Under the pieces are notes generated by a model. That model saw only the letters and a program-made list of their open reading frames with translations. It had not been told where the DNA came from and did not search any database. From Geobacter sp. SVR (GTDB lineage Bacteria; Desulfobacterota; Desulfuromonadia; Geobacterales; Pseudopelobacteraceae), in assembly GCF_016865365.1 (NCBI RefSeq), contig NZ_AP024469.1, positions 1,417,001 through 1,481,000 on the forward strand: a DNA stretch of 64,000 nt, read 5' to 3'. The translations under genes and the position numbers were made by a program. This document shows positions 1 to 64,000 of the stretch, piece after piece (position 1 is the stretch's first letter; the number at the start of each line of letters is the position of its first letter).

Positions 1-33
1 ATAAAGCTTCTCCAGCATGCCTGCCAGGGGCAT
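1..33 (-). CDS. folC: Start of a probable folylpolyglutamate synthase gene (partial)
   Basis: Only the first eleven codons lie in the window; the gene runs off the left edge. An ATG at 33 follows the accD stop codon after a single base, and reads MPLAGMLEKLY with no stop. A second ATG at 18 could be the real start. FolC adds glutamates to folates and its gene follows accD in many bacteria, so the identification comes mainly from this position and is an inference; the eleven residues alone cannot prove it. Confidence 0.45.
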   Translation of the reverse strand, partial: MPLAGMLEKLY

Positions 34-34
34 G

Positions 35-889
35 TCAGGCAGCGGGGGAGGTGAGCATCTTCAGAATCGACGCAAGTTTTGGACGCATCTCGGTCCGGGG
101 GATGATTACATCCACCATGCCGTGGTCGAGCAGATATTCGGCCCGCTGAAATCCTTCGGGCAGTTTCTGGCGAATGGTCTGTTCAATGACGCGCGGACCG
201 GCAAATCCGATCAGCGCCTTCGGTTCGGCAACATTGAGGTCGCCCAGCATGGCGAAACTGGCGGTGACGCCGCCGGTGGTGGGGTCGGTCAGGATCGATA
301 TGAAGGGCAGCCCGGCCTTTTTCAGTTTAGCCAGGGCAGCAGAGGTCTTGGCCATCTGCATCAGCGAGAGGATGCTCTCCTGCATGCGCGCTCCGCCTGA
401 AGCGGAGATGATAATGACGGACTGGCGTTTCTGCAGGGCGCGCTCGATGGAACGGGTGATCTTCTCCCCCACGACGCTTCCCATGCTGCCACCCATGAAG
501 GAAAAATCGAAGATTGACACCTGAACACCGATGCCATCGATGGTACCCTCCACGCAGATGATGGCGTCTCTGGCGCCCCCTTTGGCCAGAGCGGCATTAA
601 TCCGCTCCTGGTAGCTTTTGGCATCTTTGAACTCCAGAAAATCGGTGGAGGTCATGCCAGCATCAAATTCCTGCCAGGCAGCTCCATCCAGCAGGAGTTC
701 CAGGCGGCGGCGGGCCGCTATGCGGTAATGGTGCCCGCACTTGGGACAGACGTTCTGGTTCTGTTCGATATCCTTGCCGAGTACCGTTGCCGAACAGCCG
801 GCACACTTGATCCACATTCCCTCCGGGACTTTGCTCTTCTTGCCGCCGGTACTCTCTATGCCTGCCTTTTCCCTGGTAAACCAGCTCAT
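35..889 (-). CDS. accD: Acetyl-CoA carboxylase carboxyltransferase subunit beta
   Basis: AccD is the zinc-ribbon beta subunit of the carboxyltransferase that, with AccA, moves CO2 from carboxybiotin to acetyl-CoA to give malonyl-CoA, the first step of fatty acid synthesis in the cytoplasm. The 284 residues have the usual length. An N-terminal zinc ribbon with two CxxC pairs (CAGC and CPKC, about residues 29-51) is followed by the crotonase-like carboxyltransferase fold with the glycine-rich stretches FMGGSMGSVVGEK and SASGGARMQE. The ATG at 889 has an AGAGG ribosome site. trpA lies 120 bases upstream on the same strand and a probable folC starts one base after the stop, so the three may be cotranscribed. 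Confidence 0.97.
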   Translation of the reverse strand: MSWFTREKAGIESTGGKKSKVPEGMWIKCAGCSATVLGKDIEQNQNVCPKCGHHYRIAARRRLELLLDGAAWQEFDAGMTSTDFLEFKDAKSYQERINAALAKGGARDAIICVEGTIDGIGVQVSIFDFSFMGGSMGSVVGEKITRSIERALQKRQSVIIISASGGARMQESILSLMQMAKTSAALAKLKKAGLPFISILTDPTTGGVTASFAMLGDLNVAEPKALIGFAGPRVIEQTIRQKLPEGFQRAEYLLDHGMVDVIIPRTEMRPKLASILKMLTSPAA

Positions 890-1009
890 GGTAAACCTCT
901 CGATTGTTTAATTTGACAAAAAATGTTTACTGAAAATGAAGGAGCTTGGTAGCAGATATACACTGCCGTGTCAAGTTCGATCCCTTGTGTGAATCGGTCG
1001 GAATGCGCC

Positions 1010-1810
1010 TCAACCTGCCGGGGTGATGGCCTGTTTCAGGGAGCTGACGAAACGTTGCAGCTCACCTTTGAGCTCTTCGCCAGCATAGTTCTGGAAGAGC
1101 CGCACAATGGCACTTCCCACCACCACGCCATCGGCTAGCAGCGATACCTCGGCGGCCTGTTGCGGCGTGGCAATGCCGAAGCCGGCCACGACCGGTATCC
1201 CGATTTTTTCCCTGACCGCGATGAGTTCAGCGGACAGGCTGGTGGAAACCTGCTGCCGTGCGCCGGTGACGCCGGTGACCGTCACATAATACACGAAGCC
1301 GCGTCCCAGCCTGGCTACCGTTTCGAGCCTGGCCCGGTCCGAGGTGGGGGTAAGCAGAAAGATGACCTTGAGGCCGCTGCTTTCAGCATGCCGAAGAAAC
1401 TGCCCTGCTTCCTCCGGCGGCATATCGACCAGCAGAACCCCGTCTACGCCTGCATCGGCGGCATCGCGGCAAAAGCGCTCGTAACCGTAAGCATGGATCG
1501 GATTGAGATAGCCCATCAGGATGATCGGAATCTGCGAGGTGATCCGTACCTCCCGCACCGTGGCGAGAATACCGTCCAGGGTTGTGCCGGCGGCCAGGGC
1601 GCGTTCCGAGGAGAGTTGTATGGTGGGGCCGTCGGCCATCGGATCGGAAAAGGGCATGCCCAGCTCGATGATGTCGGCTCCCGCCTCTTCCAGCAGGTGG
1701 ATCATTTCCCGGGTAGTGGGGAGGTCCGGGTCCCCCGCGGTGATAAAGGTGACCAGTGCTTTGCCCCGATCTTTTCCGAGGGCGTCGAAACGACTCTTGA
1801 TTCTGTCCAT
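1010..1810 (-). CDS. trpA: Tryptophan synthase alpha chain
   Basis: TrpA cleaves indole-3-glycerol phosphate to indole and glyceraldehyde 3-phosphate and passes indole to TrpB through the alpha2beta2 complex. The 266-residue protein shows the conserved [17 protein letters not shown] segment that carries the catalytic Glu and Asp, and the phosphate-binding GFGIATPQQ loop. A TIM-barrel length protein with no truncation. The usual partner trpB is not in the window: the gene directly upstream is an MCP receptor ending only 36 bases before the trpA start, so trpA either has a promoter inside that receptor gene or is read through from it. accD follows downstream. Confidence 0.97.
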
Positions 1811-1846
1811 GGTGGTGGTTTTCCGTGGTTGATGAAATGCCGGATG

Positions 1847-4006
1847 TCAGATCTTGAAGCGGGACATCTCTTTCTCGAGGAGCGAGATCTGTTTCGAAAG
1901 ACCGGTGACCGATCCCTCAAGCACCCTGACCATCTCGGTATTGGAGGCTGTAGATTTCCGGATGTTCTGGACGGCGGCTGTGATGGTGTCGCTGTTCATG
2001 GCCTGAATATGGCAGCCGTTGCGTACCTGTTCCACCATCAGGTTGGAATTTTCGATGGCATGGGCTATCAGGCTGCTGGTGCGGCTCTGTTCGCGGGTCG
2101 AAATCCTGACGTGGACCGTGAGATCCTTCATCCGCTCCACCGCCTTGGCGATCTGCTCGCTGGTCAGGGCATGCTCGTTGGCTGAACTGGCGATATGTTC
2201 GACCATTTCGGCGACACTTTCCATGGCCTCCTTGATACTTTGGCTGCCGTAAGCCTGTTCAACGGTGGCGCGTGCGATCTCCGCGACCTGGATGCTGGCT
2301 TTCTGCACGCCGCTGACGATTTTTTCCAGGGCGGCGCCGGAGCGCTCGGAAAGCTTTTCCCCCTCGGAAATGCTTTCTTCAGCCATATTGATGGCGTTGA
2401 CGGCCCGGTTGGTTTCTTCCTGCACCCCGCGGATAACAGTGGCAATTTCCCGGGTGGAGCTGCTGGTGCGCTCGGCCAGTTCCCTGATCTCGTCCGCCAC
2501 CACCGCAAAGCCTTTGCCGTGTTCACCCGCCTGGGCCGCGATAATGGCGGCATTCAGGGCCAGCAGGTTGGTCTGTTCCGCCACCTCGTCGATCACCGAG
2601 AGGATGGTGCCGATATCGTTGGCGCGCAGGGACAGGTTTTCGATCACCTCGGCCGTGATTCGGGATGATTCCCTGATGGCCTGCATGCCGGCCATGGCTT
2701 CTTCAACCGCGCGCTTCCCGGTTTCGGCGTCCTTGCGTACCCCCTCTGAAATGGCGGAGGTGTCGAGGGCATTTTTCTCGACCTGTCTGATGGTGGCATC
2801 CATTTCCGAAATGGACGAGGAGGTGGTATTGGAGGCATCCTGCAGATTGATGATACTGGAGCCGATCTGCTTGATGGAGGTCGCCATCTCCATGATCGAC
2901 GAGGTGACTTCATCGACCGCCTCGCTGAGCTTGTCGGCGCTCAGGGCCACCTCTTCGATGCTGGCTGCCATTTCAAGGCTGGATGACGATGTTTCGGTGG
3001 CAGAAGATGCCAGCTTTTCGATGCCGTCCGCCACATCCATGGCGGTCGCCTTGATGCCGTCTACGGCCTCGGAAGTTTCTCTTACGGCCGTCTCCTGCAG
3101 ACTGGCGGAAACGACCACGTGCCGGGAAGCCTTTTCGATGTTGTTGTCTATGGCCGAAAGCACATCGGCGGCGGAGCTGATCCGAGAAACCATGCTGTGC
3201 AGGTTCTCCACCATGATGTTCATTGCGCCGGCCAGATCCGCCGCTTCTCCGCCGCCACGCACCTTCAGGCGCTCATCCAGTTTACCCCCGGCCACGGATC
3301 GCGCGAATGCGACACAGGCGCCCAGGGGGCGGGTGATCGAGATGGTGATCAGGTACGAGAACAGTGCCACCAGACAGAAGACCGCCAGCGTCACGACACC
3401 GGACATGATCATCTTGATCCTGATACTGGCGGCAACCCGCTCTTCGGCGGCACTGACATCCTGGCGCGTGATGTCGACCATCTGGGCGATCGCCTTGCTG
3501 AAGGTGCTGAAACGTCGGGCCTGGATGGCAGCCATGAGATCCCCGGCCCGTTTCACGTCACCCCGGGCGGCGGCAGGCAACACCTCGGCCTGCAGGGTTT
3601 TCTGATACTCCTTCCAGATGACCTCGGCCTTGTTGATTGCGTCTTTTTTTTTGGCGGATTCGATTGATTCGAGCACAATGCCGAAATTGAGCTCGATGTC
3701 GTTGATCAGGTTTTCAATGGTGGCGATGTTCTTGCGGGCTGCCGAGGCGTCCGCCTCGATCATCAGGTTCTGCACCTCGCTGTTGATCTGGAACAGGTCG
3801 GACTTGAGCAGGGCGATGCTTTCGAGCGCGTCCTTGTTTTTTTGAATCGATCGGTAGGCGGGACCCCCGACCCTGACTTCATGCATCAGAAACAGACTGA
3901 TCAGGGTCACGAACAGGATGCCGGCGAAGGCCGTTGCGGAAAGCAGCGCCATCTTGGTCCGCAGGGTCAGGCCGTTACTGATGCTCGGAGTCGAGGGACT
4001 CTTCAC
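1847..4006 (-). CDS. Methyl-accepting chemotaxis protein
   Basis: A 719-residue membrane chemoreceptor expected to signal through CheA/CheW. Layout: short cytoplasmic start, TM1 (about 20-42), a periplasmic four-helix-bundle-like sensor (about 43-205), TM2 (about 205-228), a HAMP region, then a long signalling coiled coil. The hairpin tip (about 470-515) has [11 protein letters not shown] and [18 protein letters not shown]. The tip reads [11 protein letters not shown] where E. coli Tsr has NAAVEAARAGE, so the two trimer-contact residues (Tsr E385 and R388) are Ile and Gln. No CheR-binding pentapeptide ends the protein. Start is GTG at 4006 behind AAGGAG. Ligand unknown. Confidence 0.95.
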
Positions 4007-4092
4007 AGAGCTGCTCCTTATGCCGATTCGGGAACCTTCGGTCCGGGGTACATCGGCGGAATCGGATTAAAAATCTGTAGAAAATACGGCAA

Positions 4093-4122
4093 ACTATAGC
4101 AGAGCGTCAGCTTTGATATCAA
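4093..4122 (-). promoter_or_regulatory. Putative sigma-70 promoter of the MCP gene
   Basis: On the minus strand TTGATA (4122-4117) and TATAGT (4098-4093) are separated by 18 bases, five of six matches to each consensus hexamer. This would start transcription near 4085, giving a leader of about 80 bases before the GTG start at 4006. Confidence 0.55.
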
Positions 4123-4143
4123 GCAAAAACACCCCGAACGGGG
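4122..4143 (-). terminator. Possible intrinsic terminator after the lytic-transglycosylase-like gene
   Basis: On the minus strand CCCCGTTCGGGG can form a four-pair stem with a GTTC loop, followed by TGTTTTTGC. The stem is short, so the call is moderate. It sits about 200 bases downstream of the gene ending at 4341 and abuts the MCP promoter. Confidence 0.45.
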
Positions 4144-4340
4144 CAGGTGGGAGTGCGTGGGGAGTCGGTCTCGGTGCAGGGGAGGGCTGGCATGTCAGCG
4201 GCCGGACCGCTCGGGCGGTCAGAGGCAGGCGGCCCCCACACTGCTGGGGGCACTCCTGTCCGTCCCGGAAAAGACGCAGGGTCCGAGGCTGCCTGTCTTT
4301 CTGCTGCGGGCCGCGGGCAGCATCCCGCGGGAGGCGGGGG
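4144..4340. other. Non-coding GC-rich stretch
   Basis: The gap between the MCP start and the upstream lipoprotein gene (4007-4340) contains the MCP promoter and a terminator on its left. The rest is very GC-rich with one clear perfect inverted repeat, GCCCCC/GGGGGC, at 4232-4251. I see no convincing gene; short open frames here lack ribosome sites. Confidence 0.5.
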
Positions 4341-4988
4341 TCAGCGGATCAATGTTTCCGCTTCGCTCATAGCCAGGCGCGCATTCTGGCGCGCCAGCTC
4401 AGCCTGCATTTCCCGGCGCACCTTGCGTATCTTGCGCATGTAAAAATCCGCTTCCCGCCCTTGGCCGCAGTAAAATCTCTTGGCGCGCTCAAGATTGCCC
4501 TGGGCCATCTCCAGCTTGCTGAACAGTTCCCTCACGGCGGCTTCGGCACATTTTTCGTCGCTCTTCATGTCAAGGGGGCTATAGCCGTGACTCCTGGCCC
4601 GATGGGGCATAAGCTGCCATACGCCCAGGGCCCCTTTGGGGGAGACTGCTCGGGCCGAAAGATTGTGTCCGCCGGATTCCGCCAGGGCGATTTCTGCAAG
4701 ATCGAAAGGAAGGAAAGGGGTGCCGAGGGTTTTGATAAAACAGAGTGCAGCTAATTGACGGGCCCGATCAGGGGTGGTGATGCGTTCGAATGTCGCTTCT
4801 ATAACCGGCACTTGACGTTTCCGCTCGCTGATCGAGGTCCCTTTCTCGAGGATCCCTTTGATCTCCCGGTCAAGCTGAGAATCGTTCGAAGGCGTGGATG
4901 CTGTCGCCAGTTCGGCTTTCTTGGCAGGTGCGTCTTCGCAGCCCGCCAGAAGCAGCAGACATAAAATTGTAAATAGGGTTCTTTTCAT
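4341..4988 (-). CDS. Lipoprotein with lytic transglycosylase (SLT-like) domain
   Basis: A 215-residue protein starting at the ATG at 4988 with a lipoprotein signal, hydrophobic LFTILCLLLLAGC; the Cys of the LAGC lipobox would be lipidated. About residues 85-125 contain AEIALAESGGHNLSA and KGALGVWQLMP, the pattern of SLT/goose-type lytic transglycosylases with the Glu of AESGG as probable catalytic acid. Such enzymes cut glycan strands of peptidoglycan. The rest of the C terminus is helical and charged. A GTG further upstream at 5030 would put residues before the signal peptide and is less likely. Monocistronic by appearance; exact role unknown. Confidence 0.82.
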   Translation of the reverse strand: MKRTLFTILCLLLLAGCEDAPAKKAELATASTPSNDSQLDREIKGILEKGTSISERKRQVPVIEATFERITTPDRARQLAALCFIKTLGTPFLPFDLAEIALAESGGHNLSARAVSPKGALGVWQLMPHRARSHGYSPLDMKSDEKCAEAAVRELFSKLEMAQGNLERAKRFYCGQGREADFYMRKIRKVRREMQAELARQNARLAMSEAETLIR

Positions 4989-5090
4989 AGGTGTATGGGA
5001 TCCGTTGTCGGCTTTGCCGGACCGGCGCACGCGCCAGGGAATGAAACTACTCGATTCCGGCCGGATTCTCCTTTCTCAGGATGCCTCCCC

Positions 5091-5125
5091 AAAAATGCCA
5101 AAGTCCCGGGGGTCCGAGACTTTGG
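5091..5125 (-). terminator. Intrinsic terminator downstream of cydAB
   Basis: CCAAAGTC and GACTTTGG (5098-5105 and 5118-5125) form a perfect eight-pair stem, extended inside by CGG/CCG. On the minus strand the stem is followed by CATTTTTGG. It lies about 110 bases beyond the cydB stop and before the next minus-strand gene. Confidence 0.7.
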
Positions 5126-5233
5126 ATGGGGGGCTAAAGTTGGTAAGTATATATATCAGCTTTCGGTTTTTGTCAAGTTTGCCGAAAATAATACCTGCAA
5201 AATCAGCTATTTAAATATTATATGAGGGCTTGT

Positions 5234-6280
5234 TTAGTAAGCTTCGCTGTTGCCGAGCACCTCCTCGTCCGTGATCCTCTCCCGGAAGATCCGGTACACC
5301 CACACTTTGTAGGCGATGACGATGGGCACAAAGATCAGGGCAACCACGGTCATGATTTTCAGGGTATAGGCACTGGATGACGAGTTGTAGATGGTCAGGC
5401 TGGAGGCGGGATCGAGACTGGAAGGTATCAGGTTCGGAAAAAGGCCGGCAATACCGGTGAAACAGACGAATACGATGGTCAGGCAGGAGCAGGCAAATGC
5501 CCGGTGCAGCTTGCCTCTGGCCGCACTGACCTTTATCTGCAGCAGTGCGGCAACCGCTACGAGCGGGATGAGCAGCAGCACCGGGGCCTTGAGATAGTTA
5601 GCGTAGAGCGTGGTGGCGGGATAGGTGTATCCCAGGAATACCACCGCCACCACCAGCAGTGGCAGCCACAGCCGGGAGGCCATGGCGCCGGCACGTTCAG
5701 ACAGCGGCCCGGTGGTCTTGATGGCCGCATACAGCGAGCCGTGCACGGCAAACAGGAGCACGAACAGCAGGCCGGTCAGCAGGCCGTACGGGTTGAGCAG
5801 GCTCAGGAGGTTGCCGAAGTATTCGAAGTTTCCAGCGGCAAAGTCGTTGCGCATCGGCAGACCCTTGAAGATGTTGCCGAAGGCCACGCCGAACAGGAGT
5901 GCCGGCAGGAAGCTCGAGACGACCACCGCGGTATCCCAGCCCTTTTTCCAGGCCGGGCTGTCGATCTTGCCGCGGAACTCGAAGGCAACCCCCCGCACGA
6001 TCAGGGCGAAGAGCAGCAGCAGGAGCGCCGTGTAGAGATTGCTGAACATCAGCGCATAGGTGGTGGGGAAGGCGGCAAAGGTGGCGCCGCCGGCCGTGAC
6101 CAGCCAGACTTCATTGCCGTCCCAGACCGGCCCCACCGTATTGATCAATACCCGCTTTTCCGTGTCGCTCTTGGCCAGAAACGCCGACATGAACCCGGTT
6201 CCCAGAACGAAACCGTCCAGCATGAAGTAGACCCCCCACAAGACACCCCACAGCACGAACCACGTGATCTGCAGTTCCAT
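5234..6280 (-). CDS. cydB: Cytochrome bd ubiquinol oxidase subunit II
   Basis: Subunit II of the bd-type quinol oxidase, an integral membrane partner of CydA that stabilises the haem-bearing subunit. The 348-residue protein begins MELQITWFVLWGVLWGVYFM and has eight or nine hydrophobic segments, with the CydB-typical N-terminal stretch FVLGTGFM and GPVWDGNEVWLVTAGGA. Three bases separate its ATG from the cydA stop, behind GGGAGGAA, so the two are translated as one operon. No small CydX-like reading frame is evident after it. The oxidase reduces O2 with high affinity; in an otherwise anaerobic metal-reducer type genome its likely job is oxygen protection (inference). Confidence 0.96.
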   Translation of the reverse strand: MELQITWFVLWGVLWGVYFMLDGFVLGTGFMSAFLAKSDTEKRVLINTVGPVWDGNEVWLVTAGGATFAAFPTTYALMFSNLYTALLLLLFALIVRGVAFEFRGKIDSPAWKKGWDTAVVVSSFLPALLFGVAFGNIFKGLPMRNDFAAGNFEYFGNLLSLLNPYGLLTGLLFVLLFAVHGSLYAAIKTTGPLSERAGAMASRLWLPLLVVAVVFLGYTYPATTLYANYLKAPVLLLIPLVAVAALLQIKVSAARGKLHRAFACSCLTIVFVCFTGIAGLFPNLIPSSLDPASSLTIYNSSSSAYTLKIMTVVALIFVPIVIAYKVWVYRIFRERITDEEVLGNSEAY

Positions 6281-6283
6281 TGG

Positions 6284-7630
6284 TCAGTTCCTCCCTTTGG
6301 CAGGTATGATACCGGACAGGTCATGCTCCGGGCCCTTGCGGGCGTACTTGTTCAACAGGTAGATATCCATGACGCCCAGGGAGCCATAGAGCAGGGTGAA
6401 CCCGGCCAGCGATACCGCTACCTGTGCGGTGGTGACATGCTTCGAAACCGCATCGGCGGTCTTCAGGACCCCGTAGACGATCCACGGTTGGCGCCCCAGT
6501 TCGGCCACTATCCAGCCCAACTGGTTGGCGAGGTAGGGCAGGGGGATCGAAAAGACAAGGATCGTCAGGAACAGGCGCTGTTTTTCGAGATGTTGCCGAC
6601 GCGAGAGGAACACGGCCAGCAGGCTGGCCAGGATGAAGTAGGTGCCCAGGCCGACCATGGTCCGGAAGCTCAGGAATACCGGAAGCACCGGCGGGCGCAG
6701 CTCTTTGGGGATGTCCTTGAGCCCGGTGATGACGGCATCCGGATTGTGGAAGGCCAGCATGCTGACCATGTTGGGAACGCACAGGCGTTCAACGGCGTTA
6801 CATTCCCGTTTTTCATCCGGGAGCAGGAACAGGTTCATGCCGACCCCTTTCTGGGTCTCCCAGATCGATTCCATGGCCGCGAATTTGGCAGGCTGGGTAA
6901 CCGCCGTGTTGACCGCATGGGCATCGCCCATCAGGGCTACCAGAACGGCGGAAACAAGGCCGAACAGCGCTGCCTGCCGGAAGGAACGCTTGAAAAAGTC
7001 GAGTTCATTGTTCCGGAGCAGATGCCAGGCCGAGACCCCCATCACGAAAAAAGCGGCCACCGTATAGCCGGAGACGATCTGGTGTCCGAATTTTATCAGG
7101 CCGGTCGGATTGGTGATCAGGGCCATGAAATCGACCATCTCGGCCCGATTGTTTCGCAGGACGAATCCGACCGGATGCTGCATCCAGCCATTGGCCAGAA
7201 GGATCCAGAGGCCGGAGAGGTTGGTGGCGATTGCCACGAGCCAGATCGAGAGCGCATGCACCTTGGGCGAAACCTTTTTCCAGCCGAAGATCCACAGGCC
7301 GATGAAGACCGATTCAAGGAAGAAGGCTACCGTGGACTCGATGGCCAGCGGTGCGCCGAAGATGTCCCCCACGTATCGCGAGTACTCGGCCCAGTTCATG
7401 CCGAACTGGAATTCCATCGTGATGCCGGTCACGATTCCCAGGGCGAAGTTTATCAGGAACAGCTTGCCCCAGAACTTGGCCATGCGCAGCCACAACTCGT
7501 CGCCGCTGATGACGTAGCGCGTCTCCATCCAGGCGATCATGACGGAAATCCCCAGGGTCAGCGGTACGAAAATGAAGTGAAACATGCTGGTGACCGCGAA
7601 CTGCAGCCGGCTGAGCATCAATGCATCCAT
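6284..7630 (-). CDS. cydA: Cytochrome bd ubiquinol oxidase subunit I
   Basis: The quinol-oxidising, haem-carrying subunit of cytochrome bd. The 448-residue protein starts at the ATG at 7630, directly behind an excellent AGGAGG site; a start upstream would add a non-conserved leader. Conserved pieces: SRLQFAVTSMFHFIFVPL with the His (residue 18) that ligates haem b595, MQHPVGF with a b558 ligand His, SFRTMVG with the b558 Met, and the GRQPW motif. The quinol-binding Q-loop is of the short type. It is the first gene of cydAB; an Rrf2 regulator gene lies 191 bases upstream on the same strand and may sense redox state for it (inference). Confidence 0.97.
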   Translation of the reverse strand: MDALMLSRLQFAVTSMFHFIFVPLTLGISVMIAWMETRYVISGDELWLRMAKFWGKLFLINFALGIVTGITMEFQFGMNWAEYSRYVGDIFGAPLAIESTVAFFLESVFIGLWIFGWKKVSPKVHALSIWLVAIATNLSGLWILLANGWMQHPVGFVLRNNRAEMVDFMALITNPTGLIKFGHQIVSGYTVAAFFVMGVSAWHLLRNNELDFFKRSFRQAALFGLVSAVLVALMGDAHAVNTAVTQPAKFAAMESIWETQKGVGMNLFLLPDEKRECNAVERLCVPNMVSMLAFHNPDAVITGLKDIPKELRPPVLPVFLSFRTMVGLGTYFILASLLAVFLSRRQHLEKQRLFLTILVFSIPLPYLANQLGWIVAELGRQPWIVYGVLKTADAVSKHVTTAQVAVSLAGFTLLYGSLGVMDIYLLNKYARKGPEHDLSGIIPAKGRN

Positions 7631-7821
7631 ACTCCCTCCTTGCTTCGATTGGTGTGGATCTTGAATTCGTGGCAATGGCACGGCTCTGCCTGAAAGGACG
7701 GCCGGTTCTGCCGGTCATTCCTTCGCCGGTACCGCGGATTCAGATTTTAGTCAAATAGGATCTTTATTGTCTTCTTTGGTGGCAAAAATTTTTACGCTGC
7801 TCCGTTGACTGCCCGGATCGA

Positions 7822-8226
7822 CTACTTGGCAGCCAGATCCTGCAGCGTCACTCCGGCGAGGATATCGCGCACCTGATCCTGCACCTTCATCCAGACCGGG
7901 TGCACCTGACAGGTGAAATTACGATTGCAATCGGCTTTGCCGGTTACGCAACGGTTCGGGATAATCGGTCCTTCGACCGCTTCGACCACTTCGAGCAGCG
8001 ATATTTTTTCGGGAGGCCGGCCAAGCATAAAACCGCCGCCTGTTCCGCGATAGGATCTGACCAGTCCGATCTTGCTGAACTGTTGGAATATTTTGGCGAG
8101 AAACGTCTGGGGGACATCTACTGCAACGGCTATTTCACTCAGAAGGCAGACCTGGTCGGAAGGGCGGGAGGCCAGGTACACAATGCCACGAATTGCATAT
8201 TCACCCTTGCGGGTAAGTTCCATCAT
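7822..8226 (-). CDS. Rrf2-family transcriptional regulator with three conserved cysteines
   Basis: A 134-residue DNA-binding protein: winged helix-turn-helix at the N terminus (TRKGEYAIRGIVYLA, then the recognition region VPQTFLAKIFQQFSKIGLV and the wing RGTGGGFMLGR). Three cysteines spaced CVTGKADCNRNFTC fit the iron-sulfur ligand cluster of IscR/NsrR-type members, so it probably senses iron-sulfur status, oxygen or NO (inference). The gene precedes cydAB on the same strand with a 191-base gap, suggesting it controls the oxidase. An inverted repeat overlaps its own promoter. ATG at 8226 or 8223; an AGGGG ribosome site fits the first. Confidence 0.93.
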   Translation of the reverse strand: MMELTRKGEYAIRGIVYLASRPSDQVCLLSEIAVAVDVPQTFLAKIFQQFSKIGLVRSYRGTGGGFMLGRPPEKISLLEVVEAVEGPIIPNRCVTGKADCNRNFTCQVHPVWMKVQDQVRDILAGVTLQDLAAK

Positions 8227-8229
8227 GTA

Positions 8230-8270
8230 AAAACCCCTAAGAGGACTATTTATGTCTTTTTAGGGGTTTT
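8230..8270. repeat. Perfect 11-bp inverted repeat around the Rrf2 gene promoter
   Basis: AAAACCCCTAA (8230-8240) and TTAGGGGTTTT (8260-8270) are exact inverted copies about 30 bases centre to centre. The upstream arm covers the -10 element and part of the spacer of the predicted promoter; the downstream arm contains the AGGGG ribosome site. Because transcription would start between the arms, this looks more like a DNA operator than an RNA hairpin. Autoregulation by the Rrf2 protein is an inference. Confidence 0.55.
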
Positions 8271-8285
8271 CTATTCATCTGTCAA
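8257..8285 (-). promoter_or_regulatory. Putative sigma-70 promoter of the Rrf2 regulator
   Basis: On the minus strand a perfect TTGACA (8285-8280) is 17 bases from TAAAAA (8262-8257), predicting a start near 8250 and a short leader before the ATG at 8226. Confidence 0.6.
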
Positions 8286-8341
8286 CAAAAATTACGAAAA
8301 GGTAACGGATTGTATTCAATTGTCTACATGCACAGCCGGGA

Positions 8342-8371
8342 AAAATACTGTCGCAGCGTCTTACAGACGCT
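8342..8371 (-). terminator. Weak hairpin downstream of the phosphofructokinase gene
   Basis: On the minus strand AGCGTC and GACGCT pair around a five-base loop (8355-8371). A T-run follows only after eight further bases, so termination is uncertain. Confidence 0.3.
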
Positions 8372-8395
8372 TTGAACGGTGCGAAATTGAGAGAA

Positions 8396-9475
8396 TCAGC
8401 GGCCGAGCATGATGCCCAGGTCTTCGGCCGTCCTGGCGATCTCGCCGTCGGGATCCACCAGATTCAAGTCCCTGGTCGCCTCTTCGATGGGAATCGTGCC
8501 GATGGTCCTGCCGCGCAGGCAGGCCATGCGGCCGAATTCGCCCGCAGCGACCATTGCCACCGCCTTTGTGCCAAAGCGGCTTCCCAGGGCGCGGTCAAAG
8601 GTCGTGGGCGAACCTCCCCGCTGAAGATGGCCGAGCACCGTCACCCGCACGTCCATGTCCAGACATCCTTCGAACTGTTTGGCAACGTACTGTCCAATGC
8701 CTCCCAGGCGCTCGATGGCGTGGCGTTCATCGGCTTCGTGGGCCACCACCCGGCTGCCGCCGGCAGGGTAGGCGCCTTCGGCGGCCACGATGATACTGAA
8801 ACGGCTGCCCCGTTCCGAGCGCTGCCTGATGGCCGCGCATACCCGCTGAATGTCGAAGGGAATCTCGGGAATCAGGATCACATCGGCACCGCCGGCGATG
8901 CCGGACTCCAAGGCTATCCAGCCGGCATAGCGCCCCATCACCTCCAGGATCATCACGCGATGATGGCTTTCGGCGGTGGTGTGCAGCTTGTCCAGCGCAT
9001 CAGTGGCGGTTTCCAGGGCGGTATTGTAGCCAAAGGTGAAGTCGGTCCCCAACAGGTCGTTGTCGATGGTTTTAGGTACACCTACCACCGGCACCCCCCG
9101 TTTCGACAGCTCCAGAGCGATCTTGAGGGAACCCTCGCCCCCTACGGCGACCAGTGCATCCAGGCCGAGCGTGCGGAAGTTTTCCAGCACCCGATCGGAA
9201 TAATCCACCGTTTTTCCCTCCCGGATCAGGTGGTAGAACAGCGGATTTCCGCGATTGGTGGTGCCGAGGATCGTGCCGCCGCGGGGCAGGATGCCGCGCA
9301 CGCTCTCCAGTGTCAGCGGCCTGCACCGGTTGAGTTCCAGCAGGCCGTCGAAGCCGTCCTCGATGCCGATCACCTGCCAGCCATGGCGAATGATGGCGCT
9401 CTTGACCACGCCCCGGATGACGGCGTTCAACCCGGGGCAGTCGCCGCCGCCGGTAAGGATTCCGATCGTTTTGAT
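8396..9475 (-). CDS. pfkA: 6-phosphofructokinase with a non-canonical ATC start
   Basis: Phosphorylates fructose 6-phosphate to the 1,6-bisphosphate, the committing step of glycolysis. The frame contains the whole family: GILTGGGDCPGLN at the phosphate-donor loop, GGEGS, PKTIDND with the catalytic Asp, MGRYAGW, and a GHLQRGGSPT loop. The first ordinary start (TTG at 9430) would cut off the GGGDCPG loop, which is essential. Reading upstream, the loop is preceded in frame by ATC AAA ACG at 9475, seven bases after a strong AGGAGG site, where family proteins begin M-K-T-I-G. I therefore place the start at ATC (359 residues). Gly at the E. coli 104 position suggests ATP use, while Lys at position 124 is seen in pyrophosphate-type members, so the donor is uncertain. 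Confidence 0.88.
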   Translation of the reverse strand: MKTIGILTGGGDCPGLNAVIRGVVKSAIIRHGWQVIGIEDGFDGLLELNRCRPLTLESVRGILPRGGTILGTTNRGNPLFYHLIREGKTVDYSDRVLENFRTLGLDALVAVGGEGSLKIALELSKRGVPVVGVPKTIDNDLLGTDFTFGYNTALETATDALDKLHTTAESHHRVMILEVMGRYAGWIALESGIAGGADVILIPEIPFDIQRVCAAIRQRSERGSRFSIIVAAEGAYPAGGSRVVAHEADERHAIERLGGIGQYVAKQFEGCLDMDVRVTVLGHLQRGGSPTTFDRALGSRFGTKAVAMVAAGEFGRMACLRGRTIGTIPIEEATRDLNLVDPDGEIARTAEDLGIMLGR

Positions 9476-9492
9476 GGGACGACCTCCTGGTT

Positions 9493-10335
9493 TTATGATG
9501 CAGGGGCTTCCTGCGCCGCCGGTTTTTTCTTGCCGAAAATGAGCGCGGTCCAGATGCTGATTTCGTACATCAGGTACAGTGGCACCATGATCACGAACAT
9601 GGTAATCAGATCGGCATGGAAGGCGGCGATGATCGAGCTGGCCAGCAGGGCATACTTGCGTTTGGGGGCCAGCAGGGCGTAGCTGACGATGCCGAATCTC
9701 GAGAGGAGCAGTGTCAGTACCGGCAGCTCGAAGATCAGGCCGAAGACCAGGATCAGCCGCAGGCAGAAGTTGATGTAGGCACTGATGTTGAACCAGCTCT
9801 GCAGCCCTTCGGCTTCGTAGGAGAGGGAAAAATTAATGATCACCGGCCATATGACGATCAGGAAGAACATGGCTCCGACACAGAAGGTGACCGTGGCGGC
9901 CGTGACGAACGGCACCACCATGCGCCGTTCCTTGCGGGTCAGCCCCGGCGCGATGAACAGCCACAACTGATGAAAGACGACCGGCAGAACCAGAATGAAG
10001 CCAGCCAGCATGGATATCTTGCACTGGATGAAGAACGGCTCCAACGGGGCGCTGTAGTTGAGGGGACGTCTCTTCTCCGGGGCGTTGATGTCCTGTTCGA
10101 GCTTGTACCTGGAATAGAGGGAAGGGGACCAGACCTTGACCTGGGTGTAGATTTTCTTCTTGATGTCGGTCAGGTAGGTTTTGCCGGTGAGCGGTTTCTC
10201 GACGAAATTGAGGATGTCGCCGGAGAAGTTCCACGCGACGCCCATGCCGATTACGACGGCGATGACGATGACTACCAGCCGCTTGCGCAGCTCTACCAGG
10301 TGTTCGATGAAGGGGAGCACTTTTTCTTCGGTCAT
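9493..10335 (-). CDS. tatC: Sec-independent protein translocase TatC
   Basis: TatC is the polytopic inner-membrane receptor for twin-arginine signal peptides. The start at 10335 gives MTEEKVLPFIEHLVELRKRLV, the normal N terminus; an open frame continues upstream only because it overlaps rnr. The 280 residues include six hydrophobic segments, and HQLWLFIAPGLTRKERRMV contains the conserved Phe/Glu region of the signal peptide site. The first periplasmic loop is about 30 residues longer than in E. coli, with a Lys/Tyr-rich insert between the PL and PLEPFF segments (about residues 45-95). No tatA or tatB is next to it. It lies 52 bases after rnr and just before the phosphofructokinase gene. Confidence 0.95.
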   Translation of the reverse strand: MTEEKVLPFIEHLVELRKRLVVIVIAVVIGMGVAWNFSGDILNFVEKPLTGKTYLTDIKKKIYTQVKVWSPSLYSRYKLEQDINAPEKRRPLNYSAPLEPFFIQCKISMLAGFILVLPVVFHQLWLFIAPGLTRKERRMVVPFVTAATVTFCVGAMFFLIVIWPVIINFSLSYEAEGLQSWFNISAYINFCLRLILVFGLIFELPVLTLLLSRFGIVSYALLAPKRKYALLASSIIAAFHADLITMFVIMVPLYLMYEISIWTALIFGKKKPAAQEAPAS

Positions 10336-10387
10336 GCCTATTCCTATCACAGCGTCGATTGGTTGTGCAACCGCTTTCCGTGCCGGA

Positions 10388-12706
10388 TCAGCTCCGTTTC
10401 CTGCCGCCACTCCGTGCCGGTCGCGTACTGCTTTTCCTGGAGGGGGTGCCCGTTCCACGGTCCGGAGATTTTTTCCCGGATCCGCCGGGGCGCTTGCCCC
10501 TGATCGGAATCCGTGGATACTCATCAACAGTGCTCTGCACTTCGGCTCCGGCCAGCTGGTGGCGCGTTTCATGGGCGGCCAGTACGAATTCGATCCGGCG
10601 GGTAGCCGGGCTGACGGCATCCACCTTGACCCGGGCCGCATCGCCGATGCGATATACCTGCTTGCGGCTGCGGCCGACCAGGGCGTGCTGTTTTTCCTGA
10701 TAGGTGTACAGATCGTCTCCCAGGCTGGAAACATGCACCAGCCCTTCCACGAAGAGCTCCTCCAACTCCACGAAGAAGCCGAACCCGGTCACACCGGTGA
10801 TGTAGCCTGCGAATTCTTCGCCCAGGTGCTGCTGCATGAACTGGACCTTGCGCAGATCGATGATATCACGTTCGGCCTCCATGGCAACCCGCTCGCGCCG
10901 GCTGGTGTGCTCTGCAATGGCAGGCAGGTTTTCCGTGGCGATCGAGAGTTCCCGTTCGGCCCGGTTGCTGCGCTTGTCCGGGGAGGTGGCCAGCGCTGCT
11001 TTCAGGATCCGGTGCACGACAAGGTCGGGATACCGGCGGATCGGGGAGGTGAAATGACAGTAGCAACGGGAGGCGAGACCGAAATGCTGCAGGTTTTCGG
11101 CAGCGTAACGGGCCTGCTTCATGCAGCGCAGAAGGGCGAAGTTGAGCATGCGCTCTTCCGGGCGGCCTTCGGCCTGCTTCAGCAGCCGCTGCAGCTCCGC
11201 CGGATCGACCCGCTCCCCCTTCAGTTGAAACTCGTAGCCAAAGCCGAAGATGAACTCCTGGAAATCGATCAGCTTGGCAGTGTCCGGGTTTTCGTGCACG
11301 CGGAAGAGAAAGGGAAGGCCGCGGCTGGTGATAAACGCGGCCACCGCCTCGTTGGCGGCCAGCATGAACTCTTCGATCAACTGATGGGCAAGGTTCCGCT
11401 CGGCCCGGATGATGCTCTCCGTCAGGCCGGTCAGGCCGATGACGATCTCCGGCTCAGGCAGATCGAAGTCGATGCTGCCGCGCGTGCGGCGCATGGCCTG
11501 CAGGCACAGGGCCAGTTCCTTCATCTCCAGCAGCATCGGCGTCACCGGCCGGTGTTTGTCTGCCACCTCCTTGTCCAGGTCGACGATGATCCGTTTGACG
11601 GTCATGTAGGTCAGGCGTTCGCTGCTTTTGATGATGCTGGGATAGAAGCTGGACTCCAACATCTGCCCGCTCCTGTCGAAAAGCATCTCTGCCGTCACCG
11701 TCAGGCGGTCCACTCGTGGGTTCAGGGAACAGATGCCGTTGGAGAGCCGTTCCGGCAGCATGGGGATGCATCGGTCGGGAAAGTACACCGATGTGCCGCG
11801 CTGGTAGGCATCGCGGTCCAGGGCGCTGCCCGGTTTGACGTAATGGGAGACGTCGGCGATGGAGACCCACAGGCGGTAGTTGTCCCCTTCCCGGCGGAGC
11901 GAGACCGCGTCGTCGAAGTCGCGGGCGGTTTCGCCGTCGATGGTCACCGTCGGCATGCCGCGCAGGTCCACGCGCCCCTTCAATTCCGCTTTGGATACGG
12001 TGTCCGAGACAGCCTCCGCCTCGGCCAAGGCATCCGTGCCAAAGACATGGGGCAGATCGAAGCGGCGGATGGCAGACTGCACCTCCACCTCGGGATCGTC
12101 CGGCCAGCCGAGCACCTCGACGATGCGTCCCTCTGCCGGCCGCCCCCCAATGGGGTAGGCGGTCAATTCCGCCACCACCTGATGCCCATCCTCTGCTCTG
12201 CCGCGCCCCTTGGGCGGAATTGCGACCACCAGGTTGAGACGCTGCTCCTCGGGTATGACGACCCCACCCCGGCGGGTCTCTTCGTACCGCCCCACGATGC
12301 GGGTGCTGGCGCGCTCCGTCACTGCCAGGATGCGCCCCTCCCGCCGGTCTCCTCCCATGCGGCTCTGTTCCACCCGTACTTCCACGGTGTCGCCATGCAT
12401 GGCCCCCTTCACATACCGTTGGGGAATGAAGATGTCTTCACCTCCCCCTTCAGGGGCTACGAAGCCATAGCCGTCACGATGGCTTGACAGTTTTCCGCGG
12501 ACGGTCGGCGCCGGGGCGTGGGAGGCCAGGGCATAGCTGTTGCCGGGCAGCCGGACCAGTTCTCCGTCGCCGGCCATGTCCTCCAGCATGCGCTTTAGTT
12601 CGTGTCTGACATGGCGGCCGCCGAATTCGCGCAGCAGTCCGGCAAAATGGAGCGGTGTTCCGTGTGTCTTGAGAAGCCTGATGATATTCTTCTTGGCCAG
12701 TTGCAT
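10388..12706 (-). CDS. rnr: Ribonuclease R
   Basis: A 3'-5' exoribonuclease of the RNB (RNase II) family that degrades structured RNA and takes part in rRNA and mRNA turnover. The 772 residues show an N-terminal helix-turn-helix region (LLKTHGTPLHFAGLLREF), cold-shock-like domains (SSHRDGYGFVAPEGG), the RNB catalytic core (GETARDFDDAVSL with the metal-binding Asp residues; PMLPERLSNGICSLNP), an S1 domain near the C terminus (AGYITGVTGFGFFVELEELFVEGLV) and a basic Lys/Arg-rich tail typical of RNase R rather than RNase II. The ATG at 12706 has only a weak ribosome site. First gene of a run with tatC downstream. Confidence 0.96.
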   Translation of the reverse strand: MQLAKKNIIRLLKTHGTPLHFAGLLREFGGRHVRHELKRMLEDMAGDGELVRLPGNSYALASHAPAPTVRGKLSSHRDGYGFVAPEGGGEDIFIPQRYVKGAMHGDTVEVRVEQSRMGGDRREGRILAVTERASTRIVGRYEETRRGGVVIPEEQRLNLVVAIPPKGRGRAEDGHQVVAELTAYPIGGRPAEGRIVEVLGWPDDPEVEVQSAIRRFDLPHVFGTDALAEAEAVSDTVSKAELKGRVDLRGMPTVTIDGETARDFDDAVSLRREGDNYRLWVSIADVSHYVKPGSALDRDAYQRGTSVYFPDRCIPMLPERLSNGICSLNPRVDRLTVTAEMLFDRSGQMLESSFYPSIIKSSERLTYMTVKRIIVDLDKEVADKHRPVTPMLLEMKELALCLQAMRRTRGSIDFDLPEPEIVIGLTGLTESIIRAERNLAHQLIEEFMLAANEAVAAFITSRGLPFLFRVHENPDTAKLIDFQEFIFGFGYEFQLKGERVDPAELQRLLKQAEGRPEERMLNFALLRCMKQARYAAENLQHFGLASRCYCHFTSPIRRYPDLVVHRILKAALATSPDKRSNRAERELSIATENLPAIAEHTSRRERVAMEAERDIIDLRKVQFMQQHLGEEFAGYITGVTGFGFFVELEELFVEGLVHVSSLGDDLYTYQEKQHALVGRSRKQVYRIGDAARVKVDAVSPATRRIEFVLAAHETRHQLAGAEVQSTVDEYPRIPIRGKRPGGSGKKSPDRGTGTPSRKSSTRPARSGGRKRS

Positions 12707-12873
12707 CGTGGTATCCCGTCACAGTGGTGTTTGGTCGGTGCAGCGGTAATGATAAGTCTTTGGTTTGAATTTTGCGAATTATTTTCAAGGGGGCCGGGCA
12801 GGGTGAAACATCTGCCGAGAGGACGGGCGGGGTGATCAAACGGATGGATGGGGGAATGGCAGGGATCTGCCTT

Positions 12874-13599
12874 TCATGACAGGATTGAAGCGTCCTTCAG
12901 TCCCCGGATAATCTCGACCTGACGTTGAAACAGGTATTGTGAGATGATCTGTTCGTCTTTCTTATCCGGAATGAACGACATTCTCAATACCGGGCCATGC
13001 TCGCTTTCGTGGATGCCCACATGGCAGGCCGAAAGCCGTATCGCATCGACGGTATTCCTGACAAGATTCGGCAGCATGAACTGGAGCGTGGCTTCGCAGC
13101 CGGCTTCGAGAGGCGGCAGGCGGTCCATCCGGATCGCCACTCCCCCCATGGAGATGTTCAGCAGCTTTCCTTTGAACTCCTCGTTCTGGAATGTGACGAT
13201 TGTCTCCGGGTGGGGGTCCAGGGAAAGACGGACGGTGTTGCGCCTTTCAGCCATGATTTCGGCGAAAAAGAATCTGTCGACGGACACCGCCTGTTTGCGC
13301 AGGTTGATGTACCTGACGTGGGCTCCCACGTCGTGTTTGAAGGCGCTGCAGCGAATGAAGGTGAAACGGTCATGGGAGATGGCGACTGCCTGCTGTTGAT
13401 GGAGGTCCATGTCGAGGGTCGCATGGCTTATGGATACCAGGGTGGCTGGAAAGGCTAGCGGCAGGCCCTGGTAGAAATTGACCAGCTTTACGTTCGTCTT
13501 GCCCTGCTTGATGAGATCCTGCAGGGTTTCGACGATTTTGGCGTGGTCTTCGTCATAGGACTTTTCGATCGCTGTATGGTAGAGACTGGAAATATCCAT
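12874..13599 (-). CDS. PilZ-domain protein (probable c-di-GMP effector)
   Basis: A soluble 241-residue protein with no signal peptide. The C-terminal half (about 118-235) is a PilZ domain: RRNTVR supplies the RxxxR motif (R120, R124) and NISMGG the [D/N]xSxxG motif (N148, S150, G153), so c-di-GMP binding is likely. The N-terminal half resembles the YcgR-type flagellar-brake domain in layout but I cannot confirm the family. Such proteins alter motility, pili or polysaccharide output in response to c-di-GMP. Separated from rnr by 167 bases and lying upstream-to-downstream between the glycan operon and rnr on the same strand; specific target unknown. Confidence 0.88.
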   Translation of the reverse strand: MDISSLYHTAIEKSYDEDHAKIVETLQDLIKQGKTNVKLVNFYQGLPLAFPATLVSISHATLDMDLHQQQAVAISHDRFTFIRCSAFKHDVGAHVRYINLRKQAVSVDRFFFAEIMAERRNTVRLSLDPHPETIVTFQNEEFKGKLLNISMGGVAIRMDRLPPLEAGCEATLQFMLPNLVRNTVDAIRLSACHVGIHESEHGPVLRMSFIPDKKDEQIISQYLFQRQVEIIRGLKDASILS

Positions 13600-13713
13600 G
13601 CGTTTCCTTGTTTACAGGAGATAAGCAGTTCAGCCACCGGGGGATCGGATGGCTCGTTGTAGCACAAACGTTGTTCCCGTCAAAGAAAAATGAGCATACG
13701 TTTCGCCTTCTCA

Positions 13714-13896
13714 TTAATATTTCGATCGAAGGGTGCAATCGGCATTCGGGCTCCAAGGTCCGACCGTAGCGTGCAGGCAAAAAGCCGCCGGCCTATGTCC
13801 CCGCTTTGCCATCTTGCGCAGCAGCCCGCGATAGGTGGTGGCGTGGCCATTGCCCCAGGAAGAGGTTATCGATAATCCCAGAACCACCAGCTTCAT
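13714..13896 (-). pseudogene. Truncated N terminus of a CgeB-like glycosyltransferase
   Basis: A 60-codon frame whose first 33 residues resemble the starts of the two transferases upstream: SSWGNGHATTYRGLLRKMAKRGH against SSYWNGAATYYRGLVRALHRQGH at 13936-15006 and SDWNHGNAHFLRGVVTELLSRGH at 15010-16263. After the RGH motif the similarity ends abruptly and a stop follows. A good ribosome site (GAGGGCGGGAG) still precedes the ATG. I read it as the remnant of a fourth tandem paralogue, cut by a deletion; a functional micro-protein is possible but not suggested by the sequence. Confidence 0.7.
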
Positions 13897-13935
13897 GCTC
13901 CCGCCCTCGGGGATGGGTTCGGTGACGCTGACCGC

Positions 13936-15006
13936 TCAGGCGCAGAATATGGTTTCGAATTGCCGGGCACGGTGGGCGTAGGTATGTTCGGCCCTGACCC
14001 GCGCCAGAGCCCTTTTGCCCACCAGGGCCGCCCGTTCAGGCGTCAACCGCTCCAGTATTTCCGCCACCTCGCCCCCTGAACCGGCTACCATGATTTCGCT
14101 GTCGGGCTCGAAGAAGTGCTCGATGCCCTCCCAGCGGTCGGTGATGATACAGGCCCCGGCACCAGCCGCTTCGAAGACGCGCGTGGCCGGCGAAAAGCCG
14201 TTGTGCGCCATGCTGCTGCGGCTGATGTTGAGGATCGCCCGGGGACTGCAGTTGAAGGCGTTGTGGTCCCGCGTGCCGAGGTGCCCCAGATAGGAGATGT
14301 TTTCCCCGCGCCACTTGTCCGCCCAGCCGCTGCCTGCCAGCAGAAATTTCCGGCCGGGCAGGTGTCCGGCCACCGACAGGAAGAAGTCCTCCACGCGGCG
14401 CTCGCGGTCCGGAAGACGGTTGCCCAGAAACGAGAGATCGGCGCTGAAGCGCGGATCGGGGGGGACCGGAAAGTGGGTGTCAGGATCGAGCCCGTTGTAA
14501 ATCGGAACGCAGTCCCTGGCGCCGAAAGACCGGTAGGCGCTGACCACGGGCGCACCGCCGCCGTAGGTCAGGATCATGTCGTAGCGCGGGATCAGGCGTC
14601 GGAAGGGATCTTCCCTGTTCGCCGTGATCCGCTCCAGGGTGGCCGGCGCATCCACATCCCAGAAAACCACCCGGGTCGTTCCCCCTTTCAGCAGCACGAC
14701 CTCCTGTTCGAGCAGTTCGTCAAATACACCGACCCCGCTGGCCTTGATGATCAGGTCCGACCCATGGGCCTGCTCGAGGCAGCGGAACAGCGCCTCTTCC
14801 GTGGCGGGGTAGACCACCACCCGGGCCCACTCCGGATCGTCCATGTCGCGGTGCGACTGCCGTTCATAGGCGTCTGGTTCGTAAAACGTTACCCGGTGCC
14901 CCTGGCGGTGCAAGGCGCGCACCAGTCCGCGATAATAGGTGGCGGCGCCGTTCCAGTATGAAGAGACAAGGCTTGATCCGAAAAAGCTGATGGAAAGTGC
15001 CCCCAT
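13936..15006 (-). CDS. CgeB-like glycosyltransferase
   Basis: A 356-residue cytoplasmic protein of the CgeB/GT-B type. The N-terminal domain begins with SISFFGSSLVSSYWNGAATY; the C-terminal nucleotide-sugar half contains DLSFLGNRLPDRERRVEDF, FLLAGSGW, YLGHLG, then RVFEAAGAGACIITDRW followed by EGIEHFF, the usual donor-binding Glu/Gly region of these enzymes. Donor and acceptor are unknown; related genes act in surface polysaccharide or protein glycosylation. Starts three bases after the preceding glycosyltransferase stop, so it belongs to the same operon. The truncated paralogue follows downstream. Confidence 0.88.
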   Translation of the reverse strand: MGALSISFFGSSLVSSYWNGAATYYRGLVRALHRQGHRVTFYEPDAYERQSHRDMDDPEWARVVVYPATEEALFRCLEQAHGSDLIIKASGVGVFDELLEQEVVLLKGGTTRVVFWDVDAPATLERITANREDPFRRLIPRYDMILTYGGGAPVVSAYRSFGARDCVPIYNGLDPDTHFPVPPDPRFSADLSFLGNRLPDRERRVEDFFLSVAGHLPGRKFLLAGSGWADKWRGENISYLGHLGTRDHNAFNCSPRAILNISRSSMAHNGFSPATRVFEAAGAGACIITDRWEGIEHFFEPDSEIMVAGSGGEVAEILERLTPERAALVGKRALARVRAEHTYAHRARQFETIFCA

Positions 15007-15009
15007 GAG

Positions 15010-16263
15010 TCATTCCTTTCGGAGGTGTCCCGGACCCGCCGGCGCTTCACTGCATCCGGTCTGCCCGCTGATGGCCGCTGCCGGACGGGCATGGATTGCG
15101 GTTGTCCCGGGCGCTTCATGCGGCATGCGCGGCAGAGCGGAACCGGCAGCCCGTGCAGAGCCTGAAGCGGAATCGATACCGAGTTCGCGGCAGATGTCCA
15201 GTAACTGGTCGATGCGGTGGCCGCAGGTGTGGCGATTCATGATGGTCTCCCTGCCATGGCGGGCCAGTTCCGCAGCCCGGGAGGGCTGATCGAGCAGGGC
15301 CAGAGTCAGGCGCTCCATTTCCTGTGAGTTGCGGGCGTAGAGGAAATCCACACCGCCGGAGAACAGTCGCTCGCTGTCGTTCCATGGTGCGGATATCAGC
15401 GGAATACCGCAGGCCAGGGCTTCGAAGGGCCTGATGGTGGGGATTCCGGGCAGGGCGGTGGCATAGGGGCGGCGCGGTATATGGACGGTCAGGCGGTATC
15501 TGGCAAACACTGCCGGTACTTCGAAGTTGGGCAGCCAGCCGCCATAATGAATGCCGGCCTGTTTCAGCAGTGTCAGGGCCTGGGGGGGATAGCGCACCCC
15601 ATAGACGGCGGCCCTGAGTCCCAGCCGTTTTACCGGTTCGATCAGGAACTCCCGGATTTCCTCGGTCCGTTCCTCGTCTCCCCAGTTGCCGATCCACACC
15701 AGATCACCTTCTTTTTTGACCGCGTTCAGCGGATGGAAAACACGGACATCCGCCGCTTCATGCCAGACCCAGGCTCTGCGTGCCCACCCGCGGGAAAGGT
15801 AGATGTCGCGGATCGTGGCGCCGTAAGCCAGCACGCCGTCGAACCCGGACAGGTCATAGACCTGCATGGCAGCGGGGTCCGTGACGGAGCGGTGATGGGT
15901 GTCGTGAAACAGCAGGCGGTAGTGTCCGTTTTTCAGACGGTGTCGGCTGAGGCGGCTTACCAGTTCGTGCTCGTTCCATTCGTGGACGATGACGAGATCC
16001 GCCCCGGACAGCACGCGATCGAGATCGAGCCGGGAGAGGTCGTACCGGTTGCCCTGCAGTCGGGGGTAAACCCCGCGGAATTTACCGAGGACGATATCCC
16101 CCTTTTCGATCATCAGGTTTCTGTAGCTCCAGCCATCCTCAGGCTCGTAGACATCGACGTCATGCCCCCTGGACAACAGCTCGGTCACCACCCCGCGTAG
16201 AAAATGGGCATTTCCGTGATTCCAGTCCGAGACGATCGAGTGGTAGAACATGACAATCCGCAT
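15010..16263 (-). CDS. CgeB-like glycosyltransferase, second paralogue
   Basis: A 417-residue glycosyltransferase related to the gene downstream. It begins MRIVMFYHSIVSDWNHGNAH, and its C-terminal half has LVWIGNWGDEERTEEIREF and IPTIRPFEALACGIPLISAPW, matching the donor-binding region of GT-B enzymes. The ATG at 16263 overlaps the stop of the upstream gene in TGATG, showing translational coupling; the open frame extends further upstream only in the shadow of that gene. A long tail rich in Ala, Pro and Gly (last 50 residues) follows the catalytic domain. Substrates are unknown. Confidence 0.88.
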   Translation of the reverse strand: MRIVMFYHSIVSDWNHGNAHFLRGVVTELLSRGHDVDVYEPEDGWSYRNLMIEKGDIVLGKFRGVYPRLQGNRYDLSRLDLDRVLSGADLVIVHEWNEHELVSRLSRHRLKNGHYRLLFHDTHHRSVTDPAAMQVYDLSGFDGVLAYGATIRDIYLSRGWARRAWVWHEAADVRVFHPLNAVKKEGDLVWIGNWGDEERTEEIREFLIEPVKRLGLRAAVYGVRYPPQALTLLKQAGIHYGGWLPNFEVPAVFARYRLTVHIPRRPYATALPGIPTIRPFEALACGIPLISAPWNDSERLFSGGVDFLYARNSQEMERLTLALLDQPSRAAELARHGRETIMNRHTCGHRIDQLLDICRELGIDSASGSARAAGSALPRMPHEAPGTTAIHARPAAAISGQTGCSEAPAGPGHLRKE

Positions 16264-17438
16264 CAGGCTTCCTTTCGGGCGGGTCGCTCGGGAACAGCGG
16301 CAGAGCCGGTCAACGAGGCATAGGCATCCAGGTATCCTGCAGCCATCTTTTCTACGGAGAAGCTGCGGCTGCGGAAGAAAGCCTTCTCGGCCCACCGCTC
16401 CCTCAGCTGCCGGTCCCTGCACAACGCCGTCAGGGTAGCGGCAAGCGCCTCCTGGTCATCCGGAGGGACCAGTATGGCCGCGTCCTGCCACAGCTCCCGC
16501 AGGCTGGGAATGTCCCCCAGCACCAGGGCGCATCTCGACATGGCGGCCTCCAGCACCGTCAGGCCAAAGGGCTCGTAACGGGCCGGATGGGCGTAAATGG
16601 AGGCGGTTGCGAACCAGGAGGCCAGCCTCGGCGGGGGGAGGTAGCCGAGATGCCTGACGTGGTTGAATCGGACCGGCGAACCCTCCGGATGCTGCTGCTC
16701 ACCGGCGATGTATATCGGCCAGGGCAGGGAACCGGCCGACTTCGCCACTGCGCCGATGTTTTTGGCCTCGTCCCAGAGACGGCCGACCGTGAGTATGAAA
16801 TCCGCCTTTTTGCCGGCCTCGAAAAAGCCGCGGCTGCGGCCGTTGTGAATCACCCGGCCCATGGCAGGAGGGCGGTAGAGGGCACCAATGCTCCGCAGCA
16901 TGGCCGTGGAGGGTGCCGTTACCAGCCCGGCTGCGGTCAATCCCTCGGAAACCCGTTCCCGGTACGTTTTGAAGCTGGACGGCAGTGCCTCTTTCCGTAC
17001 AGCCTGCCACCAGGAAAGGGCGCATGAGTGGGCGGCCACCAGGCAGGGGCGGCTCCACGGCAGGGCGGCATGGGTAAAGCCGTTGAGATGCACAAGATCC
17101 GGGCCAAACCGGTCTGCCAGCGACAGCAGCCAGGTGCCGCTCCGTTCGACATCCTCCCAGGGGTCCTGCATCCATTCCAGTCGAAAGGTGCTTTCATGGA
17201 GTGCCAGGGCAGGAATGGCTTGCGCATCGATCCGCTGATTAACAGTGAGCGGTTGCCCCATGGTTGCCAGGACAACCTCGATGCCATGCTCCGAAAGCCC
17301 CCGGGCCAGTTCCAGAGCATAGGTCCAGATGCCGCCGATCGCATCGGCCGTCATCAGCACCCGCTGCAGGGATGGAGCGGGTTTCCCGGTTGGAGCGGGG
17401 ATGGCGGGCTGTACTGTGCAGTGGTCCAGGAAATGCAT
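16263..17438 (-). CDS. GT4-family glycosyltransferase
   Basis: A 391-residue GT-B retaining transferase. The N-terminal domain has LMTADAIGGIWTYALELARG, typical of acceptor domains of GT4 enzymes; the donor domain contains FILTVGRLWDEAKN, VRHLGYLPPPRLASWF and YEPFGLTVLEAAMSR, the Glu-x7-Glu-type motif of the family. The protein is cytoplasmic with no membrane segment. It is preceded by the Gfo/Idh/MocA oxidoreductase gene with an 11-base gap and overlaps the next transferase. Sugar donor and acceptor cannot be told from the sequence. Confidence 0.9.
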   Translation of the reverse strand: MHFLDHCTVQPAIPAPTGKPAPSLQRVLMTADAIGGIWTYALELARGLSEHGIEVVLATMGQPLTVNQRIDAQAIPALALHESTFRLEWMQDPWEDVERSGTWLLSLADRFGPDLVHLNGFTHAALPWSRPCLVAAHSCALSWWQAVRKEALPSSFKTYRERVSEGLTAAGLVTAPSTAMLRSIGALYRPPAMGRVIHNGRSRGFFEAGKKADFILTVGRLWDEAKNIGAVAKSAGSLPWPIYIAGEQQHPEGSPVRFNHVRHLGYLPPPRLASWFATASIYAHPARYEPFGLTVLEAAMSRCALVLGDIPSLRELWQDAAILVPPDDQEALAATLTALCRDRQLRERWAEKAFFRSRSFSVEKMAAGYLDAYASLTGSAAVPERPARKEA

Positions 17439-17449
17439 CGGCCGGTGAC

Positions 17450-18451
17450 CTAACGCCCATATGCGGCGTCAAGGGTAACGGCGACGCCGATCAGGTTCTC
17501 TGCCTCCGGATCGAATCTTCCCCCTCCGGTTCTCAGTTGACGGCACCAGGAAACCGCAGCCCGGCCCCCCCAATCATCGGGGGGGACCGCAATGGTTTCG
17601 CGGGCAGTCCCTTTGAAGCGTTCCGCAGTGAAATCGTAAAAGGAGCCGTTGACATTCCTGAAGCAGGCGCCCCCCTTTGTGCCGAAGAAGGTCGATTCGA
17701 TCACTGCATCCTGTCCTGCCGGCAGGTTCCAGGAGCAGGCCAGGCGAACCACGGCGCCGTTTTCCAGGGCCAGCGACACCACGGCATAGTCTTCGACCAT
17801 CCCTGAAAAACCGTTCAATTGCCGTCCCTGCGCGAATATCGTGCTGGAGACGTTTCTGACAGCAGGGAAATCGAAGAACCACAGGGCAAGATCAACCAGG
17901 TGACTGCCGAGGTCCATCAGACACCCCCCGCCGGAGAGTTTCATGTCATAAAGCCAGGGCTTGTCAGGGCCATAGGCATTGTGGAAAACCAGATCGGCCG
18001 CGTAGATATCGCCCAGTTCCCCCTTCCGGACCAGGTTGTGCATCTTGCGGATGCCATCCGTAAAACGGTAGGAGTAATCGACAGCCAGCAGGCGGTCGGA
18101 CCGTCGGGCAGCAGCCACCACCAGCTCGGTTTCACGGGCATTTCTTCCGAGGGGCTTCTGGCAGAACACCGCCAGTCCGTGGTCGAGCGCGCGAATGGCC
18201 TCGGAACAGTGACCGGCGCTGGGCGTTGCGATGACGAGGCCATCAAGCTCCATGCCGAGCAGGTCGTCCAGAGTTTCGACTGTCGTGGCAGACGGCACCG
18301 TCTTCGCCGCTTCCCGAGCATTTTCGGGCGATATGTCGGCGATGGCGGTAATTTCCGCCTCGCCGGACTGCAGGATGGCGTTCAGGCGATGGCGCCCGAT
18401 CCAGCCGGTGCCCAGAAAACCCAGCCTGGGGAGTTTTTTTTTGCGGGTCAT
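17450..18451 (-). CDS. Gfo/Idh/MocA-family NAD(P)-dependent oxidoreductase
   Basis: A 333-residue dehydrogenase with an N-terminal Rossmann fold (LGFLGTGWIGRHRLNAI, GxGxxG) and the family signature EKP replaced by QKP in VFCQKPLGRNARETE; the catalytic region GGGCLMDLGSHLVDLALW has the conserved Asp and His. Members oxidise or epimerise sugar nucleotides and related sugars. ATG at 18451 behind AGGAGC was chosen over an upstream ATG at 18493. As first gene of the glycosyltransferase operon it probably makes an unusual sugar for that glycan (inference). Confidence 0.9.
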   Translation of the reverse strand: MTRKKKLPRLGFLGTGWIGRHRLNAILQSGEAEITAIADISPENAREAAKTVPSATTVETLDDLLGMELDGLVIATPSAGHCSEAIRALDHGLAVFCQKPLGRNARETELVVAAARRSDRLLAVDYSYRFTDGIRKMHNLVRKGELGDIYAADLVFHNAYGPDKPWLYDMKLSGGGCLMDLGSHLVDLALWFFDFPAVRNVSSTIFAQGRQLNGFSGMVEDYAVVSLALENGAVVRLACSWNLPAGQDAVIESTFFGTKGGACFRNVNGSFYDFTAERFKGTARETIAVPPDDWGGRAAVSWCRQLRTGGGRFDPEAENLIGVAVTLDAAYGR

Positions 18452-18993
18452 GGTGCTCCTTTCGAATCGACAGTATTGACGGTCGATCTTCACTGCAGAG
18501 CCGAAACATGCAGGTCACGGCATTTTCAGGCCTCGGATAGGACGGCGTTGCTGATTCAGACGATCGGACAGAATCTACTGCGAGGCACTGACTGTGCCCT
18601 TCAGGAAACCGTCCGTACATTCGATGAGTGTCCAGTAGGCGGCATTCGTGGCGAAAAAACTCGTCAGACAGGTGTGATCCGAATGAAACCGGCTCCGCCG
18701 GTGATTAGAGTTGTGCTGGCCGCATCACGTTCTTTCCCGTATCAAAATTGCTTTGTTTGTATAAAATGCTTTAATTTAAATAACAATTCTAGCAGCGGGT
18801 CCGGGGCTGTCAATTGGGTGCCCTAAAAAGAAAGGGGAATGCGAAGCGCCGTAGTGGGGCTCCAATCCCCTTGATCTTATGGTCGATTACTGCCTCCGCA
18901 GGTCAGGAGATTCCGTAGTGGTGCTCCGTTTGCGGCAGGAACTCCTGTATCGGGTCCCGAGGATACGGCAAGAGCATATTGAGAGGAGGTTCC
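18452..18993. other. Divergent intergenic region with a structured guaC leader
   Basis: Between the minus-strand glycan operon and plus-strand guaC. The middle (about 18735-18795) is strikingly AT-rich and probably holds promoters, but I found no hexamer pair with good spacing. From 18830 to 18990 there are several possible hairpins and a repeated element described separately. No coding gene seen. Confidence 0.5.
18849..18927 (+). repeat. Imperfect direct repeat in the guaC leader
   Basis: CCGTAGTGGGGCTCC (18849-18863) and CCGTAGTGGTGCTCC (18913-18927) differ at one base in fifteen and are 64 bases apart, within 150 bases of the guaC start. The first copy lies inside a possible hairpin formed by AAGGGGA and TCCCCTT. 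It does not match a riboswitch class I know; it could be paired protein-binding sites. Confidence 0.4.
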
Positions 18994-20031
18994 ATGCGTG
19001 TCGAAACCGATCTGAAGCTGGGCTTCCGGAACGTGCTGATCAGGCCGAAGCGTTCCAACCTGAAGAGCCGTTCCCTGGTGGAATTGCAGAGGACCTTTTC
19101 CTTTCTTCACAGCCGCCGGGAGTGGAGCGGCATTCCGGTGATCGCCGCCAACATGGACACCATCGGTACCTTCGAGGTTGCCAGGGTTCTCGCTTCCCAC
19201 GGCCTTCTGACCGCCGTACACAAGCATTACACCTTGGAGCAGTGGGACCGCTTTCTGGAAAGCTGCGACGACGGCATCTACTCCCATATCATGGTCAGCG
19301 CCGGCGCCACTGATGACGATTTCAGCAAACTGGGACGGATTCTGGCCGATCATCCCCGGCTGGCCTTCATCTGCCTGGATGTGGCCAACGGCTACACCGA
19401 GATCTTTGTCGATTACATCGCCAAGGTGCGCAGCGCCTTTCCGGACAAGACCATCGTGGCGGGCAATGTGGTAACCGGCGAGATGGTGGAGGAGCTGCTG
19501 CTTTCGGGTGCGGATATCGTCAAGGTCGGCATCGGCCCCGGTTCGGTCTGCACCACGCGGGTCAAGGCCGGGGTAGGTTATCCGCAGCTCTCGGCGGTAA
19601 TAGAATGCTCCGATGCGGCACATGGGCTGGGTGGCAGGATCGTGTCAGACGGCGGTTGCATCTGTCCGGGGGACGTGGCCAAAGCCTTTGGCGGCGGCGC
19701 CGATTTCGTCATGCTGGGGGGGATGTTCGCCGGTCACGATGAAAGCGCCGGGGACCTGGTTGAAAGGGATGGCCGGCAGTACAAGCTGTTTTACGGTATG
19801 AGTTCCGCGACCGCCATGGACAAGCATGCCGGCGGGGTCGCCAATTACCGGGCATCGGAAGGAAAGACGGTGGAGGTTCCCTACCGGGGACCGATCGTCG
19901 AAACAGTCAAGGATATCCTGGGAGGAGTGCGTTCCGCCTGCACCTATGTCGGTGCCGCGGCCCTGAAGGAGTTGACCAAGCGGACCACCTTCATCCTGGT
20001 GGAGGAACAGGAAAATCAGGCCTTCTCGTGA
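18994..20031 (+). CDS. guaC: GMP reductase
   Basis: GuaC converts GMP to IMP with NADPH and release of ammonia, linking guanine and adenine nucleotide pools. The 345-residue protein has the IMPDH/GMPR barrel: [35 protein letters not shown] with the catalytic Cys that forms the thioimidate with the purine, and [25 protein letters not shown]. No CBS domains are inserted, as expected for GMP reductase rather than IMP dehydrogenase. ATG at 18994 behind GAGAGGAGG. It stands alone, with a structured leader upstream and a terminator on the opposite strand just beyond it. Confidence 0.93.
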
Positions 20032-20084
20032 CTTGCGGCTGTAAGGCGACTCTGCTGTCATGAATACCGGATCGCGCCCCCACG

Positions 20085-20110
20085 AAAAAACCCTCTCCGG
20101 CAGGAGAGGG
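20085..20110 (-). terminator. Intrinsic terminator of the monoheme cytochrome gene
   Basis: CCCTCTCC and GGAGAGGG make a perfect eight-pair stem around GGCA (20091-20110). On the minus strand it runs into TTTTTT (20090-20085). On the plus strand only three T follow, so it may act weakly for guaC as well. Confidence 0.85.
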
Positions 20111-20139
20111 TTTCGGTGCTGATCGGGAAGTCCGCGGCA

Positions 20140-20565
20140 TCAGTACTGGGAAATGGCTTTGAGCTGGGCCGGAGTGAGGGTGTTGAGGAAGCCCATGCCG
20201 CCTCTGTTGCCGTTGATGGCATTCTGGATCGAGCTGGCAGAGCTGCCGCGCTTGCTCGCGCCGTGGCATCCGGAACAGTACGTGTTGTAGAGCGAGGCGC
20301 CGTCCTGAGCCGATGCCGGTGTTGCTGCCGGTTTCGGTGTGGAGGTCGGCGCTGGGGTCATGGTGGCTTTGGGAATGGTCGAAGGAGTCATGGTCGGTTT
20401 AGGAACGGGCGAGGGAGCCCGTAGGGAGCCACCATCGCTCTCGTACGTGCTGCCGCCGGGCGCCGAAGTGTCGCTCTCCGTGGTGGCGGCGACGGCAATG
20501 GTTCCGAATTGCACGAGATTGGCGCACATCAGTACCGCAACAAGATTTTTCGCTCTGTTCGACAT
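20140..20565 (-). CDS. Secreted monoheme c-type cytochrome with Pro/Thr-rich linker
   Basis: A 141-residue exported protein. A signal peptide (about 1-27, ending AVAA) is followed by a low-complexity linker rich in Pro, Thr, Ser and Ala with PKPTMTP-like repeats (about 48-87), then a small cytochrome domain with one haem site CSGCH (97-101). Met124 in NGNRGGMGFL is the probable sixth ligand, and the protein ends at a short helix, as in small class I cytochromes. It presumably carries electrons in the periplasm or at the cell surface. GGAGGTGAAGC precedes the ATG, and a perfect GCCCGG/CCGGGC hairpin with a TTCG loop lies at 20589-20604. Confidence 0.88.
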   Translation of the reverse strand: MSNRAKNLVAVLMCANLVQFGTIAVAATTESDTSAPGGSTYESDGGSLRAPSPVPKPTMTPSTIPKATMTPAPTSTPKPAATPASAQDGASLYNTYCSGCHGASKRGSSASSIQNAINGNRGGMGFLNTLTPAQLKAISQY

Positions 20566-20800
20566 GCTTCACCTCCATGGTCGTTGACGCCCGGCGAACC
20601 GGGCTGTACCCATGCGATTCCGCAACAGGCTTATATCCGCTTTGGAGTTTCATCGGGCCAGCGTCCTTTTCAAAGCTCCTTCCTTGTGGTTGATTAAACA
20701 ATTGTCATGCTAGAATTTTACTGCCGGGAAGATGGCTGTCAAGCTGACCCCGGGGGTGATGCCGTCGCGGAGCGTCCCATTCTGAGGTATAGTTGCTGGC

Positions 20801-21250
20801 ATGAAGGCGGATGGACGAAAATACGGGCGTCCCGCCGGCGTGCGGACAGCCGCATTGCAGCTGACCAGATTCAACCTGGTCGGAATCGTCAACACCCTCC
20901 TGGATTTTGGTCTCTTTTTCCTTCTATCGGGAGCGGGCATGACCTATCTGCTGGCACAGGCATGCTCGTACGGCTGCGGCATCGTCAACAGCTACATGCT
21001 CAACAAGTACTGGACCTTTGGGGTGACCGGCACCAGGGTGTCGGAGCTGTTCAGGTTTGTGACTGTCAACCTGTCGGCCCTGGCGGCATCGGTGCTGCTG
21101 GTGTATCTCTTTCATTCGCCGCTCCGACTTCCGCTGGTGCATGCCAAGGTGGCCGCGACTCTGCTGACCATGACGATCAGTTTCTGCGGCAGCAAGTTCT
21201 GGGTCTTCAGACGGAGCGGACTGACGCTTGAACAGGATAGGGAACGATGA
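20801..21250 (+). CDS. GtrA-family membrane protein
   Basis: A 149-residue protein with four hydrophobic segments (about 25-45, 50-70, 85-105, 112-132) and GtrA family landmarks: RFNLVGIVNTLLDFGLFFLL, SYMLNKYWTF and FCGSKFWVF. GtrA-type proteins are thought to help move polyprenyl-linked sugars across the inner membrane, or otherwise act in cell-surface glycan assembly. The stop overlaps the start of the next gene in ATGA, so it is coupled to a membrane glycosyltransferase, which supports that role. ATG at 20801; no strong ribosome site is visible. Confidence 0.88.
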   Translation: MKADGRKYGRPAGVRTAALQLTRFNLVGIVNTLLDFGLFFLLSGAGMTYLLAQACSYGCGIVNSYMLNKYWTFGVTGTRVSELFRFVTVNLSALAASVLLVYLFHSPLRLPLVHAKVAATLLTMTISFCGSKFWVFRRSGLTLEQDRER

Positions 21251-22527
21251 GCGGAGGAAACTGGTCGAGGCCGTTTCGATTCTCCCTGGTGCTGATGCTG
21301 CTGATCAGGCTCGTCCTGGCGGTGGTTGTGAAAGGCTACCATACCGATGTGCAGACTTTTCAGGCCTGGGCCCTGCAGGCGGCGGAAAATCTGCCCGGCT
21401 TCTACTCGGGCGGAACCTTTGCCGATTACCCCCCCGGCTATATCTATGTGCTCTTTCTGATCGGCACGCTCAAGAAGCTGCTGTTCATCCCCACCGGTTC
21501 CCCGGCTTTTCTGGCACTGATAAAGCTGCCGGCGATCATGGCAGACCTGGCGACCGTCATTCTGATCCACCGGCTGGCAGCGGCGCTCAGAGGCGAGCGC
21601 TTTGCGCTGGTCATGGCTCTGATGTACGGTTTCAATCCGGCCATTATCGTCAATTCGGCTGCCTGGGGGCAGGTGGATGCGGTCTTTACGCTGTTCATCG
21701 CTTCAGCCCTGGTGTGGCTGGTCCAGGACCGGCTCCCGGCTGCCGTTTCAGCCTATTCGGTTGCGCTGCTGATCAAACCTCAGGCACTGATCTTCACGCC
21801 GCTGCTGTTGTATGCCCTGGCCGAGCATCTGATGCGTCCCGCGGGCCTGCGGAAGGTGCTGGCAAGCGTTATGTCGGGAATGGGAATCTTCGCAGCCGGC
21901 ATAGGGTTGTTTGCCCGCAACGGGGGGCCTTTCTGGGTTTTCAGGCACTATGGCACAACCCTGGTTTCCTACCCCTATGCCAGCCTGAATGCCTTCAATC
22001 TGTTCGCGCTGACCGGCGGAAATTTCCAGTCTGAAAACGGTGCCTGGCTCCTGTTCTCCTACCGAAGCTGGGGTACCTTCTTCATCGCAGTGACGGCGCT
22101 GTCGGCCCTGGCAGTATGCTTCCTGGGACGGGAGAGGTCGAGGGTGCTCTACGCGGGTGCCTTTCTGGCTGCGGCGGTATTCCTGTTTTCGTCCAGAATG
22201 CACGAACGGTATCTTTTTCCGGTGCTTGTTCTGATCCTGCTGAACTATCTGTATGCCCGGGATCGCCGATTGCTCGTTCTCTACATCGGTTTCAGCATCA
22301 CCCACTTCATCAATGTCGCGCAGGTGCTGATCGCCAGCACCGGCGGAGTTTACCATCTGGCGCGCTTCGACCTGGTGCTGCTGTCGGTTTCAGCCGTCAA
22401 TCTGATGCTCTTCTGTCTGATGGTCGGTCATGGCATCAGGTTTTGGATTCTGCCGGGCCTGCGCGGATACTGTGCCCGCGAAGCCCGTCCGGAGACTGTC
22501 GGCGCCGGTGGGGCGGACGTGCGTTGA
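21247..22527 (+). CDS. Multi-pass membrane glycosyltransferase (GT-C type)
   Basis: A 426-residue membrane protein with about ten hydrophobic helices. The first periplasmic loop contains YHTDVQTFQAWA and YPPGYIYVLF, the Asp and tyrosine/proline pattern of GT-C enzymes that use polyprenyl-phosphate sugars; KPQALIF and SSRMHERYLFP are typical of the same group. Probable activity is transfer of a hexose from a lipid carrier, acceptor unknown. It starts inside the stop of the GtrA-like gene. Its last 138 bases overlap, tail to tail, the end of the minus-strand GT2 gene. Confidence 0.82.
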   Translation: MSGGNWSRPFRFSLVLMLLIRLVLAVVVKGYHTDVQTFQAWALQAAENLPGFYSGGTFADYPPGYIYVLFLIGTLKKLLFIPTGSPAFLALIKLPAIMADLATVILIHRLAAALRGERFALVMALMYGFNPAIIVNSAAWGQVDAVFTLFIASALVWLVQDRLPAAVSAYSVALLIKPQALIFTPLLLYALAEHLMRPAGLRKVLASVMSGMGIFAAGIGLFARNGGPFWVFRHYGTTLVSYPYASLNAFNLFALTGGNFQSENGAWLLFSYRSWGTFFIAVTALSALAVCFLGRERSRVLYAGAFLAAAVFLFSSRMHERYLFPVLVLILLNYLYARDRRLLVLYIGFSITHFINVAQVLIASTGGVYHLARFDLVLLSVSAVNLMLFCLMVGHGIRFWILPGLRGYCAREARPETVGAGGADVR

Positions 22528-23511
22528 ATCCGGGCGCAGCGCGCCTGCCGCGCGCCTGCCGCCGTTTTCCTCCATGGTAAAGTTCCGCATCTGCCGTACC
22601 ACGTAGAGTGGCCTGCCCTTGCTCTCGTCATAGATCCGGCCGATGTACTCGCCGGCAATGCCGAGCATCATCAGTACAATCCCGTTGAAAAAAAGGTTGA
22701 CCATCATGCTGGAGGCCCAGCCGTCGATGATATGGTCGGTGAACAGCTTCCGGTACAGGACGATCAGCAGATAGCTGAAACTGAAAAAGGAGAGCAGTAT
22801 GCCCAGGTAGGAGGAAAGTTTCAGCGGTTTGAAAGAGAACGAGGTAATGGCATCGAAGGCGAACTTCAGCATTTTCCTGAGCGGATACTTGGTTTCTCCG
22901 GCAAAACGTTTTTCCCGGCAGAAATCCACGCCGATCTGTTTGAAGCCGAGCCAGCTTATGATGCCGCGGATGTAGCGGTTTCTCTCCTTGATGGATTTGA
23001 GCGCATCACACACCGTCCGGTCGATCAGGCGGAAATCGCCGGTGTCGACCGGGATGTCCACATCGGTCATCTTCTTCATCAGGCGGTAGAAGAAGGATGC
23101 GCTGAGTTTCTTGAAAAAGGTCTCACCCTTCCGCTCCCCCCGTTTGCCGTAGACGACGTCATACCCCTCTTCCCAGCGTGCGATCATCTGGGGAATGACC
23201 TCAGGCGGGTCCTGGAGATCCGCATCGATTACGATCACGGCCTCTCCCTGCGAATAATCCATCCCTGCCGTTATGGCGGTCTGATGGCCGAAATTCTTGG
23301 CAAATTCGATGACTTTTATGGTGCTGTCGCGTCCGCACAGATCGTTCAGGATCGAGAAGGTCCGGTCGGAACTGCCGTCGTTGACGAAGATGATCTCGTA
23401 GGTCTGGTGCAGTTTCTCCATCACGGCATGCAGTCTCTGGTACATTTCGACCAGGACCTTTTCTTCGTTGAAGACCGGCACGACAACCGAAAATCGTATG
23501 GTTTCCGACAT
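22390..23511 (-). CDS. GT2 glycosyltransferase, DPM1/GtrB-like
   Basis: A 373-residue inverting transferase with VVVPVFNEEKVLVEMYQRL at the N terminus, FVNDGSSDRTF, the metal-binding VIDADLQDPPE, and two C-terminal membrane helices (about 228-250, 262-290), as in polyprenyl-phosphate mannose or glucose synthases. It likely loads a sugar from a nucleotide donor onto polyprenyl phosphate for the neighbouring GT-C enzymes. ATG at 23511 with GGGGGTGA; a GTG six bases upstream is an alternative. The last 60 or so residues after YVVRQMRNF are low-complexity and lie antisense to the end of the plus-strand GT-C gene. Confidence 0.9.
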   Translation of the reverse strand: MSETIRFSVVVPVFNEEKVLVEMYQRLHAVMEKLHQTYEIIFVNDGSSDRTFSILNDLCGRDSTIKVIEFAKNFGHQTAITAGMDYSQGEAVIVIDADLQDPPEVIPQMIARWEEGYDVVYGKRGERKGETFFKKLSASFFYRLMKKMTDVDIPVDTGDFRLIDRTVCDALKSIKERNRYIRGIISWLGFKQIGVDFCREKRFAGETKYPLRKMLKFAFDAITSFSFKPLKLSSYLGILLSFFSFSYLLIVLYRKLFTDHIIDGWASSMMVNLFFNGIVLMMLGIAGEYIGRIYDESKGRPLYVVRQMRNFTMEENGGRRAAGALRPDSTHVRPTGADSLRTGFAGTVSAQARQNPKPDAMTDHQTEEHQIDG

Positions 23512-23564
23512 GCTCACCCCCGGTGCTGCTACCCGGCGCCTTCAGATGTACCTGCGGGTTGAAG

Positions 23565-25328
23565 TCAAAAATTCCAGCTTTTCAGCCACCTCAGTCTGGC
23601 TATGGAGGTTTCCGGCGTCTGCATGCCGGACAGAAGCGGGTAGAACAGGACAAAGAGCAGACCGGCCAGTCCCAGGTAGCCATAGACGGCATAGCGCGCC
23701 CTGGGCCAGGTCTCGATCGCTTTCTTCATGAGGTAGACCTGGGAGAGGATCACGAACGGCACAACGGAAAAGAAATGGTATATGAACGCCAGCCGCGGAA
23801 TGACAGCCCAGGGCAGATACTGGCACGCCATCCCGGTAAAGACCACGGTCATCCCCCTGTCCCGCTCCACGGCCGCCAGAACGGCGGCAATGATGACCGC
23901 CGGTATGCCGGCCCACCAGATCACCGGATTGCCGAAGCTGGCGATCGTGGATACCTGACCCGGCGGAAGATCGCTTCCCGTGTAAAGCCAGACCGGCCGA
24001 ATGTCCAGAGGCCATGTCCACCACGGCGACGAGAAGGGATGGATAGCCTTCAGCTGGCTGTGGTAGGCGAACATGTCGCGCTGGTTCCTCAGTACTTCCG
24101 ACAAGTCGTGGCCCGGGCCCCTGATGAAAAATGGCATATAGGAGAGCAGGTACAATGCTGCCGGCATCACCAGCAGAAACAGCAGGCAATAGCCCGACAC
24201 CCGCAGCAGGTAGCTTCGCTGATGGTCTCCGGCTGCCTCGTCGTGCGGAGCCGCTTTCACGGTGCGGTGCATGTGCAGGGCCACCAGAAGGGCCAGGCCG
24301 ACTCCCGCGTACAGGCTGATCCATTTGGAGGCGGCGCCCAGCCCGAAGCAGAGCCCGGTCAGGAACAGCGGAACAACGCATTGTTCCGGATCATCGGAAA
24401 CGTCCTGCAGGTAGAAATCGCACAAGTAATAAAACATCAGCATCACGAACACTGTCGGGTAGACATCGATGACCGCCAGCCGCGAATGCGTGAAGTGCAT
24501 GAAATCGACCATCATCAGGAATGCGGCACAGAAGGCGTAGAAACGGGCACCGAACAGCTTCTTGCCGAACAGGTACATGATCGGCAGCATGGCCGCTCCG
24601 AAGAGGACCCCCGGCAGGCGCCAGCCGATGGAATTCATCCCGAACAGGGCAATGCCTGCAGCGATCAGCAGCTTCCCCAGGGGGGGGTGCGTCGTCTCAT
24701 AGGGCTCCATGCCGTGCAGGTATTCGTAGGCTGTGCGGGCGTGGTAGAGCTCGTCGAAATAGAAGCCGCTCCGGAAAGAAGGGACATATTCGAGCGTTTC
24801 AGGCTCGTCGAACAGATTCAATGGACTGCCGGCACCGGCGGAACCGTCGGAGATCACTCTGAAATTTCGAAGGGGGGTCCGGCTTCCCCTTTCTATGATG
24901 GCAATCTCGTTCAGCGTGCCCCCGGGAGGGTCAGCCACCACTCTCAACCGTGATGTTCTCACCGTCAGTTCGCTGTACCTCCAGATGCCGCACTCCTTCT
25001 TCTCGATGTCCGCCAGCGGGAGATAGCTGTCTCCCGTGCGATAGAGGATCAGGAATTTGGCGTTGTCGTAGCGGTTCTCGTTGATGCCGCTGTAATAGTA
25101 GATCCGGCTGATGTCTATGTCCCGGCCGAAATCGATCTCGAAGGAGGCTCCGGCCTGCAGCGGCTGCCACGCCGTGGAAGGCACTTTGAAGCTGCCAAGG
25201 TCGTAGAGCGCAACCATCAGATACACCAGAGTCATTGCAGCCATGACCAGGATGTCCCACCGGTCGGTCATTGTGGAACAGGGGGCACCGGCGGGTGCTG
25301 TCGCGGATTGTGGCGTTGCTTGTGCCAT
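23565..25328 (-). CDS. PMT-family protein O-mannosyltransferase-like membrane protein
   Basis: A 587-residue polytopic protein of the PMT (GT39) family, which moves mannose from polyprenyl phosphate to Ser/Thr of exported proteins. After a first helix (about 24-42) comes a soluble insert (about 45-165) with SFEIDFGRDIDISRIYYYSG, reminiscent of a discoidin/F5-8-like beta sandwich, then the catalytic loop FYFDELYHARTAYEYLHG (Asp-Glu pair) and THPPLGKLLI. THSRLAVIDVYPTVF matches the PMT second conserved loop. About ten more helices follow. It lies 53 bases upstream of the GT2 gene on the same strand, so donor synthesis and transfer are probably paired. Start ATG at 25328; a TTG at 25355 is possible. 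Confidence 0.85.
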   Translation of the reverse strand: MAQATPQSATAPAGAPCSTMTDRWDILVMAAMTLVYLMVALYDLGSFKVPSTAWQPLQAGASFEIDFGRDIDISRIYYYSGINENRYDNAKFLILYRTGDSYLPLADIEKKECGIWRYSELTVRTSRLRVVADPPGGTLNEIAIIERGSRTPLRNFRVISDGSAGAGSPLNLFDEPETLEYVPSFRSGFYFDELYHARTAYEYLHGMEPYETTHPPLGKLLIAAGIALFGMNSIGWRLPGVLFGAAMLPIMYLFGKKLFGARFYAFCAAFLMMVDFMHFTHSRLAVIDVYPTVFVMLMFYYLCDFYLQDVSDDPEQCVVPLFLTGLCFGLGAASKWISLYAGVGLALLVALHMHRTVKAAPHDEAAGDHQRSYLLRVSGYCLLFLLVMPAALYLLSYMPFFIRGPGHDLSEVLRNQRDMFAYHSQLKAIHPFSSPWWTWPLDIRPVWLYTGSDLPPGQVSTIASFGNPVIWWAGIPAVIIAAVLAAVERDRGMTVVFTGMACQYLPWAVIPRLAFIYHFFSVVPFVILSQVYLMKKAIETWPRARYAVYGYLGLAGLLFVLFYPLLSGMQTPETSIARLRWLKSWNF

Positions 25329-25569
25329 CGAAACCCCGGCGTGACGCACCGGCAAGGAGAGTAGTCTGGTGCTTGCTGCTAAATTCTACCAACTAATCCG
25401 ATTAAATAAAGCCGGGGCAGCAGCGGAGAAGGGCCGGCAGGTCAATCGCCGGGAGGAGAGGGATGAGGGAAATGTAGAGGGTGCGGCGGCTGGGTGATGA
25501 TTTGTCACTCCTCCTCAGAGGAGAAACGAAGGGCGCTGAGGCAGGGGATGGGAGAAGCCGGCGCGGTGA

Positions 25570-27123
25570 TCAGGCATCCAGGACGTCCCTCACTGTCCGC
25601 AGAAGCGTGTATGGAGCGACAGGCTTGGACAGGAAGTTCAACTGCTGGTCCATAACTCCCCTCCTGTTGAGAACATCGCCCGTGTAGCCGCTGGTAAAGA
25701 TCGCCTTGACGCCGGGTGCCATCCTGCGGATCTCGTCGAAGGCCTCCTTGCCGTTCTTGCGTGGCATGATCACATCGAGGAGCAGCAGTTGGATCGATTC
25801 CCGGAACTCTGCAAAGCGGCTGACAGCCTCGTCGCCGTCCGCCGCTGTCACAATCCGGTAGCCGAATTCCTCCAGGGTCTCCTTGATGGTGCTGCGCACT
25901 TCAGGGTTGTCCTCGGCCAGAAGGATGGTTTCGTGTCCTCCACGCGGGATGGGGTTCGATGTGAGGCCGCCATCGCTGATCGCCTCCACGCTGAGCGGCA
26001 GATAGATATGGAAGCTGGTTCCCCTGCCCGGTTCGCTGCAGCAGGTGATGTAGCCGTTGTGCTGTTTGACGATGCCGTAGGCCATGGTCAAGCCGAGGCC
26101 GGTTCCTTTGCCGATATCCTTGGTGGTGAAAAAGGGCTCGAAGATCCGTGCCATTGTTCCCTGATCCATGCCGATGCCGGTATCGGTAAGGGAAATCAGG
26201 GCATACGAACCGGCTTCCCCATAGCCGTGACCGGCAACAAAACTGCCGTCCAGGTCAGTCCGGAAGGTCCTTATGGCCAGCGATCCGCCGTCGGGCATGG
26301 CCCCCCTGGCATTGGTGGCGATATTCATCAGCACCTGTTCGATCAGGCCGGCATCCGCCAGGATGGCGAGATCGTCCCCCAGGCCGATGGAGAGTTCAAT
26401 GTCTTCTCCGATCAGTTTGGGCAGCAGCTGTTCCATTCTTTTTATGATGTCGTTCAAGCTCGTCGGTTTCACCGACATGATCTGCTTGCGGCTGAACGAC
26501 AGCAGGTTGCGCGTAAGCTTGGTCGCGTTTTCCGCCGACAGAATGATCTGGTCGACATATTTCTTGAGGGGGGAGCCGGGTTCCAGTTTCATTTCCATTA
26601 TGCCGGCATTGCCGAGCACCCCCATGAGGATGTTGTTGAAATCATGAGCCACGCCCCCGGCGAGCGTTCCGAGCGCTTCCATCTTCTGGGCATGTCTGAG
26701 CCTCTCCTCGCTGGCCCTCAGTGCCAGCTCGGCCGCCTGTTTCTCCTCCCGCAGGCGGATGAGCTCAAAGGCCCGTTCCAGAAGCCTCAGCAACTCCACC
26801 GGTCTGACAGGCTTGTGCAGGTAATGGAAGGCGCCATTTTCGAGCGCGCTGACCGCCGAATCCACATCAGCGAAGGCCGTGGCTATGATGCAGATGCATT
26901 CCGGATCCCGGCGCTTCAATTCGGCCAGCAGCGTTGTACCGAGCCCGTCCGGCAGCTTCTGGTCGATCACCGCGACGGTGGGGCGCTGCTCTTCCGCCAA
27001 CCGGAGACCTTCGGCATACGAATAGGCCGAACAGGGCTCATACCCGCTGTCTCTGACGATGTCCTCAAGAGAATCGCACAGTGCTGCGTTGTCATCGACA
27101 ATCAATAATTTTTTATTGGCCAT
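25570..27123 (-). CDS. Hybrid histidine kinase (REC-HisKA-HATPase-REC)
   Basis: A soluble 517-residue phosphorelay protein. N-terminal receiver (about 3-120) with VIDQKLPDG, phospho-acceptor D54; linker helix; HisKA with GGVAHDFNNIL (H160), the form seen in NtrB-like/PAS-type hybrid kinases; HATPase with NIATNARGAMPDGG, DTGIGM and GKGTGLGLTMAYG (about 255-375); and a second receiver (about 395-515) with LLLLDVIMPRKNG. No sensor, membrane segment or DNA-binding domain. It is the last of four consecutive signalling genes and starts 12 bases after the dual-receiver gene. It could integrate several inputs, but its output is not visible in the sequence. Confidence 0.94.
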   Translation of the reverse strand: MANKKLLIVDDNAALCDSLEDIVRDSGYEPCSAYSYAEGLRLAEEQRPTVAVIDQKLPDGLGTTLLAELKRRDPECICIIATAFADVDSAVSALENGAFHYLHKPVRPVELLRLLERAFELIRLREEKQAAELALRASEERLRHAQKMEALGTLAGGVAHDFNNILMGVLGNAGIMEMKLEPGSPLKKYVDQIILSAENATKLTRNLLSFSRKQIMSVKPTSLNDIIKRMEQLLPKLIGEDIELSIGLGDDLAILADAGLIEQVLMNIATNARGAMPDGGSLAIRTFRTDLDGSFVAGHGYGEAGSYALISLTDTGIGMDQGTMARIFEPFFTTKDIGKGTGLGLTMAYGIVKQHNGYITCCSEPGRGTSFHIYLPLSVEAISDGGLTSNPIPRGGHETILLAEDNPEVRSTIKETLEEFGYRIVTAADGDEAVSRFAEFRESIQLLLLDVIMPRKNGKEAFDEIRRMAPGVKAIFTSGYTGDVLNRRGVMDQQLNFLSKPVAPYTLLRTVRDVLDA

Positions 27124-27135
27124 GGTCGTGTCCCG

Positions 27136-27885
27136 TCAGTGGGTACTCGCGTGCCCGTCGGTGCAGTTGTTTTTCAAAAGCTTCAGCAGTTGAACCATGT
27201 CGATCGGCTTTCCCAGGAAACAGAGCGCCTTTTCATCGAGCGCCTGACGTATCAGGATGTCCATTTCCACCGCATAGCCGCTGATGAAAATGGCGACCAT
27301 GTCCGGCTTGGACCTTTTGATCCGCCGGTAGGCTTCCAGGCCGTTCAGGGCAGGCAGCTTCATGTCGATCAGGAGAACGTCGAACGGGATATTCTCGCCC
27401 TGTCTGACCGCTTCTTCGCCGTCATGGGCCGCAACGACCCTGAAGCCTTCCCCGGTCAGCACGTCAACCAGGTTTTCGCAGAAGTCGCAATCGTCGTCCG
27501 CCACCAGGATGAGCCCTCCTGTGCCGGTCGTTTTCGCCTTTTCGACGGTAGAGAAGAGCATGCCCATGTTCAGGGGCTTGTTGAGGACAGCGCAGACCCC
27601 CTCGTCGATTGCCTGGGTGACCAGCGATGCGACACTGTATGCGGTGACGAGGATCACCCGGAGATCCGGGCGGAGGCGCTTCATTTCGATGAAGCTTTCC
27701 ACCCCGTTCATCCCGGGCATCTTGATATCCATGATCACCACGTCGAAGGGGGCGCTGACCACCTGGATGAGCGCACCTTCACCGCTCCGGGCCGTGGTGA
27801 CCTGGTACCCCTCCTCCTCCAGCACATCCTTAGTGCTGTCGAGAAAATCCTCGTTGTCGTCCACCAGCAGAATTCTCGTTCCCAT
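27136..27885 (-). CDS. Tandem receiver-domain protein
   Basis: A 249-residue protein consisting only of two CheY-like receivers: domain one (about 3-120) with VIMDIKMPGMNG (D53) and NKP, domain two (about 126-245) with LLIDMKLPALNG (D174) and GKP. Both have the acidic pocket (DD near the start), the phosphorylatable Asp, the Thr/Ser and the Lys, so both should be competent. No output domain is attached. ATG at 27885 behind GGGGGA was preferred over an upstream start. Positioned between a membrane sensor kinase and a hybrid kinase, it may shuttle phosphoryl groups between them (inference). Confidence 0.93.
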   Translation of the reverse strand: MGTRILLVDDNEDFLDSTKDVLEEEGYQVTTARSGEGALIQVVSAPFDVVIMDIKMPGMNGVESFIEMKRLRPDLRVILVTAYSVASLVTQAIDEGVCAVLNKPLNMGMLFSTVEKAKTTGTGGLILVADDDCDFCENLVDVLTGEGFRVVAAHDGEEAVRQGENIPFDVLLIDMKLPALNGLEAYRRIKRSKPDMVAIFISGYAVEMDILIRQALDEKALCFLGKPIDMVQLLKLLKNNCTDGHASTH

Positions 27886-27928
27886 GTATCCCCCGGTTGT
27901 GCTCAAAGTGGTCATCACACTCAATTGG

Positions 27929-29974
27929 TCAGGTTAACCGTGCCATTCGCCTGCAGCTCCCGGGAAGCCATACCGTGGCACGCGTACCGCTGCCGGGCTG
28001 GCTGGAGAGAGAGACCGTGCCGTCATGTTCCTCCACGATCTTGCGGACAATGGCAAGGCCGAGGCCGGTGCCGCGGGCCCTCGTCGTAAAAAGCGGTTCA
28101 AAGGCGTGGGCTGCCGTTTCTCCATCCATGCCGGTGCCGTTATCCTCCACGACGATCTGCACGCCATCTCCCGTACGCGACGTTGCGATATCCACCCGGG
28201 GACGATAGGCCTCCTCCTTTTCCTTCTCCTTCCGCGCAGTCACCGCGTGCAACGCATTCTCCACCAGGTTGGCCACCACGCGGCGCATTTTGTCCCGGTC
28301 GAAACGCACCGGGGGAAGCGGAAGGCGGGATTCATGCAGGGTGCAGATCTCCTCGGGAGGCGTCAGTTGCTCCAGCAGCTCCCGCAGCCAGACATTGATG
28401 TCCCCCTCGCTCGTGTCGGACAGGCTGCCCCTGGTATACTCCAGCAGGTCTCCCACGATCGAATCGCTCAGGGTTACCTGCTGCTCGATGCGGTGGATAT
28501 GCTTGTCGACCTTCTCGTCCGTGCCGTGGAGCCGCCGCGCAAGATAAAAGGCGGAAGAACGTATGACTCCGAGCGGATTGCGAAGCTCATGGCTCACGGT
28601 TGCGGTCAGCTGGCCCAGGACCGACAGCTTTTCCCTCCTGATGAGTTCTTCTTGCGCCGCTTCGAGGTCTGCGGTACGTTCGCGCACCATTTCTTCGAGG
28701 TGTTCGTGCTGTCTGGCCAGTTCCCGCTCGGCCAGGGTGCGTGCCTCTACCTCGGTGACCAGTTCCGCGACTTTTTCGTTAAGTTTCGTCTGGGTGTTCT
28801 CAAGATCCCTGTTTTTCGCGTGAAGTTCCTGATAGGAAGTCTTGAGGTCAGAGGCCATCCGGTTGAGGGCCTCTTCGATCATGGACCACTCGTCGCTTCT
28901 GCCGAGCCGGATGCGGGTTTCCAGGTTGCCCCCGCTGATGGCTTCAATGCCAGCGCTGATCAGCATCATCGGCTTGCGGATATTGGCGAGAATGAAGAAG
29001 ACGGTAAATGCAGCCGACAGGAGCACGGCCGCAATCGACAACATCAGGATCAGTCGGCGGGAGGAATGCATGACCGTACGGATTGCATCGCGCATGGTGC
29101 TCGTGGAGTAGCTGAGCTGGGCGTCGATCTGCTTCATGCTGTCCATGATGCGCGTCTTCACCTCTTCCAGTTCACGCAGATGCTGCTGCAGTTTGGCGGT
29201 TTCCTGGAAAAAAGCGGCCAGCGCATTGCGGTAATGCTTCACTTCAGCGGTCAAGAGCGGACCGTAACCGGCGATGGCCGATTCCGAGGCGGTCAGGGTC
29301 TGCATTCTCGGGACCAGTTCGTCCAGACGCGCGATTATCAGCCGTTCGCGTTCTGCCTTGTCGCTGCCGATCTGTTCGGAAGCGGCTTTCGCAAAGAGCA
29401 GATTCGTCTCCAGCACCGTCTCGTTGTAGCCGTTGACGAGGTTGCTCAACTGCTCCATGATGGTGGGATCGAACCCCTTCAGGATCAGTTCCATCTTCCT
29501 GTCCGATATGGTCTTCTCCAGCTTTTCCAGGGACAGGCGCAGCATTCTGTTATAATCTTCCGTTTGGCGGACGGTCTTGTTGATCCGGGCACACTGGTCG
29601 AGAATCGCGCGCAACATGCGGCTGAACTCCGTCAGCGTTTCTGCCAGCCGCTGATCGGTGCTTTGTGCCGCCAACCTGTCCGTTGTTGCGACCAGCTGTT
29701 CTCCCTTGGTCTTCAGGTACTCTTCCTTTTTGACAAAAGAGCCGGCCAGCAAGCTGGTATCGCTGAATACGCCGGAGAGTTCGCGCAGCAGTCCTGCATT
29801 TTGGAGATTGCGGCTGACGTCGCTGACAACGGTTTTCGTCAGCAGCTCCTCGATGTGGTTGAACGAAAACAGCAGCACCACGCCGATCAGGGCAAACACC
29901 ACGAGGATCAGCACGTTCATTGCCAGAAGCTTTGCTGTAAGGCCGGTATGACGGAATGTGAATGCGCGGCTCAT
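27929..29974 (-). CDS. Membrane sensor histidine kinase with HAMP domain
   Basis: A 681-residue sensor. TM1 (about 18-40, LILVVFALIGVVLLF), a long helical periplasmic region (about 41-325), TM2 (about 328-350, LILMLSIAAVLLSAAFTVFF), a HAMP domain containing MMLISAGIEAI, a coiled coil, then HisKA with VSHELRNPLGV (phospho-His H462) and a HATPase ending EDNGTGM and GTGLGLAIV. The ATG at 29974 was chosen because translation further upstream adds a basic leader before TM1. It probably detects a periplasmic signal, perhaps via the binding protein encoded upstream (inference), and passes phosphate to the receivers downstream. Confidence 0.94.
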   Translation of the reverse strand: MSRAFTFRHTGLTAKLLAMNVLILVVFALIGVVLLFSFNHIEELLTKTVVSDVSRNLQNAGLLRELSGVFSDTSLLAGSFVKKEEYLKTKGEQLVATTDRLAAQSTDQRLAETLTEFSRMLRAILDQCARINKTVRQTEDYNRMLRLSLEKLEKTISDRKMELILKGFDPTIMEQLSNLVNGYNETVLETNLLFAKAASEQIGSDKAERERLIIARLDELVPRMQTLTASESAIAGYGPLLTAEVKHYRNALAAFFQETAKLQQHLRELEEVKTRIMDSMKQIDAQLSYSTSTMRDAIRTVMHSSRRLILMLSIAAVLLSAAFTVFFILANIRKPMMLISAGIEAISGGNLETRIRLGRSDEWSMIEEALNRMASDLKTSYQELHAKNRDLENTQTKLNEKVAELVTEVEARTLAERELARQHEHLEEMVRERTADLEAAQEELIRREKLSVLGQLTATVSHELRNPLGVIRSSAFYLARRLHGTDEKVDKHIHRIEQQVTLSDSIVGDLLEYTRGSLSDTSEGDINVWLRELLEQLTPPEEICTLHESRLPLPPVRFDRDKMRRVVANLVENALHAVTARKEKEKEEAYRPRVDIATSRTGDGVQIVVEDNGTGMDGETAAHAFEPLFTTRARGTGLGLAIVRKIVEEHDGTVSLSSQPGSGTRATVWLPGSCRRMARLT

Positions 29975-30106
29975 GTGAACCCCTGCAGGGAGAAAGGCGG
30001 TCCGGCAGCTTTGTCTGCCGTGGTGTTTTCGACACATCGACGTTCAGCAGCAGTGCGGGTCGTTATGGATCCGAGGGACCCGAGCATCGAGGTCAGGCAC
30101 GTGATC

Positions 30107-31111
30107 TCAGTTTTCCCGTGTCCTTACCAGTTCCACTCCCCGCAAAATTATGGGTTTCGGCTCCATCCCCAGCGATTTCATCACCGTCAGATTGATCATG
30201 CGTTTGCCGAAGCGGTTTCGGCCGATGGGGATCTGTCCCGCCGGAGTCCCGGCCATGGCTTTGCGGAGCATGGTTGCGGCGGTGGATCCCTGTTCCTGGC
30301 CGGTTTTGATGACGGCGCTCAAAAGGGCGTATTCGACTGCGTAGGCATTGGTGCCGATGGTGGATTTGCCGAACATGCGCGCAATGATGGGCATGACTTC
30401 GCGATCCTTCATCGGTTTGCCCTCCTCATCGGTAATGCCCTCCAACGTTTCAACGAATAGGAGATCGCTTTTTCTCCTCAGCTCTGCGGTCATCGTCACT
30501 GCCTCTTTCAGGGTAGAGGGGGTTTTGAAGTCGACGACTTTTACTGGATAGCTGTCCGCCTCCTTGCGCACCTGTTGGAATACCAGCGCCGCTACGGGAC
30601 TTTCCCGCATGATGAAGCCGATCGATTTGATGGAAGGTGCCAACTGACGGGCAAGGGCGATGGATTCGCTGAGGTGGAGGCGTTCAAGTATCCCCGAGAC
30701 ATTGGAGGCGGGATAACCGTACTGTTCCGGTTCGGCATTCACGCCGCAGAACATGACCGGCGTGGAGACCTTGTCCTTGAGATAGGGGACCACGAACATG
30801 GATTGGGCATCGTCATCGGCGGCAATTATACCATGGGGTTTGAACTCCTGATAAAGCGCATAGGCTTGCCGCGCTTTATCAGGTCCGCCGGCAAAATTGG
30901 TCTTGGTGTTCATGTAAAAATAGCGAATATCGCAGGTGCCCCCCAGTACCGAATCGATACCCTCCTTCTGTTCCCTGACCCACGGGAATGTCTCCTCATA
31001 GCTCATGACAACCATTACCCTGCAGTCGGCCGCTTCTCCTATGCCGGCTGCCAGCAACTGGACGAGAACCATGAGCGATAACAGCGTATTGCGAATAATG
31101 TTGCCTCGCAT
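30107..31111 (-). CDS. Periplasmic ABC-type substrate-binding protein (TrpX-like family)
   Basis: A 334-residue exported protein with signal peptide MRGNIIRNTLLSLMVLVQLL ending near IGEAA. The mature part has the two-lobed fold of the ABC_sub_bind group: VMVVMSYEETFPWVREQKEG, KPHGIIAADDDAQ, TPVMFCGVNAEPEQYGYP and the GTNAYAVEYALLSAV-like region near the end. No permease or ATPase genes are adjacent, so rather than transport it may serve as the ligand-sensing partner of the sensor kinase encoded 132 bases downstream. Ligand unknown. ATG at 31111 behind GAGGAGG; an ATG at 31129 would include that site within the coding region. Confidence 0.87.
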   Translation of the reverse strand: MRGNIIRNTLLSLMVLVQLLAAGIGEAADCRVMVVMSYEETFPWVREQKEGIDSVLGGTCDIRYFYMNTKTNFAGGPDKARQAYALYQEFKPHGIIAADDDAQSMFVVPYLKDKVSTPVMFCGVNAEPEQYGYPASNVSGILERLHLSESIALARQLAPSIKSIGFIMRESPVAALVFQQVRKEADSYPVKVVDFKTPSTLKEAVTMTAELRRKSDLLFVETLEGITDEEGKPMKDREVMPIIARMFGKSTIGTNAYAVEYALLSAVIKTGQEQGSTAATMLRKAMAGTPAGQIPIGRNRFGKRMINLTVMKSLGMEPKPIILRGVELVRTREN

Positions 31112-31421
31112 GAGGCGCCTCCTCGACATTTTTCTCCGTGTTTACCGGTGCCTTGCCCGGTCGGGGGCCGTGGTGCTGTCCTGGAGCCCGGCTCCAGCGC
31201 GGAGTCATGATAACATGTTTTTATTAAAGATAGAGGCAAATTTAATAAAGCTTCGTTACGAAAACGGGAAGAGTGGACCTTCCTTGCCGGGACTCCAGGC
31301 GTTTCTCGTGCGGAGGGGTGCCCGGTATGCCACATTTGAATTCGGTGGCAGCCTGGATATACTTCCAGTAGGTCATGGGAAGAGCCGGGTGGCTAAACGA
31401 GAGCAGGGAAGGGGGACGAAC
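31112..31421. other. Divergent control region with an AT-rich inverted repeat
   Basis: About 310 bases between the binding-protein gene and the cupin gene. TTTATTAAA (31220-31228) and TTTAATAAA (31241-31249) are exact inverted copies 21 bases centre to centre, two helical turns, as expected for a dimeric operator. A second perfect repeat, CTGGAGC/GCTCCAG, lies at 31181-31197. No coding gene recognised. Confidence 0.45.
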
Positions 31422-31943
31422 ATGAAGAATCGGGCGTGGTGTGTGCCGGTTGCTATCGCGTTGATTCTGGGAGTGTCAGAACCCGGCAAAGGGCAGGAAG
31501 CATTTGTCCAGGCGCCAGGTGGAAACATGGCTGATATGAAATTCACGGCTTTTCCGGGTTTGCCGACCTGCATAATAGGATCGGTCCAGAATGGAGATCC
31601 CGCCAAAGGGCCCTCCATCATTCTTGCCAAGGCAGCGGCCGGATGCACGGTTCCATGGCACTGGCACACGCCGAACGAACATATCATGATGGTGTCCGGT
31701 GTGGCCAATCTGGAGATGAAGGGTGGACAACCGCTGGCACTTCAGGCGGGAGGCTTTGCGATGATGTCTTCCCGGCATATCCATCAATTCCGCTGCGGAG
31801 CGGGGCCATGCGTATTCTACCTTTATACCGATGCTGTCTTTGACATCCATTATGTGGATACGCAGGAGAAGGAAATCACGCCGGACCTGGCGCTGCGGAC
31901 AGTTGGGGAGACGGTGGTGAAGGAGATGAACAAGGTGCCGTGA
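31422..31943 (+). CDS. Secreted cupin-domain protein
   Basis: A 173-residue protein with a signal peptide (about 1-24, hydrophobic CVPVAIALILGVSE). The mature part is a single small beta-barrel: cupin motif 1 is VPWHWHTPNEHIMMVSG, with two His and a Glu for metal binding, and motif 2 is SRHIHQFRCG. Such exported cupins bind a divalent metal and may be enzymes or sensors, but the sequence does not tell which reaction. ATG at 31422 follows GGAAGGGGG. It is transcribed away from the phosphorelay genes and ends at a hairpin shared with the tRNA-Cys gene. Confidence 0.85.
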   Translation: MKNRAWCVPVAIALILGVSEPGKGQEAFVQAPGGNMADMKFTAFPGLPTCIIGSVQNGDPAKGPSIILAKAAAGCTVPWHWHTPNEHIMMVSGVANLEMKGGQPLALQAGGFAMMSSRHIHQFRCGAGPCVFYLYTDAVFDIHYVDTQEKEITPDLALRTVGETVVKEMNKVP

Positions 31944-31989
31944 GGCTAGACAGGGTGGAGCTGGTCGTTCCCGGATGGCACAAATGCAA

Positions 31990-32028
31990 AAGGGTCAGCT
32001 CTTTATTGGCTGACCCTTGTTCTTCTTT

Positions 32029-32029
<1 letters not shown>
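31990..32029. terminator. Bidirectional intrinsic terminator between cupin gene and tRNA-Cys
   Basis: AAGGGTCAG (31990-31998) and CTGACCCTT (32010-32018) form a perfect nine-pair stem. It is followed by GTTCTTCTTTT on the plus strand and by TTTT on the minus strand, so it can serve both converging genes. Confidence 0.8.
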
Positions 32030-32103
<74 letters not shown>

Positions 32104-32155
32104 ATGCATGACGTGAATAGCATTTATATAAAACTTATCATGGTGCTGTCAATCC

Positions 32156-32521
32156 TTATTTGAACTTTATGGCAGTGCCGGTGGCGCGATACTCGGTGGA
32201 GGGCAGGATCAGGTAGGTGGTCGTCGTGCCCGTAACCTCAGACTCAATGACGGCGTCAGCCCCCATCTTCTCAGCCTCGGCCCGGAGGGCGTCCAAGCCC
32301 CATTCGCGGATGTCGGGTTTCACCTCGTAATCGAGGATTCCATAAACCTCCCGGGTAACCTGAATGTGTCCCAGCTGCACATAGGGGCGGATCAACTCGT
32401 CATGTGACAGAAGCGGGGGCTGCTCACGTGATGGAGCGGGTTTCCCCGTGCTGCAACCGGTCGGCAACACTGTCAGGAGTATCAGAAGGCAGAGAAGGGC
32501 TTTGCTTCGTGAGATTTGCAT
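32156..32521 (-). CDS. Small lipoprotein, function unknown
   Basis: A 121-residue protein with a clear lipoprotein signal (LLCLLILLTVLPTGC, Cys at residue 23) and a short mature domain. YGILDYEVKPDIREWGLDAL followed by RAEAEKMGADAVIESEV resembles the YbjQ-like or heavy-metal-binding-like small domains in which a helix precedes GADAVI, but I am not certain of the family. It would be anchored in the outer or inner membrane facing the periplasm. Lies directly upstream of tRNA-Cys on the minus strand and diverges from yebC. Confidence 0.72.
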   Translation of the reverse strand: MQISRSKALLCLLILLTVLPTGCSTGKPAPSREQPPLLSHDELIRPYVQLGHIQVTREVYGILDYEVKPDIREWGLDALRAEAEKMGADAVIESEVTGTTTTYLILPSTEYRATGTAIKFK

Positions 32522-32653
32522 GGCAGTTTCATCCTTTGCGCGGCGAATTTCCCTCTGGACAGCCAGTTGGTGTCCATGCTAATATCTGCCGCTTTTTAAG
32601 GCAATAGAAAACATATTTTTTCGAGCTAAAACCTTAGGTCAAGGAGCAAGAAA

Positions 32654-33397
32654 ATGTCAGGCCATAATAAATGGAGCACGATCAAGCATAAGAAGGGTGC
32701 TGCTGATGCCAAGCGTGGCAAGATTTTCACCAAGCTGATCAAAGAGATCTCGGTTGCTGCCAAGCTGGGGGGAGGAGACCCGAACGGCAATCCGCGCCTG
32801 CGCACGGCGGTCGACAAGGCCAAGGCCGAGAACATGCCCAAGGACAACATCGAGCGGGCCATCAAGAAGGGTACCGGCGGAATGGAAGGGGTCACCTACG
32901 AGGAGATCATCTATGAGGGCTACGGCCCGGGGGGCACTGCCGTCCTGGTGGAGGTGATGACCGACAACCGCAACCGTTCGGTTTCTGACATCCGCAGCAT
33001 TTTCACCAAGAACAACGGCAACATGGGTGAGGCGGGCTGCGTGGCCTGGATGTTCAGCAAGAAGGGGTTGATCACCTTCGAGAAGAGCATTGATTTTGAA
33101 CAGCTGTTTGAAGCGGCCATCGAAGCGGGTGCCGATGATGTGGCCGAAGAAGACGAACAGTTCGAGGTTACCACCGATCCCTCCGCCTTCATCGAGGTGC
33201 GGGAGGCGCTGGAGGCCAAGGGTTTCAAGTTCGCCAATGCCGAGGTGACCATGATTCCCCAGACCATGGTCGCGCTGGAGGGCAAGCATGCAGAGAGCAT
33301 GCTCAAGCTGATGGACAAGCTGGAGGACAACGACGATGTCCAGAATGTCTATGCCAACTTCGACATATCGGCCGAAGAGATGGAAAAGATGATGTAG
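32654..33397 (+). CDS. yebC: YebC/PmpR-family protein
   Basis: A cytoplasmic 247-residue protein of the YebC/PmpR/TACO1 family, known as DNA-binding regulators and, in recent work, as helpers of translation at proline stretches. The start [20 protein letters not shown] and the segment [17 protein letters not shown] are diagnostic; [15 protein letters not shown] is also conserved. Length is normal for the family. AAGGAG lies before the ATG. In many bacteria this gene precedes ruvC, as here with msrA in between. A terminator follows directly, so it is probably a single-gene unit. Confidence 0.96.
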
Positions 33398-33401
33398 AGA
33401 C

Positions 33402-33429
33402 AAGGGAGCTTCGGCTCCCTTTCTTGTTG
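33402..33429 (+). terminator. Intrinsic terminator after yebC
   Basis: AAGGGAGC-TTCG-GCTCCCTT (33402-33421) is an eight-pair stem with a UUCG tetraloop, followed by TCTTGTT. It starts five bases after the yebC stop. Confidence 0.75.
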
Positions 33430-33514
33430 ATAGGCCAGACGTTTGCGGCCTGTCCTCTTTCCCTTGCCGTCAGGAACCGGCCGGTCTAGAATGGAATCCC
33501 AGAGGAGGTTCGCC

Positions 33515-33982
33515 ATGGATACGGCAATCTTTGCAGCGGGATGTTTCTGGGGTATCGAAGAAGCCTTCCTGCAGGTCCCGGGTGTCGTCGCTACCCGGGT
33601 CGGTTATACCGGAGGGCATACCGAGCACCCCACCTACCGTGATGTCTGCGGGCACGACACCGGACATGCCGAGGCGGTCGAGGTTACCTTTGATCCGGAA
33701 ACCGTTTCGTACGACCGGCTTCTTGATTTCTTCTGGCAGATCCACGACCCGACCCAACTGAATCGCCAGGGGCCGGATATCGGTTCGCAGTACCGGTCGG
33801 CCATCTTTTACAATTCCGAACATCAGCAACGCCTGGCCGAAGCATCGCGGGACCGGCTGGATCGTTCCGGCCGCCTGCGCCGGTCGGTGGTGACTGAGAT
33901 CGTGCCGGTGTCGACATTCTGGCAAGCCGAGGAATATCACCAGAAGTACCATCAGAAGCATGGAGGAGGCTGCGGTTTCTGA
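33515..33982 (+). CDS. msrA: Peptide methionine sulfoxide reductase MsrA
   Basis: Reduces methionine-S-sulfoxide in proteins with thioredoxin as donor. The 155 residues start [13 protein letters not shown], with the catalytic Cys in GCFWG, followed by [16 protein letters not shown] and [10 protein letters not shown], which form the substrate pocket. HGGGCGF at the end carries the resolving Cys. ATG at 33515 behind AGAGGAGG; a longer frame upstream has no conservation. It sits between yebC and ruvC. The protein is cytoplasmic with no signal peptide. Confidence 0.95.
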
Positions 33983-34065
33983 ATGCCGCGCTTGACCACA
34001 TCGATGAAGAGCCAGCCAATGATGTTTCTCTTTCTGAACAATACTGAAAACGAGAGGCTCCCGAT

Positions 34066-34596
34066 ATGAGGGTGCTGGGCATCGACCCCGGATCCCGCAT
34101 CACCGGTTACGGCATCGTGGAAAAGCAGGGCAATAGCCTGGTGCACGTCGATAACGGTGCGATTTTCACCGATTGTGCCGCCGATTTTCCTGGACGGCTG
34201 AAGAGAGTCTTCGACGGCCTGTGCGCTGTGATCGAAGAGTATCGGCCGGATCAGGTGGCAGTGGAGAACGTCTTCTTTGCCACCAATGCCCAGAGCGCTC
34301 TCAAGCTCGGCCAGGCCCGGGGAGCCGCCATCGTTGCGGCAGTCCATGCCGGCCTGCCGGTGGCGGAATACACGGCCTTGCAGGTGAAACAGGCTGTGGT
34401 GGGGCACGGCAGGGCTCAGAAGAATCAGGTGCAGAAGATGCTCAAGGCGCTCCTGGGGCTGCCCGAAGTGGCACAGGCAGATGCCTCCGATGCGCTCGCC
34501 GTAGCAGTCTGCCATATCAATTCTCACGGCCTGGTGCAGGCCATAGCGCCCGCAGCAGGCAGGCGGGCCACTTCCTGGAGGAACTACAAGCCATGA
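34066..34596 (+). CDS. ruvC: Holliday junction endodeoxyribonuclease RuvC
   Basis: Resolves four-way DNA junctions after RuvAB branch migration. The 176-residue protein has the RNase-H-like acidic residues: Asp in [13 protein letters not shown], Glu in [19 protein letters not shown], and the C-terminal Asp pair in [13 protein letters not shown], together with the basic [13 protein letters not shown] loop. Size is as usual. Its stop overlaps the ruvA start in ATGA, so the two are translationally coupled. Confidence 0.97.
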
Positions 34597-35192
34597 TCGG
34601 TATGCTGAGGGGGACCATCGCCCATAAGTCGCCTGACCACATCATCCTCGACGTTGGGGGGGTCGGATATCGGGTGCTGATTCCGTTTTCCACCTATTAC
34701 GAACTGCCGGAAGAAGGGGGAACGGCAATCCTGCAGATCCATACCGCGGTGCGGGAGGACGCCATCCAGCTGTACGGTTTCCGCACCCGGCTGGAGAAGT
34801 CGTTCTTCCAGCTGCTGATTTCGGTCTCCGGGGTTGGCCCCAAGCTGGCGCGGGATATCCTCTCCAACATTCAGCCGGCGCCACTTTCCCAGGCTCTCGT
34901 CCAGGGAGACATTCACAAGCTTTCGTCCATTCCCGGCATCGGCAAGAAGACTGCCGAGCGTCTTGTTCTGGAGCTGAAGGAGAAGGTAGGCAAGCTCGAT
35001 ATCGGGGCCATACCGGCTGCCTGGCCTCAGGATCTGCCGCCTGCCGACGTAATGGACGACGTGGCCTCTGCGCTTCTGAACCTGGGATACAAGGAGCCGC
35101 AGGTGAAAAAGGCTCTGGGGGGAATGGATGCTTCCGGCGGGGGAACCGTGGAGGAATTGCTCAAGCAGGCTCTCAAGGTACTGATGAAATAG
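34593..35192 (+). CDS. ruvA: Holliday junction branch migration protein RuvA
   Basis: RuvA tetramers bind Holliday junctions and load the RuvB motor. The 199-residue protein begins [20 protein letters not shown], has the OB-fold region [11 protein letters not shown], two helix-hairpin-helix elements ([13 protein letters not shown] and [17 protein letters not shown]) and a C-terminal RuvB-binding helical domain. ruvB, which follows ruvA in many bacteria including relatives as I remember them, is absent: a terminator and a convergent minus-strand operon come next. ruvB must be elsewhere in the genome. Confidence 0.97.
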
Positions 35193-35217
35193 CCGAAGCG
35201 AATTTGGCGCAAGAATG

Positions 35218-35253
35218 AAAAAGCGGGAGAGGCGTATTGCCTTTCCCGCTTTT
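35218..35253. terminator. Bidirectional intrinsic terminator between ruvA and lemA
   Basis: AAAAGCGGGA (35219-35228) and TCCCGCTTTT (35244-35253) pair across a short loop, flanked by A on the left and T on the right, so it can stop transcription from both converging units. Confidence 0.8.
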
Positions 35254-35279
35254 CTGTGTGGGTCTGGTTGCAGGTGCTA

Positions 35280-35864
35280 TCAGAACTTTACCGTCGGTGC
35301 CACCCGCGCCCCGGGATCTGCCTTGAACGGTTCTTTGCGCTGCAGGTGCAGGATCAGCGAATTGGTAACGGAGTTGGGGAAGGTGCGGATACTGGTGTTG
35401 AAGACCTGGACCGCCTTGTTGTAACGTTCCCGGGCCACATTAATCCGGTTTTCGGTGCCTTCAAGCTGCTTTTGCAGGTCCATGAAGTTCTGGTTGGCTT
35501 TCAGGTCGGGATATTTTTCCACCACCACCATCAGCCGGGAGAGGGCGCCGGACAATTCTCCCTGTGCCTGCTGGAACCTGTCGAGGGTGGCGGGGTTGTT
35601 GAGGATATCCTTCGAAACCTGCATCGAACCCACCTTGGCCCGCGCCTCGGTCACTGCCTTGAGAGTTTCGGCCTCATGCTTGGCATATCCCTTGACCACC
35701 TCAACCAGGTTCGGGATCAGGTCGGCACGGCGTTGGTATGCAGATTCGACATTGCCCCAGGCGGCAATCACCGACTCTTCATTGGATTGCATCGTGTTGT
35801 AGCCGCAGCCAGGCAACAGTGCCAGCAGCAAAAGCAGGTGCAGGTTCTTCAGAAAAAGGTTCAT
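35280..35864 (-). CDS. lemA: LemA-family lipoprotein
   Basis: A 194-residue lipoprotein: LLLLLALLPGC gives a lipobox with Cys at about residue 18. The mature helical domain has the LemA features NLVEVVKGYAKHEAETLKAV, ARAKVG, QAQGELSGALSRLMVVVEKYPDLKANQNF and ENRINVARERYNKAV. LemA proteins form long helical bundles; their biochemical role is not settled. ATG at 35864 behind AAGGAGGAA overlaps the upstream gene's stop in ATGA. Last gene of a four-gene chain (36903-37538, 36163-36906, 35861-36166). Confidence 0.94.
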   Translation of the reverse strand: MNLFLKNLHLLLLLALLPGCGYNTMQSNEESVIAAWGNVESAYQRRADLIPNLVEVVKGYAKHEAETLKAVTEARAKVGSMQVSKDILNNPATLDRFQQAQGELSGALSRLMVVVEKYPDLKANQNFMDLQKQLEGTENRINVARERYNKAVQVFNTSIRTFPNSVTNSLILHLQRKEPFKADPGARVAPTVKF

Positions 35865-36166
35865 GGCGATTCCTCCTTTTGGTAAAGGCTGATGTATCCG
35901 GTTTCGGATTCCGTTTTGCGGTAGTGCAGCTTCAATCCGGTCAGCAGGATGTTGCAGACCAGCGGAATAATGTTGGCCAGGATCAGCGGCAGGTCGTGAA
36001 TCAGTATGCCGTACAGCATCCAGAGACCGACGCCGCATGCCAGCAGCAATGGCTGCCAGATGGAGATATCTCTGGCATGGCGGGTCCGTAGGGTCTTGAT
36101 TACCTGCGGAATGGCGGCGACACTGGTCAGGGTGCCGGCCAGCAGGCCGATCTGGGTCGGGTTCAT
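35861..36166 (-). CDS. SemiSWEET-type sugar transporter-like protein
   Basis: A 101-residue membrane protein with three helices (about 4-24, 38-58, 62-82). AAIPQVIKTLRTRHARDIS holds the PQ-loop motif of the MtN3/SWEET family, and bacterial SemiSWEETs of this size dimerise to form a sugar facilitator. The mature sequence LMLYGILIHDLPLILANIIPL resembles the conserved helix 2-3 region. It overlaps the genes on both sides by four bases (ATGA), so it is tightly coupled with the methyltransferase upstream and lemA downstream. Substrate unknown; the link with its neighbours is unexplained. Confidence 0.86.
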   Translation of the reverse strand: MNPTQIGLLAGTLTSVAAIPQVIKTLRTRHARDISIWQPLLLACGVGLWMLYGILIHDLPLILANIIPLVCNILLTGLKLHYRKTESETGYISLYQKEESP

Positions 36167-36906
36167 GAGCTTTTCCTGCCGTCGAAATTGGCAGTGGCCC
36201 AGTCGATTTGCGTCAACATGCCCCGCAGAATGGCGACTTCGCGGTTGTCCAAGGTAGCCCGGAAAAGGATTCTGCGCATGGACCGCATGATATGAGCAGG
36301 ATTCTGTTCATTGAGGAAACCGATCTTCTGCAGGCAGGCGTCCAACTGGCCGAACAACGATTCCATCTGCTGCGAGGTGGCCACCTGCTCCAGTCTGCCT
36401 CCGCCGGGAGATGCAGCTACCTTGCCCAACTCGTAACAGAAGACGAGCACGGCTTGGGACAGGTTGAGGGAGCCGTATTCGGCGGCTGAGGGAATGGTTG
36501 CATGCCAGCGGCAGAGAGAGAGTTCATCGGTGGTCAGCCCGCTGTCCTCCCGGCCGAAAACGATGGCGGCGGGAGAGCCGGGGATGATATTCTCGTTGAA
36601 CAGGGTGGCAACCTCCACGGGTGAGAGGATTTCCTGACGATACTTGCCGTGCCGTCTGGTGGTGCCGACAGTCAGGGCGCAGTCGGCCAGGGCGGAGGCC
36701 AGGTCATCGTACACTTCGGCCCGCTCCAGCAGATCTCTGGCAGAAACCGCGAATTTCAGCGATTCGGGATGAAACCGGTCGCATCCTTTGACAAGCCGCA
36801 GGCGAGTCAGGCCCATGTTTTTCATTGCCCGGCAGACCATGCCTATGTTGCCGGGAGACTGCGGTTCAACCAGGACGATGGTTACGTGTTCGTTTATTCC
36901 GTTCAC
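36163..36906 (-). CDS. trmJ: TrmJ-like SPOUT RNA methyltransferase
   Basis: A 247-residue RNA 2'-O-methyltransferase of the TrmH/TrmJ group (SPOUT knot). Typical pieces: VTIVLVEPQSPGNIGMVCRA near the start, IVFGREDSGLTTDEL and IPSAAEYGSLNLSQAV, which form the AdoMet knot; the C-terminal extension (after about residue 170) matches TrmJ rather than short TrmL-type enzymes. TrmJ modifies position 32 of several tRNAs. The start is a GTG at 36906 in a GTGA overlap with the dedA stop. A longer frame upstream runs through dedA in another frame and is not real. Confidence 0.88.
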   Translation of the reverse strand: MNGINEHVTIVLVEPQSPGNIGMVCRAMKNMGLTRLRLVKGCDRFHPESLKFAVSARDLLERAEVYDDLASALADCALTVGTTRRHGKYRQEILSPVEVATLFNENIIPGSPAAIVFGREDSGLTTDELSLCRWHATIPSAAEYGSLNLSQAVLVFCYELGKVAASPGGGRLEQVATSQQMESLFGQLDACLQKIGFLNEQNPAHIMRSMRRILFRATLDNREVAILRGMLTQIDWATANFDGRKSS

Positions 36907-37538
36907 TGCTTCTGACTCCGTTCGGCCCGGGCCGCGCGCATTCTGGCGAGCCGATTCCGGGCCGGTTTTTTGAGATTCCAGGCATGATACAGGTGCAACA
37001 GCCACGCCACCACCACGAAACCGATCAGTGCCAGCATCAGGTAATGTTCGTACTTGCCGACATCGTCCAGAAAGAGTGTGGCGCTCTTCCCGAAAAGATA
37101 ACCTGCCAAGGAAAAGACGATAGCCCATGAAAGGGCACTGACCAGGTTTATCCAGAGAAAGGTGACGGGTGGCAGACTTGTTACACCGAGGATGATCGGG
37201 AGCACAATCCGGAAACCGTAGGTGTACCGGGAGATGAAGGCCACATACGCGCCATATTTTTCGATCAGGCGCAGCGCTTCGCGGAATTTTCTGGCAATCG
37301 TGTGAAAACGCCGCAACAGGGCTTTGCCCCTGTAGTAGCCCAGATAGAAATAGACCTGGTCTCCCAGAAATGAGCCGACAAAAGCGGTGAGAATGACGCC
37401 CCTGACGTCCAGGTACCCCTGAAACGCCAGAAAACCTGCCATGATCAGAATGGCTTCACCCTCGAGAAACGTACCGATGAACAGCACCCAGTACCCATGG
37501 AGCTCGAGATATTCTCTGAGGAATTGCTGTAAGTGCAT
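36903..37538 (-). CDS. DedA-family membrane protein
   Basis: A 211-residue inner-membrane protein of the DedA family, members of which have been linked to lipid flipping and membrane potential. FIGTFLEGEAILIMAGFLAF and the conserved FVGSFLGDQVYFYLGYYRG are followed by SRYTYGFRIVLPIILGV, the re-entrant-loop region. Five or so hydrophobic segments, and a basic tail ending in RAERSQKQ. ATG at 37538 with GAGGACAACC is preferred over the ATG at 37550. First gene of the four-gene chain with trmJ, SemiSWEET and lemA. Confidence 0.92.
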   Translation of the reverse strand: MHLQQFLREYLELHGYWVLFIGTFLEGEAILIMAGFLAFQGYLDVRGVILTAFVGSFLGDQVYFYLGYYRGKALLRRFHTIARKFREALRLIEKYGAYVAFISRYTYGFRIVLPIILGVTSLPPVTFLWINLVSALSWAIVFSLAGYLFGKSATLFLDDVGKYEHYLMLALIGFVVVAWLLHLYHAWNLKKPARNRLARMRAARAERSQKQ

Positions 37539-37842
37539 GGTTGTCCTCATTGATCAGGAGAGTGGTCTGGTGCGTCAACCGGATATGAAGACCGGCGTGA
37601 TCGGATGGGCCGTTTCAGCCGGCTGTGATGGGCGTTGCGTGCTTCGAAATGATTTGACCCCTTGAACTCTTTAGCCTAATGTATTTTCCGGGTCATGTCA
37701 AAAACATTGAAGGCAGATATTAGTGGCTCTCTGTGTGAAATGGCAGCAAAAACAGTAGGTTGTTGTCGGGATGCCATGTGCGGATATCGAGCGTGACAGC
37801 GGATGCCGCGTCATCGCCATGGCGTGAAAGGATGCAGCAGGA
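37539..37842. other. Divergent intergenic region, nothing identified
   Basis: About 300 bases between the dedA operon and the TPR-protein gene. No strong hairpin, promoter pair with good spacing, RNA gene or reading frame with a ribosome site was found, although the promoters of both divergent units must be here. Confidence 0.4.
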
Positions 37843-39675
37843 GTGAGCTCAAAGAAGGACAAGCTGATAGAAGAGGCTCAGCGCCTGGCCCTTCGCGGCC
37901 AGATTGATAGGGCCATCCGGGCGTACGAAGAGGTGATTGCTCTGGATCCCGCCGCCGTCAACCAGCGTCAGAAACTGGCGGAACTGCTCGTCAAGGCTGG
38001 GCGCGTCGAGGAGGCCAGGAGAGAGTTCGAAACCATCGGCAATACCTACTCCGCTAGCGGGTTTTATCTGAAGGCCATCTCCGTCTTCAAAAGGTTGCAG
38101 GTCATGTTCCCGGATGACGTCGCCATCACCCTAAATCTTGCCGGGATCAACGAAAAACAGGGTCTGGTGGGGAATGCCCTGGCTGAATACAAGCGGGCGT
38201 ACGACCATTACGAAAAAGCATCAGCCACGGCAGAAGCGCTGAACATCCTCGACAGGATGCAGCAGGTGGACAAGCAGAATGCCGGCATAAAGCTTAAACT
38301 GGCCGAAGCATGGTATCAAGCGGGCGAAAGGGAGCGCTCCTACGAGGTGTTCTTCCGCCTGGCCGGTCAACTCCAGGAACAGGGAGACCCTGCCGCCGTG
38401 GGCCGGCTCGATGCACGCGTCCGGCAGCTCTTTCCCGATAAAACCGACTTCATGCTGGAGGTACTGGCCCACCAGGTGAGCGAAGGCAATGGTGCCGGTG
38501 CAATAAACTCCCTTCAGGCCCTGCTGCGCGGGAATCCGCTCGATAAACGGGTCTGGGAGCTGATCCTGGCGGCGTACCAAAAGCTGAACCGGCAACAGTA
38601 TCTTAAGGCGGCCTGTCAGCATTATCTCAAGTTGTTCCCCAAGGAACTGTCGGCCCGAAAGTGGATGCTGGACTGCCTCGTTGCCGAGGGGGATGTGGAC
38701 GGTGCTCTGGCCTTTCTCGAACGGTGCGAATCGGAATTCATCGTGGGATCGTCCGTCGATTTTCTGGTGGCGCTTTATACGGGCCTTGACCAGATCAGGC
38801 CATCGGACATCCGCATCCTGAAGGGGTTGCAGCGTGCGCATCTGGCCTCCGGCGATAGCGACAAGGCCTCAGCCATAGCGCTTGCAATCGCCTCCCTGAG
38901 TCCGGTTTCCGAGGAAGAACGTCCGGGCGGACAGGCGGTCAGCCGGCCGGGCAACGATATATCGCAGCAGCAGACAGGCGTCCACGCGGGTTTTTCAACG
39001 ACTGAGACCTGCTCCGCCGGGAAACGCAGTGCTACGGATGACTCTCCCGAAACAGGTTCCTTAACGTGGGAGCCTTGTGATGCTGAGACAGGGATGGAGG
39101 TCGAAATCGAAATCGAGCTCGATGAAAATTTCGACTTCGATTCGCTCGGCCCGGAACCGGCGCCGGATCTGGCACCAGATATCCATTGGCTGGATCCGGT
39201 CGATGAGATCTTCACTACGGCGATTGCTTCCCGGCGCAGCGTCAAATTCGGAAGCATCTTGGAAACATCGGACGCTCAAACCCATTACGACCTGGGAGTG
39301 GCTTTCAAGGAGATGGGACTCTACGATGAGGCCATCAGTGAATTCAGGCAGGCTGCCGAAGATCCCGTCCGGAGACTTGACTGTTTCGTGCTGCAGGGCG
39401 CGTGCCTGCGCCATAAAGGGGACGCACCCAACGCCGAAATTCTTCTGCGTTCGCTTCTGAAGCCTGAAGCCGGCCCGGAAGCGACCTGTCTCATAAAATA
39501 TGAATTGGCTCTGGCGTGCGAGGCGGTCGGCAAGAGTGATGAGGCCGGGAGACTTCTGGCTGATATCGACGCCACCAATCCCGGTTTCCGCGATACCCGT
39601 TTACGTCCTGACATGAGCGGAGTCGATTCGCTCGATTTTTCCGATGAAGATCTGCGGAACTTCGAAATCGGCTGA
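37843..39675 (+). CDS. TPR-repeat protein
   Basis: A 610-residue, apparently cytoplasmic protein with tetratricopeptide repeats over the first 350 residues (e.g. GQIDRAIRAYEEVIALDPAA; GFYLKAISVFKRLQVMFPDD; GLVGNALAEYKRAYDHYEKA), a low-complexity acidic middle (about 360-460, with VEIEIELDENFDFDS) and more TPRs at the end (THYDLGVAFKEMGLYDEAI). TPRs are protein-interaction modules, so it is a scaffold or assembly factor of unknown partner. GTG start at 37843. Its TGA directly abuts the stop of the convergent TonB-like gene, with no base between. Confidence 0.85.
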   Translation: MSSKKDKLIEEAQRLALRGQIDRAIRAYEEVIALDPAAVNQRQKLAELLVKAGRVEEARREFETIGNTYSASGFYLKAISVFKRLQVMFPDDVAITLNLAGINEKQGLVGNALAEYKRAYDHYEKASATAEALNILDRMQQVDKQNAGIKLKLAEAWYQAGERERSYEVFFRLAGQLQEQGDPAAVGRLDARVRQLFPDKTDFMLEVLAHQVSEGNGAGAINSLQALLRGNPLDKRVWELILAAYQKLNRQQYLKAACQHYLKLFPKELSARKWMLDCLVAEGDVDGALAFLERCESEFIVGSSVDFLVALYTGLDQIRPSDIRILKGLQRAHLASGDSDKASAIALAIASLSPVSEEERPGGQAVSRPGNDISQQQTGVHAGFSTTETCSAGKRSATDDSPETGSLTWEPCDAETGMEVEIEIELDENFDFDSLGPEPAPDLAPDIHWLDPVDEIFTTAIASRRSVKFGSILETSDAQTHYDLGVAFKEMGLYDEAISEFRQAAEDPVRRLDCFVLQGACLRHKGDAPNAEILLRSLLKPEAGPEATCLIKYELALACEAVGKSDEAGRLLADIDATNPGFRDTRLRPDMSGVDSLDFSDEDLRNFEIG

Positions 39676-40482
39676 TTACCGCATGTCGCTTATCTGAAAA
39701 AGTTTCGAGGGGGCAGTCAGGCGCAGGGGCGCCCGGAACTGCTCCAGCTCGTATTTGGCAGGCAGGGGCGGATAGGGAGCCCCCTCGGTCAGTACCTCGA
39801 TGATGGCCTGATTCACTTCCCGGGAACCGCTCTGTCTGGCAAGCCGCACGTCACGCAGGCTTCCGTCCTTCCCGATCAGTATTTCCACGATGCCTTCCTG
39901 CCGCGCCGATTCTCTGAGTGTTTCCGCTTTCTGCCACCAGAGAGCGTTGATATGCTCCAGCAGATTGAAATAGTACTCGCGGATGTCATCCCGTAGTGAT
40001 TTGCCCTCACCGATACTGCTGAAATGCCCGCTTGCCATGCCCCACCCCAGGTTGTTCCGCGAAAAATCCTTCTGCGTCGTTTCGGCGGGTGCGCTTTCCG
40101 CTTCAACCACCGGCTGATTGTGCGGTGTCTGCTGCGGTATTTCGGCATCTTCACGGATCGCTGCAGGTGCATCAGGCGCGGCACCAGCAGGCGAAGACTG
40201 TGAAGGCTGCGAAGGCAGCTCAGCCAGGTCCACGAACAGTTGCACGTTTCCTACCGGTCCGGGCATTGCCAGCACCAGCAGTGCCAGCAGGCAGGCTCCG
40301 GCGTGCATCACAAGGGAAGCGGCCAGACACTGTCCGAAGATGACAGGTCGTGGGGATGTAGAGGCGGGGGATTGGAACAAGGGCGGGGAATCCTTTTTTA
40401 ATGTGATTTGAACATGAGCTGCTGAAAACAGGAGACCGTTCAAAAGTCTACCACTTTTTAGAGCGGCTGCAATTCGCCCCAC
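39676..40482 (-). CDS. TonB/TolA-like energy transducer
   Basis: Up to 268 residues with one transmembrane helix (about 52-75, CLAASLVMHAGACLLALLVL), a Pro/Ala/Glu-rich periplasmic stretch, and a C-terminal TonB-type domain (about 175-255): GIVEILIGKDGSLRDVRLARQ followed by SGSREVNQAIIEVL and the ending PYPPLPA. Such proteins couple the proton motive force to outer-membrane processes, or act as TolA-like linkers. No ExbB/ExbD genes are nearby. The start is uncertain: GTG at 40482 opens the frame but no ATG precedes the membrane helix and ribosome sites are poor; TTG at 40443 is another option. Confidence 0.78.
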   Translation of the reverse strand: MGRIAAALKSGRLLNGLLFSAAHVQITLKKDSPPLFQSPASTSPRPVIFGQCLAASLVMHAGACLLALLVLAMPGPVGNVQLFVDLAELPSQPSQSSPAGAAPDAPAAIREDAEIPQQTPHNQPVVEAESAPAETTQKDFSRNNLGWGMASGHFSSIGEGKSLRDDIREYYFNLLEHINALWWQKAETLRESARQEGIVEILIGKDGSLRDVRLARQSGSREVNQAIIEVLTEGAPYPPLPAKYELEQFRAPLRLTAPSKLFQISDMR

Positions 40483-40576
40483 TTTTTCAGGATATCAATT
40501 TTGTCGGTGAGGTGAGGAGCGTTCCGGAGAGGTTGTGAGAGGTACGGGAGGTGTGAAATGGTGGGGCGGGGCGGTC

Positions 40577-40613
40577 AAAAAACAAGGGGGCGGCTGCTAT
40601 GCCGACCCCCTTG
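40577..40613 (-). terminator. Intrinsic terminator of the malic enzyme gene
   Basis: CAAGGGGG and CCCCCTTG (40583-40590, 40606-40613), with CGGC/GCCG inside, form a long stem. On the minus strand it is followed by TTTTTT (40582-40577), 34 bases after the maeB stop. Confidence 0.85.
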
Positions 40614-40646
40614 CCCGGAGTTGATGAGTGGTGTGATCAGGCGGTA

Positions 40647-42896
<2,250 letters not shown>

Positions 42897-43096
42897 TACT
42901 TCCTCCGTATTTAGTGATATTGAAAAAAACAGGGTTGTTGTCAAACAAACTTTACTCTAATTGAAAAACAATAGTCTGCAACCGCCATGATTGTCAAGCA
43001 GTTAATAATCAGGGTATTATTTTATACCGAAGGGTTTCGTCCCTTGTGTAACGGTGTTGTATGGCTTGTCCCGGCCAGGCTGGCCAAGGGGGTAAA

Positions 43097-43576
43097 ATGG
43101 AAAGGATTTGGGCGCCCTGGCGTATGTCCTACGTCCGCTCCGAAGAGCCGAAAGATGGTTGCCCACTATGCCGGGCCAGGGACACGCTGGATGACCGGGA
43201 GCACCTGGTGCTGGCGCGGACAGGGCATTCCCTTCTGATGCTGAATCGCTTTCCCTATGCACCCGGGCATCTCATGGTTGCCCCTGTGCGCCACATCGAC
43301 GAGCCGGATGACCTGAACAAGACGGAAATTCTGGATTTGATGCGAAGTGTCAGACGTGCGCGTGCCGCTCTGCGGCAGACGGCCCGTCCGGATGGGTTCA
43401 ATATCGGAATGAATCTGGGACGATCCGCCGGAGCAGGGATTGCGGATCACCTGCATATTCATATCGTGCCCCGCTGGCATGGAGATACCAACTATATGCC
43501 GATCATCGCCGGAGTGCGGGTTATTCCGGAGGGCTTATTGGAAACCTACGATACTCTTCTGTCAAAACTGACCTGA
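43097..43576 (+). CDS. HIT-family nucleotide hydrolase/phosphorylase
   Basis: A 159-residue protein of the histidine-triad superfamily, with DHLHIHIVPRW as the HxHxH catalytic motif (about residues 115-125) and an N-terminal CPLC pair that may bind zinc. The start MERIWAPWRMSYV is characteristic of the bacterial branch near diadenosine tetraphosphate (Ap4A) phosphorylases, so likely substrates are dinucleoside polyphosphates or AMP adducts. ATG at 43097 follows AAGGGGG. It is followed by the ROK kinase gene, 103 bases on, on the same strand. Confidence 0.9.
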   Translation: MERIWAPWRMSYVRSEEPKDGCPLCRARDTLDDREHLVLARTGHSLLMLNRFPYAPGHLMVAPVRHIDEPDDLNKTEILDLMRSVRRARAALRQTARPDGFNIGMNLGRSAGAGIADHLHIHIVPRWHGDTNYMPIIAGVRVIPEGLLETYDTLLSKLT

Positions 43577-43679
43577 ATCGGCGGGACGGTACTGCGAAGC
43601 ACCCGGGGCGGGGCGGAGGCGGCCTTTTAGGCGGCGTGAAGATACCACTGATTCGGGATTAATGAAAGGGCAAGCCGCG

Positions 43680-44669
43680 ATGAACGAACTTTTGATCGGT
43701 ATCGACATAGGGGGCACAAATCTCCGTTTTGCCCTGATCGACAGGGATGGGAAAATTATCTGCCGCACCCGCACGAGCAGTTGTATCGACCAGGGGCGGG
43801 ACGCCTTTTGCGGACGTCTGCTGGCCGGCATCTCGGAGTTACGCAGCCAAGCACACCTGCGGGGTGCATCGGTTGCCGGGATCGGTGTCGGCGTGCCGGG
43901 GCTGGTTGGCAGCGGCGGACTGATTCATGCTTCGGTCAATATGCGTCCGCTGGATGGCTTCAATCTGTCGAGCTACCTCGAGGAAAAGACCGGTATCCGG
44001 GCGATGTGCGGCAATGACGCCAATCTGATCGCCCTGGGGGAATGTATCTATGGAGCGGGCCGCGGCATGAAATCCATCATTGTGATCACTGTCGGCACCG
44101 GCCTGGGGAGCGGTCTGGTCCTGGAGGGTCGCCTCTGGACTGGCGCCGGCGGCTTTGCATCCGAATTCGGACATGTGACCGTTGAACCGGATGGTCTTGT
44201 CTGTCCGTGCGGCAACACCGGCTGTCTTGAACAATACGTTTCCGCCCCGGCAATCGTCCGCGCCGCCCGAACACTGCTTCCGGCCGGGGTGCAGGCACAG
44301 AACGGCGACAGTCTGGATGCGGCCGCAGTCGCAACATTGGCCCGGCAGGGGGAGTCTGCCGCTCTGGCCGCCTTTCATCAGGCAGGGCGTTACCTCGGAA
44401 TAGCCGTGGCCTCCCTGGTAAACACGCTGAACCTCGAGGCCGCCGTCATTGGCGGTGGTGTGGCTGCCAGTTACGATTTGCTGCTGCCCTCCCTGCGCAA
44501 GGAGGTCGACCGGCGCTGCTTCACGCAAATGTCCGGGAGTTTTGCCGTCATGGCCGGGGAGCTGGGAGACGATGCCGGACTTCTGGGAGGGGCTGCGCTG
44601 GTGCAGACCTCCATGGATCAGACGCGCCGGTCTATTTTACAAACCGGTCCGAGCATGGGGAGCTCATGA
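43680..44669 (+). CDS. ROK-family sugar kinase (glucokinase-like)
   Basis: A 329-residue kinase that phosphorylates a hexose, most likely glucose. LIGIDIGGTNLRFALID is the phosphate-1 ATP motif; GNDANLIALGE holds the catalytic Asp; TVGTGLGSGLVLEGRLW and FASEFGHVTV are sugar-contact regions; and CPCGNTGCLEQYVS is the ROK zinc signature. No N-terminal DNA-binding domain is present, so it is an enzyme rather than a NagC-type repressor. ATG at 43680 fits the family start; an ATG at 43662 adds six residues. With phosphofructokinase in the same window it fits a glycolytic role, but a different hexose is possible. Confidence 0.9.
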   Translation: MNELLIGIDIGGTNLRFALIDRDGKIICRTRTSSCIDQGRDAFCGRLLAGISELRSQAHLRGASVAGIGVGVPGLVGSGGLIHASVNMRPLDGFNLSSYLEEKTGIRAMCGNDANLIALGECIYGAGRGMKSIIVITVGTGLGSGLVLEGRLWTGAGGFASEFGHVTVEPDGLVCPCGNTGCLEQYVSAPAIVRAARTLLPAGVQAQNGDSLDAAAVATLARQGESAALAAFHQAGRYLGIAVASLVNTLNLEAAVIGGGVAASYDLLLPSLRKEVDRRCFTQMSGSFAVMAGELGDDAGLLGGAALVQTSMDQTRRSILQTGPSMGSS

Positions 44670-44724
44670 TCGTATGCGGCCACATCTGCCGGATTGCAGC
44701 GGAAGGCATCGCCTGAAGGATACG

Positions 44725-44753
44725 TTGACTTTGCGGCAGTGATTCTTTATTGT
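44725..44753 (+). promoter_or_regulatory. Putative sigma-70 promoter upstream of the HDOD pair
   Basis: TTGACT (44725-44730) and TATTGT (44748-44753) with a 17-base spacer, about 48 bases before the ATG at 44801. Confidence 0.45.
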
Positions 44754-44800
44754 TTTGATCAATTGTAGAATACGGGGTTGTTCGAGACGGAGCAGAATAC

Positions 44801-45139
44801 ATGCAAAAAATCCCTCTGATGGTTGCCGAAGCCGGGATGGTTTTGGCCCGTGATGTTTTTCGCAGCGACAACCTATTCGGTATGCCGATCTGCGGCAAGG
44901 GCACGGTACTGACCGACTCCCTGATAACGCGCCTGGATCACATGGACGTGAAGTCGATCTGTGTTGAGGGACATCCGGTGTGGCTCGATGGTGATCGCCC
45001 CCTTGATGAGATGCTGCGCGACCTCGATCGCCGCTTTGAAAAAGTACGTCAGGATCCTCTGACCAGCAAACTTTACGAAATTCACGCCAGCTATCTGAAA
45101 AATTCAATGGGAGAGTACGGTGGGCGAAAAGCGGAGTGA
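44801..45139 (+). CDS. Small protein of unknown function paired with HDOD
   Basis: A 112-residue soluble protein with no motif I recognise. PLMVAEAGMVLARDVFRSDN at the N terminus is similar in style to the segment preceding HD-GYP or HDOD domains in multi-domain regulators, where AGMVLARDV or similar often occurs, followed by TVLTDSLITRLDHM and a helical C terminus. The last 20 bases overlap the start of the HDOD gene, so the two are probably made together and may form one functional unit that has been split into two genes. ATG at 44801; a promoter precedes it. Confidence 0.72.
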   Translation: MQKIPLMVAEAGMVLARDVFRSDNLFGMPICGKGTVLTDSLITRLDHMDVKSICVEGHPVWLDGDRPLDEMLRDLDRRFEKVRQDPLTSKLYEIHASYLKNSMGEYGGRKAE

Positions 45140-45962
45140 ACTGAAAAAGATCATCATGGACACCAAGACGCTTCCAACGTTGCCGGGTGTCGTCCACAAA
45201 CTCAACTCGCTTTCGGAAAATGACAAGGCTTCCGTCCAGGAGATGGCCAAAATCGTTTCCTCCGATCAAGTGTTGTCCGCCCGAATCCTGCGCCTCGCCA
45301 ATTCCCCCTCCTACGGCTTTTACAGGGTTTCCACCATTTCCAACGCAATGATCCTGCTGGGCGTTAACGTCATCAGAAGCCTCGCACTGTCTTCCTCCAT
45401 CTTCGAGATCATGGAAAAGAACAGCGTCGGCTTATGGGAGCATTCTCTGGGGGTGGGGGTGGCTTCCAGTCTGATCGCCCGCAAGCTGGGGCTGCCCGAG
45501 TGCGAAGAGATCGCCACGGCCGGTCTGCTGCACGATATCGGCAAGGTGATCATCTCCATTAAATGCAGTGAAGCCGAGGAACGGATCCGCAATGTTGTCC
45601 AGGATCAACAGGTGTATATAGGCCAGGCTGAACAGGACGTTCTGGATACCGACCATGCCGAAGTGGGAGCCTGGCTGTCCAAGAGCTGGTTTCTTCCGGA
45701 CAAGCTCAGCGAACCGATCGCTTTTCATCACGATGTTACCCTATCGGTGAATCACCGTATCAAAACGGCGGTGGTCCATCTCGCCGACGTTCTCATCAAG
45801 GCCAGCGGTTTTGGCGACAGCGGGGATTGCTACGTTCCCAAGATCCAAAAGGCTGCCTGGGATGTGCTCAGGCTGAACGACCAATACCTGGCAGAACTGG
45901 TGGAGGAACTGGAAGACAAGCTGATCGAGGTCAAGAACTTCAGCATGGAAATGCAGCGTTGA
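45120..45962 (+). CDS. HDOD-domain signalling protein
   Basis: A 280-residue soluble protein consisting of one HDOD domain: LPTLPGVVHKLNSL and VSSDQVLSARILRLANSPSY at the start, then GVNVIRSLALSSSIFEIM, an HD-like GLLHDIGKVI and EVGAWLSKSW with a following FHHDV. Typical HDOD proteins lack some HD phosphohydrolase residues and act as signalling or scaffold modules; here HD and a later HH remain. A GTG start at 45120 with GGGAGAG lies within the upstream gene. Output unknown; often tied to motility or stress control. Confidence 0.9.
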   Translation: MGEKRSELKKIIMDTKTLPTLPGVVHKLNSLSENDKASVQEMAKIVSSDQVLSARILRLANSPSYGFYRVSTISNAMILLGVNVIRSLALSSSIFEIMEKNSVGLWEHSLGVGVASSLIARKLGLPECEEIATAGLLHDIGKVIISIKCSEAEERIRNVVQDQQVYIGQAEQDVLDTDHAEVGAWLSKSWFLPDKLSEPIAFHHDVTLSVNHRIKTAVVHLADVLIKASGFGDSGDCYVPKIQKAAWDVLRLNDQYLAELVEELEDKLIEVKNFSMEMQR

Positions 45963-46060
45963 GCCGTCTGCCGGAGTGATCTCCGGATCATCCGCTACGT
46001 CTCCCCCCTCGCAGCATCCGATTGTGCAGGCTGCAGATGTCGAATGAATTCAAACCCCTT

Positions 46061-46104
46061 ACGCAAAAAAGGCGCCCCCGAAACCGGGGACGCCTTTTTT
46101 GCGT
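46061..46104. terminator. Strong bidirectional terminator
   Basis: ACGCAAAAAAGGCG and its exact inverted copy CGCCTTTTTTGCGT flank a CCCC/GGGG inner stem (46061-46104). It sits between the converging HDOD and dodecaheme cytochrome genes and has T-runs in both directions. Confidence 0.9.
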
Positions 46105-46119
46105 GAATCAATCAGCTGG

Positions 46120-47145
46120 CTACATCTTGTGACACTTGCCGCAGTCATCCTGGACAGGGAAGGCGTCCTTGCCTTTGTTATGGCAGGCGCCACAAGATTT
46201 GCCCTGTTCCATGTCAGCCATGGTGGCCTTTGATGCGCCGGCCTTGTATGGGAAGATCTTGGTGTGGCAATCGGCACATTTGTAGGCCTGCAGATGGAAT
46301 TCGTGACTGAAGGTGGCAACGCCGGCGTCGGTCTTGAAGGTGATCGTGCCCGGCTTCAGCCCTTTGTGGCACTTGACGCAATCGCCGTTGGAGGAGAATG
46401 CTTCCTTGCCGTTGTGGCAGGTGCCGCATGATTTGCCTTTGGCCATGTCAGCCATGGTGGCTTTGCCGACCACGGTGCGATAGGGGAAGACCTTGGTGTG
46501 GCAATCACTGCACTTGTATGCTTCCAGATGGAAGGAGTGGCTGAAGGTCGCCGGTGCAACCCCCTTGAGATTGAAGGTGATCTCTTTGGGTTTGCCCCCT
46601 TTGTGGCAACGGTCGCAATTGGCAGTCACCGTAAAGGCGCGCTTGCCGTTATGGCAGGCGCCGCACGTGCGGCCTTTCTCCATCTGGGCCATTGTTACGC
46701 CTTTGTCTTTGCCGGTGAGCACTTTACCGTTGTGGCAGCTCTTGCAGGCACCTCCGGTTTTTGCGATGTGGGTTGCATGGCTGAAGGTTGCCTCGCCGAA
46801 TCCGCTGACCCGATAGGTGATGTCACGCGGCTTGCCCTTGTGGCAGCGGACGCAGTCTTTTTCAGATGCTACACTGAAAGCCTTGACGCCGGAATGGCAG
46901 GCGCCGCACGATTTTGTCTTTTCCATTTCCGCCATGGTGAAATGGCGGCGGTTTCTCAGATTGAAAATGGCATCATGGCAGATTTTGCAGTTATTGTTGT
47001 ATCGGGACAGGTGAAATTCGTGGCTGAATACGACCGGCTCGGCGTTCTTGAAGGTGAAGCGGATATCTTTCGTCTCCACGGCAACGGCGCACGCGGCTGT
47101 TGCCATGATAAGTGCCATGGCCCAAAGAGAAACTCTTTTCAGCAT
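46120..47145 (-). CDS. Dodecaheme c-type cytochrome of four triheme repeats
   Basis: A 341-residue exported cytochrome with a signal peptide (about 1-23, SLWAMALIMATAACAVA) and twelve CXXCH sites, in order CKICH, CGACH, CVRCH, CKSCH, CGACH, CDRCH, CSDCH, CGTCH, CVKCH, CADCH, CGACH, CGKCH. They form four units of about 75 residues. Each unit starts FSHxxH (two distal His), has a TMAxMxxG turn just before the second site, and ends with CxxCHKG, which suggests two bis-His haems and one possible His-Met haem per unit (inference by analogy with triheme c7-type domains). Units three and four are very alike. It is plausibly a periplasmic wire for extracellular electron transfer. ATG at 47145 with upstream GAGGAG. 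Confidence 0.95.
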   Translation of the reverse strand: MLKRVSLWAMALIMATAACAVAVETKDIRFTFKNAEPVVFSHEFHLSRYNNNCKICHDAIFNLRNRRHFTMAEMEKTKSCGACHSGVKAFSVASEKDCVRCHKGKPRDITYRVSGFGEATFSHATHIAKTGGACKSCHNGKVLTGKDKGVTMAQMEKGRTCGACHNGKRAFTVTANCDRCHKGGKPKEITFNLKGVAPATFSHSFHLEAYKCSDCHTKVFPYRTVVGKATMADMAKGKSCGTCHNGKEAFSSNGDCVKCHKGLKPGTITFKTDAGVATFSHEFHLQAYKCADCHTKIFPYKAGASKATMADMEQGKSCGACHNKGKDAFPVQDDCGKCHKM

Positions 47146-47190
47146 GTCTCGACTCCTCGTCATCACAGGATTAACTTTTTCAAGCGAGAA

Positions 47191-47219
47191 AGTATACAGA
47201 TCGGCCCGTATGACGTCAA
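47191..47219 (-). promoter_or_regulatory. Putative strong sigma-70 promoter of the dodecaheme cytochrome
   Basis: On the minus strand TTGACG (47219-47214) and TATACT (47196-47191) are 17 bases apart, five of six matches in each hexamer. Start expected near 47184, about 40 bases before the ATG. Confidence 0.68.
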
Positions 47220-47265
47220 TCCCAAAGTGAGCCCGGTTCTGCGCCATCCGGTGCCGGTTTTGCGG

Positions 47266-47294
47266 TTGATACACCCCCACAGCTGTGTTATACA
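47266..47294 (+). promoter_or_regulatory. Putative sigma-70 promoter of nadC
   Basis: TTGATA (47266-47271), a 17-base spacer and TATACA (47289-47294). It diverges from the cytochrome promoter 47 bases away and lies 33 bases before the nadC ATG. Confidence 0.55.
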
Positions 47295-47327
47295 AAATCA
47301 TTATTTTTAAACAGGTGGATTCTCTTG

Positions 47328-48152
47328 ATGCTCTCACTCGACCGTCTCATCGATCTGGCTCTGGCGGAAGACATTCATACCGGCGATATTACCACTCAGG
47401 CTGTCGTGCCGGGCAAGCGCCCGGCCACGGCCCGGCTGATTGCCAAAGAAAACATGGTTCTGGCAGGTCTGTTCGTGGCAGAGCGGGTTTTTCACCGCCT
47501 GAGTGCCGACGTATGCTTCACCGCCTGTCAGGCGGAAGGGGCACCGGTGATGAAGGGCGATCTGATCGCCACCATCGCAGGGGATGCCGCCGATCTCCTC
47601 ATGGGAGAAAGGGTGGCCCTCAACCTGCTCCAGCGCCTCTCCGGCATCGCCACCCTGACCGCACGCTTTGTCGAGGCAGTACGGGGAACAAAAGTCCGCA
47701 TCGTTGATACCCGCAAAACCACGCCGGGGCTCCGGGAACTTGAAAAGTACGCCGTCAGGCAGGGGGGGGGCATCAACCACCGCACCGGGCTCTATGACGG
47801 CATCCTGATCAAGGAAAACCATATCGCCGCAGCCGGCGGCATTGCCGAGGCGATCACCCGCGCCCGCGCCTACATACCCCATACCCTCAAGATCGAAATC
47901 GAAACCGAAACACTGGCTCAGGTGGACCAGGCCCTGGCTGCCGGCGCCGATATCATCATGCTGGACAACATGTGTCTGGCAGACATGCGCACCGCTGTGG
48001 AAACCGTTGCCGGGCGGGCTCTGCTGGAGGCATCCGGAGGGGTCAATCTTGACACGGTGCGCGCCATCGCCGAGACGGGGGTCGACATCATTTCCGTAGG
48101 GGCGCTGACGCATTCCTCACGGGCCATGGACATCTCGATGCTATTGGACTGA
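47328..48152 (+). CDS. nadC: Quinolinate phosphoribosyltransferase (nicotinate-nucleotide pyrophosphorylase)
   Basis: Makes nicotinate mononucleotide from quinolinate and PRPP, releasing CO2 and pyrophosphate, in de novo NAD synthesis. The 274 residues contain the expected motifs: ALAEDIHTGDITTQ at the N terminus, DTRKTTPGLRELEKYAVRQG and GGINHRTGLYDGILIKENH for the phosphate and substrate site, and EIETETLAQVDQAL with IIMLDNM near the C terminus. ATG at 47328, preceded by AGGTGG; the TTG just before it is less likely. birA and coaX follow on the same strand, a group of cofactor genes. Confidence 0.97.
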   Translation: MLSLDRLIDLALAEDIHTGDITTQAVVPGKRPATARLIAKENMVLAGLFVAERVFHRLSADVCFTACQAEGAPVMKGDLIATIAGDAADLLMGERVALNLLQRLSGIATLTARFVEAVRGTKVRIVDTRKTTPGLRELEKYAVRQGGGINHRTGLYDGILIKENHIAAAGGIAEAITRARAYIPHTLKIEIETETLAQVDQALAAGADIIMLDNMCLADMRTAVETVAGRALLEASGGVNLDTVRAIAETGVDIISVGALTHSSRAMDISMLLD

Positions 48153-48254
48153 GCGGGGCCGGGCGTTTCTCGCATCTTGCCGGAAGCGCCCGAAACGTTG
48201 TGACCTCACGCTCTTCAGCGGTTGCGATCTCTTCACCTGCAGGGAGTACTTTCG

Positions 48255-49232
48255 ATGCACCAGAAGGCTGGGACCATACTCCGCCTGTTCCGCGAACAGG
48301 GCGGCTTCCTGTCGGGGGAGTCGATCAGCCGGGAACTCAATGTTTCCCGCACGGCGGTATGGAAGCATATCTCGGCGTTGCGTGAAGCGGGTTACGTGAT
48401 CGAGGCGGTGCCTTCACGCGGCTACCACCTGTTGTCCGCTCCCGATATTCTCAGCGTGGAGGAAGTACAGGCACATCTCAGGGGAACCGTTGTTGGCAGC
48501 CGCTTGGTATATCCGGGCGAGACGGTTTCAACCAACACGGACGCCTTCCGGCTGGCAGAACAGGGGGCGAGCGAGGGAACGGTCGTGTTCGCTGACACCC
48601 AGAGCGGCGGCAAAGGGCGCCTGGGAAGGCGCTGGAGTTCCCCTCCGGGCGTCAATCTGTACTGTTCCGTAATCCTGCGTCCGAAGATCATGCCCTATGA
48701 AGCGCCTCAACTGACCTTTCTTTCCGCCGTGGCGGTGGCACGGGCCATCGAACGGAGCAGCGGCCTGAATCCGCAGATAAAATGGCCGAACGATGTCCTG
48801 CTGGAAGGGAAAAAGGTGGCGGGTCTCCTGAACGAGATGAGCGCTGAAACCGATGGTATCAACTTCGTCATTCTGGGCATCGGCGTCAACCTGAACATGA
48901 CCGCCGTACAGTTCCCCACCGATTTGAGGCATCCCGCAACCTCTCTGCTGCTGGAGGGGGGGCGTCCGGTAGACCGTGCGCGCTATGCCGCCCTGTTGTT
49001 CAACGAACTGGACCGTCTCTACGCCGAATTCCTGCTCCGCGGTTTCGGTCCGGTCCGTGAGGAGTGGCAGGTGCGTTGCAATGCGCACGGTAGAAACCTG
49101 ATCGTCAATGACGGCGACAGGGAGATTATCAGCGGGCGGTTCGCCGGCATCGATGAGGATGGAGCCCTGCTGGTAGGCAGGGAAGACGGAACGACAGAGC
49201 GTATTCTCAGTGGAGATGTGAGGGTCATATAA
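48255..49232 (+). CDS. birA: Bifunctional biotin protein ligase / biotin operon repressor
   Basis: Attaches biotin to carboxylase carrier proteins, such as AccB, and in BirA-type proteins represses biotin genes. The 325-residue protein has an N-terminal winged helix-turn-helix (about 5-65, [19 protein letters not shown]), the ligase core with [39 protein letters not shown] and a following [11 protein letters not shown], and an SH3-like C-terminal domain ([19 protein letters not shown]). ATG at 48255, AGGGAG upstream; the earlier ATG at 48222 adds unconserved residues. It connects with accD elsewhere in the window through biotin-dependent acetyl-CoA carboxylase. Confidence 0.96.
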
Positions 49233-49236
49233 AAAG

Positions 49237-50001
49237 ATGCTTTTGGTAATTGATGTCGGTAACAGCAACATCGTACTCGGGATTTACGATGGAACGGAAC
49301 TTATCCGCAATTGGCGGCTTTCAACGGACAAATCGCGTACCTCGGACGAGTACGCCGTGCTGCTTCACAGCCTGTTCGCCCAGGCCGGTCTGGTATTCGA
49401 ATCCATCAAGGCTGCCATCATTTCCTCGGTCGTTCCGCCGCTGACCGGTGTGATGGAGGCCATTGCCCATGATTTTTTTCATTTGACCCCGTATGTCGTG
49501 GGGCCCGGGATCAAGACCGGCATGCCGATCCACTACGACAACCCGCGCGAAGTTGGCGCCGACCGGATCGTCAACGCCGTGGCCGGCTATGAGAAGCATC
49601 GCTGCGCCCTGGTGATCGTCGATTTCGGTACGGCCACCACGTTCGACTATGTCAATGGGAAAGGAGAATACTGTGGCGGCGCCATCGCACCGGGGCTGGC
49701 CATTTCCCTGGAGGCGCTTTTCCAGCGGGCCAGCAAGCTGCCGCGGGTCGATATTGCCAAGCCCCCTCAGATAATCGCCAAAAATACCGTCAACTCGATG
49801 CAGGCCGGCATTTTTTACGGATATGTCGGGCTGGTCGACGAAATCGTCAGTCGCATCAAGGCTGAAAGCAGGGATAACCCACGGGTCATCGCCACCGGCG
49901 GCCTTGCCAATCTGATTGCTCCGGAATCACACACCATCGAAGAGGTGGACGATTTCCTGACCCTGGACGGGTTACGGATCCTGTACGAAAGGAATAGCTG
50001 A
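49237..50001 (+). CDS. coaX: Type III pantothenate kinase
   Basis: Phosphorylates pantothenate in the first step of coenzyme A synthesis. The 254-residue protein starts [19 protein letters not shown], with the ASKHA-type phosphate loop; [33 protein letters not shown] and [17 protein letters not shown] are diagnostic for CoaX. Length normal. It begins four bases after the birA stop, and a BirA-CoaX pair is common in bacteria. The protein is cytoplasmic, usually a dimer, and, as known for the family, needs a monovalent cation and is not inhibited by CoA. Confidence 0.97.
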
Positions 50002-50097
50002 GGCTGGCAAACCTCAGGCGCCTCATGCAGTTGCGGTGAATTGTTTATTTGAACTGAGTCGGATACTACGGTTTTCCATTCCAAAGGAGGTAGCTCT

Positions 50098-52194
50098 ATG
50101 GGACAGTTCGAGACAAGCAAGATTCGTAACCTGGGTATCATTGCACATGGCGGCGCCGGCAAGACCTCGCTGGCGGAGGCGGTTCTGTTCAACACCGGTA
50201 TGATCGACCGGTTGGGACGCGTGGATGACGGCACGGCCACGATGGATTTCGAGCCGGAAGAGGTCAAACGCCGCATCTCGATTACCTCCGCCCTCGACCA
50301 TTGCGAGTGGAACGGGCATTCGATCCACCTGGTGGATACCCCTGGCTACGGCAATTTCATCGCTGATACCCGCGCCTGCATGCGCGCGCTCGATTGCGCG
50401 GTCGTGATCCTTTCGGCCATTTCCGGTGTCAAGGCCCAGACTGAAGAGGTGTGGAGCTGGGCCAATGAATTCGAAATCCCGCGCATAGCATTCGTCAACA
50501 AAATGGACCGCGAACGGGCCAGCTTCCTGCGCGCCATCGACGATATGGAGAAGACCCTGGGTGCCCGCGGTGTCGCCATACAGATGCCGATCGGGTCCGA
50601 GGAGAATTTCAACGGCATCATCGACCTGATTCGCATGAAGGCCTGCTTTTATCCCAAGGATGGTTCCGGCGTCTGCACCGAGAGAGAGATTCCGGCAGAT
50701 TGCCTGGATGAAGCACAGCGCCTGCGCGAGCACATGATCGAAATCGTGGCGGAAGCCTACGACGCCTTGACCGAAAAATACCTCGAGACCGGAGAGCTGA
50801 CCGAGGAGGAGATCATCGACGGTCTCCGTGTCGGCAGCATGCGCAATACCTTCACACCAGTGCTGTGCGGTTCCGCCACCGAAAATATCGGCGTCAGGCA
50901 GCTCCTGGACGCTGTGTGCGCCTATCTGCCCTCACCGCTGGATCGCACCAGGGCGGTGGGCCAGCATCCCAAGACCGGCGATATCATCGAACGGGCCGCC
51001 GACGAAAAGGACCCTTTCTCGGCGCTGGTATTCAAAACCACCTCGGATCCCTACACCGGCAAGATCACCATCTTCCGCGTCTATTCCGGCGTACTGAACT
51101 CCGACTCCGTCATCTACAACTCCAGCAAAGGGGTGGAGGAGCGGATCGGCCAGATTTACGAGCTGGAGGGCAAGAAACAACATCCCATCAAACAGGCTGT
51201 GGCCGGCGATATCGTGGCCGTGGCCAAGCTGAAGGAGACGGTTACCGGCGATACCCTGTGCGACAATGCCAACCCGATCGTTTACGAGCCGGCCAAACAG
51301 CTGTTGCCGGTGATCTCCTATGCCATCGAGCCGAAAACAAAGTCGGATGAGGACAAGATCCACGGGGCGCTTCACCGGATGATCGAGGAGGAGCCGACCC
51401 TGGAATCGCATCGCGATCCGCAGACCAAGGAATTCATCATCTCCGGCATGGGGCAGGTGCATCTGGAGGTGATCGTCGAGAAGATGAAGCGGAAATTCGG
51501 GGTGGACGTAGTACTGAAGACCCCCAAGGTCCCGTATCTGGAGACGATTCGCGGTTCGGCCAAGGTACAGGGCAAATACAAGAAACAGTCCGGCGGACGG
51601 GGCCAGTACGGCGACTGCTGGATCGAGATGGCCCCGAACGGGCGTGGAGAAGGATACCTGTTCGAGGACAAGATCGTGGGTGGGGTCATCCCGCGCCAAT
51701 ATATTCCCGCTGTTGACAAGGGCATCCAGGATGCATCGCTGGAGGGATTCCTGGCAGGGTACCCCGTGGTCGATTTCAGGGTAGGACTGTATGACGGCTC
51801 ATTCCACACAGTGGATTCATCCGAGATGGCTTTCAAGGTGGCCGGTTCCATGGCATTCAAAAAGGCGATGGAAATATGCAAGCCGGTACTGCTGGAGCCG
51901 ATCGTAAACCTGAAGGTGACGGTGCCTGATGAGAACATGGGCGATGTCATTGGTGACCTGAACTCCCGCCGTGGCAAGGTGGTGGGGGTAGAGCCGAAAG
52001 CGAACTCCCAGATCATCCGTGCCGTGGTGCCGATGTCGGAAGTGCTGGCCTATTCCAATGACCTGAAATCCATGACCAGCGACCGCGGCATGTTCACGAC
52101 GGAATTTTCACATTACGAAGAATTGCCGACGCATCTTTCGCAGAAGGTGATTGCCGAGGCCAATGCAAAGAAAGAGAAGAACAATCACGCCTGA
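50098..52194 (+). CDS. EF-G-like translational GTPase (second EF-G type)
   Basis: A 698-residue protein with EF-G domain order (G domain, II, III, IV, V). It differs from canonical EF-G in its GTPase motifs: the P-loop is AHGGAGKTSL instead of AHIDAGKTTT, switch II is DTPGYGNF instead of DTPGHVDF so the catalytic His is Tyr, and NKMD is intact. SGGRGQYGDCWIEM and GYPVVDFRVGLYDGSFHTVD are domain IV and V features. It fits the EF-G-like family present beside canonical fusA in many bacteria, of uncertain function. ATG at 50098 is preceded by a perfect AAAGGAGG. It leads the cluster with SPOR, MglA-like and kinase-like genes, although gaps of 77 and 106 bases occur. Confidence 0.92.
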   Translation: MGQFETSKIRNLGIIAHGGAGKTSLAEAVLFNTGMIDRLGRVDDGTATMDFEPEEVKRRISITSALDHCEWNGHSIHLVDTPGYGNFIADTRACMRALDCAVVILSAISGVKAQTEEVWSWANEFEIPRIAFVNKMDRERASFLRAIDDMEKTLGARGVAIQMPIGSEENFNGIIDLIRMKACFYPKDGSGVCTEREIPADCLDEAQRLREHMIEIVAEAYDALTEKYLETGELTEEEIIDGLRVGSMRNTFTPVLCGSATENIGVRQLLDAVCAYLPSPLDRTRAVGQHPKTGDIIERAADEKDPFSALVFKTTSDPYTGKITIFRVYSGVLNSDSVIYNSSKGVEERIGQIYELEGKKQHPIKQAVAGDIVAVAKLKETVTGDTLCDNANPIVYEPAKQLLPVISYAIEPKTKSDEDKIHGALHRMIEEEPTLESHRDPQTKEFIISGMGQVHLEVIVEKMKRKFGVDVVLKTPKVPYLETIRGSAKVQGKYKKQSGGRGQYGDCWIEMAPNGRGEGYLFEDKIVGGVIPRQYIPAVDKGIQDASLEGFLAGYPVVDFRVGLYDGSFHTVDSSEMAFKVAGSMAFKKAMEICKPVLLEPIVNLKVTVPDENMGDVIGDLNSRRGKVVGVEPKANSQIIRAVVPMSEVLAYSNDLKSMTSDRGMFTTEFSHYEELPTHLSQKVIAEANAKKEKNNHA

Positions 52195-52271
52195 CGAACA
52201 GCCCGTTCCCGCACCTGCCGGGCCTTCTGCACGATCTGCCCAGGCGTAGTCACGATGGAGGAATGCGTACA

Positions 52272-53366
52272 ATGGATTTCAAGTTCAGCAAAGATGCGGA
52301 AAAACATACGGCCAAGCAGTCCGCTTCCGGTGAGAAGGGACGCCAGAATGCGCTGTTGCTGCTTCTGTTGGTGCTGGTGTGTGGATATTCGTATCTCTAC
52401 TTCTTCACCGGGCTGATCAGACCGCAGCAAGCCCCGAAACCTGCCGAGGCTCCGGCGCCACAGGTTGTAAAGAAGCCATTGCCCACCCCTGCCGGGCAAC
52501 CCGGGACTGAAGCCCCGCCGGCCGGAGGCGAGAAAAAGGATGCAGCCACACCGGTAAAGGCCGAATCACCCAAGGCCGTCCCCGGTGAAGCTGCTACTGC
52601 ACCAGGGACTCCCGCCGCAGTGGGGGGGCAAAAAGCCGATCAGGCCAGACCTGCCGAGAAAAAAGCTGCGCCGGTACCGACGCCGCAGGCAGCACAACAG
52701 GTCGCAGAGGCCAAACCGGAAGCGAAGCCGGCTGCCGCAAAGAAGCCCGCTACAGCGCCCGAAAAGAAGCCCGCTGCCGTTGGAACGGAAAAAAAGGCCG
52801 CTGGCCCGAAGTCTTCTGAACATCAGAAACATTCGCCGGCTGAGCTAAAGACATCCCAGGCTGTCGCCCAGAAACCGGCCAAGAAGCCGGTAGCGGGAAG
52901 TGCCGCTCCTGCTGGGAAATGGACCGTGGTGGTGGGCAATTATATCTTGGAAGATGCCATGGCGACCGATCTGGCCCGTGTCAGGAAAGCCGGTTTCAAG
53001 GCCTCCGTCCAACCGGGTGTCCGCAAAAAGGCGCCGATGAATCGTCTCTTCCTGGCCGAGTTTGCCGACCGGCACGCTGCACAGGCTGAACTGGAAAAGC
53101 TCAAGCGCTACACCTCCGACGCCTTCATTGTGGATCAGGGGGACAAGCATGCCGTCTATGCCGGCTCCTATCTGCTTGATTCCCGTGCGGCTTCCGAAAA
53201 GGAGCGTCTTGCCGCTGCCGGCCTGACTGTGGCGGTACGGCATGTCGAGGTGCCGATCCCCTCCAAGAATTTGATCACAGGGGTATTTGCCGACAAAGGG
53301 GCAGCCGAGACGGCGGTAAGAAAGCTGAAAGAGGCGGGTTTGAGCGGCGCCTACATTCGTCAGTAG
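52272..53366 (+). CDS. SPOR-domain membrane protein with long Ala/Pro/Lys linker
   Basis: A 364-residue bitopic inner-membrane protein: basic cytoplasmic start, one helix (about 27-47, ALLLLLLVLVCGYSYLYFF), then a very long low-complexity linker rich in Ala, Pro, Lys and Glu (about 55-215), and two SPOR-like repeats at the C terminus (about 218-364; GKWTVVVGNYILEDAMA and KHAVYAGSYLLDSRAASEK). SPOR domains bind denuded glycan at division septa or sites of wall remodelling. ATG at 52272 was chosen because GGAGGA lies nine bases before it; an ATG nine bases upstream abuts that site. Five bases separate its stop from the next gene. Confidence 0.85.
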   Translation: MDFKFSKDAEKHTAKQSASGEKGRQNALLLLLLVLVCGYSYLYFFTGLIRPQQAPKPAEAPAPQVVKKPLPTPAGQPGTEAPPAGGEKKDAATPVKAESPKAVPGEAATAPGTPAAVGGQKADQARPAEKKAAPVPTPQAAQQVAEAKPEAKPAAAKKPATAPEKKPAAVGTEKKAAGPKSSEHQKHSPAELKTSQAVAQKPAKKPVAGSAAPAGKWTVVVGNYILEDAMATDLARVRKAGFKASVQPGVRKKAPMNRLFLAEFADRHAAQAELEKLKRYTSDAFIVDQGDKHAVYAGSYLLDSRAASEKERLAAAGLTVAVRHVEVPIPSKNLITGVFADKGAAETAVRKLKEAGLSGAYIRQ

Positions 53367-53370
53367 GAAG

Positions 53371-54300
53371 ATGTCGCAGAAAATCAGACTCAGGGTTTCC
53401 CCAGCGGTCGGCCTGTTTGTTGGGCCGGGGGTGAATGCCGAAGAAAAACTGAGAGGAGTTTCCGCTGCCGCGGACATGCCGGTGGTGGAACGCGTATCGC
53501 TCTTGTTTTGCATGATGCAGGAGGCGGATGGCCGCGTCAGGACCGCGGCCTCCGCCGCATTTGCCACATTGCCGGTAGAATCGGTCCTGGATTTCATTGC
53601 AACCCCGGACGCTCATCCCGCTGTTCTCGACTTCCTGGCCAGATTTCACCATTCCACTCCACAGATCGCAACCGCCCTCCTGGAATCCCCGGGGCTTTCC
53701 GCCAGAGCTCGCGAGTTCCTGTCGAAAGCCGTACCGCCGGTCGCAGGCATTAGGCAGGAACAGGGTGTTGACCGGGGTGCCGGCGATCTCGAGAGCGATG
53801 CCGATATGTCCGAAGGGGAAAAAGTCCCTGGTGATGAGGAGCCGAAAACTGCCGTTGACGAGAGTGAGGTCAGCGAAGAGGGGGAAGAGTTCCTCAACAA
53901 GTACAGGCTTGCCCAGCAGATGGGGGTCGGGGAGAAGATCAAGACAGCACTCACTGGCGACAAGGAATGGCGGGCCATTTTAATCAAAGATACCAACAAA
54001 CTGGTGTCGGGCAGCGTCATAAAAAATCCGCGCCTTACGGAAGGAGAGGTGCTGACCATCCTCAAGGCCGGCCTCCAGAACGATGAAGTCATTCGCCTGA
54101 TCTGCGCCAACAAGGATTGGGTCAAAAACTACAAGATCCGTAAAGCCCTGGTGGAGAATCCCAAGACGCCTCTTCCGAATGCACTGCGCTATCTTGCTTC
54201 AATGGGGGAAAAGGATATTGCCGCGTATGCAAAAAGCAAAAACATCTCATCCGTACTCTCATCCCAGGCCAAGCGCATCATACTTGCCAAAGGCAACTGA
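53371..54300 (+). CDS. Two-part helical repeat protein, function unknown
   Basis: A 309-residue soluble protein I cannot assign. The N-terminal third (about 1-125) consists of short helices in a HEAT-like style (RVSLLFCMMQEADGRVRTAA and the later HPAVLDFLARFHHST); an acidic low-complexity linker follows (about 130-180, rich in Glu, Asp, Ser); the C-terminal part (about 180-309) again has helical repeats with INPRL/ENPKTP-type turns (IKNPRLTEGEVLTIL, VENPKTPLPNALRYL). It lies five bases after the SPOR gene and 12 bases before the MglA-like gene, so it is likely part of the same unit and could be a scaffold. No catalytic motif seen. Confidence 0.75.
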   Translation: MSQKIRLRVSPAVGLFVGPGVNAEEKLRGVSAAADMPVVERVSLLFCMMQEADGRVRTAASAAFATLPVESVLDFIATPDAHPAVLDFLARFHHSTPQIATALLESPGLSARAREFLSKAVPPVAGIRQEQGVDRGAGDLESDADMSEGEKVPGDEEPKTAVDESEVSEEGEEFLNKYRLAQQMGVGEKIKTALTGDKEWRAILIKDTNKLVSGSVIKNPRLTEGEVLTILKAGLQNDEVIRLICANKDWVKNYKIRKALVENPKTPLPNALRYLASMGEKDIAAYAKSKNISSVLSSQAKRIILAKGN

Positions 54301-54312
54301 ACAGGAGCGCAG

Positions 54313-55200
54313 ATGGCAATAGTCAATCATGCCAAGCGTGAAATCAACGCAAAGATCGTGTATTTTGGAGCGGAAGGGACCGGTAAGGCCACTTCGTTGC
54401 GCTATGTGTACGACCGAATCAAGCCATCCCTGCGTGGTGAACTGAAAAGTCTGCCGGCCAGCGGTGCCTCGCTGCTCTTTTTCGATTTCAGTCCCTTCGA
54501 GCAGCCGGTATTTTCCGGTTATCGACTGCGGCTCCATATCTACACCTTGCAGGGGAAAGTTGCCAACCCGGCAGCCTGGAAAATGACCCTTAAAGGAGCT
54601 GACGGTCTCGTTGTCGTGGCGGATGCCGCACCTGCGAAATTCGCCTCTCTGCAGGAATGTCTCGGTCAACTGCGCCATTATCTTGCGGCATATGGGGTGG
54701 GGCGCGAAGATATACCGCTGGTTCTCCAGCTCAACAAGGCCGATCTGGCCGGACCGATTCAACCGGCGGTAATATCGCGCGAAACAGGTATTGCCGAAGA
54801 ACTGGTCTGTCCGACGTCGGCCCTCTCAGGTGAACGGGTATTGGAGACCCTGGCCACCCTTTCACGACTGATTCTCGAGCGCCTGCGTCATCGTGACGAT
54901 GTGCAGAAGGCGGAGGCTCCGGCAGACGAAAAGGCGCCGGCAGACGAAAAGGCGCCGGACGACCAGACGGCAGATGAACCGGAGCAGCCGGATTTGGTCG
55001 ATACCACGGGGCCGGTGGATAATCGGTCTTTCGGGACGGACGGGGACGGTAGGGCTCCGATGCAGGTCACCGTGACGGATGAGGGCATACATGCAGAGGG
55101 AAACACGGTAAAGATACCGCTGAAACTGACCGGAGCAGGCGAAGTGCATCATCTGGTCATCACGGTCACGGTGGCGCCGGAAAAACTGAACCCGCAATGA
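54313..55200 (+). CDS. MglA-like small GTPase homologue with degenerate active site
   Basis: A 295-residue protein whose first 195 residues align with MglA, the polarity GTPase: INAKIVYFGAEGTGKATSLR, LLFFDFSPFE, RLRLHIYTLQGKV, VVVADAAP and LQLNKADL match its motifs in order. Key residues are changed: the Walker A Ser/Thr that holds Mg is Ala26 (GKAT for GKTT), and the switch II PGQ is QGK (G81, K82). The NKxD base motif is kept, so it may bind nucleotide without normal hydrolysis. A charged linker with ADEKAP repeats and a C-terminal beta-rich domain (about 245-295) are added. Regulation by GAP (MglB) is not evident nearby. Confidence 0.82.
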   Translation: MAIVNHAKREINAKIVYFGAEGTGKATSLRYVYDRIKPSLRGELKSLPASGASLLFFDFSPFEQPVFSGYRLRLHIYTLQGKVANPAAWKMTLKGADGLVVVADAAPAKFASLQECLGQLRHYLAAYGVGREDIPLVLQLNKADLAGPIQPAVISRETGIAEELVCPTSALSGERVLETLATLSRLILERLRHRDDVQKAEAPADEKAPADEKAPDDQTADEPEQPDLVDTTGPVDNRSFGTDGDGRAPMQVTVTDEGIHAEGNTVKIPLKLTGAGEVHHLVITVTVAPEKLNPQ

Positions 55201-55233
55201 CCGGCCGGCTTCAGGGCCTCTGATGATGTATAC

Positions 55234-55251
55234 GCATTACCCTTGTAATGC
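55234..55251. repeat. Short perfect inverted repeat before the kinase/BON gene
   Basis: GCATTAC-CCTT-GTAATGC, seven pairs with a four-base loop, 55 bases before the ATG at 55307. No T-run follows, so it is not a terminator; a small regulator site or RNA hairpin is possible. Confidence 0.4.
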
Positions 55252-55306
55252 ATAACCACAACATGATATATAGCCCTCGGTAACAGATAATTGCGGGGAG
55301 GCTTCG

Positions 55307-56134
55307 ATGCCAGTCATTACCATATCCCGGGAAATGGGAACAGGCGCCTATCAGATTGCCACTGAGGTTGCAAAAAAGCTGAAGTTCACCTTGGTCGATG
55401 GTGCATGTATCAACGCCTGTGCTCCCAAATATGGGCTTTCACCTGACATGCTCCAGATGGTCGATGAAAAACCGCCCTCCTACATCACTGCCGAGGATCG
55501 GAAGCGTGCCGCAGCTCTCAATACGATTGAGCTGATGCTGCTCGATTTTGCCCGCAAGGGGAATGTAATCCTGTACGGCCGGGGCGGCCAGGATCTGCTG
55601 AAAGGGTGCAACAATGTGTTGAGGCTGCGATTTATCGCTGATTTCGAAGAGCGCGTAGAGCGCTTTGCGGAACGCGAATGGATCGATCCCGATCTGGCGC
55701 AGTCCATGATCCGCCGCAGCGACCATCAACGTGGCGGTTTCATACATTTTTACTTTGACCGTGCCTGGAATGACCCTCTGGGCTATGATATGACCTTCAA
55801 TACCTCCCGTCTTTCACCGACCTCAATTGTCGAAAGTATTGTGGCCGCCGCCCGGGACCCCTTCCTGAAAGATGCAGAAAAGGCGGCAGTTGAGCAGATC
55901 GATAACACGATTCTTGAGAAAAAAATAGAAACTGCCTTGCTGAACTCTCCTGACCTGGATTACCGGCCATTCAAGATCGAAGTGGAGAAGGGCTGTGCCG
56001 TGCTGAGCGGCTACCTTGCGTGCGAAGAGGAAAAGAAGAATGCGATCCGGATCGCTGAATCGATCAAAGGGATCAAAACGGTGAAAGAGGACATTCACAT
56101 CGTGAATTACAAGGCTTACCGGGACAAGAGTTGA
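55307..56134 (+). CDS. Cytidylate-kinase-like protein fused to a BON domain
   Basis: A 275-residue protein. Residues 1-190 match the cytidylate-kinase-like family: VITISREMGTGAYQIATEVA at the nucleotide-binding loop (which, as in that family, lacks the standard GK[ST]), DFARKGNVILYGRGGQ, FEERVERFAERE and a following arginine-rich IRRSDHQRGGF, and FYFDRAWNDPLGYDMTFNTS. The final 75 residues are a BON-like domain (ALLNSPDLDYRPFKIEVEKG, LSGYL, IKGIKTVKEDI), usually found in periplasmic or membrane-binding proteins. No signal peptide, so the fusion is cytoplasmic. The substrate is unknown. GCGGGGAGG precedes the ATG. The last 19 bases overlap the convergent PHP gene. Confidence 0.83.
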   Translation: MPVITISREMGTGAYQIATEVAKKLKFTLVDGACINACAPKYGLSPDMLQMVDEKPPSYITAEDRKRAAALNTIELMLLDFARKGNVILYGRGGQDLLKGCNNVLRLRFIADFEERVERFAEREWIDPDLAQSMIRRSDHQRGGFIHFYFDRAWNDPLGYDMTFNTSRLSPTSIVESIVAAARDPFLKDAEKAAVEQIDNTILEKKIETALLNSPDLDYRPFKIEVEKGCAVLSGYLACEEEKKNAIRIAESIKGIKTVKEDIHIVNYKAYRDKS

Positions 56135-57009
56135 TGTTCCCGCTCCAAGAGACGTTCCCTGAGGGGGGCGAGGAGGCCTGCGCTGAAGCGGATACCTCCC
56201 CGCCCCCTTCCCATTTCAAGACCATCCTCAATCCCGTGAAAATCGGAACCGGCCGAAACCGCCAGCCCCATTTCCCCGGCCGTGCGCCGCAAAAACTCCA
56301 TTTCATCGGCATGTGCCAGGTTGTTGTATGCTTCGAGTCCATCGAGGCCCAGCTCGCATAATTCGTGCACGATCAGCCGCAATTCCTGACGATCGACGGT
56401 CATGCTGGTGGGATGGGCCAGGATTGCCAATCCGCCCAGTCTCCTGATTTCAGCAATGGCCTCTTCGATTGCCCAGTATTGTTTGGGAACGTTGCAGGGA
56501 ACGAGGTAGCGTCGGAAGGCATCTTCCATGGAGCCGACGTAGTGCCGCTTCATCAGCGCGCGGGCGATGTGCGGTCGGCCGATCGAGTCATGGGCATAGG
56601 CCAGAACTTCCTCGAGATCTATAGTGGCCCGGTTCTCCTCTGTCAGGCGCATGTTCACCAGCGAGAGAATTTTGATGTTGCGGTGTTCTCTCCGTTCGCG
56701 AAAGCTGTTCAGCTTTGCCAGGAAAACCGCATCGTCATACTGAATGCCATACCCCAGCAGATGGACATCCTGCCACGTCTTGTAGCTGACCGAAAGCTCC
56801 ACCGCCGGAATGACCTCGATTTCGCATTTCGCAGCGGCAGTGATCGCCTCTGCTACTCCGGCCACTGTGTCATGATCCGCAATCGCAATGGTTTCAAGTC
56901 CTTCCGCCCGGGCACGTTCGACGACTTGAACCGGTGAGAGCACACCATCGGAGCAATTCGAATGGATATGAAGGTCGATATAGTGTGCATTACTGTTCAT
57001 GCCAATCAT
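56116..57009 (-). CDS. PHP-domain phosphoesterase
   Basis: A 297-residue metal-dependent phosphoesterase of the polymerase-and-histidinol-phosphatase superfamily. Metal-binding motifs are in order: IDLHIHSNCSDG, IADHDTVAGVAE, VIPAVELSV, GRPHIARALM, ILAHPTSM and SAGSDFHG. Close relatives hydrolyse short nucleotides, such as 3',5'-nucleoside bisphosphates or the ends of small RNAs. ATG at 57009 is supported by GGGAG eight bases upstream; an ATG at 57000 is also possible. The gene diverges from nth, and its start region overlaps the nth leader. It ends 19 bases inside the convergent kinase/BON gene. Confidence 0.9.
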   Translation of the reverse strand: MIGMNSNAHYIDLHIHSNCSDGVLSPVQVVERARAEGLETIAIADHDTVAGVAEAITAAAKCEIEVIPAVELSVSYKTWQDVHLLGYGIQYDDAVFLAKLNSFRERREHRNIKILSLVNMRLTEENRATIDLEEVLAYAHDSIGRPHIARALMKRHYVGSMEDAFRRYLVPCNVPKQYWAIEEAIAEIRRLGGLAILAHPTSMTVDRQELRLIVHELCELGLDGLEAYNNLAHADEMEFLRRTAGEMGLAVSAGSDFHGIEDGLEMGRGRGGIRFSAGLLAPLRERLLEREHQLLSR

Positions 57010-57079
57010 ACTAACCGCTCCCTCTGCAAAAGTAAAACGCGTATTGCCTGGCCTGCTGCCATCGGGTATGATCGCCGTC

Positions 57080-57736
57080 ATGAAACCAGATGACATTCAC
57101 GCGGTTATTGCTATTTTGCGGGAACAGTGCCGGGATTGGCGGACACCGGCAGTCACCGTTGTGGCCGACGGCGGCCGGGACCCATTCAAGGTTCTGGTCT
57201 CCTGCATCATTTCACTGCGCACCAGGGACGAGGTCACTGCCGTTGCGTCGGCCAGGCTTTTCTCCCGTGCCGCAACCCCCGAGCTGATGCAGCACTTGTC
57301 GGTGGATGAGGTCGCTGAGCTCGTGTACCCTGCCGGATTCTACCGGAACAAAGCGTCGCAGATACTGGAAATTTCTCGCCGGTTGGTGGCCGATTACGGC
57401 GGAAATGTGCCGGACGACATGGACACCCTGCTGCAATTCAAAGGCGTCGGGCGCAAGACCGCAAATCTCGTGCAGACGCTGGGATTCGGAAAGCCGGGAA
57501 TCTGTGTCGATACCCATGTCCACCGCATTTGCAACCGATGGGGATATGTCGAAACAAAGTCGCCGGATGAAACCGAGCGCCATTTGCGCATGCTGCTGCC
57601 CGTGGACTACTGGATCGAGATCAACGATCTCCTGGTGGCTTTTGGGCAGAACCAATGTTATCCGATCTCACCACGCTGTTCCACCTGCCGGATTGCGAGC
57701 TTCTGTGCCCGCAGAGGCGTCCTGAAATCACGCTGA
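57080..57736 (+). CDS. nth: Endonuclease III (DNA glycosylase/AP lyase)
   Basis: Removes oxidised pyrimidines and cuts abasic sites in base excision repair. The 218-residue protein has the helix-hairpin-helix LQFKGVGRKTANLVQ with the Schiff-base Lys (K126), the catalytic Asp in VDTHVHRICNRWG (D144), and the iron-sulfur cluster ligands C193, C200, C203 and C209 in the C-x6-C-x2-C-x5-C pattern near the end. The start is less sure: ATG at 57080 fits the family, with an ATG at 57068 just upstream; neither has a clear ribosome site. Nothing follows as an operon partner for 140 bases. Confidence 0.93.
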   Translation: MKPDDIHAVIAILREQCRDWRTPAVTVVADGGRDPFKVLVSCIISLRTRDEVTAVASARLFSRAATPELMQHLSVDEVAELVYPAGFYRNKASQILEISRRLVADYGGNVPDDMDTLLQFKGVGRKTANLVQTLGFGKPGICVDTHVHRICNRWGYVETKSPDETERHLRMLLPVDYWIEINDLLVAFGQNQCYPISPRCSTCRIASFCARRGVLKSR

Positions 57737-57878
57737 TTTTTTTAAGCCAAAGTTAAAATCGAGCCCCTGTTTTATAGCGACTTGAAAGATCGGATTTGGC
57801 TGTTGCCAGCACGGCGATTTCTGTGTAAAAGTATTAAACATTATTGGAAAAACGTTCGTTGAAATTGAGGAGGTATTC

Positions 57879-58745
57879 ATGCTCAGAAGAATCGGATTCA
57901 TAGGTCTCGGGACTGTTGGCAAGCATATGGCAGCCAATCTGACCAAAGCTAATTATGAACTCACCGTCTTCGATCTCAGCCAGTCGGCTGTTGATGACCT
58001 GAAAGCTTTGGGGGCAGGCGCTGCGACCAGCGCGGCCGAGGCTGCCAAGGGGCGGGATCTGGTAATTGCCATTGTTCCCGAAGGAAGCGAACTGGCGTCG
58101 CTGGTATTCGGAGAGCATGGCATTCTGGCGGGCATCGATCCCGGCACCATATTGGCCGACATGGGATCCCACGCACTTGAAACCACCATGAAGACAGCAG
58201 AAGAGGCGGCCAAGAAAAAAGTGATGTACCTCGATGCGCCGGTCTGGGGGAATAAAGACCATGCCGTCAATGGCCTGATGACCATTATCGCCGGCGGCGA
58301 TCCTGCATTGGTGGGACGCTGCCAGGAACCCTTTTCCTATTTCGGCCTCAATGTAATCCATGTCGGCCGGATCGGTGACGCCACCAAAATGAAGTTTATC
58401 GTCAACCTCGTCCAGGCCGAACTGGTACAGGTGTTGGCTGAAGGGCTGGTATTCGGCGAGAAAATGGGTTTTACCGCCGACAGGATTCTCGAAGTGCTCG
58501 ATACACGAGGCGTGGCCTCACCGCTGTTCCATCAGAAAGGGCGCTCCATGGCCCGGGGAGATTTCTCACGGAGTCTGGCGCTGAAATATGTCAACGACCA
58601 GTTGCACATGGTAATGAATGCCGCCCGTTTGACCGGCTTGACACTTCCGGCGGCGGAAGCGGCTTCCAAAGTGTACGAAGAGGCTGTCGGTCGCGGACTG
58701 GGCGAAGAAGATTTTTCTGCGGTGATAAAAGTACTGCGGAAGTAG
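57879..58745 (+). CDS. Beta-hydroxyacid dehydrogenase family oxidoreductase
   Basis: A 288-residue NAD(P)-binding enzyme of the 3-hydroxyisobutyrate/6-phosphogluconate dehydrogenase superfamily. Rossmann fold IGFIGLGTVGKHMAANL; catalytic region HVGRIGDATKMKFIVN, with the Lys conserved in the family; all-helical C terminus. The substrate-contacting motif normally DAPVSGG reads DAPVWGNKDHA, so the substrate may differ from the usual small hydroxyacids such as glyoxylate, succinic semialdehyde or tartronate. ATG at 57879 behind GAGGAGG. A terminator follows, so it is transcribed alone. Confidence 0.88.
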   Translation: MLRRIGFIGLGTVGKHMAANLTKANYELTVFDLSQSAVDDLKALGAGAATSAAEAAKGRDLVIAIVPEGSELASLVFGEHGILAGIDPGTILADMGSHALETTMKTAEEAAKKKVMYLDAPVWGNKDHAVNGLMTIIAGGDPALVGRCQEPFSYFGLNVIHVGRIGDATKMKFIVNLVQAELVQVLAEGLVFGEKMGFTADRILEVLDTRGVASPLFHQKGRSMARGDFSRSLALKYVNDQLHMVMNAARLTGLTLPAAEAASKVYEEAVGRGLGEEDFSAVIKVLRK

Positions 58746-58777
58746 GCTTGAGAGACCGGGGCAGTATGCTACATTTG

Positions 58778-58812
58778 AAGGCGTCCGATAGAGTGGGACG
58801 CCTTTTTTCTTT
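58778..58812 (+). terminator. Intrinsic terminator after the dehydrogenase gene
   Basis: AAGGCGTCC (58778-58786) and GGACGCCTT (58796-58804) pair across a nine-base loop, with TTTTTT from 58803. It begins 33 bases after the stop. Confidence 0.85.
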
Positions 58813-58865
58813 AAGGGATGGCAGGTTGTCCGTTTGAGCGTTTGAGCGAGCAGGGAGGAAAATCG

Positions 58866-60509
58866 ATGGCTGCTTTATTTCGTCCGCGTCCGGTGTATGT
58901 GGCAGCTTCATGGATGGCGCCGGTCGGCCGCTACAATGGCAAGGAGAAGCAAAATCTCTCGTTTCTCGAATTGGCGGAGCGGTGCGGGGAGGTGTTCACC
59001 GGAAGTCCGGTGAGGCGCCGCGATATCGAGGCGGTTGTTGTCGGAAGTCAGAATCCGGCAGCATTCTCCGCGGTCGACAATACCGCCGCCAAAATTGCGG
59101 GTATTTTAGGCATATCCGGAGCAAAATCGGTCCTGATCGATACGGCATCGTCATCGGGAGCTTCCGCCTTTGAAAATGCCTATCTGGAAGTGGCTTCCGG
59201 GCGCAACGACCATGTGCTTGCCATCGGTATCCAGAAAATGAGCGATGTTTCGACCCAGGAATCGACCCGGATCATAGCTGGTGTAATCGATCGTGAAGAA
59301 TCCGAATTCGGTCTGACCATGCCTGCGTGCGGGGCATTGGTCGCCAGGGCGCTCAAGGAGAAACTGGGGTTGTCGGATGAGGAGTGGACCGCTTATGCCG
59401 CCCTTCTGACCCAGCGCAGTCAACGGTTTGCCGCCAACAACCCCAATGCCCACCTTAACATGACGATCGAGGTGAGCGATTACTACAGCCAGATTGCCAA
59501 CGGCAAAAATTACCGTTACTGGCACCCTCTCCGCTACCACGACTTCTGCCCCATGTCGGACGGTGTCGCAGCGATCATTCTGACTTCGAAACCTCAGGAT
59601 GTACTGGTGAGTGGGCTCGGCAGCGCCACCGACATCCCCACCATTGCCGACCGGAACTACTTCCATTCGTTTCCGGCCACGGTGATAGCAGCCGGCTATG
59701 CCTACGGAATGGCCGGCCTCACCAACGTGCGGAAACTGACCGGAAAAATGCATGTCAACATGCACGATCCTTTCAACGGTTTTGGTCCGATCAACATGGT
59801 CGATCTGGGGATTGTCAGTCGAAACCGCCTGATGGATGCTCTTCTGGATGATACGTTGACCGGCCCGGACGGTGCTTTTCCGACGAATCTGACAGGCGGG
59901 CTGAAGGGGAGGGGCCATCCCCTGGGCGCCACCGGCATGATTCAGATCGTGGAGAATCACGCGCTGATCCGTGAAAAAGGTTTCATTGCCGGCTTGTCGC
60001 ATTCGATAGGGGGGCCTATCAACAACAATGTTGTGGTGCTGCTCGAACGGAGCGACCATTTCCAATCCCGGAGGCACGAGCCGTTTAAACCGTGGGGGTT
60101 GCCATCCCTGGGAAAATTGAAGCCCAAGCGTGTATCCCTGGATGCATTGCTGGCCGGCGGAGGTTCGGTGGAGGGGGCTTTCGTGACGTCCACGGTCCGC
60201 TTCGACTACAAGACCGCCCGGCCGGAAGTGGTTATCCTGATCGTGGCCTGTCGTTTCGAAAAAACCACGTATAAATTCCTTTTCGGTATCGATGGTGAAT
60301 ACTATTCGCGGGTGGCAATCTTCGAGGGAGGCGATCCGGTCGCCATCGAGAGGGTTGATGGCAACATCATGATCAATCGCATTCCTGTCCGCAAGTTTTA
60401 CACCCGTACCATCAATGGTCTGGTAGAACTGGCCGGGAACGGCTGGAAGCGTTTTATCGGGAAGAATCCGGGCCCGGCCACTACCCAGGAAGTTCCGAAA
60501 GAGCCTTGA
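58866..60509 (+). CDS. Thiolase-fold protein lacking the catalytic cysteine
   Basis: A 547-residue protein whose first 395 residues are thiolase-like (SCP-x/archaeal type): LIDTASSSGASAF where the nucleophilic Cys normally lies in xCxSG (Ser95 here), SDGVAAIIL, and GLKGRGHPLGATG with the catalytic His (H351), then LSHSIGG in place of the usual final CxGG-like motif. About 150 residues follow with no family I recognise, including VTSTVRFDY and two beta-rich segments. With Ser instead of Cys, normal acetyl-CoA thiolysis or condensation is unlikely; it may be an aldolase-type or binding protein. ATG at 58866 behind AGGGAGG. rpoH starts 77 bases after it. Confidence 0.85.
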   Translation: MAALFRPRPVYVAASWMAPVGRYNGKEKQNLSFLELAERCGEVFTGSPVRRRDIEAVVVGSQNPAAFSAVDNTAAKIAGILGISGAKSVLIDTASSSGASAFENAYLEVASGRNDHVLAIGIQKMSDVSTQESTRIIAGVIDREESEFGLTMPACGALVARALKEKLGLSDEEWTAYAALLTQRSQRFAANNPNAHLNMTIEVSDYYSQIANGKNYRYWHPLRYHDFCPMSDGVAAIILTSKPQDVLVSGLGSATDIPTIADRNYFHSFPATVIAAGYAYGMAGLTNVRKLTGKMHVNMHDPFNGFGPINMVDLGIVSRNRLMDALLDDTLTGPDGAFPTNLTGGLKGRGHPLGATGMIQIVENHALIREKGFIAGLSHSIGGPINNNVVVLLERSDHFQSRRHEPFKPWGLPSLGKLKPKRVSLDALLAGGGSVEGAFVTSTVRFDYKTARPEVVILIVACRFEKTTYKFLFGIDGEYYSRVAIFEGGDPVAIERVDGNIMINRIPVRKFYTRTINGLVELAGNGWKRFIGKNPGPATTQEVPKEP

Positions 60510-60534
60510 TTTTTTCAGTTTCAGTTGCTATGCT
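60506..60534 (+). promoter_or_regulatory. Putative sigma-70 promoter of rpoH
   Basis: TTGATT (60506-60511), 17-base spacer, TATGCT (60529-60534). The -35 element overlaps the thiolase stop codon. Transcription would begin near 60541, inside the CIRCE element. Confidence 0.6.
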
Positions 60535-60536
60535 GA

Positions 60537-60563
60537 TTAGCAGTCGAACTATCAGAGTGCTAA
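60537..60563. promoter_or_regulatory. CIRCE operator (HrcA binding site) upstream of rpoH
   Basis: TTAGCAGTC, nine bases, GAGTGCTAA: the right half matches the CIRCE consensus completely and the left half has one mismatch (TTAGCACTC expected). The spacing of nine is exact. It begins just after the -10 hexamer and ends 23 bases before the ATG of rpoH, the position expected for repression by HrcA. Confidence 0.85.
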
Positions 60564-60585
60564 TTTTTGAAAAGGAGATGACGAG

Positions 60586-61434
60586 ATGGTTGCTCATCTG
60601 CCGGTTGTTGCGGACAGCCTGTCCCTGTATCTGGCCGAAATTCGAAAATTTCCACTGATGAGTGAGGAAGAGGAGCATCGCACGGCAGTTGCCTTCTATG
60701 AACGAAAAGAGCTGGCTGCGGCCCACGCGCTGATTACCTCCAATCTGCGCTTCGTGGTAAAGGTCGCCCATGAGTACCGTCACTACGGCCTCAAGATGCT
60801 CGACCTGATTCAGGAGGGCAACATCGGGTTGATGCTGGCTGTAAGAAAATTCAATCCGTACAAAGGCATCCGCCTGATTTCCTATGCGGTGTGGTGGATC
60901 AAAGCCTATATTCAGAATCACATCATTTCCGCCTGGAGCCTGCTCAAGATCGGCACCACACAGGCACAGCGCAAGCTTTTCTTTAAACTGCGCGAGGCCA
61001 AAAACGCGATTCTCCGGTTGAGCGACGGTGACGATGACGTTCATTTGACCGCCCAGGCACTGAACGTTTCCGATCGTGAGGTCATCGAGATGGAGCAACG
61101 CCTTCATGGTGAGTATTCTCTGGATGCCGAGCTTCCAGGGAGTGACGGCGTGACGGTTCTGGACGGTATAGCCGACGAACGGATGAATCAGGAAGAGCTG
61201 CTGTCCGAGTATGAATCGAATCACAGGTTGAAGCAGGAAGTAGCGAACATTGTTGCGGGCCTCAATGAAAAGGAGCGCTTCGTGATCGAAGCCCGGGTCA
61301 CTGCGGACGAACCGATGACCCTGCAGGAAATCGCCAGCCATTTTTCCATTTCCCGCGAGCGGGTCAGGCAGATTGAGGAAGCAGCGCTGAAAAAGATGAA
61401 ACAGGCTTTATTGCCTGTGATTGCAGCAGCTTGA
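60586..61434 (+). CDS. rpoH: RNA polymerase heat-shock sigma factor (sigma-32 type)
   Basis: A 282-residue sigma-70 family protein. Region 2 has LITSNLRFVVKVAHEYRHYG, DLIQEGNIGLMLAVRKFNP and YAVWWIKAYIQNHI; QRKLFFKLR is the RpoH box that distinguishes sigma-32 from sigma-70 and sigma-28 types; region 4.2 is TLQEIASHFSISRERVRQIE. It directs RNA polymerase to heat-shock promoters. A strong AAAAGGAG precedes the ATG. The CIRCE operator in its leader suggests that HrcA represses it, so the two heat-shock systems are linked (inference). The thiolase gene upstream may contribute read-through. Confidence 0.96.
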   Translation: MVAHLPVVADSLSLYLAEIRKFPLMSEEEEHRTAVAFYERKELAAAHALITSNLRFVVKVAHEYRHYGLKMLDLIQEGNIGLMLAVRKFNPYKGIRLISYAVWWIKAYIQNHIISAWSLLKIGTTQAQRKLFFKLREAKNAILRLSDGDDDVHLTAQALNVSDREVIEMEQRLHGEYSLDAELPGSDGVTVLDGIADERMNQEELLSEYESNHRLKQEVANIVAGLNEKERFVIEARVTADEPMTLQEIASHFSISRERVRQIEEAALKKMKQALLPVIAAA

Positions 61435-61456
61435 CGCCGCCGTGTCGCAGGGGGCG

Positions 61457-61490
61457 ATGCGCCGTTTGAAAAAAAATGGCGCATTTTTTA
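61457..61490 (+). terminator. Intrinsic terminator after rpoH
   Basis: ATGCGCC (61457-61463) and GGCGCAT (61478-61484) pair, with a T-run from 61485. Confidence 0.75.
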
Positions 61491-61509
61491 TGCACCGTGA
61501 TAATATTTC

Positions 61510-61538
61510 TTGACAGTAATACACTTTTGCTTTAAATA
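61510..61538 (+). promoter_or_regulatory. Putative strong promoter of the tRNA-tuf operon
   Basis: Perfect TTGACA at 61510-61515, then TTAAAT (61532-61537, spacer 16) or TAAATA (61533-61538, spacer 17). It lies about 35 bases before the first tRNA, as expected for a highly expressed stable-RNA operon. Confidence 0.65.
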
Positions 61539-61572
61539 ACAAATTTCCGTTCGAGGTTATATTGATCGGAGC

Positions 61573-61648
61573 GCTGGCGTAGCTCAACTGGTAGAGCAGC
61601 TGACTTGTAATCAGCAGGTTGCGGGTTCGAGTCCCATCGCCAGCTCCA
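61573..61648 (+). tRNA. tRNA-Thr (TGT)
   Basis: Acceptor GCTGGCG/CGCCAGC, anticodon loop CTTGTAA (anticodon TGT), T-arm GGGTTCGAGTCCC, encoded CCA at 61646-61648. Length 76; first gene of the four-tRNA string before tuf. Confidence 0.96.
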
Positions 61649-61669
61649 CTAAAAAAAGAAATTCTCCCT

Positions 61670-61754
61670 GGAGGGATTCCCGAGCGGCCAAAGGGAACAG
61701 ACTGTAAATCTGTCGTCAGTGACTTCGGAGGTTCGAATCCTCCTCCCTCCACCA
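61670..61754 (+). tRNA. tRNA-Tyr (GTA)
   Basis: Acceptor GGAGGGA/TCCCTCC, anticodon loop CTGTAAA (anticodon GTA), a long variable arm as in bacterial tRNA-Tyr, T-arm AGGTTCGAATCCT and encoded CCA. Length 85. Confidence 0.96.
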
Positions 61755-61859
61755 TATAAATCACCGAAAACCGGCAGCGGTCTTTGATTCCAGGAGACAT
61801 TGTCGCCAGAACTGGTAAGAAGCTGCTGGACGGTTTTCACACAACTTCATCTGGATGAT

Positions 61860-61936
61860 GCGGGAGTAGCTCAGTTGGCTAGAGCGTCAGCCTTCCAAGC
61901 TGAGGGTCGCGGGTTCGAGTCCCGTTTCCCGCTCCA
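61860..61936 (+). tRNA. tRNA-Gly (TCC)
   Basis: Acceptor GCGGGAG pairing with TTCCCGC, with a G-T pair at the last position, anticodon loop CTTCCAA (anticodon TCC), T-arm GGGTTCGAGTCCC and encoded CCA. Length 77. Confidence 0.95.
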
Positions 61937-61943
61937 GAATTTA

Positions 61944-62019
<76 letters not shown>

Positions 62020-62078
62020 TGTCTTTTTAAACTTCAACTCTAGGCTTTACAAACCAGAATCAAGGAGGGCCTGTCATC

Positions 62079-63269
<1,191 letters not shown>

Positions 63270-63278
63270 TAATCCATT

Positions 63279-63311
63279 CGCGGCGACAGGCCCTTTGTGT
63301 CTGTCGCCGCG
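63279..63311 (+). promoter_or_regulatory. Strong intercistronic hairpin between tuf and rpmG
   Basis: CGCGGCGACAG (63279-63289) and CTGTCGCCGCG (63301-63311) form a perfect eleven-pair stem. No T-run follows, so it is not a standard terminator; it may protect the abundant tuf message, be an RNase site, or partly reduce read-through into rpmG-secE-nusG. Confidence 0.6.
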
Positions 63312-63334
63312 ATTACTGTATAAAGGAAAATGCA

Positions 63335-63484
63335 ATGAGAGATATCATTACCCTCGGATGCACCGAGTGCAAGCAGCGGAATTACACCACTACCAAAAAC
63401 AAGAAAACTACTCCCGGAAAACTTGAATTCAGCAAGTATTGCCGATTCTGCCGCAAGCATACTCCTCATAAGGAAACCAAATAG
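63335..63484 (+). CDS. rpmG: 50S ribosomal protein L33
   Basis: A 49-residue ribosomal protein beginning [20 protein letters not shown]. Two cysteine pairs (C9/C12 and C36/C39, the latter in CRFC) make a zinc ribbon, the zinc-binding form of L33. The [12 protein letters not shown] stretch and the basic end are family-typical. AAAGGAAAATGCA before the ATG contains the ribosome site. It lies between tuf and tRNA-Trp-secE, the normal position in this region of many bacterial genomes. Confidence 0.95.
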
Positions 63485-63510
63485 TCCCTGCCGTTCGATT
63501 TCAGGCTTGC

Positions 63511-63587
63511 AGGTCAGTAGCTCTAACGGCTAGAGCGCCGGTCTCCAAAACCGGATGTTGTGGGTTCGAATCCCTCCTGGCCTGCCA
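63511..63587 (+). tRNA. tRNA-Trp (CCA)
   Basis: Acceptor AGGTCAG with CTGGCCT, anticodon loop CTCCAAA (anticodon CCA), T-arm GGGTTCGAATCCC, discriminator G and encoded CCA. Length 77. It lies between rpmG and secE, a conserved location. Confidence 0.96.
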
Positions 63588-63662
63588 TTTAATTCCAACA
63601 GGATTTGCCTGAGCACAGCGACAGAACCGCTGATTATCCATGTAGTAATCCGGGAGAGACTC

Positions 63663-63845
63663 GTGCAAAACGTAAAATCCTTTTTCGAATCGGTAAAAGT
63701 CGAACTTGGCAAGGTAACGTGGCCTACGCGCAAAGAGACTGTTGCAACCACTTCGGTGGTTGTACTGATCGTTCTGTTGATTTCTCTCTATCTTGGTGCC
63801 TGTGATATCGTTCTCGCCAAGTTGATGCGGCTGATACTGGGGTAA
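63663..63845 (+). CDS. secE: Preprotein translocase subunit SecE
   Basis: The small tail-anchored subunit of SecYEG. A 60-residue protein from a GTG at 63663, with GGGAGAG upstream: VQNVKSFFESVKVELGKVTW is the conserved amphipathic helix, followed by PTRKET and one membrane helix (about 30-55, SVVVLIVLLISLYLGACDIV). It is the short, single-helix form usual outside Enterobacteria. nusG starts ten bases after its stop. An upstream continuation of the frame through tRNA-Trp is not coding. Confidence 0.93.
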   Translation: MQNVKSFFESVKVELGKVTWPTRKETVATTSVVVLIVLLISLYLGACDIVLAKLMRLILG

Positions 63846-63855
63846 AGGAATATAT

Positions 63856-64000
63856 ATGTCCAAAAAGTGGTATGGAATTCACACGTATTCCGGCTTCGAA
63901 AACAAGGTCAGGCTCAACCTGCTTGAACGCATAAAAAACGAAGGAATGGATGAATTTTTTGATGAAATTCTGATTCCTTCCGAAACGGTGGTCGAGTTAA
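63856..64000 (+). CDS. nusG: Transcription antitermination factor NusG (partial)
   Basis: The first 48 codons of nusG, cut by the window edge. MSKKWYGIHTYSGFENKVRL followed by NLLERIKNEGMDEFF and EILIPSE is the NGN domain that binds the clamp of RNA polymerase. AAAGGAATATAT precedes the ATG. Position directly after secE is universal in this operon; rplK and rplA normally follow beyond the window. Confidence 0.95.
   Translation, partial: MSKKWYGIHTYSGFENKVRLNLLERIKNEGMDEFFDEILIPSETVVEL

Follow-up and report, generated by a model that had tools for sequence, protein, structure and literature searches.

Does the MglA-like gene at this locus of Geobacter sp. SVR (order Geobacterales) encode a working GTP switch and, if it does not, what does its product do? 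The gene lies in a window of 64,000 nucleotides, the whole stretch of DNA analysed here, and a sequence-only reading had described its product as an MglA-type protein with a broken GTPase site. The likeness to MglA was borne out. In phmmer searches, the protein matched the Thermus MglA 3t12 over residues 1-191 (E = 1.2e-37) and also the Myxococcus MglA (E about 7e-31). Its AlphaFold2 model (60 sequences; mean pLDDT 88.1), in which a disordered linker connects the G domain to a four-strand tail at residues 251-286 (pLDDT >90), matched MglA 3t1o in Foldseek (E = 6.8e-21), and residues 2-195 share the fold of the Group 1 MglA of M. xanthus and T. thermophilus (5ymx, 6hjo, 6h17, 3t1o; VIA Z 28.0, rmsd 1.9). 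By sequence and by G-domain fold (phmmer, Foldseek, VIA) the protein thus belongs to the MglA family, with about 35-38% identity to Group 1, the P-loop GK, NKxD, and a G3 motif of the TxxG and not the DxxG type (YT78LQG81K; residue 78 is Thr in 60/63 sequences of the order and Ser in 3/63). Pfam returned Arf alone, slightly below the cut-off (21.8 vs 22.3 bits), and NCBIfam gave no match for the protein. Unlike Group 1 MglA, it has lost Thr26, the Arg53 finger, Thr54 and the PGQ of residues 80-82, the catalytic G1-G3 set (GKT, switch I RT, TVPGQ) being replaced by A26, S53-L54 and QGK; it carries Trp89, and it is extended by a linker and a beta tail. Two further traits that are typical of MglA without being strict, a length below 240 residues and an MglB gene nearby, are absent as well from this protein of 295 residues. 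An MglA-like G domain followed by a C-terminal domain, with no MglB partner, is the layout of the long-form MglA ('MglA2'), and an MglA-like predicted fold combined with lost GTPase motifs is that of a pseudo-GTPase. The features of the locus are collected in Table 1. A scan of positions 51900-55500 gave 1 promoter-like site (1.4 in shuffles) and 11 terminator-like sites (4.3 in shuffles, sd 2.0), and these sites were not used as evidence; of the latter, 9 lay on the minus strand and 2, which overlap each other, inside the gene.

Table 1. Features of the MglA-like gene and of the two genes upstream, in window coordinates
Feature	Position	Strand	Remarks
SPOR-domain gene, 367 codons	52263..53366	+	4 bases separate its end from UP; two SPOR stretches (Pfam E 1.3e-13)
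UP protein gene, 309 aa	53371..54300	+	Ends 12 bases upstream of the MglA-like gene
AGGAG, putative ribosome-binding-like sequence	54303..54307	+	5 bases before the ATG; predicted from the sequence
MglA-family pseudo-GTPase gene	54313..55200	+	295 aa, ATG start; ORF, phmmer, orthologues, purifying selection
MglA-like G domain, residues 1-192	54313..54888	+	AlphaFold2 pLDDT mostly >90; Foldseek/VIA residues 2-195
P-loop GAEGTGKA, residues 19-26	54367..54390	+	Gly19 and Lys25 kept, Thr26 to Ala
Switch I residues 53-54	54469..54474	+	MglA Arg-Thr to Ser-Leu (alignment)
Switch II residues 80-82	54550..54558	+	MglA PGQ to QGK (YTLQGK82V)
Trp89	54577..54579	+	63/63 in the degenerate clade; Arg in 34/34 canonical MglA and 25/25 intact long forms
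NKAD, G4 guanine motif, residues 141-144	54733..54744	+	Present here; drifts within the clade
Charged linker, residues about 202-249	54916..55059	+	Ten-residue pLDDT means 38-64
C-terminal beta domain, residues about 250-287, IPLxI...VTVxV	55060..55173	+	Four strands, ten-residue pLDDT means 93-96

In MglA, Thr54 and Asp58 bind the Mg2+ of a GTP analogue, while Arg53 and Gln82 are catalytic (PMC6876712, PMC6785124). The changes of Thr26 to Ala and of PGQ to QGK, and the retention of NKAD, had all been claimed from the letters and are present in the open reading frame; the most telling changes, Arg53-Thr54 to Ser53-Leu54 in switch I and Arg89 to Trp, had gone unnamed. We compared 63 sequences from the window's order with 25 long forms from outside the order and with 34 canonical MglA, taken from 34 of 57 genomes. 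The groups were set by taxonomy, inside or outside the order, and not by motif (L038-L040 were assigned inside via the tree described below), and the 25 outside long forms are the fetched subset of a larger list, with near copies among them (L110/L143 and L085/L091/L126). Left out of the counts were the window's own row (L001), locus duplicates (L032-L037 and L068-L080), rows replaced by longer versions (L081-L084, L087, L088, L092, L093 and L096), L141, which shares a contig with L040, and L147, which shares a genome with L030. In both comparison groups, the site is intact throughout: Ser/Thr26, Arg53, Thr54, Pro80, Gln82 and Arg89 are each kept in 25/25 long forms and in 34/34 canonical proteins, as is the complete set of K25, T/S26, T54, Q82, K142 and D144. 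Among the 63 orthologues of the order, this six-residue set is complete in none (0/63), which supports the claim of a broken site. Thr54 is kept in 0/63 (Leu or Met replaces it in 61), Arg89 in 0/63, Gln82 in 3/63 (L005, L060, L061), Arg53 in 12/63, Pro80 in 15/63 and Ser/Thr26 in 19/63. Orthologues with a normal GKTT and PGQ would have pointed to a change confined to this gene; PGQ was found in 0/63. A local mutation or a sequencing error is ruled out, since the loss is common to 63/63 sequences of the order.

The particular replacements seen in the window protein are not what is conserved. Ala26 and Lys82, whose conservation was to be checked according to the sequence-only reading, both vary across the orthologues of the order, and the conserved thing is the loss. 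Position 26 is G in 21, S in 12, A in 8, T in 7, R in 6, E in 5, Q in 2, K in 1 and N in 1, and position 82 takes 14 residue types (E 12, P 10, K 9, R 8, D 7 and nine others). Lys142 is found in 39/63, Asp144 in 46/63 and the full [NT]KxD in 37/63; Gly19 and Lys25 are each found in 63/63. One sequence, L005, has GKTT and Gln82 with QGQ instead of PGQ, and it alone has lost just Thr54 of five tested residues. The alignments thus demonstrate, at the level of sequence, that the loss of catalytic and Mg2+ residues is family-wide in the order Geobacterales; among the sequences compared, the fixed signature of the clade is the loss of Thr54 together with the change of Arg89 to Trp. GTP could conceivably still be hydrolysed in some atypical way, to which UP or a different partner contributes residues, as members of class (iii) in the three-class pseudo-GTPase scheme of PMC5593906, such as RGK, are active with odd motifs, and the three sequences with Gln82 would agree with this. 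We consider it very improbable, because the many residues at position 82 include no conserved replacement and because position 54 is almost always Leu or Met.

The long form is a constant of the order. Orthologues were found in 57/57 genomes in a first search of the window's own genome and its kin, up to the same order, and in an overlapping second draw of 117 genomes of the class, the long form was present in 58/58 genomes inside the order and, at that sensitivity, in 3/59 others (G075, G096, G102). In the remaining 56 genomes of the class from outside the order, the best match was a canonical protein of about 195 aa in nearly all and there was no match in two. The genome of Geobacter sp. SVR also has a second, normal MglA (G000:C1:4010897), with GKTT, an ERT switch I, TVPGQ and NKRD, whose gene is directly preceded by a roadblock gene (Pfam Robl_LC7, E 2.7e-14).

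To place these losses, a careful maximum-likelihood tree was built from 99 G domains over 185 columns, with the seven trait columns removed and 11/34 canonical sequences included; it carries some long branches (L030, L139). The degenerate clade of the order received support of 100/99 and the split of canonical MglA 100/100, and the window protein groups with the long forms, apart from canonical MglA. The intact long forms need at least two changes to be one group, as is forced by the starred branches; rooting on canonical MglA therefore places the degenerate clade within the intact long-form family, and this nesting implies that a working GTPase was lost and that the pocket drifted afterwards. 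The fewest changes required on the tree are 1 for Thr54, 1 for Trp89 and 0 for Lys25, against 4 for Gln82, 9 for Thr26, 6 for K142 and 8 for D144. Four sequences outside the window's 38-row subclade (L046, L049, L140 and L142) keep GKTT and NKRD and carry Trp89, with neither Thr54 nor Gln82 remaining. Their motifs suggest an order of events, in which Thr54 and probably Gln82 would have been lost first, with Trp89 gained, and the pocket would have drifted later, the deepest forks of the clade being poorly resolved.

A disabled enzyme might simply be on its way out, a former GTPase gene heading for loss and kept by chance, and the presence of the long form in so few genomes of the class outside the order (3/59) would agree with such neutral decay. 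Three observations make this scarcely credible. Firstly, the long form is found in every genome of the order, in both of the overlapping draws. Secondly, Trp89 was gained and then became invariant. Thirdly, the G domain is under purifying selection in the lineages measured: its dN/dS was 0.035-0.18 by NG86 (17 pairs with measurable dS) and 0.046-0.13 by YN00 (13 of 27 pairs computable), with 0-0.04 for canonical MglA of the same genomes. The last 45 residues, forming the tail, are less constrained (0.07-0.46 in the same 13 YN00 pairs). The NG86 run comprised 18 pairs; in that of the window with L005, dS was saturated, no usable dS was obtained for the branch of the window protein, and UP was taken from stop to stop in this run, which possibly inflated its dN through non-coding leaders. 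The NG86 range for the G domain rules out the reading of the gene as a pseudogene.

Which nucleotide, if any, would such a protein hold? In MglA-GDP, a self-inhibited, closed switch II blocks the sites of Mg2+ and of the gamma-phosphate (PMC6876712, PMC6785124). When compared with MglA structures by VIA-align, the model scored highest with MglA-GDP chains (Z 28.0, 27.7, 27.1, 26.9 and 26.2, and 25.8 for 3t1v, also GDP) and somewhat lower with GTP-type chains (25.9, 25.7, 24.7, 23.3 and 23.0), where values less than 1 apart count as ties and the rows cover residues 3-196 alone, so that the tail is outside the comparison. The model is thus weakly nearest to the MglA-GDP chains, by a small difference between overlapping sets that comes with no canonical control model and with a possible bias of the method. 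An always-on switch, constitutively bound to GTP and dead in hydrolysis like the eukaryotic Rnd (class ii), could be obtained by the loss of Gln82 and Arg53 alone, which might trap GTP, and the retained P-loop lysine and the 37 full [NT]KxD motifs fit it. It appears improbable, given that the residues coordinating Mg2+ in the GTP form have disappeared (Thr54 from 63/63 sequences, Ser/Thr26 from 44/63) and that the model leans, if weakly, towards the GDP forms. The GDP-like, Mg2+-free resting form fits best, since Thr54, the arginine finger, Gln82 and mostly Thr26 are lost and Lys25 never is.

The mutants of M. xanthus MglA bear on the same question. T54A is stable, diffuse and strongly reduced in function, P80A is stable and non-functional, and G19A, K25A, T26N, Q82A/R and the NKxD mutants gave no detectable MglA, from which the authors conclude that GTP binding is critical for stability (PMC3000849). 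As several of the residues that drift in the clade are among those whose single mutants were undetectable, the clade must be stabilised otherwise or by another ligand, and guanine may not be bound in many of its members, 26/63 having lost [NT]KxD. A class (i) pseudo-GTPase, in which no nucleotide is bound, the G domain is a structural platform and Lys25 and Gly19 are kept for folding, would account for the drift of G4 and for the R, E, Q, K or N at position 26 in 15/63 sequences, and it has precedents in p190RhoGAP pG1/pG2, CENP-M and the fungal dynein LIC (PMC5593906). We nevertheless hold it to be rather unlikely: Lys25 and Gly19 are invariant in an otherwise drifting pocket, Lys25 without a single change on the tree, the window protein itself has NKAD, and the Gly19, Lys25 and NKxD mutants of M. 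xanthus are those that left no detectable protein.

The neighbouring genes suggest where a fixed G domain might act. The product of the SPOR-domain gene has an N-terminal hydrophobic stretch that, by eye, is a putative membrane span. UP lies directly upstream of the MglA-like gene in 53/57 kin loci, and the SPOR gene is present in 54/57, the other 3 being cut by contig ends; the longer kin loci repeat the order coaX-fusA2-SPOR-UP-MglA-like-(other genes)-kinase-PHP-nth. Four loci of the order (L030, L058, L059, L064) lack UP, and there the SPOR gene adjoins the MglA-like gene; in the three of their genomes that the draw for UP covered (G010, G036, G039), UP was found nowhere at E <= 1e-8. Its absence beside the gene in 4/57 kin loci means that UP cannot be an obligatory partner everywhere. 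Eight intact long forms outside the order also come directly after UP (L110, L124, L126, L129, L132, L134, L135, L138), and several of these loci carry fusA2, coaX or SPOR genes as well; in 8/14 intact long-form loci from the phylum, no UP was seen in the fetched stretch (L125, L127, L128, L130, L131, L133, L136, L137). UP itself occurs in 142/146 genomes of the class, those of the order included, and in 25/26 UP loci from other orders of the class, the MglA-like gene is not beside it. Even where the MglA-like gene is gone, UP sits beside fusA2, mostly with the SPOR gene. The AlphaFold2 model of UP (mean pLDDT 83.9) is all-helical, with a low-confidence linker between its two parts. Conservation is striking in the C-terminal part, where many K, R, W and N are invariant. 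UP has no Pfam family above the cut-off (the best, DUF4274, reached E 0.0056 on the C-terminal half), Foldseek gave no match to its fold at E <= 0.001, and the profile of the family found 9sah, a synthetic fusion protein (E 1.6e-6), and alphaRep repeat chains (E 0.012 and weaker). Because these matches are weak or synthetic, 'helical repeat' is a cautious label. No MglB was found beside the MglA-like gene by single-sequence phmmer at E <= 1e-3, a search that a very divergent roadblock protein could escape; the sole MglB match among all loci lies beside the canonical mglA of L002, the other canonical loci having too little flank.

SPOR domains bind bare septal cell wall. The neighbouring SPOR protein and helical protein therefore suggest that a fixed adaptor may operate where the cell divides or at the new pole, and we infer from gene order a partnership of the MglA-like protein with the SPOR protein and UP. 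With moderate confidence we propose that the window protein belongs to the long-form branch as a conserved pseudo-GTPase, whose switch was disabled once, in the ancestor of the order, and which is now probably a GDP-like, Mg2+-free, fixed cytoplasmic scaffold. The sequences show that the hydrolysis and Mg2+ residues are lost across the family, that the loss has a single origin, that selection is purifying and that the neighbours are conserved; we infer the nucleotide state, the partners and the location in the cell, and confidence falls at each step, first from the lack of hydrolysis to a GDP-like scaffold and then to a septal or polar place. The ancestral long-form MglA would have been a working GTP switch, probably already in the fusA2-SPOR-UP cluster. 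In the ancestor of the Geobacterales, Thr54 would have been lost and Arg89 changed to Trp, once, with the loss of Gln82 probably at about that time, and Thr26 and NKxD would have drifted later, in separate lineages. The G-domain fold, Gly19, Lys25, Trp89, the beta domain of the tail and, mostly, the gene order would have been kept through this change. The G domain would stay in an MglA-GDP-like, Mg2+-free form, with Lys25 holding GDP or another phosphate ligand and Trp89 fixing the switch II helix. At the division site or the new pole, the protein would then work alongside UP and the SPOR protein as a permanent cytoplasmic adaptor, and the canonical MglA and roadblock pair, encoded elsewhere in the genome, would take care of relocation driven by GTP. 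A bolder version is possible but tentative: Trp89 would be a wedge that freezes the closed switch II and Lys25 would keep a permanent ligand, making the protein, with UP and the SPOR protein, a constant landmark of the pole or division site. If this landmark reading is true, the relatives in other orders and classes are the same module still run as a GTP switch.

Long MglA-like proteins are known. Table 2 of PMC3000849 includes 'MglA2' of G. sulfurreducens (NP_952979.1), with 291 aa, 39% identity to M. xanthus MglA and no MglB, which is probably the G. sulfurreducens orthologue of the window protein. The Group II, or 'MglA2', proteins of that study are likewise long and without an MglB partner, the group being a mixture of several long proteins, and the parts of PMC3000849 that deal with them pass over their lost active-site residues without comment. 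Prokaryotic small GTPases of up to 240 aa are classified in PMC4316618, where 404/488 members of the MglA subclade are coupled to MglB and 449/488 are small; the words 'Geobacter' and 'pseudo' are absent from its main text. In the titles and abstract openings of the open-licence literature, among the matches listed, no MglA-type pseudo-GTPase is announced; nor, among the matches listed there, did we find a published study of a SPOR / helical-repeat / long-MglA module beside fusA2, to which our data point. The eukaryotic pseudo-GTPases (p190RhoGAP pG1/pG2, CENP-M, Rnd, RGK) differ from the window protein, which is bacterial, of MglA type, order-wide and accompanied by an intact paralogue. They and the MglA-type protein are related at the superfamily level alone. 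Close to the window protein, too, are the long-form MglA of other orders and classes, which share with it the place directly after UP (eight loci) and a related beta tail (8/25); they differ in having all GTPase motifs intact (25/25) and Arg89. On the sequence evidence, the gene encodes an MglA-type pseudo-GTPase that is fixed throughout one order, and elsewhere the same cluster contains relatives with an intact site. This looks like a natural before-and-after pair, in which one gene in one cluster is kept on both sides of the order's boundary, its site dead within the order and working beyond it, and this makes the non-switching contribution of a polarity-type GTPase directly testable.

The added C-terminal region described by the sequence-only reading is real, and the claim that MglA lacks it held in part. 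The linker and the beta domain are both present, and a profile of the tail matched 62/63 sequences of the order and 0/34 canonical MglA at E < 0.01 (E for a 123-protein set); the domain is not unique to the degenerate clade, as 8/25 intact long forms match too. The window's own genome contains one copy, and a search of 20 genomes gave a match in 16, once each and always inside the MglA-like gene. Four tails searched against Pfam gave no match up to E 10, and a 17-row profile gave none among PDB sequences. In family f2 of the order (L058, L059, L062, L064), the linker is very long and Glu/Ala-rich, for a total of up to 406 aa, and three of these four genomes (those of L058, L059 and L064) are among those without UP.

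Further genes were noted around the unit. In many kin, the gene after the MglA-like one belongs to the MgtC family, on either strand (L033:5893-6561, plus, Pfam E 3.6e-41; L041:2283-2963, minus); being absent from the window, it is not part of the unit. Positions 55307-56134 of the window encode a protein in which a cytidylate-kinase-like domain (Pfam Cytidylate_kin2, E 3.1e-37) is fused to a BON domain at the C-terminus (E 4.2e-12), and a homologue of this fusion lies downstream in most kin loci that are long enough. On the minus strand, at 46120-47337 and adjoining nadC, the window encodes a multi-haem protein of the cytochrome c7 type with four repeats (Pfam Cytochrome_C7, E 1.5e-71).
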